IMG/VR virus record: IMGVR_UViG_3300034073_000383
Location: 1-27,651 of that record
Source: a virus
Reading direction: 5' to 3' (one strand)
DNA length: 27,651 nt
Translations under genes and position numbers: made by a program
In this document: positions 1 to 27,651 of the stretch, piece by piece
Position numbering within the stretch: the stretch's first letter is position 1
Layout of the letters: each line of letters opens with the position of its first letter
Notes under the pieces: generated by a model
Told to the model about the DNA's origin: nothing
Database searches by the model: none
The model's input: the letters and a program-made list of their open reading frames with translations, nothing else

Positions 1-19
1 TGTTGCGGTAAATAACTAA
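1..19 (+). CDS. terL: Terminase large subunit, 3' end only
   Basis: The window opens inside the last codons of a terminase gene. Bases 2-16 read V-A-V-N-N and TAA follows at 17-19, exactly as at the end of the complete terminase gene that stops at 15495. This is either the end of an upstream genome copy or the closing overlap of a circular or permuted 15476-bp genome. Confidence 0.8.
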
Positions 20-28
20 GATAAACGC

Positions 29-83
29 GGCGACCGCACGCTCTAACCTTTTGTCGGAATCGGATTAGTCACGTGCGGTTGCC
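29..83. other. Long inverted repeat between terL and portal; candidate packaging or regulatory site
   Basis: GGCGACCGCACG (29-40) is complementary to CGTGCGGTTGCC (72-83), 12 pairs including one G-T. Inside it, CTAACC (43-48) pairs with GG-TTAG (62-68) around one bulged A, leaving a 13-nt loop. No U-tract follows, so it does not look like a simple terminator. Cohesive-end sites of HK97-like phages often lie near the terminase gene, so a cos or packaging role is possible but is inference. An RNA hairpin controlling portal expression is the alternative. Confidence 0.55.
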
Positions 84-106
84 ACCTATATGGCAGAGTG
101 GTAACT

Positions 107-1213
107 ATGGCGATCTTTAACAAAACCCGAAAAGCAGCAATAAGCCCAGCGCCAAGCGTGGCAGCTGCGGTTGCTGGCGGTTACACAAGTAACGCTGCCG
201 GCGTAAGCATGATCGGCCAGTATTACAGTTATCAAGAAGGCGAAGCACGCAATCGCGCAATCAGCGTTCCGACAATTAACCGTGCGCGCGATCTCATGGC
301 ATCAGTCATTGGCTCAATGCCATTGCGAATGTACAACGAAATGTGGAATGGCGACGAAATGGAAAGCGTTTACATTGCTCCGCGCAGTTGGTTACGCCGA
401 CCAGACCCAAGCGTCAGTTTTCAATTTCTTATGAGCTGGACAATGGACGACCTCATGATGTTTGGACGTGCATTCTGGTACATCACCTCACGCACCGCTG
501 ACGGCTACCCTGCCACGTTCACTCGACTGCCAGCCGGCTCAATTACTACAACCGACATGGCTGGCCCTGTGTGGTTTGCGCCGTCGTCACAAGTGTATTT
601 TCAAGGCGGAGAATTAGACCCAGCAAACCTTGTGCAATTCTTGTCTCCAGCCCAAGGCCTGATCTACTCGGCACCTGGAGCGATTGAAACCGCGCTAAAA
701 CTTGAAGCAGCGCGCAACCGTAACGCATCATCAAGCATCCCTGCTGGCGTACTTAAGCAAACTGGTGGCGAACCATTGAGCGCGCAAGAACTTGCTGATT
801 TGGCAAGCGCGTTCAACGCCGCTCGAGCAACAAACCAAACCGCAGCGCTCAACGAATATTTGACATACACAGAAACAAACAGCACGCCAGACAAGATGCT
901 GTTGATTGAGGCATCGCAATATCAGTCGCTTGAAATGTCTCGTTTGGCAAATGTTCCCCCATATTTGGTGGGCGTTGCTACTGGCGCTTACTCGTACCAG
1001 TCATCACAACAAGCGCGCGCCGATCTGTACTTGTTCGGTGTCAAGTTGTATGCCGACGCAATCGCTGGCGCGCTGTCAATGGACAACGTGCTACCGCGTG
1101 GCACCTATGTTGAGTTTGATGCCGACGAATACTTAGAAGAAAACTTTATGGCCGACCGCGCAGACGACGAAGTAATTGTTAGAGAAAACACACAAGAGGA
1201 GTTAGCAAGATGA
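107..1213 (+). CDS. Portal protein (HK97 family)
   Basis: This protein would form the dodecameric portal ring at the capsid vertex through which DNA is packaged and to which the tail attaches. The sequence has the HK97-type portal signature RAISVPTINRARDLMASVIG near residues 47-66, followed by SMPLRMY, and a C-terminal acidic tail. Length (368 aa from ATG 107) suits small actinophage portals. A GTG at 98 is in frame and would add MVT; I prefer ATG 107, although neither start has a strong Shine-Dalgarno sequence. It follows terL after a 60-90 nt gap holding the inverted repeat. Its TGA overlaps the ATG of the protease-capsid gene (ATGA at 1210-1213), implying translational coupling. Confidence 0.9.
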   Translation: MAIFNKTRKAAISPAPSVAAAVAGGYTSNAAGVSMIGQYYSYQEGEARNRAISVPTINRARDLMASVIGSMPLRMYNEMWNGDEMESVYIAPRSWLRRPDPSVSFQFLMSWTMDDLMMFGRAFWYITSRTADGYPATFTRLPAGSITTTDMAGPVWFAPSSQVYFQGGELDPANLVQFLSPAQGLIYSAPGAIETALKLEAARNRNASSSIPAGVLKQTGGEPLSAQELADLASAFNAARATNQTAALNEYLTYTETNSTPDKMLLIEASQYQSLEMSRLANVPPYLVGVATGAYSYQSSQQARADLYLFGVKLYADAIAGALSMDNVLPRGTYVEFDADEYLEENFMADRADDEVIVRENTQEELAR

Positions 1214-2808
1214 TCAAACTAATTGCAGGAGAGTTCACACTTGACGCCGCCAAAGGCGATGCACCACGACGCACAATCAGCGGAACCGCAGTCCCCTACA
1301 ACGTGCCAGCAGTAGTTAGCGATGGCACAGCTGTGATCTTTCGCCCAGGCTCATTGCCAGTCGAGGGCAAAGCACCACGCCTATTTATGTACCACGACGC
1401 CAGCATGCCAGTAGGTGTAGTCACCGAGCGCGTGGATACCGAAGAAGGCATGTTGTTTAGCGCCAAAATCAGCGCGACAGCTCTTGGAAATGACGCTTTG
1501 GTCATGGCTATGGACGGCACCATTGATCAAGTGTCCGTAGGGATTAACGCCCTTAAGTTTTCGTACGACGAAGAAGGCACAATGATTATTGAAGAGGCTT
1601 CTTGGCAGGAGCTCAGTTTAGTTCCCATTGGCGCTTTTGGCGATATGGCGAACATCACCAAAGTCGCAGCGAGTATCCACCAAGAGCCCGAAGAAGTAGT
1701 GTTAAATGAAGAAGTAACCCCAGTAGAGGAGAAACCAGAAATGTCCGAAGTAAACGAAACCGCAGTCGAGGCAACCATCCCTACTGCACCAATTTTTGCA
1801 CAAGCAAAACGTCAATTTGATTTGCCAACACCAGGCGAATATCTCGCAGCAATGCACATCGGCGGAGAATCATTCCGCAACGTTGCAGCAGCAGTAAACG
1901 ACTACACCAAGTCAAAACAAACTGCACTACAAGCAGCCGCAGGTGACATCGCAACCACCAACACACCTGGTCTCTTGCCAGTTCCAGTTCTTGGCCCAGT
2001 ATTTCAAGACCTGAACTTTATCCGCCCAGTTGTTAATGCAATTGGCGCACGCGCAATGCCGAACGGTGGAGCATCAAAAACTTTTATCCGTCCAACAATC
2101 ACCACGCACACAAGCGTTGGCGCACAGGCTGCAGAGTTTGACGCGACATCAGCAACAACGATGGTTATCGCTGCAAACACGATCAGCAAAACCACTCTTG
2201 CCGGTCAGGTCACCTTGTCAGTACAGGACGTTGATTTCACCGACCCAGCAAGTCTCCAGATCGTATTGAATGACTTGCTCGGCGAATATCTCATCGCCTC
2301 GGACAACGTGGCAGCAGACGCAATTGTCGCTGGCGCAGCTGCATCAGGTGCAACCTGGACAGTAACCGCAAACGACCCATCATCATTGATCTCGGCAATT
2401 TACACCGCCGCTTACAACATGTTGCTTGACACCAACTTTTTGCCAGACCACATCTTCGTGGCTCCAGGAGTATGGCAAGCAATGGGCGCACAGTTGGACG
2501 CAGACAAGCGACCAGTATTCCCATACGTAGGAGCATCTGGCCTTATGGGCGTAAACGGAATGGGATCAGCAAACATCACGGTTGCAAACACATTCAACCC
2601 ATTTGGCTTGAACCTTGTTGCAGACCGCAACTTTGCTTCAGGAACCATGGTGGTAGCACGCGCTCAAGCAATTGAGTTTTACGAGCAGATCCGTGGGCTC
2701 ATGTCAGTTGAGTTGCCATCTACTTTGGGACGCAATTTCTCATACGCAGGCTACGTTTCAACGTTCATCGCAGACTCGACACAAGTACAAGCAATCACGG
2801 TTGCCTAG
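1210..2808 (+). CDS. Prohead protease-major capsid protein fusion
   Basis: One 532-aa reading frame joins two head functions. Residues 1-155 look like an HK97-type prohead protease (peptidase S78/U35). A candidate catalytic His is H62 in LFMYHDASMPVG, the Ser is S109 in IDQVSVG, and the family-like ELSLVP segment is at 134-139. Residues 156-200 are an acidic, low-complexity linker. Residues 200-532 look like an HK97-fold capsid protein (the FNPFGLNLVADRNFA region and a conserved C-terminus). A delta/scaffold role for the linker is possible. The RBS AGAGGAG lies inside the end of the portal gene. Fused protease-capsid genes are known in some small actinophages. The catalytic assignments come from motif position only. 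Confidence 0.88.
   Translation: MIKLIAGEFTLDAAKGDAPRRTISGTAVPYNVPAVVSDGTAVIFRPGSLPVEGKAPRLFMYHDASMPVGVVTERVDTEEGMLFSAKISATALGNDALVMAMDGTIDQVSVGINALKFSYDEEGTMIIEEASWQELSLVPIGAFGDMANITKVAASIHQEPEEVVLNEEVTPVEEKPEMSEVNETAVEATIPTAPIFAQAKRQFDLPTPGEYLAAMHIGGESFRNVAAAVNDYTKSKQTALQAAAGDIATTNTPGLLPVPVLGPVFQDLNFIRPVVNAIGARAMPNGGASKTFIRPTITTHTSVGAQAAEFDATSATTMVIAANTISKTTLAGQVTLSVQDVDFTDPASLQIVLNDLLGEYLIASDNVAADAIVAGAAASGATWTVTANDPSSLISAIYTAAYNMLLDTNFLPDHIFVAPGVWQAMGAQLDADKRPVFPYVGASGLMGVNGMGSANITVANTFNPFGLNLVADRNFASGTMVVARAQAIEFYEQIRGLMSVELPSTLGRNFSYAGYVSTFIADSTQVQAITVA
1741..2808 (+). CDS. Major capsid protein from internal in-frame start
   Basis: Codon 178 of the protease-capsid fusion is an ATG preceded by a near-perfect Shine-Dalgarno sequence AGAGGAG at 1725-1731, nine bases upstream. 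Initiation here would give a 355-aa capsid protein lacking the protease. This could supply the excess of capsid subunits over protease that assembly needs. The same SD, spacing and ATG are present in the second genome copy (17201-17219), although surrounding bases differ. Use of the start is inferred; it could also be a fortuitous AG-rich stretch encoding the acidic linker. Confidence 0.55.
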   Translation: MSEVNETAVEATIPTAPIFAQAKRQFDLPTPGEYLAAMHIGGESFRNVAAAVNDYTKSKQTALQAAAGDIATTNTPGLLPVPVLGPVFQDLNFIRPVVNAIGARAMPNGGASKTFIRPTITTHTSVGAQAAEFDATSATTMVIAANTISKTTLAGQVTLSVQDVDFTDPASLQIVLNDLLGEYLIASDNVAADAIVAGAAASGATWTVTANDPSSLISAIYTAAYNMLLDTNFLPDHIFVAPGVWQAMGAQLDADKRPVFPYVGASGLMGVNGMGSANITVANTFNPFGLNLVADRNFASGTMVVARAQAIEFYEQIRGLMSVELPSTLGRNFSYAGYVSTFIADSTQVQAITVA

Positions 2809-2829
2809 TAGAAAGGCGGCTTAACCGCC

Positions 2830-3462
2830 ATGGCTACATACACGGTTACCAACAAGTACCTGATTGATAACTTTGCCGTACTGCAATTACTGACCCCCTC
2901 GGAAATTGCAGTCGGCAGTTCAATCACGGTTGCTGGAGTAGACGCAACATTTAATGGCACCTACACGGTGCGCGCATTGCCACAGTATTTGTTTTTGGGC
3001 ATTGATACACAAGGCGACCTGCTATACGACTACGAATTGCCGATCGCTGATCAAGTGCTCTACGCCAAAACCGCTGACGACGTCGAGCGTGTCGCTGCGT
3101 CTGGCACCGTGTCCTATGCCCCAATTTGCACATGGGTAACAGCCTCAGACGTCATGACTTACCTTGGCATCACCATTGCCAACCCATCAGACGATTACAC
3201 GTTGCTTACGCAATCCGTGTCGGCAGGCAACCAGTTTTGCTATCGCAGACGACAGGAGAGCTCGTATATCGACTCCCTAACGACTTCACCGAGCGGTGAC
3301 GTCACTTTGGGCACGATCATGTATTGCGCCGCTCTATGGCGCTCCAGAGGGTCAATAGAGGCAACCTACGCCACGTTTGACGGCATGGGCTCGGCACCAC
3401 AGCAAAGCCTGACCCCGATCGTCAAGCAGCTGCTTGGCATCCCACGTCCAGCGGTTGCCTAA
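2830..3462 (+). CDS. Head-tail adaptor (HK97 gp6-like C-terminus)
   Basis: A 210-aa protein between the capsid gene and a tail terminator-like gene. Residues about 100-210, starting WVTASDVMTYLGI and with a helical SVSAG-FRRRQ section, resemble the helical adaptor proteins that bind under the portal. The N-terminal 95 residues (TITVAGVDATFNGTYTVRALP-type beta pattern) look like a small beta domain of unknown role. A short hairpin GGCGG-CCGCC (2815-2829) sits directly before the ATG in this copy and is not kept in the other. The final codons run into the next gene (TAATGG, one-base overlap). Function is from position and weak similarity. Confidence 0.6.
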   Translation: MATYTVTNKYLIDNFAVLQLLTPSEIAVGSSITVAGVDATFNGTYTVRALPQYLFLGIDTQGDLLYDYELPIADQVLYAKTADDVERVAASGTVSYAPICTWVTASDVMTYLGITIANPSDDYTLLTQSVSAGNQFCYRRRQESSYIDSLTTSPSGDVTLGTIMYCAALWRSRGSIEATYATFDGMGSAPQQSLTPIVKQLLGIPRPAVA

Positions 3463-3824
3463 TGGCCTACACCGACCTGTTTAACGAAGCGATTGACGAC
3501 GTCACCGCAACGCTGACGGCCGTGTCTGGACTCCGCGTAACAAATGACCCAACAAAGTTAATTCCTAATTCTGTTTATTTAGAAGCCCCAAGTTTTACAA
3601 CATTTGCTGGTAACGGCAACGTGGTGCGCATGGAGTTTCCAATTAAAGTTATTGGCTCTGGGCCTGCAGGTCTGCCGGTACTTAGATCAATCTTGAGCAT
3701 TGTGGCAAGCGTGCTTGGCTCATCAATAATCGTTATGAGTGGTCGTCCATCAAGCCTTGAAATAGGTGGCGCGCTATACCCGTGCTACGACCTTGAATGC
3801 GCTATCCAAGCCCAGACCTCGTAA
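3462..3824 (+). CDS. Tail terminator / head-tail joining protein
   Basis: A 120-aa alpha/beta protein. Its position immediately before the major tail gene and its layout are those of tail-terminator (gpU-like) proteins, which cap the tail tube and join it to the head. An N-terminal helix is followed by a strand at GLRVTNDP, a central hairpin and a C-terminal LYPCYDLECAIQAQTS. It overlaps the preceding stop by one base. No catalytic motif is seen. A generic minor head-tail protein is the alternative. Confidence 0.6.
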   Translation: MAYTDLFNEAIDDVTATLTAVSGLRVTNDPTKLIPNSVYLEAPSFTTFAGNGNVVRMEFPIKVIGSGPAGLPVLRSILSIVASVLGSSIIVMSGRPSSLEIGGALYPCYDLECAIQAQTS

Positions 3825-3880
3825 TCCACTACAAGCGAACATAAATAATCTAATATCAGAACAGAACTAAGGAGCATTAA
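3825..3880 (+). promoter_or_regulatory. Conserved leader of the major tail protein gene
   Basis: This 56-nt gap holds an AT-rich core (AAATAATCTAATATC) and a strong AAGGAG ribosome site. From the previous stop to AAGGAGC it matches the second copy (19313-19363) base for base, although the tail protein that follows is very different. A promoter or a translation-enhancing leader for a highly expressed virion protein is likely. I cannot place a convincing -35/-10 pair. Confidence 0.5.
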
Positions 3881-4306
3881 ATGGCAACATCAACTTACCT
3901 TTCAAACCCAGTCGTATTGATCGGCGCAACTAGCGCATCAACAACCGACATCACCGATATGGTTTCTGCATGCAGCCTCGTTGTCACCAAAGAGGCTCTT
4001 GAAGATACGGCGTTCGGTCAAAATTCCCGCACCATGACGGGGGGCCTCTACTCAAATAATTGCACATTGAGCATTTATGCCAGTTATGCAACAAGCGAGT
4101 CATATAGCGTTTTGTCGGCACTATTGGGCACCAAGTGTTATATCAAAGTCACTCCAGCGTCTGGTGCTAACACGGCAACAAATCCAGGGTTTGAACTAAC
4201 CGACACGTTCATGAGTTCGCTACCAGTCGTAAACGCAAATTTGGGTGAGCTTTCAGTTTACGAGATAGAGCTACAAGGCGGCTCGTACACAGTTGATGTA
4301 AGTTAA
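3881..4306 (+). CDS. Major tail tube protein
   Basis: A 141-aa mostly beta protein with the usual major-tail features: an N-terminal MATSTYLSNPVV, a DITDMVSACSLVVTKEALED segment, and a C-terminal ELSVYEIELQGG strand pair. Subunits would stack as hexameric rings to form the tail tube. It lies between the terminator and the chaperone genes, as in other siphophages. It differs far more from its counterpart in the second copy (137 aa) than its neighbours do, while start and end motifs are kept. Confidence 0.8.
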   Translation: MATSTYLSNPVVLIGATSASTTDITDMVSACSLVVTKEALEDTAFGQNSRTMTGGLYSNNCTLSIYASYATSESYSVLSALLGTKCYIKVTPASGANTATNPGFELTDTFMSSLPVVNANLGELSVYEIELQGGSYTVDVS

Positions 4307-4311
4307 TTCAA

Positions 4312-4324
4312 CGGCTCCAAGCCG
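4312..4324 (+). other. Small conserved hairpin after major tail gene
   Basis: CGGCT-CCA-AGCCG forms a 5-bp stem with a 3-nt loop just after the tail-protein stop. An AGGAG ribosome site for the chaperone gene follows. It is unchanged at 19789-19801 in the second copy. With no T-run it may be an mRNA-stability or weak attenuation element separating strong tail-protein expression from the next gene. Confidence 0.4.
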
Positions 4325-4338
4325 ACATAGGAGAAACA

Positions 4339-4638
4339 ATGAAAATCAAGTTGCAGTTAAAGCGCACGCCTGACAGCGCGCCCGAGTACTACTACACAAA
4401 CTTGTTTGTAGTTACCGAATGGGAACGGCTCGAGCGTCGCAACATTCAGCAACTATCGACCAACCCGTTGTACAGCGATTATTGCTGTTGGATGCACACG
4501 ATCTTGAAACTTAAAGGTGAGCAGGTTGGAGACAACTGGCGCGAATGGATTAGTAAGAACCCAGAGCTGGAGATTATTCCGGTATTGGATGAGACTGACC
4601 CAAACCCTACGGACGCGGCACCTACCGCCGCCAACTAG
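4339..4638 (+). CDS. Tail assembly chaperone, short form (gpG-like)
   Basis: A 99-aa mostly helical protein starting MKIKLQLKRTP and ending PTDAAPTAAN. It sits between the major tail protein and tape measure genes, where siphophages encode the chaperone that coats the tape measure during tail assembly. A clear RBS (TAGGAGAAAC) precedes the ATG. A longer frameshifted form shares its first 89 codons. Only a few residues differ from the second copy. Confidence 0.75.
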   Translation: MKIKLQLKRTPDSAPEYYYTNLFVVTEWERLERRNIQQLSTNPLYSDYCCWMHTILKLKGEQVGDNWREWISKNPELEIIPVLDETDPNPTDAAPTAAN

Positions 4639-4748
4639 CAGAAATACTGGTTGCGGTCGGTTGGTGGCCTAGCAACATTGTGTTTGACGCTCAAGACATA
4701 GCAACGGTCATTAAAGTGCTTAACGACGCAAACAAAAAACGGAGATAA
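4339..4748 (+). CDS. Tail assembly chaperone, -1 frameshift form (gpGT-like)
   Basis: A -1 shift at the slippery heptamer C-CCA-AAC (4599-4605) continues the chaperone into an open frame that ends at TAA 4746-4748. The product is about 136 aa. The added segment contains YRRQLAEILVAVGWWP, typical of the T domain of siphophage G/GT proteins, which binds the tail tube protein. The -1 frame has a stop (TGA 4596) immediately before the heptamer, so this is the earliest possible slip point. The 3' product ends one base before the GTG of the next gene. Confidence 0.75.
4599..4605 (+). promoter_or_regulatory. Programmed -1 ribosomal frameshift site CCCAAAC
   Basis: The heptamer fits X-XXY-YYZ in the zero frame (CCA AAC), and both tRNAs could re-pair as CCC and AAA. 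It is conserved at 20075-20081 in the second copy. No obvious downstream pseudoknot was found by eye. Confidence 0.7.
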
Positions 4749-4749
4749 C

Positions 4750-5262
4750 GTGGCGGAAGTATCGGCAAGGGTTGAGGTTGTAGGGCTCAAAGATGCCTTA
4801 AAGACCTTGAACAAGATTGACAAATCTTTGCGCCGAGAGATCACTAAGGATTACAAGCGCATTGTTCAGCCTGTTATTGACGACGCAAACAAGCTTGTGC
4901 CTACTGGCGTCCCGTTGTCTGGTATGGCGCGCAACTGGCAAACCCGATCAGGGTTTCAGTTGTTGCCGTGGATACCTGGCATGAAACAAAAGATTGCTGC
5001 CAAGATCAACACTCGAGCGATCAAGGAATACAACGGGAACACGACCAATGTAGGCACGTTTGCCATTCAATGGAAAGGCGCGACTGGAACGATGTTTGAC
5101 ACGTCTATGGCTGGCTCGCTTGGTCGTGCGCTAACTGCACGCTATGGCAGTCGTTCGCGAGTAATGTGGAAAGCGTACGAGCAACGCCAAAGTGATGTCA
5201 TGTCCGAGATGGAACAACTGGTCAAGCGCGTCATGGAAGAAGCGAACAGAGAGACCGCGTAA
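4750..5262 (+). CDS. HK97 gp10-like tail completion/head-tail protein
   Basis: A 170-aa basic protein beginning with GTG (GTGGCGGAAG) one base after the frameshifted chaperone stop. The pattern VEVVGLKDALKTLNKIDKSL followed by AANKLVP-type and gp10-like C-terminal helices matches the HK97-gp10 family, usually a head-tail connector component. It normally lies before the major tail gene. Here it sits between the chaperone and tape measure genes, so a tail-completion role at the tape end is possible. Its stop overlaps the tape measure ATG. Confidence 0.6.
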   Translation: MAEVSARVEVVGLKDALKTLNKIDKSLRREITKDYKRIVQPVIDDANKLVPTGVPLSGMARNWQTRSGFQLLPWIPGMKQKIAAKINTRAIKEYNGNTTNVGTFAIQWKGATGTMFDTSMAGSLGRALTARYGSRSRVMWKAYEQRQSDVMSEMEQLVKRVMEEANRETA

Positions 5263-6575
5263 TGGCAATCAATATCCCGATCATTTCAGAGTTTGACGGC
5301 AAAGGGATTAAGAAGGCTATTGCCCAATTTAAGCAACTGGAAACGACGTCAGAGAAAGCCCAGTTTGCAATCAAAAAGGCGGCGGTGCCGGCAGCTGCGG
5401 CCCTTGGTGGTTTGGCGTTGGCGCTTGGTGACGCAACTAAGGCCGCGATGGAAGATCAGCAGGAGCAGGCGGCGTTAGCGCTTACTTTGCAGAATGTGAC
5501 TGGCGCGGGAGCCGCGCAGACCGCACAAATTGAAGATCAGATTAGCGCAATGTCTCGAGCGTCTGGCATTGCGGATACCGAGTATCGCAAGAGTCTTGAG
5601 GCTTTGGTGCGCGGTACAAAAGACGTTGACCTTGCCATGAAAGACATGAACCTTGTCATGGACATCAGCACGGCGCTACAGATGGATTCAAGCACCGTTG
5701 CTGACGCGCTTGCCAAGGCATATCAGGGCAACTTTAAGGCGCTCCGATCATTGACACCAGAAATGGCAACAATGATTAAAGAAGGCGCAAGCCTAAACGA
5801 AGTCATGGACGTGCTTGGCGGTACATTCGGCGGAGCAACCGCAACCGCAGCAGACACCGCTGCAGGCAAAATGAAAATCTTGTCTAACTCCATTGGCGAA
5901 ACCAAAGAGTCAATCGGTGCGGCGCTGTTGCCAGTAGTCGAGGCCGTGCTCCCGATCTTGAACAAGTTTGCTATGTGGGCACAAGACAATCCGCAAGCAT
6001 TCTTGGCTATCGCTGGCGCTATCGGCTTGGTCGCCGCTGCAATCGTCGCCACAAACATCGCTATGGCGCTAAATCCGTTTGCCTTGATCGCTGCAGGCGT
6101 CGCGCTATTAGTCGCCGCGCTGGTCGTGGCATACAACAAGTTTGAGTGGTTCCGCACAGGCGTCAACGCAATCATCAACGGCATACTCGGCGCATTCGAG
6201 TCCGTCGTCAACGGTGCAATCATGATGGTCAACGGCATCATCCGCGCTTATAACGCCATACCAATTGCGCCAGACATCAAGACCATCCAGCACGTCAATT
6301 TGCCGTCGCTTGGTGGCACAGCAACACAGGTCGCTAGTCGTATGAACTTGCCACGCATGGCAGAGGGTGGAATTGTGTCAAGCCCTACCCTTGCGCTAAT
6401 CGGTGAGGCAGGCCCAGAAGCCGTCGTGCCATTAGACCGCATGCAAACAGGTGGCGGAATAACTATCAACGTCACAGGCGGACTTGCTACAAGCGCCGAG
6501 ATCGGTGAGTCGGTCGTTAACGCGTTGCGCGCTTATTCGCGTAGCGCTGGGCCGTTGCAGTTACAGGTTGCCTGA
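5262..6575 (+). CDS. Tape measure protein
   Basis: A 437-aa protein that sets tail length and is ejected with DNA. Residues 1-240 are Ala-rich helix, 247-268 and 273-290 are two hydrophobic membrane-type segments, and 369-391 carries the widespread tape-measure motif GGIVSSPTLALIGEAGPEA. At about 1.5 angstrom per residue this predicts a tail near 65 nm, short for a siphovirus. Its start overlaps the preceding stop by one base. In the second copy (440 aa) the N-terminal two thirds are nearly the same and residues about 300-360 differ. Confidence 0.9.
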   Translation: MAINIPIISEFDGKGIKKAIAQFKQLETTSEKAQFAIKKAAVPAAAALGGLALALGDATKAAMEDQQEQAALALTLQNVTGAGAAQTAQIEDQISAMSRASGIADTEYRKSLEALVRGTKDVDLAMKDMNLVMDISTALQMDSSTVADALAKAYQGNFKALRSLTPEMATMIKEGASLNEVMDVLGGTFGGATATAADTAAGKMKILSNSIGETKESIGAALLPVVEAVLPILNKFAMWAQDNPQAFLAIAGAIGLVAAAIVATNIAMALNPFALIAAGVALLVAALVVAYNKFEWFRTGVNAIINGILGAFESVVNGAIMMVNGIIRAYNAIPIAPDIKTIQHVNLPSLGGTATQVASRMNLPRMAEGGIVSSPTLALIGEAGPEAVVPLDRMQTGGGITINVTGGLATSAEIGESVVNALRAYSRSAGPLQLQVA

Positions 6576-8494
6576 TGCCAGGAGTAGCAGTCGTTAACTC
6601 TGGCAACTATGACTTAAAGATTGCCACGGGTTTTCAGGTTGACGGCTTTACTTTGGATGACGCGTTGAAAGGTGTGTTGGCTGGTTACACCACGACAACA
6701 ACACGCACCAACCATGCGCAAAATCCAAACTTTGAGACAAACACGAGTTTTTATTCTGCAGATTCAGGAAACTCAATTTCAAGAATCACAACAGATTCTT
6801 TTATTGGGACTTCTTGCTTACAAGTAACAGCAACGGGTGCGCCATATCCTTTATCGTTTTTCCAGCCAAGCGGAAGCAGAGTGCCTATGGGGGCTGGCAT
6901 TACAAACACTTTGTCAATGTATGTCAAAGTCCCTGCTGGTTCACCAAGCATCAATGTGAATGTTGAGATGCGTTGTCATAGTGCTGTTACTGGTGGAAGC
7001 ATTACAGGTCAGTTGGTTGGTACAACCACAACTATTACTTCGGCTATGGGTTGGACTCGTTTATCTGTCACAGGGATAACTCCTGCAAGCACACAGGCAA
7101 TAAACATCAGAACAAATACAGGCACATCAATATTGGGTGGCATATTACTTTATGACGCAATCTTGCTTGAAAGCACATCATCAGCCCTCCCGTATTTTGA
7201 TGGTACTTATGCTGACACCTATACGGGTTACACGCTGACTGAACAGGCTTGGAACGGAACAGCCAACGCTTCAACCAGCACCGCCACATGGGGATTAAAC
7301 AGCAGTTACATAGACAGCAACTACGTGTTAGACGGAACCACCGAGTTTGCCGATGTGTTGGACTCAGTAACAAATATCAACGTGCGCCGCGGTCGCCGTG
7401 ACGTAGGCGATCAGTTCAGCGCCGGCACAATGACATTCACCATTCAAGACGTGGACGGAATATTTAACCCGTTTGACCAAAACAGCCCGTACTACGACAC
7501 ACCGCAATCTAAGCCTGGGCTTGCCCCATTGCGCGCCGTACAGCTCATCCGTTACAGCAACACCAATGTGCCCGAATCAATCTTTTCTGGTTTCGTTATC
7601 AATTTTGACTACAATTTTGCGCTCGGCGGACTGGACAGCGTCACCGTGTATTGCGCTGATCAGTTTTATTTGCTGGCACAAACCTATTTAGACGAATTAA
7701 ACGTCACGCCAGAAACATCAGGCGAACGCATAGAAACAGTCCTAGACCTGCCAGAAGTAGATTTCCCAGCAGGCTCTCGAAACATCGCCACAGGCACCGT
7801 CAACCTTGGTCATGACAGCGCCTACACGGTGCCGGCAGGAACAAACGTCCTGCAATACCTAACCCAAATTAACGACACAGCCGAGTTTGGGCGTTTGTTT
7901 ATGTCACGGTCTGGCGTGCTGACATTCCAAGAACGCATCGGTACAACGTTAAGCGCGCCTATGGCAGAGTTTAAGGATGACGGCACAGGGTACAAATACG
8001 ACGGTGTAGGCATCAGTTTTGAGGCTGACTCGGTAATTAACAGATCAGTCGTTACAGGCTTGGACGGGGACAGTTATACCGCTACGGACGCTGGTTCAAT
8101 TGCCACATACTTTATTCAAACGTCAAGCATCACAAACAGCCTGTTGCATGAGGCTGCCGAGATTCAAGCCGCTGCCGAATATTTGCTTAACCCAGAGCCC
8201 GAACCGCGCTACACGTCCGTAGCAACCAAATATCTAATGCTGACAACAGCCCAAAAGGACACGCTGGCAACTGTGGACATTGGTGACACAATCAGCGTAG
8301 AAAAGACGTTTCCGAGCGGTAGCAGCACGACCCAGTTGGCGCAAGAGTTGTCGGTTGAGGGCATTGAGCATCGGCTAGATTTCAGTACAGGTCACAGCAT
8401 TCTGTACAGCACCGCACCAACCACAATTGTGTTTGAGTTGATATTGGACGACGCCGTGTATGGCACACTCGACGCAGAGAATGTTTTAGGATAA
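6575..8494 (+). CDS. Minor tail protein with inserted carbohydrate-binding-like domain
   Basis: A 639-aa protein directly after the tape measure gene. Residues 1-35 (MPGVAVVNSGNYDL start) and 250-639 (INVRRGRRDVGDQF and the GIFNPFDQNSPYYDTPQ region) match the 429-aa counterpart in the second copy. Residues about 36-249 are absent there. This inserted part begins TNHAQNPNFETNTSFY and has a repeated Thr/Ser-rich beta pattern like CBM-type jelly rolls found in phage tail tips. It would sit at the distal tail and might bind the cell surface. Insert bases look more AT-rich than the flanks. The domain identity is from sequence style only. Confidence 0.75.
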   Translation: MPGVAVVNSGNYDLKIATGFQVDGFTLDDALKGVLAGYTTTTTRTNHAQNPNFETNTSFYSADSGNSISRITTDSFIGTSCLQVTATGAPYPLSFFQPSGSRVPMGAGITNTLSMYVKVPAGSPSINVNVEMRCHSAVTGGSITGQLVGTTTTITSAMGWTRLSVTGITPASTQAINIRTNTGTSILGGILLYDAILLESTSSALPYFDGTYADTYTGYTLTEQAWNGTANASTSTATWGLNSSYIDSNYVLDGTTEFADVLDSVTNINVRRGRRDVGDQFSAGTMTFTIQDVDGIFNPFDQNSPYYDTPQSKPGLAPLRAVQLIRYSNTNVPESIFSGFVINFDYNFALGGLDSVTVYCADQFYLLAQTYLDELNVTPETSGERIETVLDLPEVDFPAGSRNIATGTVNLGHDSAYTVPAGTNVLQYLTQINDTAEFGRLFMSRSGVLTFQERIGTTLSAPMAEFKDDGTGYKYDGVGISFEADSVINRSVVTGLDGDSYTATDAGSIATYFIQTSSITNSLLHEAAEIQAAAEYLLNPEPEPRYTSVATKYLMLTTAQKDTLATVDIGDTISVEKTFPSGSSTTQLAQELSVEGIEHRLDFSTGHSILYSTAPTTIVFELILDDAVYGTLDAENVLG

Positions 8495-8502
8495 GGAGAA
8501 CT

Positions 8503-9024
8503 ATGGCAACCCCAACCGCACTTCCAGCAACCTTTGTTGCAGGCAATGTTTTGACCGCTGCACAGCAAAATGAATTACGCGGAGCATTCCGCATTTTGCA
8601 GGTTGTCAACGTTTTTAAAGCAGATGCGTTCAGTTTTACAAGCACAAGTTTTATTGACGTAACTGGCTTATCGGTAAGCATTACGCCAAGAGAATCAACC
8701 AGCACCATTATTTGCATGGGCCAATTAAACACAGGAACCTCATCTTCAGAATACGTGATTGCCCAGCTTGTGCGCGGCGCAACCGTAATCGGTTCAGGTA
8801 CAGGCGGCTCAACATACAACGGAATTACCGTTAACCCAGCGCAAAGCAGTTCACAAATGTGGACGCAACCGTTTATGTTTTACGATTCCCCAGCAACCAC
8901 ATCTGCAACAACATACAAAATACAAGTCAGAACAACTGCCGGCACATCATATGTAAACCGTCGAGCATCAGACACAGCCTTTGGCGGTTCTTCAAGTCTT
9001 ATCGTAATGGAAGTATCAGCATGA
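8503..9024 (+). CDS. Putative receptor-binding / tail fibre protein
   Basis: A 173-aa beta-rich protein following the minor tail gene with AAGGAG as RBS. Residues 10-22, FVAGNVLTAAQQN, form a short N-terminal motif that recurs in phage tail-tip proteins and is also present in the otherwise unrelated 154-aa protein of the second copy. This fits a conserved attachment tip joined to an exchangeable C-terminal receptor-binding part. Its stop overlaps the ATG of the next gene (ATGA at 9021-9024). Confidence 0.5.
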   Translation: MATPTALPATFVAGNVLTAAQQNELRGAFRILQVVNVFKADAFSFTSTSFIDVTGLSVSITPRESTSTIICMGQLNTGTSSSEYVIAQLVRGATVIGSGTGGSTYNGITVNPAQSSSQMWTQPFMFYDSPATTSATTYKIQVRTTAGTSYVNRRASDTAFGGSSSLIVMEVSA

Positions 9025-9344
9025 TTGACTATGCAGCAATTTTGACTAGCAAATACCCTGGCACCAATTGGACACTTGACGGCACCGACTACGCAGGCCT
9101 TACATGGTTAGACGAATCAACAAAACCAACACAAGCCGAACTAGACGCGCTCTGGCCACAAGTTGACTATGAAATCCAATACGAAGCAGTAAGCAACACA
9201 CGCCACAAGGAATACATCAAAACCAGCGACCCGATCTTCTTTGAATGGCAACGTGGCACCAAAACACAAGCCGACTGGGACGCTGCAGTTCAAGCCATCA
9301 AAGACGCAAACCCATACCCACCATTGCCTGTTAATAAAAAGTAA
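9021..9344 (+). CDS. Small tail-fibre associated protein
   Basis: A 107-aa protein (ATG 9021) coupled to the fibre-like gene. The segment YAGLTWLDESTKPTQAELDA resembles short proteins encoded after phage fibres (XkdW/tail-fibre assembly type), with a C-terminal DWDAAVQAIKDANPYPPLP. An upstream extension of the frame to 8859 is in the shadow of the preceding gene and is not used. The counterpart position in the second copy holds a different small protein. Confidence 0.5.
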   Translation: MIDYAAILTSKYPGTNWTLDGTDYAGLTWLDESTKPTQAELDALWPQVDYEIQYEAVSNTRHKEYIKTSDPIFFEWQRGTKTQADWDAAVQAIKDANPYPPLPVNKK

Positions 9345-9475
9345 TGAAATGGATACTCAGGTCGTGGTGGCTCTTGTCGGTGGTGGTTTCGCTGTGGTGG
9401 TGGCGCTCATTAGCAAAATCGGCAGCGACAACAAAAAAGACCACGGCAAAGTACACCAAATGCTTGGTCGAATAG
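9344..9475 (+). CDS. Small Trp-rich membrane protein (overlapping lysis-type ORF)
   Basis: A 43-aa ORF starting at ATG 9344, which overlaps the stop of the preceding gene (TAATG). It has a Trp-rich hydrophobic segment (residues 3-20, WILRSWWLLSVVVSLWWW) and a Lys/Thr-rich tail (KKTTAKYTK). It lies in a different frame from the 54-aa ORF starting at 9349. Between the two genome copies, changed codons in this frame are mostly synonymous (about 6 synonymous, 4 replacement), whereas the other frame shows the reverse. This suggests purifying selection here. A lysis accessory role is inferred from position before the holin. Confidence 0.5.
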   Translation: MKWILRSWWLLSVVVSLWWWRSLAKSAATTKKTTAKYTKCLVE

Positions 9476-9513
9476 AACAAAAGATTGACAACCATGTTGA
9501 AAATCACCGCTAA
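9349..9513 (+). CDS. Small membrane protein overlapping another frame
   Basis: A 54-aa ORF (ATG 9349): a hydrophobic helix MDTQVVVALVGGGFAVVVAL, a short basic/polar turn, then a helical KKDHGKVHQMLGRIEQKIDN section with coiled-coil character. It ends 20 nt inside the holin gene. Over most of its length it shares bases with the 43-aa ORF at 9344-9475. The frame is open in both copies. It may be a holin partner or a spanin-like protein. One of the two frames could be non-coding. Confidence 0.5.
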   Translation: MDTQVVVALVGGGFAVVVALISKIGSDNKKDHGKVHQMLGRIEQKIDNHVENHR

Positions 9514-9697
9514 AGACAAAGCAATGCTCGCCAGTTATGCGCGCTCACTTGTTGGCGCACTTATTGCCGTTTATTCGACTGGCGCAACAGACCCACGTGA
9601 CTATGCAAAAGGTGCAATCGCAGCAATCATCCCACCAATTATGCGTTGGGTAAACAAAAACGATCAGGCGTTCGGGCGTGGCAACAGCCAAAACTAA
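9494..9697 (+). CDS. Putative holin
   Basis: A 67-aa protein (ATG 9494) with two hydrophobic segments, SLVGALIAVYSTGA and AIAAIIPPIMRWV, flanked by charged ends. It lies directly upstream of and overlapping the endolysin, as is usual for holins. It would form membrane lesions that release endolysin and set lysis timing. Residues MLKITAKDKAMLASYARS are almost unchanged in the second copy. The assignment rests on size, membrane pattern and context. Confidence 0.6.
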   Translation: MLKITAKDKAMLASYARSLVGALIAVYSTGATDPRDYAKGAIAAIIPPIMRWVNKNDQAFGRGNSQN

Positions 9698-10199
9698 CGC
9701 GAACGCACGGCCGTACACAGGCAACAGCGACGGCGCATCAGCAGGCCCACGTGCCGGCATGAACGAGTTTATTAAACAAGTGATCTATCACTCAAATGGC
9801 GCGTTGTGGAATAACGGCAGTTACGGTCGGCGCGACATGAAAGGCAAGCCAGGCAGTTTGTCTGTACATGCCACAGGTCGCGCAGTTGACTTGTCATATC
9901 GTGGAAGCGCACGTAGACCGCAAGCGTCACGCAAAGCTGCTATGCCAATAATCGAGAAGTTGGTGCAGAACGCTGACGAGTTAGGCATAGAAATGATTAT
10001 TGACTACATGCCCAAACCGTTTGGTCGCGCATGGCGTTGCGATCGTCAAGCATGGAAGAAATACAGCAAGCCAACAATCCACGGCGCACCAGGTGGCGAC
10101 TGGTTCCATATTGAAATCACACCACAGGCCGCCGACTCGGTGATCTTTGTAAAAGCCGCATTCTTAAAGGTTTTCGGGGAAATCCCACCCAAGGCTTGA
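9678..10199 (+). CDS. Endolysin, M15-type peptidase (D-Ala carboxypeptidase/endopeptidase-like)
   Basis: A 173-aa enzyme starting at GTG 9678, overlapping the holin end by 20 nt. It carries the M15 metallopeptidase signature SLSVHATGRAVDLS (H64 and D71 as candidate zinc ligands) and a C-terminal GGDWFHIEI (H144). It should cut peptide cross-links or stem peptides in host peptidoglycan. It has no signal peptide, consistent with holin-dependent release. Ends are nearly identical to the second copy, while the middle (residues about 30-112) is divergent. Confidence 0.85.
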   Translation: MATAKTNANARPYTGNSDGASAGPRAGMNEFIKQVIYHSNGALWNNGSYGRRDMKGKPGSLSVHATGRAVDLSYRGSARRPQASRKAAMPIIEKLVQNADELGIEMIIDYMPKPFGRAWRCDRQAWKKYSKPTIHGAPGGDWFHIEITPQAADSVIFVKAAFLKVFGEIPPKA

Positions 10200-10212
10200 A
10201 CTATGTTCTAGG

Positions 10213-10226
10213 GTCGGAGTACCGAC
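10213..10226 (+). other. Conserved hairpin before 58-aa gene
   Basis: GTCGG-AGTA-CCGAC forms a 5-bp stem with a tetraloop 13 nt before the ATG of the next gene. It is followed by the AAAAGGA ribosome site and is conserved unchanged in the second copy (24927-24940). It may protect the downstream message or tune initiation. Confidence 0.35.
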
Positions 10227-10239
10227 AAAAGGACAGGCA

Positions 10240-10416
10240 ATGACTGACCCACAGATAGTTGATTACAGCGTCTATACAGGAGTAATGGACAACGGCCAAG
10301 AAATCTTGGTGCAGATATTTTCTAGCCCAGAGTCGGGCAAGTTCCTCATGGGACAAATCGCATTCAGAACGGCCGCATCTAGTTGGGGCGTGCCCATACC
10401 TTTGGAGAAACGATGA
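10240..10416 (+). CDS. Conserved 58-aa protein of unknown function
   Basis: MTDPQIVDYSVYTGVMDNGQ start; good AAGGA RBS. It forms a small beta-type domain (QEILVQIFSSPESGKFLMGQ) ending in a basic LEKR. It lies between the endolysin and the secreted lysozyme, and its stop overlaps the lysozyme start (ATGA at 10413-10416). Only two residues differ between genome copies. No family recognised. Confidence 0.65.
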   Translation: MTDPQIVDYSVYTGVMDNGQEILVQIFSSPESGKFLMGQIAFRTAASSWGVPIPLEKR

Positions 10417-10916
10417 ACTATTTTGCAGAAAAAATCATAGGGCTAGTACTTTGTACCGTATTCGGCTTTACGGTCGCTGTAGGGGCTCCTGACGCGTCTG
10501 GTAGCCCGTCTGGGACTATTGCCTTAGCCCCGTTTTTGATAGAGCCAAGCACCACTACGTCAAGCACGTCGTCCACAATTTACATTGACCCGTACACGTC
10601 AGCTTGTGAGCAGTTCAGCGCGCTAGGCGTAAACCTTGGCTGGCCTGCCGATCAGCGCACCGTGCTCGAATCAATCATGTTTCGTGAATCACGCTGCATA
10701 CCAAACGCGGTAAACAGCGACGACCCAAACGGTGGCAGTCGTGGGCTAATGCAAATAAACGGATTCTGGACACCATGGCTTATTGATGCCGGCATTATCA
10801 CTAGCCCAAAAAACTTGTTACAGGCTGATGTTAATTTGCGCGCAGCGTTAGCAATTTACAATTACGGGGTTGAGCGTCACGGTTACGGCTGGGGCCCATG
10901 GAGTGCAACAAAATGA
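10413..10916 (+). CDS. Secreted lysozyme-like lytic transglycosylase
   Basis: A 167-aa protein with an N-terminal signal or membrane segment (IIGLVLCTVFGFTVAVGA, residues 8-25) and a Ser/Thr-rich linker. An SLT/lysozyme-like domain occupies about 62-167: E92 in MFRESRC as likely catalytic Glu, GLMQING at 111-117, and AIYNYG near 147-152. It would cleave glycan strands from outside the membrane. It could aid lysis with the M15 endolysin, or act during entry if packaged. The start at ATG 10413 is chosen over the upstream frame extension to 10383 because of the ATGA overlap. Confidence 0.75.
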   Translation: MNYFAEKIIGLVLCTVFGFTVAVGAPDASGSPSGTIALAPFLIEPSTTTSSTSSTIYIDPYTSACEQFSALGVNLGWPADQRTVLESIMFRESRCIPNAVNSDDPNGGSRGLMQINGFWTPWLIDAGIITSPKNLLQADVNLRAALAIYNYGVERHGYGWGPWSATK

Positions 10917-11176
10917 GCGAAGGTAGCGCATGGAACCAGGGCGAACTTACCGAAGAAACCCGACGAATGGTATTGGAGCAAACAGCAATGACTAACCACA
11001 CAATGGCAATGTTCGGATTAATTGACGACATTATGGCGGTCAGCAAAAACCCACACGCAAGCATCATCCAACGTCTGAAGACAATGAAAAACCAGTTGTC
11101 ACTAGAAGACCCGATGCCGCTTTACGATGTGACTACACTCGATCTAGCAATCAAAGCACTACAAGCACATTCCTAA
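10913..11176 (+). CDS. Conserved hypothetical protein, 87 aa
   Basis: Starts at ATG 10913, overlapping the lysozyme stop (AAAATGAG). An in-frame ATG at 10898 would add five residues. It is a mainly helical protein with TEETRRMVLEQTAMTNHT and a conserved C-terminal PMPLYDVTTLDLAIKALQAH. The middle varies between genome copies; both ends are conserved. No family recognised. Confidence 0.6.
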   Translation: MSEGSAWNQGELTEETRRMVLEQTAMTNHTMAMFGLIDDIMAVSKNPHASIIQRLKTMKNQLSLEDPMPLYDVTTLDLAIKALQAHS

Positions 11177-11197
11177 CCGACACAGGAGATTCCGACA

Positions 11198-11596
11198 ATG
11201 AAAACCTGCACAATTTGCAAAGGCTCAATCGCCTACCCAGACATACAAGGAAAAACACACTTCGTATGTGACGGCCGTGTGCCGGCAAAAAAACTTGCGC
11301 CATTCATTCAAGGAATGTTGGCGTCACAGTCGTCTGCTGATGCGCGTTGGACACGCGATGAACAAAACAAAGTTGATGCAGCGATCTTGCACGTTGCGCG
11401 CACTAAAGGGTTTTTCACATCTGACGACATTTGGCAACACCTAGGCGACCAGTTCCCTGTTACTAAGGGCATCGCTGGACGGTTGAACGCAGCTGCACGT
11501 CGTGGCATTATTCGCAACACAGGCGAATTGGCATACGCCCAGCGCGGTGGCGCACATGACCATGCACAACGTCTAAGCGTTTGGGCAGGTGTGTGA
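11198..11596 (+). CDS. Putative DNA-binding protein: zinc-ribbon start and winged helix
   Basis: A 132-aa protein with an AGGAG RBS. The N-terminus has C4-x2-C7 and H21-x2-C24 (TICKG and HFVCDGR), likely a small metal-binding knuckle. The C-terminal 60 residues (SDDIWQHLGDQFPVTKGIAG ... RGIIRNTGELAYAQRGG) look like a winged helix. A regulator of phage transcription or a replication accessory would fit its place between the lysis and recombination genes. Function is inferred from the fold pattern only. Confidence 0.55.
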   Translation: MKTCTICKGSIAYPDIQGKTHFVCDGRVPAKKLAPFIQGMLASQSSADARWTRDEQNKVDAAILHVARTKGFFTSDDIWQHLGDQFPVTKGIAGRLNAAARRGIIRNTGELAYAQRGGAHDHAQRLSVWAGV

Positions 11597-11754
11597 TGAG
11601 TTTTGAGCAAATAGATTCAAAATTGCTGGAAAGAATTGCTGTTGCTTTAGAAGAAATGGTTGCATTGCAAAAAGATAACCAAAAGTTTTGGTACAGAATT
11701 GATAACAGTTTGGATGCAATAGAAAACGCAATAATTGCTGCTGGGGGCATCTAA
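11596..11754 (+). CDS. 52-aa helical protein, present only in copy A
   Basis: ATG 11596 overlaps the previous stop (TGATG) and its TAA overlaps the ATG of the next gene (TAATG), so it is tightly packed between two conserved genes. It is an acidic helical protein (SKLLERIAVALEEMVALQKD) with coiled-coil character. The base composition is clearly more AT-rich than its neighbours. The second copy lacks it completely: the flanking genes are joined directly at 26310. It looks like a recently gained or lost cassette. Confidence 0.6.
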   Translation: MSFEQIDSKLLERIAVALEEMVALQKDNQKFWYRIDNSLDAIENAIIAAGGI

Positions 11755-12299
11755 TGGGCTTTGATCTAAGCAACTACGAAACAGTCGAGCAACGCCTAGT
11801 GCGCTGGTGGGCTGCATACCCAAACGGGCGCGTGTACACAATGATGATGAACTACACAGGCGACGCTTGCGTGTTCTATTGCGAATTGTATGCCGACAAA
11901 GAAGACAAAGTGCCGGTTGCTACGGGCTATGCGGAAGAAATTAAAAGCGACCGCGGTGTCAATGCCACATCGTTTGTGGAAAACTGTGAAACCAGCGCGA
12001 TTGGTCGCGCGATTGCTAACTGCCCGTTACAGGCGCCTGCTAGTGGGCCTAGGCCGTCGCGTAATGAGATGCAAAAGGTCGAGCGCCTAACAACACCGCC
12101 GCAACCGCAAACGCACACACCCTCTGGCGCATTTGCCACACCTAAGCAGATTGGTTACATCAAGAAACTGGCCAAGGACGGCGGTTACGACGATCTTCGA
12201 CTATTGGAGTTAATCCAACGCGAACTAAACAGCGACGAAGCCGTTTTAGAGCTGTTGAAATCACACGAAGCAAGCAGAATCATTGAGGTACTGAAATGA
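11754..12299 (+). CDS. Phage recombination/ssDNA-associated protein candidate
   Basis: A 181-aa protein. The central signature VNATSFVENCETSAIGRAIA (residues 69-88) belongs to a family common in actinophages, found near recombination and replication genes, whose members are sometimes annotated as single-strand annealing proteins. The function is not firmly established. A Pro/Gln linker (about 100-125) leads to a helical C-terminal ATPKQIGYIKKLAKD domain. It lies upstream of a VRR-NUC nuclease, so a role in recombination or in concatemer or end processing would fit. Only a few residues differ in the second copy. Confidence 0.5.
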   Translation: MGFDLSNYETVEQRLVRWWAAYPNGRVYTMMMNYTGDACVFYCELYADKEDKVPVATGYAEEIKSDRGVNATSFVENCETSAIGRAIANCPLQAPASGPRPSRNEMQKVERLTTPPQPQTHTPSGAFATPKQIGYIKKLAKDGGYDDLRLLELIQRELNSDEAVLELLKSHEASRIIEVLK

Positions 12300-12442
12300 C
12301 ACTAGAAGAACTAATCACAAACATTGAGCGCTTACAGGCCGTGTACAACAGCATGGTTGACCCTGAACAGCACGAAGCAAGGCAATATGTGCGTTAGGCA
12401 ATTAAGCACCTTGCAGACAAGACGTACATGGCGGCGCTATGA
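12296..12442 (+). pseudogene. Small helical ORF interrupted by an amber codon
   Basis: Starts at ATG 12296, overlapping the previous stop. It encodes MTLEELITNIERLQAVYNSM and reaches TAG at 12395-12397 after 33 codons. The same frame continues with AIKHLADKTYMAAL to TGA 12440-12442, which overlaps the next ATG. The intact counterpart (26852-26995, 47 aa) has TGG (Trp) at the amber position and then AINHLAEKIW. So a single G-to-A change, or a sequence error, broke this copy. TAG serves as a normal stop elsewhere (2808, 4638), so wholesale recoding is unlikely. Confidence 0.6.
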
Positions 12443-12627
12443 CTCTTAATGAATTAGTTGACGGATTGATTAAGCACTTAGAAGAACATCGCCGAAACAT
12501 CAAAATGATTGTTGAATTGCGATATGAATTAGAAAAGTGGCAATCGGTGGCCGTAAGTGCAATACCAGAAGAAGGTTTGATTGCGTCGTTAGATGCTTAC
12601 GATTACGAGCACAAAAATGAAGCTTGA
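12439..12627 (+). CDS. 62-aa hypothetical protein, present only in copy A
   Basis: ATG 12439 overlaps the stop of the interrupted small ORF (ATGA). Its end overlaps the start of the VRR-NUC gene by 11 nt. It is helical and charged: MTLNELVDGLIKHLEEHRRN, then YELEKWQ and an acidic end. The start MTLNEL resembles the MTLEEL of the preceding ORF, possibly a diverged tandem duplicate. The second copy lacks it and runs from the small ORF directly into VRR-NUC. Confidence 0.55.
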   Translation: MTLNELVDGLIKHLEEHRRNIKMIVELRYELEKWQSVAVSAIPEEGLIASLDAYDYEHKNEA

Positions 12628-12961
12628 CCCAAAGATCAGCGAAGCCGACTTCAAGGATGTGGTCATCAGCATTGCTAAGCGTTATGGCTGGCTAATTCAC
12701 CATGACTTGCCGGCACAAAACAGTCGAGGGCGCTGGGCAACACATGTGCAGGGCGATGTGGGTTTCCCTGATCTGTTCATGGTGCACCCATTCCAAGGCG
12801 GTCGGCCGTTAGTGATTGAGTTAAAGGCAGAAAAGGGTAAGACAACACCTGGGCAGAAGGTTTGGTTAAAGGCGTGTGAGTTGGCTGGATGTCATGCAGC
12901 GGTTTGGAAGCCAAGTGACATGGAGTACATTCTCTACACTCTCAGCAATCCAAGAATGTAA
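12617..12961 (+). CDS. VRR-NUC domain nuclease
   Basis: A 114-aa PD-(D/E)xK nuclease. SEADFKD (E9 as likely ligand), GDVGFPDLF (D52) and PLVIELKAEKGKTTPGQ (E68, K70) match the stand-alone VRR-NUC family, which acts on branched DNA or junctions. A role in resolving recombination or replication intermediates before packaging is likely. ATG 12617 is chosen because the second copy begins at the same residue with GTG. The structured non-coding region starts two bases after its stop. Confidence 0.85.
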   Translation: MKLDPKISEADFKDVVISIAKRYGWLIHHDLPAQNSRGRWATHVQGDVGFPDLFMVHPFQGGRPLVIELKAEKGKTTPGQKVWLKACELAGCHAAVWKPSDMEYILYTLSNPRM

Positions 12962-12962
12962 G

Positions 12963-13187
12963 CAATCGGCTAGTAGCAAGTGTGTGCCTCGGTCGCATGA
13001 GGTGGGCAGTAAACAGGGGAACCTGGGTAGACGGTCGCGCCTCGAATCATGCAAGACGAAATGGTTTGGGCAATGCGATCGGGCGATCAGTAAACAGACT
13101 GATGATGTAATGCAATAGGGATCTGGGATGGGCAATCCAGAGGGTGGAGCATTCACACATCTCTTGACCTGCAGATGACATACAGTT
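12963..13187 (+). ncRNA. Candidate structured RNA (undescribed)
   Basis: No credible gene lies here. Hand alignment with 27429-27651 gives a common fold. Helix 1 is CCTC/GAGG (12987-12990/12999-13002, loop with TCGCA). Helix 2 is CAGG-GGAA-CCTG (13014-13025), a GNRA tetraloop. Helix 3 is CGGTCGC/GCGATCG (13032-13038/13075-13081), continued by GCCT/GGGC (13039-13042/13068-13071). Helix 4 is ATCAG/CTGAT (13086-13090/13099-13103). Helix 5 is TGTAATGC/GCATT-ACA (13106-13113/13149-13157), enclosing helix 6, TCTGG/CCAGA with GGGC in the loop (13122-13141). Many pairs change on both sides between copies while pairing is kept. The spacing between helices 1 and 2 (11 nt) and between helices 2 and 4 (60 nt) is identical. 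GNRA loops point to the + strand. Function unknown. Confidence 0.75.
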
Positions 13188-13192
13188 AACAA
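13164..13192 (+). promoter_or_regulatory. Possible promoter at the end of the structured region
   Basis: TTGACC (13164-13169) matches a -35 box, and TAACAA (13187-13192) lies 17 bp on as a weak -10. The block from GGGTGGAGC to ACAGTT is identical in both copies except for one base. A promoter for the HNH-terminase operon is plausible. Part of the conservation is explained by the helix 5 strand. The -10 match is poor. Confidence 0.3.
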
Positions 13193-13209
13193 ACAAAGAA
13201 AGCACAGAC

Positions 13210-13290
13210 ATGAACCCGACAACAAACATGACAAACAATTACCGAGAGCAAGGCGCTTGCGCCGCGCTAGCACAAGCCGAAGGCGCGTGA
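13210..13290 (+). CDS. Possible 26-aa leader ORF
   Basis: ATG 13210 to TGA 13288-13290 encodes MNPTTNMTNNYREQGACAAL and six more residues. It stops one base before the HNH gene start, so it could be a translational leader. The ribosome site is weak, there is no family match, and the second copy is cut before this point, so coding is unproven. Confidence 0.25.
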   Translation: MNPTTNMTNNYREQGACAALAQAEGA

Positions 13291-13291
13291 G

Positions 13292-13771
13292 ATGGCTCGA
13301 CCAAAAGGTTCAACACAGAAAAACAAACGTGCTGTTAGCCGTGTATGCGAACGATGCAATAAATCATTTACTCAACTTGGGTCAGGCCGTAAACAAAAAT
13401 ATTGCTGCAAACCAACCCCTAAAACCATTGTAAAAAAACAAGGAACTGCTATGACACGCGGAAATGAAATAGTAATTGCCGACAAACTCAAAAGAGGCGA
13501 ATGTGCTTTGCATCCCTATTACCACGATGGTCGCCGTAAATATGTAACCAAACAAAACCACGTCATGTTCGCATACGATCATTTAGACCGATCAATAAAA
13601 AAGGGAACGATTGCAAAACTAAAAGATGCTGGCCCGTATCAACTTGCCAAAGAATTAGCCAAATGCCAATTGCTTTGCCATAACTGCCATGCAATGAAAA
13701 CATATGAACAACGAGAACACGTCAAACATGACAAACCGAATTACCAACATCCAACGCTGTTTGACTTATGA
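13292..13771 (+). CDS. HNH endonuclease
   Basis: A 159-aa protein with an N-terminal zinc-finger-like CERC...CC (C19, C22, C38/C39). A C-terminal HNH core has D96-H97 in FAYDHLDRS and C129-x2-C132-H133 in LLCHNCHAMKT. It lies just before terL, and its stop overlaps the terL start (ATGA). HNH enzymes next to terminases assist cos cleavage in HK97-like phages; a homing endonuclease is the alternative. Its bases look more AT-rich than the terminase gene, which may mean separate acquisition. Confidence 0.8.
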   Translation: MARPKGSTQKNKRAVSRVCERCNKSFTQLGSGRKQKYCCKPTPKTIVKKQGTAMTRGNEIVIADKLKRGECALHPYYHDGRRKYVTKQNHVMFAYDHLDRSIKKGTIAKLKDAGPYQLAKELAKCQLLCHNCHAMKTYEQREHVKHDKPNYQHPTLFDL

Positions 13772-15495
13772 AAAACCCTGAATACTCCACCGACAGATAC
13801 AAGTCAGCCAGACATGAGCTGCTTCGAGACAGCCCAACATGCCATTGGTGTCATCGCAATCCAGCAACCGAATTAGATCACTTAATAGAAGTAGATCGTG
13901 GGGGTTCACTTGAGGATGGGTATGTGGCAAGTTGCAAGCCATGCAACAGCGCACGCGGAGCAATCCATCGCAATCGCAAACTAGCAAACGCAAAGCAAAA
14001 CAGAGAGAAAGCAATTAACGCTTTTTTATATGCAAACGATTTGACCCCGATCCCCAATGAAGATTTTGTCGCCACCAGCCCAAACCAGCCTGAACCAGCG
14101 GTAACTGGCCATGATCGGCCGAGACTGGAAACGATCATCCCAGACCATGCCGGGTCACTAGCTGGACTTGTGGGGGACATGGCTAAAAAGGTGTTGCAGA
14201 TTGATTTGATGCCTTGGCAAATACATGCTCTTGAGGGGATGCTGGCGGTTGATGCCGATCAGAAATTTGTGCATCGTTCAAGCCTTGTTTCGGTTGCACG
14301 TCAGAACGGCAAGACAACAATTATCCAAGCGTTGATCTTGTTTTGGCTTGTGGAGATGCCAAAGATTCGAGGCGGTAAGCAGACTGTTGTTTCGGGCGCG
14401 CACCGTTTGGATTTGGCTTGTTTGTTGTTTGATGATTTGGCACCAATCCTTGAGGAGTATTACGGCGCCAAGATCGTTAAGTCTTACGGCCGTTATCAGG
14501 CGACAATGCCAGACGGCAGCAAATGGTGGGTCAAAGCATTAAAGCCAAACCAAGGTCACGGCATGAGCATTGACCTAGTCGTGGTGGACGAATTATTTGA
14601 TGTCAATCCCGATTCCGTGGAGGGGGGTCTCTTGCCGGCACAGCGCGCTCGCAAAAATCCGCTTGCCTGTTTCTTTAGTACTGCTGGCACCGAGGAATCT
14701 GTGCTGTTCCAGCGTTGGCGTGAGGCAGGCATTCGAGCTATTGACAAAGGCGAGCCGTCCACGATGTACATGGCGGAGTGGTCGCCTGACCCAAGCCTTG
14801 ACCCGTTGCACCCAGCGTCATGGGCGTGGGGTAATCCTGCACTTGGCCACACGTTGGATATGGACACCATTAGGCAAGAATCAACAAACCCAGATCGGGC
14901 GTCATTTCTGCGAGCAAGTCTCAACCTTTGGGTGAGTGTTGTGCGCGGTTGGATTGAGCCAGGGCGTTGGCCGTCGTTGGAATACACAGGGGACATCCCT
15001 AGCGGTGGCGTCGTGGCGATTGAGTCTTCGCTGGACGACTCCCGTTACAGCGCGACCAGATGCGTCAACTTGTCTGACGGTCGGGTGCTTGTCACCGTCG
15101 CGTTCATTGCCGAGTCAATTACAGAGCTGTGGGACAACGTGCAAGAACTAGCCAAAGACCCCACGATCAGGTTTGCATTGTCGCCGACCGTGGACGCAAC
15201 CTGCCCACCGAACATCGAGCGCCGCCGAGTCGTCGTTGGCTATGCAGAACTTGGACGCTTTACACCGCTAGCCAAAAACATGATCGCCGAAGCGCGACTG
15301 TTGCACACAGGAGAAAAACTGCTTGCCGAACACGTCCAGCGCGCGGTCGCGGTACGCACGGACAACACCATAGTTTTGTCCAGCAAACGGAGTCCAGGGC
15401 CTATCGAGTTAGCGCGCACAATGGTCTGGGGTATTGGGATGTGTGCTCGTCCAGTTAACAGCGGAAAACCCATGCTTGTTGCGGTAAATAACTAA
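13768..15495 (+). CDS. terL: Terminase large subunit with N-terminal HNH domain
   Basis: A 575-aa packaging motor protein. Residues 20-70 form an HNH-type zinc domain: C25-x2-C28, D37-H38, GG at 45-46, C56-x2-C59-N60. After a linker comes the ATPase: a Walker A variant around R178-Q-N-G-K-T183 in SVARQNGKTT, Walker B LVVVDE (270-275), and a coupling motif FFSTAG (302-307). The C-terminal half (VVAIESSLDDSRYS and later acidic residues) is the expected RNase H-like nuclease. No separate small terminase is recognisable. The fused HNH may provide nicking or DNA recognition at the packaging site. The gene ends where the 127-bp repeat starts. Confidence 0.88.
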   Translation: MKNPEYSTDRYKSARHELLRDSPTCHWCHRNPATELDHLIEVDRGGSLEDGYVASCKPCNSARGAIHRNRKLANAKQNREKAINAFLYANDLTPIPNEDFVATSPNQPEPAVTGHDRPRLETIIPDHAGSLAGLVGDMAKKVLQIDLMPWQIHALEGMLAVDADQKFVHRSSLVSVARQNGKTTIIQALILFWLVEMPKIRGGKQTVVSGAHRLDLACLLFDDLAPILEEYYGAKIVKSYGRYQATMPDGSKWWVKALKPNQGHGMSIDLVVVDELFDVNPDSVEGGLLPAQRARKNPLACFFSTAGTEESVLFQRWREAGIRAIDKGEPSTMYMAEWSPDPSLDPLHPASWAWGNPALGHTLDMDTIRQESTNPDRASFLRASLNLWVSVVRGWIEPGRWPSLEYTGDIPSGGVVAIESSLDDSRYSATRCVNLSDGRVLVTVAFIAESITELWDNVQELAKDPTIRFALSPTVDATCPPNIERRRVVVGYAELGRFTPLAKNMIAEARLLHTGEKLLAEHVQRAVAVRTDNTIVLSSKRSPGPIELARTMVWGIGMCARPVNSGKPMLVAVNN

Positions 15496-15603
15496 GATAA
15501 ACGCGGCGACCGCACGCTCTAACCTTTTGTCGGAATCGGATTAGTCACGTGCGGTTGCCACCTATATGGCAGAGTGGTAACTATGGCGATCTTTAACAAA
15601 ACC
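15477..15603. repeat. 127-bp exact direct repeat, second copy
   Basis: Identical to window bases 1-127 and marks the A-to-B genome junction. It starts inside the last terL codons and ends within the portal N-terminus. The exact length equals a standard large assembler k-mer. Confidence 0.95.
15505..15559. other. terL-portal inverted repeat, second copy
   Basis: The same 12-bp imperfect inverted repeat and inner stem as at 29-83, without any change. It lies between the complete terminase gene and the second portal gene, and is the best intergenic candidate for the packaging site. Confidence 0.55.
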
Positions 15604-16689
15604 AAAAAAGCAGCAATAAGCCCAGCGCCAAGCGTGGCAGCTGCGGTTGCTGGCGGTTACACAAGTAACGCTGCCGGCGTAAGCATGATCGGCCAGTATT
15701 ACAGTTATCAAGAAGGCGAAGCACGCAACCGCGCAATTAGCGTTCCAACAATTAACCGTGCTCGAGATTTGATGGCATCAGTAATTGGTTCAATGCCATT
15801 GCGAATGTACAACGAAATGTGGAACGGCGACGAAATGGAAAAGGTGTACATTGCGCCACGTTCATGGTTGCGCCGACCAGACCCAACCGTGCCATACCAG
15901 TTCATTATGTCTTGGACGCTTGACGATCTCATGATGTTTGGTCGCGCATTTTGGTACATCACTTCACGCACCGCTGACGGTTACGCCGCGTCCTACACCC
16001 GTTTGCCTGCCGGCTCAATCACCACGACCGACATGGTTGGTCCTGTCTGGTTTGCACCATCCAAAGAAGTGTATTTCAACGGCGGAATGTTAGACCCAGC
16101 AAACCTTGTGCAATTCTTATCACCAGCGCAAGGCATGATCTACTCGGCACCAGGCGCAATTGAAACCGCGCTCAAACTTGAAGCCGCGCGCAACCGTAAC
16201 GCATCGTCAAGCATCCCTGCCGGCGTACTGAAGCAAACTGGTGGCGAACCGCTTAGCGCGCAAGAACTAGCTGATTTGGCTAGCGCGTTTAACGCCGCTC
16301 GAGCAACAAACCAAACCGCTGCCCTTAACGAATATCTGACATACACAGAAACAAACAGCACGCCAGACAAGATGCTATTGATTGAGGCATCGCAATATCA
16401 GGCGCTTGAAATGTCACGCCTAGCGAATGTTCCCCCATATTTGGTGGGTGTGGCAACTGGCGCATACTCGTATCAGTCAAGCCAACAAGCGCGTGCCGAT
16501 CTGTATTTGTTTGGCGTAAAATTGTATGCAGACGCAATCGCCAGCGCGCTTTCAATGGACAACGTGCTACCGCGCGGAACATATGTGGAGTTTGACGCTG
16601 ACGAATACCTAGAAGAAAACTTTATGGCCGACCGCGCAGACGACGAAGTAATTGTTAGAGAAAACACACAAGAGGAGTTATCACGATGA
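15583..16689 (+). CDS. Portal protein, copy B
   Basis: 368 aa from ATG 15583 (an in-frame GTG at 15574 is possible). It differs from copy A mostly at synonymous sites, with clustered replacements around residues 89-170 (for example TVPYQFIMSWTLDD and KEVYFNGGM) and an N-terminus with only one changed residue. The portal signature near residues 47-66 is intact. It overlaps the next start by ATGA. Confidence 0.9.
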   Translation: MAIFNKTKKAAISPAPSVAAAVAGGYTSNAAGVSMIGQYYSYQEGEARNRAISVPTINRARDLMASVIGSMPLRMYNEMWNGDEMEKVYIAPRSWLRRPDPTVPYQFIMSWTLDDLMMFGRAFWYITSRTADGYAASYTRLPAGSITTTDMVGPVWFAPSKEVYFNGGMLDPANLVQFLSPAQGMIYSAPGAIETALKLEAARNRNASSSIPAGVLKQTGGEPLSAQELADLASAFNAARATNQTAALNEYLTYTETNSTPDKMLLIEASQYQALEMSRLANVPPYLVGVATGAYSYQSSQQARADLYLFGVKLYADAIASALSMDNVLPRGTYVEFDADEYLEENFMADRADDEVIVRENTQEELSR

Positions 16690-18296
16690 TCAAACTAATC
16701 GCAGGAGAGTTCACGCTTGACGCCGCCAAAGGCGACGCACCACGACGCACCATCAGCGGAGTAGCCGTCCCATACAACGTGCCGGCAGTAGTCAGCGACG
16801 GCACAGCTGTAATCTTCCGCCCAGGCTCATTGCCAGTCGAAGGCAAAGCCCCACGCCTGTTTATGTACCACGACGCAAGCATGCCAGTAGGCGTTGTCAC
16901 GGAGCGCGCAGAAACCGAAGAAGGCATGATGTTTAGCGCCAAAATCAGCGCAACCAGCCTTGGCAACGACGCTCTCGTTATGGCCATGGACGGCACCATT
17001 GACCAAGTATCCGTAGGCGTAAACCCAACCAAGTTCTCGTACGACGAAGAAGGAACAATGGTCATTGAGTCAGCCGACTGGATGGAATTGTCCCTAGTTC
17101 CGATCGGCGCTTTTGGCGATGCCGCGAACATCACCAAAGTCGCAGCGAGTATCCACCAAGAGGCCGAAGAAGTAGTGTTAAATGAAGAAGTAACCCCAGT
17201 AGAGGAGAAACAAAAAATGTCCGAAGTAAACGAAACCGCAGTCGAGGCAACCATCCCTACTGCACCAGTATTTGCACAAGCAAAGCGCAAGTTTGATTTG
17301 CCAACCGCAGGTGAATACCTTGCAGCAATGCACATCGGCGGAGAAACATTCCGCAACGTTGCAGCAGCCGCACGCGATTACGCATTGTCAAAGCAAAGCG
17401 CATTGCAAGCAGCTGCCGGTTCAGGCGGCGATACAAATACCGAAAACACGCCTGGCCTCTTGAGCCAAATCGTGCTCGGACCTGTTTTTGCGGATCTTAA
17501 CTACATCCGTCCTGTAGTTTCAGCCGTTGGTGCTCGCGCAATGCCAGACGGTGGCAACCAAAAAACATTTATCCGTCCAACATGGACAACGCACACTTCG
17601 GTTGCATCACAGGCAAGTGAACTTGCTGCAGTATCGGCAACCAGCCCCCAGATTGCCTCGAACGTGGTCAGCAAGACAACCCTATCGGGCCAGGTGACCC
17701 TCTCGGTACAGGATGTGGATTTCACGAGCCCCGCATCAATGGAAATCATTTTGCGTGACCTCGCAGGACAATACTTGTTGGAAAGCGACAACGTTGCAGC
17801 CGATGCGATCACTTCAGGTGCATCAGCATCAGGTTCAACTTGGACTTACAACAACACCGACCCATCAACCTTGTTTGCAGCGCTTTACGATGCAGCAACC
17901 GACATCTTGACCGCAAGCAACTTTTTGCCTGACCACATTTTCGTGTCACCAAACGTGTGGAAGTTGATGGGCCAGCAAATGGACGCAGACAACCGTTCAG
18001 TATTTCCATACGCTGGCGCTGCCGGTCTCATGGGCGTAAACGCTGCAGGAACCGCAAACATCACACAGCTCAACACGTTCAACCCATTCGGTCTGAACCT
18101 TGTTGCCGATCGCAACTTTGCTGCAAACACAATGGTTGTTGCAAAAGCATCAGCAATTGAGTTCTACGAGCAGGTACGTGGCTTGATGTCAGTAGAAGCA
18201 CCATCCACACTTGGACGCGTGTTCTCCTACTACGGATACGTTGCAACCTTTATCGCAGACAGCGATCTCGTCAAGTCCATCACCGTCAGCCCTTGA
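16686..18296 (+). CDS. Prohead protease-major capsid fusion, copy B
   Basis: 536 aa. Protease residues H62 and S109 and the ELSLVP segment are retained, and the acidic linker is nearly unchanged. The capsid part is more divergent than the protease part, notably around residues 240-400, with small insertions near the capsid N-arm (GSGGDTNTENTPG). The key C-terminal region FNPFGLNLVADRNFA is kept. It ends with TGA 22 nt before the adaptor gene. Confidence 0.88.
   Translation: MIKLIAGEFTLDAAKGDAPRRTISGVAVPYNVPAVVSDGTAVIFRPGSLPVEGKAPRLFMYHDASMPVGVVTERAETEEGMMFSAKISATSLGNDALVMAMDGTIDQVSVGVNPTKFSYDEEGTMVIESADWMELSLVPIGAFGDAANITKVAASIHQEAEEVVLNEEVTPVEEKQKMSEVNETAVEATIPTAPVFAQAKRKFDLPTAGEYLAAMHIGGETFRNVAAAARDYALSKQSALQAAAGSGGDTNTENTPGLLSQIVLGPVFADLNYIRPVVSAVGARAMPDGGNQKTFIRPTWTTHTSVASQASELAAVSATSPQIASNVVSKTTLSGQVTLSVQDVDFTSPASMEIILRDLAGQYLLESDNVAADAITSGASASGSTWTYNNTDPSTLFAALYDAATDILTASNFLPDHIFVSPNVWKLMGQQMDADNRSVFPYAGAAGLMGVNAAGTANITQLNTFNPFGLNLVADRNFAANTMVVAKASAIEFYEQVRGLMSVEAPSTLGRVFSYYGYVATFIADSDLVKSITVSP
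17217..18296 (+). CDS. Major capsid protein from internal start, copy B
   Basis: ATG at codon 178 of the fusion, with AGAGGAG (17201-17207) nine bases upstream, as in copy A. The product would be 359 aa. Bases between the SD and ATG differ between copies (ACCAGAA against ACAAAAA), yet spacing and signal are kept, which favours real use. Confidence 0.55.
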   Translation: MSEVNETAVEATIPTAPVFAQAKRKFDLPTAGEYLAAMHIGGETFRNVAAAARDYALSKQSALQAAAGSGGDTNTENTPGLLSQIVLGPVFADLNYIRPVVSAVGARAMPDGGNQKTFIRPTWTTHTSVASQASELAAVSATSPQIASNVVSKTTLSGQVTLSVQDVDFTSPASMEIILRDLAGQYLLESDNVAADAITSGASASGSTWTYNNTDPSTLFAALYDAATDILTASNFLPDHIFVSPNVWKLMGQQMDADNRSVFPYAGAAGLMGVNAAGTANITQLNTFNPFGLNLVADRNFAANTMVVAKASAIEFYEQVRGLMSVEAPSTLGRVFSYYGYVATFIADSDLVKSITVSP

Positions 18297-18317
18297 TTCG
18301 AAAGGTAGGCCCTAGTA

Positions 18318-18950
18318 ATGGCCACCTATTCGGTCACTAACAAGTACCTAATTGACAACTACGCCGTACTGCAACTTCTGACCCCCAGCGAGATTGCAGT
18401 CGGCCAGTCAATTACGGTTGCAGGCGTTGACGCCACATTCAACGGCACCTACACGGTGCGCGCATTGCCACAGTATTTGTACATTGGCGTTGACAGCCAG
18501 GGCGACCTGCTGTACGACTACCAGTTGCCGATCGCTGATCAAGTGCTATTTGCAAAGACTTCCGATGATGTCAAGCGCACCGCCGCATCTGGCACAGTCA
18601 CATACGCGCCAGTTTGCACGTGGGTGACTGCATCTGATGTCATGACCTATTTGGGTATCACGATTACTAACCCATCAGATGATTACACGTTGCTCACGCA
18701 ATCCGTGTCGGCTGGGTGCCAATTTGCGTTTCGCAGAAGGCAGGAGTCAGGCTATATTGACTCTCTGACGACCTCTCCGAGCGGCGATGTTACTTTGGGC
18801 ACGATCATGTATTGCGCCGCTCTATGGCGCTCTAGAGGGTCAATAGAGGCAACGTACGCCACGTTTGACGGCATGGGTTCGGCACCACAGCAAAGCCTGA
18901 CCCCGATCGTCAAGCAGCTGCTTGGCATCCCACGTCCAGCGGTTGCCTAA
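18318..18950 (+). CDS. Head-tail adaptor, copy B
   Basis: 210 aa, the same length as in copy A. Replacements are mainly in the N-terminal beta domain; the last 70 residues are unchanged in protein and nearly so in DNA. Preceded by GAAAGG as RBS. The GGCGG/CCGCC hairpin of copy A is absent here. Confidence 0.6.
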   Translation: MATYSVTNKYLIDNYAVLQLLTPSEIAVGQSITVAGVDATFNGTYTVRALPQYLYIGVDSQGDLLYDYQLPIADQVLFAKTSDDVKRTAASGTVTYAPVCTWVTASDVMTYLGITITNPSDDYTLLTQSVSAGCQFAFRRRQESGYIDSLTTSPSGDVTLGTIMYCAALWRSRGSIEATYATFDGMGSAPQQSLTPIVKQLLGIPRPAVA

Positions 18951-19312
18951 TGGCTTACACCGACCTGTTCAACGAAGCAATTGATGACGTCACGGCAACG
19001 CTGACCGCGGTATCTGGTCTGCGTGTTGTAAACGACCCAACAAAACTTGTACCTAATTGCGTGTACTTAGATGCACCAAACTTCACAACAATTGCTGGCA
19101 ACGGCAACGTGATACGCCTTGAGTTCCCTGTAAAAGTGATCGGGTCAGGCCCAGCAGGTCTGCCGGTATTGCGTCAGATTCTCAGCATTGTGGCAAGCGT
19201 GCTCGGCTCGCCGATCATTGTGATGGCTGGCCGTCCATCAAGCCTTGAAATCGGTGGCGCGTTGTACCCGTGCTATGACCTTGATTGCGCTATCCAAGCC
19301 CAGACTTCGTAA
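18950..19312 (+). CDS. Tail terminator / head-tail joining protein, copy B
   Basis: 120 aa, overlapping the adaptor stop by one base. It keeps the start MAYTDLFNEAIDDVTATLTA and the end DLDCAIQAQTS. It has about a dozen conservative changes, consistent with a structural protein under strong constraint. Confidence 0.6.
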   Translation: MAYTDLFNEAIDDVTATLTAVSGLRVVNDPTKLVPNCVYLDAPNFTTIAGNGNVIRLEFPVKVIGSGPAGLPVLRQILSIVASVLGSPIIVMAGRPSSLEIGGALYPCYDLDCAIQAQTS

Positions 19313-19370
19313 TCCACTACAAGCGAACATAAATAATCTAATATCAGAACAGAACTAAGGAGCAACACAC
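19313..19370 (+). promoter_or_regulatory. Conserved leader of the major tail gene, copy B
   Basis: Same AT-rich core and AAGGAGC as at 3825-3880; only the last bases before the ATG differ. It has been kept although the coding region after it has been replaced or has diverged. Confidence 0.5.
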
Positions 19371-19784
19371 ATGGCTAGCGCAACATACCTCTCGAACCCA
19401 GTACTCACGATCAACAGCGTTGATTTGACCGACATGTGCACCGCAGCGACATTGACCTACCTGGTTGAAGCGCTCGAAGACACCGCATTTGGCACCAACT
19501 CACGCAGTTACACAGCAGGCCTTGCCAACAACGAAGTGACCTTGACGATGTACGCATCATTTGCAGCAACCGAAACTTACGCAACATTGCAACCACTTGT
19601 TGGCACAAAAACCACAATCACGTTGCAACCAGCATCAGGTGCCGAATCAGCAACCAACCCAAAGTTCACCTTGACTGATTGCTACCTTGAATCATTGCCA
19701 ATTATCAACGCATCCCTCGGCGAGTTGTCAACCTATGACCTCACATTCATGGGTGGCGCGTTGACGATTGACACCACCGTATAA
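19371..19784 (+). CDS. Major tail tube protein, copy B
   Basis: 137 aa. Shares ATYLSNPV near the start, EALEDTAFG-NSR, and a conserved L-ELS-Y pattern at the C-terminus with the copy A protein, but most other positions differ. The fold is evidently the same (alternating beta pattern, same gene position). Its DNA is unusually divergent compared with the flanking genes, so allelic replacement is likely. Confidence 0.8.
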   Translation: MASATYLSNPVLTINSVDLTDMCTAATLTYLVEALEDTAFGTNSRSYTAGLANNEVTLTMYASFAATETYATLQPLVGTKTTITLQPASGAESATNPKFTLTDCYLESLPIINASLGELSTYDLTFMGGALTIDTTV

Positions 19785-19788
19785 ACAA

Positions 19789-19801
19789 CGGCTCCAAGCC
19801 G
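19789..19801 (+). other. Small conserved hairpin, copy B
   Basis: CGGCT-CCA-AGCCG directly after the major tail stop, unchanged from 4312-4324. Confidence 0.4.
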
Positions 19802-19814
19802 ACATAGGAGAAAC

Positions 19815-20114
19815 ATGAAAATCAAGTTGCAATTAAAACGCACGCCCCACAGCGCACCCGAGTACTACTACACAAACTTGTTTGTAGTTACCGAATGGGA
19901 ACGGCTTGAGCGTCGCAACATCCAGCAACTATCAACACAACCGCTGTACAGCGATTACTGCTGTTGGATGCACACAATTTTAAAACTTAAAGGTGAGCAA
20001 GTCGGCGACAACTGGCGTGAATGGATTAGCAAAAACCCAGAGCTAGAAATCATTCCGGTATTGGACGAAACTGACCCAAACCCTACGGACGCGGCACCTA
20101 CCGCCGCCAACTAG
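19815..20114 (+). CDS. Tail assembly chaperone, short form, copy B
   Basis: 99 aa. The only protein differences from copy A are an Asp-to-His at residue 12 (TPHSAPEY) and an Asn-to-Gln near residue 42. Ends at TAG in the zero frame. Confidence 0.75.
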   Translation: MKIKLQLKRTPHSAPEYYYTNLFVVTEWERLERRNIQQLSTQPLYSDYCCWMHTILKLKGEQVGDNWREWISKNPELEIIPVLDETDPNPTDAAPTAAN

Positions 20115-20224
20115 CAGAAATACTGGTTGCGGTCGGTTGGTGGCCTAGCAACATTGTGTTTGACGCTCGAGACATAGCAACGGTCATTAAAGTGCTTAAC
20201 GAGGCAAACAAAAAACGGAGATAA
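19815..20224 (+). CDS. Tail assembly chaperone, -1 frameshift form, copy B
   Basis: Slippage at CCCAAAC (20075-20081) gives the same 136-aa form ending TAA 20222-20224. In the extension only two residues differ from copy A (Gln/Arg in FDARDIA and Asp/Glu in LNEANKK), showing that the -1 frame is maintained as coding. Confidence 0.75.
20075..20081 (+). promoter_or_regulatory. -1 frameshift site, copy B
   Basis: C-CCA-AAC in the zero frame, identical to 4599-4605, with an open -1 frame downstream. Confidence 0.7.
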
Positions 20225-20225
20225 C

Positions 20226-20738
20226 GTGGCGGAAGTATCGGCAAGGGTTGAGGTTGTAGGGCTCAAGGATGCTTTAAAGACCCTGAACAAGATTGACAAA
20301 TCTTTGCGCCGAGAAATCACCAAGGATTACAAGCGCATTGTTCAGCCTGTTATTGATGACGCAAACAAGCTTGTGCCTACTGGCGTCCCGTTGTCGGGTA
20401 TGGCGCGCAATTGGCAAACAAAATCAGGGTTTCAATTGTTGCCGTGGATACCTGGCATGAAACAAAAGATTGCTGCCAAGATCAATACTCGAGCAATCAA
20501 AGAATATGGCGGGAACAAGACCAATGTGGGCACTTTTGCCATTCAATGGAAAGGCGCAACTGGCACGATGTTTGACACGTCTATGGCTGGCTCATTAGGT
20601 CGCGCGTTAACTGCACGCTATGGCAGTCGTTCGCGAGTAATGTGGAAAGCGTACGAGCAACGCCAAAATGATGTCATGTCCGAGATGGAGCAACTGGTCA
20701 AGCGCGTCATGGAAGAAGCAAACAGAGAGACCGCGTAA
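20226..20738 (+). CDS. HK97 gp10-like protein, copy B
   Basis: 170 aa, GTG start. Only a handful of replacements (for example GGNKTNVG for NGNTTNVG). Retains the unusual position between the chaperone and the tape measure. Its stop overlaps the next ATG. Confidence 0.6.
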   Translation: MAEVSARVEVVGLKDALKTLNKIDKSLRREITKDYKRIVQPVIDDANKLVPTGVPLSGMARNWQTKSGFQLLPWIPGMKQKIAAKINTRAIKEYGGNKTNVGTFAIQWKGATGTMFDTSMAGSLGRALTARYGSRSRVMWKAYEQRQNDVMSEMEQLVKRVMEEANRETA

Positions 20739-22060
20739 TGGCAATTAATATCCCGATCATTTCAGAATTTGATGGCCAAGGAATTAATAAGGCTATTAAG
20801 CAGTTTAAGCAACTTGAAACAACATCGGAAAAAGCCCAGTTTGCTATCAAAAAGGCTGCGGTGCCGGCAGCTGCGGCGCTTGGTGGTTTGGCGTTGGCGC
20901 TTGGTGACGCGACCAAAGCCGCTATGGAAGATCAACAGGAGCAGGCAGCGTTAGCGCTTACTTTGCAGAATGTGACTGGCGCTGGCAAGGCCCAGACTGC
21001 CCAGATTGAAGATCAGATCAGCGCGATGAGTCGAGCGTCTGGCATTGCTGACACCGAATACCGCAAGAGCCTTGAGGCTTTAGTGCGCGGCACAAAAGAC
21101 GTTGACCTTGCCATGAAAGACATGAACTTGGTCATGGACATCAGCACAGCGTTGCAAACTGATTCCAGCACCGTGGCTGACGCGCTCGCTAAGGCATATC
21201 AGGGCAACTTTAAGGCGCTCCGATCATTGACCCCAGAGATGGCAACAATGATCAAAGAAGGCGCAAGCCTGAACGAAATCATGGACGTGCTCGGCGGAAC
21301 GTTCGGCGGTGCTACTGCAAAAAGCGCCGAAACCGCTGCAGGTAAAATGAAAATTCTTAAAAACTCAATCGGCGAAACTAAAGAATCAATTGGTGCCGCG
21401 CTGTTGCCTGTGCTTCAAGCCGTGCTACCTGTGCTCAACAAGTTTGCTGCATGGGCACAAGACAACCCCAAAGCATTCCTGTTTATTGCTGGCGCAATCG
21501 GCGCAGTTGCCGCCGCAATTGTCGCAACAAACATCGCTATGGCACTCAACCCATTCAGCCTAATTGCTGCCGGCATAGCATTGCTAATCGTTGGTTTAGT
21601 TGCGGCTTACAACAAGTTCGAGTGGTTTCGTGACGGCGTAAACGCCATTGTTAACACGATTACAGGGTTTTTTGCTGGCATGGTTAACGCCGCTATTGGC
21701 GCTGTTAACGCAATCATTAGCGCATATAACGCCATTCCATTGCTACCAAACATTCCAAAAGCACCAACAATTAGCGTGCCAAAACTTGGCGGTAGCGCGA
21801 CAACCGCCCGACCAGCTGCAGGACGCATGGGCATTCCGCGCATGGCTGAAGGCGGCATTGTGTCAAGCCCAACATTAGCTTTGATCGGTGAGGCAGGCCC
21901 AGAAGCCGTTGTGCCATTAGATCGCATGGCCACAGGCGGCGGTGTCACTATCAACGTAACTGGCGGTCTTGCCACAAGCGCCGAAATTGGTGAATCTGTT
22001 GTTAACGCTTTGCGAGCTTATTCACGGAGTGCAGGGCCGTTGGCCCTCAACATTGCCTAA
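20738..22060 (+). CDS. Tape measure protein, copy B
   Basis: 440 aa, three residues longer than copy A, so tail length should be the same. Two membrane-type segments are present near residues 246-290, and GGIVSSPTLALIGEAGPEA is kept. The region before that motif (about 300-362) is replaced by GMVNAAIGAVNAIISAYNAI-type helices and a Pro-rich turn. Confidence 0.9.
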   Translation: MAINIPIISEFDGQGINKAIKQFKQLETTSEKAQFAIKKAAVPAAAALGGLALALGDATKAAMEDQQEQAALALTLQNVTGAGKAQTAQIEDQISAMSRASGIADTEYRKSLEALVRGTKDVDLAMKDMNLVMDISTALQTDSSTVADALAKAYQGNFKALRSLTPEMATMIKEGASLNEIMDVLGGTFGGATAKSAETAAGKMKILKNSIGETKESIGAALLPVLQAVLPVLNKFAAWAQDNPKAFLFIAGAIGAVAAAIVATNIAMALNPFSLIAAGIALLIVGLVAAYNKFEWFRDGVNAIVNTITGFFAGMVNAAIGAVNAIISAYNAIPLLPNIPKAPTISVPKLGGSATTARPAAGRMGIPRMAEGGIVSSPTLALIGEAGPEAVVPLDRMATGGGVTINVTGGLATSAEIGESVVNALRAYSRSAGPLALNIA

Positions 22061-23349
22061 TGCCAGGCGTCGCAGTAGTCAATTCAGGTAACTATGACCT
22101 GCAAATAGAAACAGGTTTCATTGTTAACTCGTTCACGCTTGACAACGTGACATCGGGAGTTCTTGATAACACGTTTTTTGTGCTTGATGGCAACACCGAA
22201 TACGCCGACGTAATGGCTGACTGTACGCAAGTCAATGTCAGGCGCGGTCGCCGTGACATAGGCGATCAGTTCAGCGCAGGCACAATGACATTTACGATTC
22301 GAGACGTGGACGGCATTTTTAACCCATTTGACAACAACAGCCCGTACTATGACACGCCGCAATCAAAGCCAGGGCTTGCACCTATGCGCAAAGTGCAGCT
22401 CATTCGCTATGACCAAACAGACACACCCGAATACCTGTTTTCTGGTTATGTCGTAAACTACGACTACAACTTTGCTTTAGGTGGTTTGGACACCGTAACG
22501 GTCTATTGCGCTGACCAGTTTTATCTGTTAGCACAAACCTATTTAGATCAACTTAACGTCACGTCTGAAACATCAGGCGAACGCATAGAAACCATCCTTG
22601 ACCTGCCTGAAGTTGATTTCCCTGCCTTGCAACGCAACATCGCAACAGGAACAGTAAACCTTGGTCATGACAGCGCCTACACAATCCCTGCCGGAACCAA
22701 CGTGCTGCAATACATAACGCAAATTAACGAAACCGCCGAATTTGGACGTGTGTTTATGTCAAGGGACGGCACACTCACTTTTCAAGAGCGAATTGGCACA
22801 ACGCTGTCAGCGCCAGTTGCCAACTTTAATGATGACGGCACAGGCACAAAATACGACGGTCTGGGCATCTCGTTTGAGGCAGACTCGGTAATCAATCGAT
22901 CAGTCGTCACAGGCTTAGACGGCGATAGTTACACAGCCACAAACCTTGGCTCAATTGCTTTGTATTTTATCCAAACGTCAAGCATCTTAAACAGCCTGTT
23001 GCATGACGCAACCGAAATCCAAGAAGCAGCCGTCTACCTGCTCAACCCGTTACCAGAACCACGGTTTACATCGGTAGAAACCAAGTTTTTAATGTTGACA
23101 GACGCTGAAAAAGACACGCTGGCAACTATTGAAATCGGTGACACCATTGGCATTGAAAAAACGTTTCCAAGCGGTTCTGGCACAACTCAGTTAACCCAAG
23201 ATTTAAGCGTGGAAGGCATCGAGCATTACCTCGACTTTGCCACAGGCCACCGCATCTTGTATTCAACTGCGCCAACAACCGTGCTATATGACTTGATTTT
23301 GGATGACCTGTTGTATGGCACACTCGACACCGTAAATGCTTTAGGATAG
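22060..23349 (+). CDS. Minor tail protein, copy B (no inserted domain)
   Basis: 429 aa. The ancestral-looking short form: after residue 35 (SGVL) it passes directly through DNTFFVLDGNTEYADV to the conserved NVRRGRRDIGDQFSAG region. The rest aligns through to the C-terminal LDDLLYGTLD. It likely forms the distal tail hub. Confidence 0.75.
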   Translation: MPGVAVVNSGNYDLQIETGFIVNSFTLDNVTSGVLDNTFFVLDGNTEYADVMADCTQVNVRRGRRDIGDQFSAGTMTFTIRDVDGIFNPFDNNSPYYDTPQSKPGLAPMRKVQLIRYDQTDTPEYLFSGYVVNYDYNFALGGLDTVTVYCADQFYLLAQTYLDQLNVTSETSGERIETILDLPEVDFPALQRNIATGTVNLGHDSAYTIPAGTNVLQYITQINETAEFGRVFMSRDGTLTFQERIGTTLSAPVANFNDDGTGTKYDGLGISFEADSVINRSVVTGLDGDSYTATNLGSIALYFIQTSSILNSLLHDATEIQEAAVYLLNPLPEPRFTSVETKFLMLTDAEKDTLATIEIGDTIGIEKTFPSGSGTTQLTQDLSVEGIEHYLDFATGHRILYSTAPTTVLYDLILDDLLYGTLDTVNALG

Positions 23350-23357
23350 GAGACACT

Positions 23358-23822
23358 ATGGCTAACCCATTTCCTTTTACCGCTGGTCAGGTGCTTACTG
23401 CTGCACAAATGAACGGCATTGGCGAAGCAACCGCAAGTTACACGCCAACGCTTGGTGGCATAACTATTGGAAACGGCACCGTTGTCGGCTCTTTCACACG
23501 AGTCAATAAACTTGTTTACGGTTCGGTAACGGTAACGCTTGGCTCAACAAGCGCAATAACAACTACAGTTACCTTTAGTTTGCCGGTAACTGCTGCAACA
23601 AATAGCGCCGCATTATTTGTAGGGACTGGCTATTACTTTGATACAAGTAGCGGAGAAACTTATGTTGGGTATTCTTACCGTTCAAGCACAACGGCAATAA
23701 CACCGTTTGTTATTTATGCTGCATTCAATTACGCTGTACGCGGAATAATCAACGCAACCGTTCCAGTTGCTTATGGTACGGGCGACGCAATTACTTACCA
23801 ATTTTGCTACGAGGCAGCATAA
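23358..23822 (+). CDS. Putative receptor-binding / tail fibre protein, copy B
   Basis: 154 aa. The N-terminal FTAGQVLTAAQMNGIG resembles the tip of the copy A protein; the remaining 135 residues are unrelated to it. Beta-rich and Thr/Ser/Tyr-rich (TASYTPTLGGITIGNGTVVG), as in phage head-binding or fibre knobs. The next gene starts at the overlapping TAATG. Confidence 0.5.
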   Translation: MANPFPFTAGQVLTAAQMNGIGEATASYTPTLGGITIGNGTVVGSFTRVNKLVYGSVTVTLGSTSAITTTVTFSLPVTAATNSAALFVGTGYYFDTSSGETYVGYSYRSSTTAITPFVIYAAFNYAVRGIINATVPVAYGTGDAITYQFCYEAA

Positions 23823-24058
23823 TGAATTACCTTGATCTAATCCAACCATTTGAGGACGAAAAAGACATCCCAGACGAATGGCTATTTGAACGCATCCGTT
23901 TATGGCGTACTCGCGAACTCGCCGCTAGCGATTGGACACAATTAGCAGACAGCCAAGCAGACAAGGCAGCGTGGGCAACCTATCGTCAAGAATTGCGCGA
24001 CTTACCAGCACAAAACAAAGACCCTAAAAAAATTAAATTTCCGACACGTCCGGAATGA
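23822..24058 (+). CDS. Tail-fibre assembly chaperone-like protein
   Basis: 78 aa from ATG 23822. The segment ELAASDWTQLADSQADKAAW followed by ATYRQELRDLPAQ is the hallmark of short proteins linked to fibre assembly (Phage_tail_APC type). It is not the same protein as the one at 9021-9344, so the fibre and its helper appear to be exchanged as a pair. Confidence 0.6.
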   Translation: MNYLDLIQPFEDEKDIPDEWLFERIRLWRTRELAASDWTQLADSQADKAAWATYRQELRDLPAQNKDPKKIKFPTRPE

Positions 24059-24189
24059 GCCGATGGATACTGAAATCGTGGTGGCTCTTATCGGTGGTGG
24101 TTTCCTTGTATTGGTGGCGCTCATTGGCAAAATCGGCAGCGACAACAAAAAAGACCACGGCCAAGTACACCAAACCTTGGGTCGAATAG
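24055..24189 (+). CDS. Small Trp-rich membrane protein, copy B
   Basis: 44 aa, starting at ATG 24055, which overlaps the previous stop (ATGA). WILKSWWLLSVVVSLYWW then KKTTAKYTK. Stays open in the same alternative frame as copy A; base changes between the copies are mostly silent in this frame. Confidence 0.5.
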   Translation: MSRWILKSWWLLSVVVSLYWWRSLAKSAATTKKTTAKYTKPWVE

Positions 24190-24227
24190 AACAAAAAATT
24201 GATCACCATGTTGAAAATCACCAATAA
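24063..24227 (+). CDS. Small membrane protein overlapping another frame, copy B
   Basis: 54 aa: MDTEIVVALIGGGFLVLVAL then a helical KKDHGQVHQTLGRIEQKIDH tail. Several conservative hydrophobic replacements against copy A. Overlaps the Trp-rich ORF and the start of the holin. Confidence 0.5.
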   Translation: MDTEIVVALIGGGFLVLVALIGKIGSDNKKDHGQVHQTLGRIEQKIDHHVENHQ

Positions 24228-24411
24228 AGACAAAGCAATGCTCGCTAGTTATGCGCGCTCACTTATTGGCGCACTTATTGCCGTTTACTCAACTGGCGCA
24301 ACAGACCCACGTGACTATGCCAAAGGCGCAATCGCAGCAATCATCCCACCAATTATGCGTTGGGTGAACAAAAACGATCAGGCGTTCGGGCGTGGCAACA
24401 GCCAAAGCTAA
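24208..24411 (+). CDS. Putative holin, copy B
   Basis: 67 aa from ATG 24208; three replacements (Ala to Asn, Val to Ile, Asn to Ser) relative to copy A. Two hydrophobic segments retained. Confidence 0.6.
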   Translation: MLKITNKDKAMLASYARSLIGALIAVYSTGATDPRDYAKGAIAAIIPPIMRWVNKNDQAFGRGNSQS

Positions 24412-24913
24412 CCCGAACGCACGGCCCTACACAGGCAACAGCGACGGCGCATCAGCAGGCCCACGTGCCGGCATGAATGAATGGATTAAGCAAGCGATCG
24501 CAGCATCAAATAACGCTGTGTGGAATAACGGGTCTTGGGGTGTGCGCGACATGCGCGGCAAAACAGGCTCATTGTCGGTTCATGCCACAGGTCGCGCGGT
24601 TGACTTGTCATATCGCAAAAGCGAAAAACGACCAAAAGCAAACCGTAAAGGCGCGGTGTCGTTTATTGACGTTGTAGTGGCTAACGCAAACACGCTCGGC
24701 GTTGAATGCATACTTGACTATTTTCCTAGGCCGTACGGGCGCGCATGGCGCTGTGATCGTCAAGCATGGAAAAAATACAGCAAGCCAACGATCCACGGCG
24801 CACCAGGTGGCGACTGGTTCCATATTGAGATCACACCACAGGCCGCCGACTCAGTAATCTTTGTAAAAGCCGCATTTTTAAAGGTTTTTGGGGAAATCCC
24901 ACCTAAGGCTTGA
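24392..24913 (+). CDS. Endolysin, M15-type peptidase, copy B
   Basis: 173 aa, GTG start. The metal-binding pattern SLSVHATGRAVDLS and GGDWFHIEI is identical to copy A. Residues 30-112 differ (for example ANTLGVECILDYFPRPYG), while residues 113-173 are the same, suggesting an internal exchange. Confidence 0.85.
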   Translation: MATAKANPNARPYTGNSDGASAGPRAGMNEWIKQAIAASNNAVWNNGSWGVRDMRGKTGSLSVHATGRAVDLSYRKSEKRPKANRKGAVSFIDVVVANANTLGVECILDYFPRPYGRAWRCDRQAWKKYSKPTIHGAPGGDWFHIEITPQAADSVIFVKAAFLKVFGEIPPKA

Positions 24914-24926
24914 TCTATGTTCTAGG

Positions 24927-24940
24927 GTCGGAGTACCGAC
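24927..24940 (+). other. Conserved hairpin, copy B
   Basis: GTCGG-AGTA-CCGAC, identical to 10213-10226, before the AAAAGGA ribosome site. Confidence 0.35.
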
Positions 24941-24953
24941 AAAAGGACAGGCA

Positions 24954-25130
24954 ATGACTGACCCACAGATAGTTGATTACAGCGTCTATACAGGAGTGAT
25001 GGACAACGGCCAAGAAATCTTGGTGCAGATATTTTCTAGCCCAGAGTCGGGCAAGTTCCTTATGGGACAAATCGCATTCAGATCGCACGCATCTAGTTGG
25101 GGCGTGCCCATACCTTTGGAGAAACGATGA
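24954..25130 (+). CDS. Conserved 58-aa protein, copy B
   Basis: Same length as in copy A, with FRSHASSWG in place of FRTAASSWG. Coupled to the secreted lysozyme by ATGA. Confidence 0.65.
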   Translation: MTDPQIVDYSVYTGVMDNGQEILVQIFSSPESGKFLMGQIAFRSHASSWGVPIPLEKR

Positions 25131-25630
25131 ACTATTTTGCAGAGAAAATCATAGGGCTAGTACTTTGTACCGTCTTTGGCTTTACGGTCGCTGTAGGCGC
25201 TCCTGACGCGTCTGGTAGCCCGTCTGGGACTATTGCCCTAGCGCCATATTTGCTGGAACCGAGCACCACCACATCCAGCACGTCGTCCACGATTTACATT
25301 GACCCGTACACGTCGGCTTGTGAGCAGTTCAGCGCGCTCGCGGTAAACCTTGGTTGGCCTGCCGATCAACGCACCGTGCTCGAATCTGTAATGTTCCGTG
25401 AATCGCGTTGCATACCAAACGCGGTCAACAGCGACGACCCAAACGGTGGGTCGCGTGGGCTTATGCAGATCAACGGCTTTTGGACACCATGGCTTATTGA
25501 TGCGGGGATTATTACAAGCGCAGAAAACTTGTTACAGGCTGATGTTAATTTGCGCGCAGCGTTAGCAATTTACAATTACGGCGTTGACAAACACGGTTAC
25601 GGCTGGGGGCCATGGAGTGCAACAAAATGA
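25127..25630 (+). CDS. Secreted lysozyme-like transglycosylase, copy B
   Basis: 167 aa. Signal segment, Ser/Thr linker, MFRESRC (E92), GLMQING and AIYNYG all conserved; the few changes lie in the linker and surface positions (LEPSTTTS, SAENLL, VDKHGYG). Confidence 0.75.
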   Translation: MNYFAEKIIGLVLCTVFGFTVAVGAPDASGSPSGTIALAPYLLEPSTTTSSTSSTIYIDPYTSACEQFSALAVNLGWPADQRTVLESVMFRESRCIPNAVNSDDPNGGSRGLMQINGFWTPWLIDAGIITSAENLLQADVNLRAALAIYNYGVDKHGYGWGPWSATK

Positions 25631-25890
25631 GCGAAGGTAGCGCATGGAACCAAGGCGAACTTACAGAAGAAACCCGACGGATGGTATTGGAGCGCACAGA
25701 AATGGTTAACCACAGCATGGCAATCTTTAACTTGATTGACGAAATTGCAAACGTCAGCACAAACCCACACGCAAGCATTATCCAGCGTCTAAAGACAATG
25801 AAAAACCAGTTGTCATTAGAAGACCCGATGCCGCTTTACGATGTGACTACACTCGACTTAGCAATCAAAGCACTACAAGCACATTCCTAA
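25627..25890 (+). CDS. Conserved hypothetical protein, copy B
   Basis: 87 aa, ATG overlapping the lysozyme stop. Residues about 25-46 (TEMVNHSMAIFNLIDEIANV) differ from copy A; the C-terminal 40 residues are the same. Confidence 0.6.
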   Translation: MSEGSAWNQGELTEETRRMVLERTEMVNHSMAIFNLIDEIANVSTNPHASIIQRLKTMKNQLSLEDPMPLYDVTTLDLAIKALQAHS

Positions 25891-25911
25891 CCGACAAGGG
25901 AGATTCCGACA

Positions 25912-26310
25912 ATGAAAACCTGCACGATTTGCAAAGGCACAATCGCCTACCCAGAAATCACAGGCAAAACACATTTCGTATGTGACGGCCGTGTGCCAGC
26001 AAGAAAACTTGCGCCATTTGTTCAAGGCATGTTGGCGTCACAGTCGTCTGCTGATGCGCGTTGGACACGCAATGAACAAAACAAAGTTGACGCTGCCATT
26101 GTGCACGTTGCGCGCACTAAAGGGTTCTTTACATCTGACGACATTTGGCAACACTTGGGCGACCAGTTCCCTGTTACCAAGGGCATCGCTGGACGATTGA
26201 ACGCAGCTGCGCGTCGTGGCATTATTCGCAACACGGGCGAACTGGCATACGCACAGCGTGGTGGCGCACATGACCATGCACAACGTCTAAGCGTCTGGGC
26301 AGGCATCTAA
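25912..26310 (+). CDS. Putative DNA-binding protein, copy B
   Basis: 132 aa. Cys/His positions and the winged-helix part are intact. Its TAA overlaps the start of the recombination-type gene (TAATG at 26308-26312) because the 52-aa gene of copy A is missing here. Confidence 0.55.
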   Translation: MKTCTICKGTIAYPEITGKTHFVCDGRVPARKLAPFVQGMLASQSSADARWTRNEQNKVDAAIVHVARTKGFFTSDDIWQHLGDQFPVTKGIAGRLNAAARRGIIRNTGELAYAQRGGAHDHAQRLSVWAGI

Positions 26311-26855
26311 TGGGTTTTGACTTAAGCAATTACGAAACAGTCGAGCAACGGCTAGTCCGTTGGTGGGCCGCATACCCGAACGGGCGCGTGTACACGATGA
26401 TGATGAACTACACAGGTGACGCTTGCGTGTTCTATTGCGAACTGTACGCCGACAAGGAAGACAAGGTGCCAGTCGCTACGGGCTATGCGGAAGAAATTAA
26501 AAGCGATCGCGGCGTCAATGCCACGTCGTTTGTAGAGAATTGTGAGACAAGTGCGATTGGTCGCGCGATTGCCAACTGCCCGTTACAGGCGCCTGCTAGT
26601 GGCCCTAGACCGTCACGCAATGAAATGCAAAAGGTTGAGCGCCTAACTACACCACCGCAACCACAAACGCATACACCATCTGGCGCATTTGCCACACCCA
26701 AGCAAATTGGCTATATCAAGAAACTGGCTAAGGATGCCGGCATGGATGATCTTCGACTATTGGAGTTAATCCAACGCGAACTAAACAGCGATGAAGCGGT
26801 GCTGGAATTATTGAAATCACACGAAGCAAGCAGAATCATTGAGGTGCTGAAATGA
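26310..26855 (+). CDS. Phage recombination/ssDNA-associated protein candidate, copy B
   Basis: 181 aa; nearly identical to copy A (AGMDDL in place of GGYDDL). ENCETSAIGRAIAN signature present. Confidence 0.5.
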   Translation: MGFDLSNYETVEQRLVRWWAAYPNGRVYTMMMNYTGDACVFYCELYADKEDKVPVATGYAEEIKSDRGVNATSFVENCETSAIGRAIANCPLQAPASGPRPSRNEMQKVERLTTPPQPQTHTPSGAFATPKQIGYIKKLAKDAGMDDLRLLELIQRELNSDEAVLELLKSHEASRIIEVLK

Positions 26856-26995
26856 CGTTAGAAGAAATGGTGAATGCAATTGAACGTTTGCAGGCGGTGT
26901 ATTTAGAGTTGCGCGACGAACAAGACAAAGCAAAACAAAAGATCAGGTGGGCAATCAATCACCTTGCGGAAAAGATTTGGTCGGAATCGTTGTGA
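26852..26995 (+). CDS. Intact small helical protein
   Basis: 47 aa from ATG 26852 (ATGA overlap with the preceding gene) to TGA 26993-26995. MTLEEMVNAIERLQAVYLEL then KAKQKIRWAINHLAEKIW. The Trp codon TGG in RWAIN corresponds to the amber TAG of copy A. It overlaps the GTG start of VRR-NUC. A coiled-coil-like helix; function unknown. Confidence 0.6.
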   Translation: MTLEEMVNAIERLQAVYLELRDEQDKAKQKIRWAINHLAEKIWSESL

Positions 26996-27336
26996 AGTTA
27001 GACCCAAAGATCAGCGAAGCCGATTTTAAGGACATAGTGATCAGCGTTGCTAAGCGTTACGGCTGGCTTGTGCATCATGATCTGCCGGCACAGAACAGTC
27101 GAGGGCGTTGGGCAACCTATACGCAAGGCGATGTGGGTTTCCCTGACCTGTTCATGGTGCACCCGTTCCAAGGCGGTCGGCCGTTAGTGATTGAGTTGAA
27201 GGCGGAAAAGGGTAAGACAACGCCTGGGCAAAAGATCTGGTTAAATGCTTGCGAACTTGCAGGATGTCATGCAGCTGTGTGGAAGCCCAGCGACATGGAG
27301 TACATCTTGTACACGTTAAGCAATCCAAGAATGTGA
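26992..27336 (+). CDS. VRR-NUC domain nuclease, copy B
   Basis: 114 aa, starting with GTG 26992 (GTGA overlap with the small helical gene). E9, D52, E68 and K70 of the nuclease core are retained. An upstream in-frame ATG at 26947 would read through the preceding gene and is rejected. Confidence 0.85.
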   Translation: MKLDPKISEADFKDIVISVAKRYGWLVHHDLPAQNSRGRWATYTQGDVGFPDLFMVHPFQGGRPLVIELKAEKGKTTPGQKIWLNACELAGCHAAVWKPSDMEYILYTLSNPRM

Positions 27337-27423
27337 GCGTTGTAAGGGTTAGATCGTTAAGGGCTGGAACTGATCATTCCTAACCAGCAATGGTGATTAC
27401 CTTCGGTCTAATCCTTAGAGCGC
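27337..27423 (+). other. 87-nt element closed by a 17-bp imperfect inverted repeat
   Basis: The arms at 27337-27353 and 27407-27423 pair over 17 positions with one mismatch and two G-T pairs (core TAAGGGTTAGA with TCTAATCCTTA). Inside, GCTGG and CCAGC can form a further stem. It starts directly after the VRR-NUC stop codon and is absent from copy A. No T-run follows, so it is not a classic terminator. It may be an extra domain of the adjoining RNA or a small inserted element. Confidence 0.6.
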
Positions 27424-27428
27424 TCAAA

Positions 27429-27651
27429 CAATCGGCTAGTAGCACGACCTAAGCCATTCGCACGGCAGTTGGTGACATCCGGTAACGGAGGTAGATCGGC
27501 GCGCCCCGAATCATGCAACACGAGATGAAACGGGCAAAGCGTCGAGGCGAGCCGTAAACATAATCGGCTAGTGAGTGCAAAGGGAACCAGGTTGGGCAAT
27601 CTGGTGGGTGGAGCATTCACACATCTCTTGACCTGCAAATGACATACAGTT
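27429..27651 (+). ncRNA. Candidate structured RNA, copy B
   Basis: Homologue of 12963-13187. Helices: GCC/GGC (27453-27455/27464-27466, loop ATTCGCAC); TCCG-GTAA-CGGA (27478-27489), again a GNRA loop; TCGGCGC/GCGTCGA (27496-27502/27539-27545), continued by GCCC/GGGC (27503-27506/27532-27535); AGCCG/CGGCT (27550-27554/27565-27569); GTGAGTGC/GCATTCAC (27571-27578/27613-27620); ACCAG/CTGGT with GGGC in the loop (27586-27605). The window ends at the conserved ACAGTT. Confidence 0.75.

Follow-up and report, generated by a model that had tools for sequence, protein, structure and literature searches.

The window analysed here, a 27,651-base record from an uncultured virus, contains two related tailed-phage genomes of ~15 kb in tandem, with portal genes at 98 and 15574. 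Their gene content is siphophage-like (portal, capsid-protease fusion, connectors, tape measure, lysis genes, VRR-NUC and HNH-TerL), and the main genes all lie on one strand. The HNH-TerL gene of the first genome lies at 13768-15495, and the second genome breaks off at the contig end, inside a region that follows VRR-NUC in both genomes. A first-pass annotation had described this region (12963-13187 and 27429-27651) as gene-free and as an unrecognised structured RNA with covarying helices located after VRR-NUC. Both claims held, the latter with stronger support than had been claimed, and the boundaries were refined to two conserved cores, the second of which lies just before the end of the contig. 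The presence of two RNA copies in one record probably reflects two co-occurring genomes joined into a single contig. The principal features are as follows (R1 denotes the covariance model described below).

12593-12961, + strand: VRR-NUC nuclease gene (PF08774), the usual upstream neighbour of the RNA
12962-12977, + strand: conserved 5' leader of the CAAUCGGCUAGUAGCA type, beginning at the VRR-NUC stop codon
12973-13155, + strand: conserved core of the RNA, copy 1 (R1 match, covariation)
13292-13771, + strand: free-standing HNH gene (PHROG HNH), an optional insert between RNA and terminase that most relatives lack
13768-15495, + strand: HNH-TerL fusion gene (PHROG and Pfam), the invariant downstream partner
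14046-14056, + strand: inferred overhang of the cohesive end (cos), CCCGATCCCCA, within HNH-TerL (from contig ends that relatives share)
27337-27428, + strand: additional stretch able to form hairpins, located between VRR-NUC and copy 2 of the RNA, GGGUUAGAUCG...CGGUCUAAUCC (from sequence alone)
27439-27619, + strand: conserved core of the RNA, copy 2 (R1 match)

Covariation supports a conserved RNA structure

Scans of viral contigs with TerL as bait recovered 281, 283, 416, 377 and 434 relatives per scan, in overlapping sets from which the best 80 were kept each time, and a search with the RNA pattern alone returned at least 120 stretches. The homologues span hundreds of viral contigs, with TerL identity down to ~50%, and include 98 distinct sequences of the main type. 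A covariance model, R1, has 182 positions and 39 base pairs arranged in eight helices plus a pseudoknot, and scores the two copies in the window at 168.8 and 207.8 bits, respectively.

Folding of the single sequences was only mildly better than chance (z-scores of -2.3 and -1.8 for the two copies), and the case for structure therefore depends on comparison. When 70 homologues were aligned with MAFFT without structure information (alignment A2), 26 of 42 pairs showed changes on both sides and 93.7% of cells were paired, a level reached by none of 500 shuffles; sliding the partners by 1-3 columns reduced pairing to 30-44%. Among the 98 model-aligned homologues, 37 of 39 pairs displayed compensatory change, 95% of cells could pair, both-side changes occurred in 641 cells, and the covariation score was 0.529, compared to 0.177 in shuffles (0/500 reaching the observed value). 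Because the structure guided the latter alignment, this alignment is biased in its favour. To control for relatedness of the sequences and for the exchange of helix modules that has evidently taken place among phages, we ranked all 15,630 column pairs by APC-corrected mutual information: ranks 1-14 were all pairs of the structure. On the RNA strand, G-U cells (259) outnumber A-C cells (81, of which one weak pair accounts for half), and this excess fits an RNA of the + strand. Coding potential was absent across the homologues, each of the six frames being free of stops in only 2-20 of the 98.

The test for a conserved structured RNA, namely compensatory changes beyond those in shuffled and slid controls, was met, and the region very likely encodes a functional structured RNA on the + strand. 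Three outcomes had been named in advance as refuting the first-pass annotation. The loss of covariation upon addition of homologues did not occur, covariation being overwhelming by shuffles, slid partners and mutual information alike; nor was there a conserved open reading frame spanning the RNA (six frames, 98 homologues) or a clear match in a library of 4227 Rfam families.

Architecture of the RNA

Across the family, the RNA measures roughly 140-180 nt, and its elements follow one another in the order H1 (UCGC loop), H2 (GNRA), GGGUAGA, H3 with its inner helices, GCGA, H4 and H6 around H5. In copy 1, these elements map as follows.

12988-13001, + strand: hairpin H1 with invariant UCGC(A) loop (4/4 pairs compensated)
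12993-12996, + strand: pseudoknot strand 1, UCGC in the H1 loop, partner of GCGA 13083-13086
13014-13025, + strand: hairpin H2, CAGG-GGAA-CCUG, with a GNRA tetraloop (100% paired, 4/4 compensated)
13032-13038/13075-13081 (overall 13032-13081), + strand: helix H3 (covariation)
13041-13044/13067-13070 and 13047-13050/13061-13064, + strand: inner helices within H3 (covariation)
13083-13086, + strand: pseudoknot strand 2, GCGA, partner of UCGC 12993-12996
13086-13103, + strand: hairpin H4, AUCAG-UAAACAGA-CUGAU, with UAAACA loop (covariation; missing in subtype B)
13109-13153, + strand: helix H6, AAUGC 13109-13113/GCAUU 13149-13153, surrounding H5 (covariation)
13122-13126/13137-13141, + strand: hairpin H5 within H6, UCUGG/CCAGA, with GGGCAA loop (covariation)

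The initial estimate of at least six helices was thus refined to eight and a pseudoknot, and every helix pair originally named was found in place in both copies: CAGG/CCTG at 13014-13017/13022-13025 (GGAA loop) is replaced by TCCG/CGGA at 27478-27481/27486-27489 (GUAA loop), CGGTCGC/GCGATCG at 13032-13038/13075-13081 by TCGGCGC/GCGTCGA at 27496-27502/27539-27545, TCTGG/CCAGA at 13122-13126/13137-13141 by ACCAG/CTGGT at 27586-27590/27601-27605, and ATCAG/CTGAT at 13086-13090/13099-13103 by AGCCG/CGGCT at 27550-27554/27565-27569. The conserved unpaired segments are CAUGCAAnACGAAAUG, UAAACA, GGGCAA and UCGCA.

The pseudoknot loop reads UCGC in all 98 main-type sequences and the pair becomes UUGC/GCAA in 25 of 29 sequences of the shorter subtype B. 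This compensation divides two clades and might represent a single event. The last base of the GCGA strand may instead close H4 (13086-13103), so that the outermost pseudoknot pair and H4 compete for it. The two natural subtypes, the shorter of which lacks H4, together with the covariance model already set a minimal core for testing.

In some relatives, the conserved 5' leader is swapped for a longer domain closed by GCUGG...CCAGC. The loci L034, L222, L231 and L236 and the window (27337-27428) have, ahead of the core, an additional 5' domain that is optional and contains further hairpins; in several loci it is closed by GCUGG...CCAGC.

Distribution and genomic neighbourhood

R1 matched all 47 TerL loci of the second batch, including those with TerLs ~50% identical, and 37 of 38 loci of the third, the sole miss being a locus with no more than 219 nt of sequence before TerL. 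The RNA is kept in every examined member of one lineage of uncultured tailed phages of ~15 kb. No close DNA relatives of the window were found in the phage collection, the closest TerL matches among cultured phages fall below 30% identity, and an R1 search of four cultured small actinophages gave no match. Retention of ~180 nt in every examined member, in genomes of only ~15 kb, suggests that the RNA is likely to be essential to these phages, an inference from conservation. That such a large and strongly covarying RNA family has been overlooked is explained by its phages being uncultured. The single match to the RNA pattern among 84,980 bacterial and archaeal species, in a planctomycete contig, lies within a gene, is R1-negative and was dismissed as chance.

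The surroundings of the RNA are similarly constant. All 89 RNA-pattern hits followed by 450 nt or more of sequence have HNH-TerL downstream in the same orientation, and all 109 hits preceded by 1 kb or more have VRR-NUC no further than 1.5 kb upstream. In the shorter subtype (L411-L413), the gene immediately 5' of the RNA is an annealing-protein-like gene. Whichever gene lies upstream, the RNA begins at or near its stop codon, loci with the extra 5' domain being the exception. The linkage to HNH-TerL persists even when other genes are inserted between the two, namely an HNH gene in the window or a methyltransferase-like gene in L145. The earlier statement that the RNA precedes the HNH-terminase genes accordingly holds for the HNH-TerL fusion, the free-standing HNH gene being an optional insert only; since the RNA directly precedes the fusion in most relatives, a special tie to the free-standing HNH gene is unlikely.

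Among 154 distinct segments upstream of the RNA, none contained a sigma-70-like promoter, and none of 141 downstream segments had a TTTT run indicative of a terminator. This absence is weak evidence, given that host promoters may differ from the sigma-70 consensus and that processing could release the RNA. Nevertheless, the start at stop codons of differing genes, combined with the lack of a recognizable promoter or terminator, makes it likely, in the absence of transcription data, that the RNA is part of a longer transcript.

An inferred cohesive end within the HNH-TerL gene

Independent contigs stop at identical bases within HNH-TerL, with right ends after ...GATGCC or its equivalent and left ends at the base directly after CCCGAGCCC(C)A; TerL codon 97 or 98 is the exact start of about two dozen loci (ends of the cos type occur in L228, L250, L301, L305, L356-L378 and L421-L480). 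In a scan, 213 loci, many of them overlapping records, had the 10-11 nt cos motif 3' of the RNA. These contig ends fit a 3' overhang trimmed during library preparation, and the inferred cos, which rests on sequence alone, is probably of this kind. HK97 has a 10-nt 3' overhang, and its HNH protein stimulates cos cleavage (PMC11331095). An assembly break at a conservation boundary may also contribute, but would not explain the abutting ends.

The inferred cos lies between the HNH and ATPase parts of HNH-TerL, and the reading frame is open through it in 79/79 distinct segments; production of full-length HNH-TerL would therefore require joined ends. In insert-free relatives, the RNA is located ~480 nt from the inferred right end of the genome. 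CCAG/CTGG repeats, for example, GACCAGCCTGAACTGGC...GACTGGTCATGACC, occur just after cos, at 14060-14150 and in the left ends of L356-L378. Although part of the terL coding sequence, they could, by analogy and without binding data, represent terminase-binding (cosB-like) sites.

Comparison with known RNA families and systems

Searches of 4227 Rfam families at gathering and permissive thresholds, with the window and eight divergent loci, yielded chance matches only, far below gathering. The phi29 pRNA model gave no relevant match in the region at gathering or at E<=10, and none at E<=1 in the eight homologous loci; HEARO and omega RNA, RNase P, group I introns and all other Rfam families likewise gave no match in the region and these loci. 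ARAGORN and Rfam detected no tRNA or tmRNA, and no published description of the RNA was found in the openly licensed PMC literature searched. The RNA is thus almost certainly the founding member of a new, uncatalogued family. The newness concerns the RNA family; its mode of action may prove to be of a known kind.

Several known systems provide partial parallels. Like phi29 pRNA, which is similar in size, the new RNA is a structured RNA carried by phages and linked to packaging by gene context, and it combines a conserved fold with variable helix sequences and short complementary loop and strand sequences; by contrast, it has a different helix arrangement and no Rfam match, and its phages carry an inferred cos and HNH-TerL rather than a terminal-protein genome. 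The HK022 put and EAR elements are structured untranslated RNAs that lie inside or head a long operon and act in cis as antiterminators. The new RNA likewise sits in cis ahead of a long operon of the same orientation, but has a larger fold, matches no Rfam family and shows no evidence of an effect on RNA polymerase. HEARO and the IscB-associated omega RNA similarly lie upstream of an HNH-domain gene, whereas the partner here is a TerL with an N-terminal HNH domain, not of the IscB type, in which PHROG and Pfam searches recognised no RNA-guided nuclease domain. GOLLD, ROOL and other ornate phage or bacterial RNAs are also large and structured, have a structural or unknown role and are in some cases phage-borne (PMC12286853), but they are much larger and the new RNA matches no Rfam family. 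At the level of genomes, the Decurrovirus phages Maggie and Toulouse and the Orlajensenviridae phages Azizam and Quaker are comparable siphophages of 15-17 kb with a capsid-protease fusion and an HNH gene at the right genome end; they differ in lacking an R1 match, in encoding HNH and TerL as separate genes and in carrying gp1-gp3 between the genome end and TerL.

Possible functions of the RNA

Packaging, HNH function and operon control had originally been entertained as roles; these can be narrowed to an operon leader versus a packaging RNA, between which the data do not decide. We lean slightly towards a cis-acting leader of the packaging/late operon, while recognizing that even this reading falls short of being probable. 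In this scenario, the RNA would be transcribed, but not translated, as a folded leader placed where the early genes give way to the packaging/late operon (HNH-cos-TerL-portal-capsid-tail-lysis), and would control expression of the latter in cis, most likely through modification of RNA polymerase (processive antitermination, as with put and EAR) or through timed translation of HNH-TerL. The main genes are all on the strand of the RNA, which therefore heads the packaging/structural block, and it is this position, together with the strict cis linkage and the lack of an own promoter or terminator, that favours the leader. Against it, the elaborate fold and the many invariant unpaired residues are equally expected of a trans-acting ribonucleoprotein, and synteny is strong anyway in such small genomes. 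The spacer after the RNA is rut-like (C>G), but not exceptionally so genome-wide, leaving control by Rho without direct support.

The main rival, which remains possible in the absence of biochemistry, is a packaging RNA, a component of the terminase/portal motor that would do the job of TerS, like phi29 pRNA. The constant proximity to HNH-TerL and the inferred cos speaks for it, and the elaborate fold keeps it in play; furthermore, the interval between cos and TerL holds no gene, whereas the cultured relatives have gp1-gp3 there, no TerS was recognised by PHROGs among the scanned proteins, and the complementarity of loop UCGC and strand GCGA makes intermolecular pairing feasible. However, PHROGs miss TerS in the cultured relatives too, rendering its apparent absence a weak argument, and a conserved 92-aa helical protein (10898-11173; model pLDDT 70.7, pTM 0.44) remains a TerS candidate. 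The CCAG/CTGG repeats look like ordinary protein-binding sites, no own promoter or terminator and no Rfam match were found, and the longest complementarity between RNA and cos (7.13 versus 6.94 nt) is no more than chance. In a bolder version, which is conceivable, the RNA forms part of the packaging motor, as a structural or a regulatory element, and takes the place of the small terminase throughout a large lineage of tiny phages; if true, packaging RNAs would have been invented a second time, independently of the phi29 group, in phages with cos and an HNH-TerL fusion.

Some specific candidates were rejected. Guidance of cos recognition by the RNA was discarded, complementarity to cos being that of shuffled RNA. 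The 132-aa protein (11198-11593) cannot be a universal TerS, being missing from 20 of 39 long contigs, and the 181-aa protein (11754-12296) resembles, by eye, a single-strand annealing protein. The latter is present in 38/39 long contigs, carries the motif NCETSAIGRAIA and has PHROG matches only of unknown function.

Another kind of trans-acting RNA, processed from the transcript and acting on host machinery or defence as an sRNA, decoy or ribonucleoprotein scaffold, appears unlikely: the complex fold with conserved unpaired segments and the presence in all examined members despite very small genomes would suit it, but the position is fixed to one operon, no promoter or terminator is visible, and lineage-wide presence is unusual for anti-defence accessories. 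Finally, the idea that the region acts as DNA (within cos, or as a recombination or packaging site with inverted repeats) and not as RNA has in its favour only the ~480 nt to the inferred right end and is very improbable in view of the multibranched fold, GNRA loops, pseudoknot, G-U excess over A-C and the location of the inferred cos elsewhere, inside TerL. Whichever of these readings is correct, the fixed spot beside the terminase provides a handle for testing a link to packaging of the genome or control of late genes.

Additional elements and double-length contigs

Downstream of the RNA, GC-rich hairpins precede the next start codon (13246-13294), GGCGC-loop-GCGCC and AGCNCAAGC..GCGNGAG, in the latter of which N varies with its partner (A/U, G/C, C/G) across relatives; they might constitute a second RNA element. 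A short open reading frame (13210-13290) with the start ATGAACCCGACAACA also comes after the RNA; in relatives this start opens a longer gene (methyltransferase-like in L145), and the short frame could be a remnant or a leader peptide.

Double-length contigs were seen repeatedly, including the window, L063 (26290), L076 (29086), L353/G006 (24740), L065 (30518) and L387 (30575). They may be assembly joins via the highly conserved TerL or genuine mixed concatemers. The window and G006 carry two RNAs apiece, those of G006 lying 14.7 kb apart.
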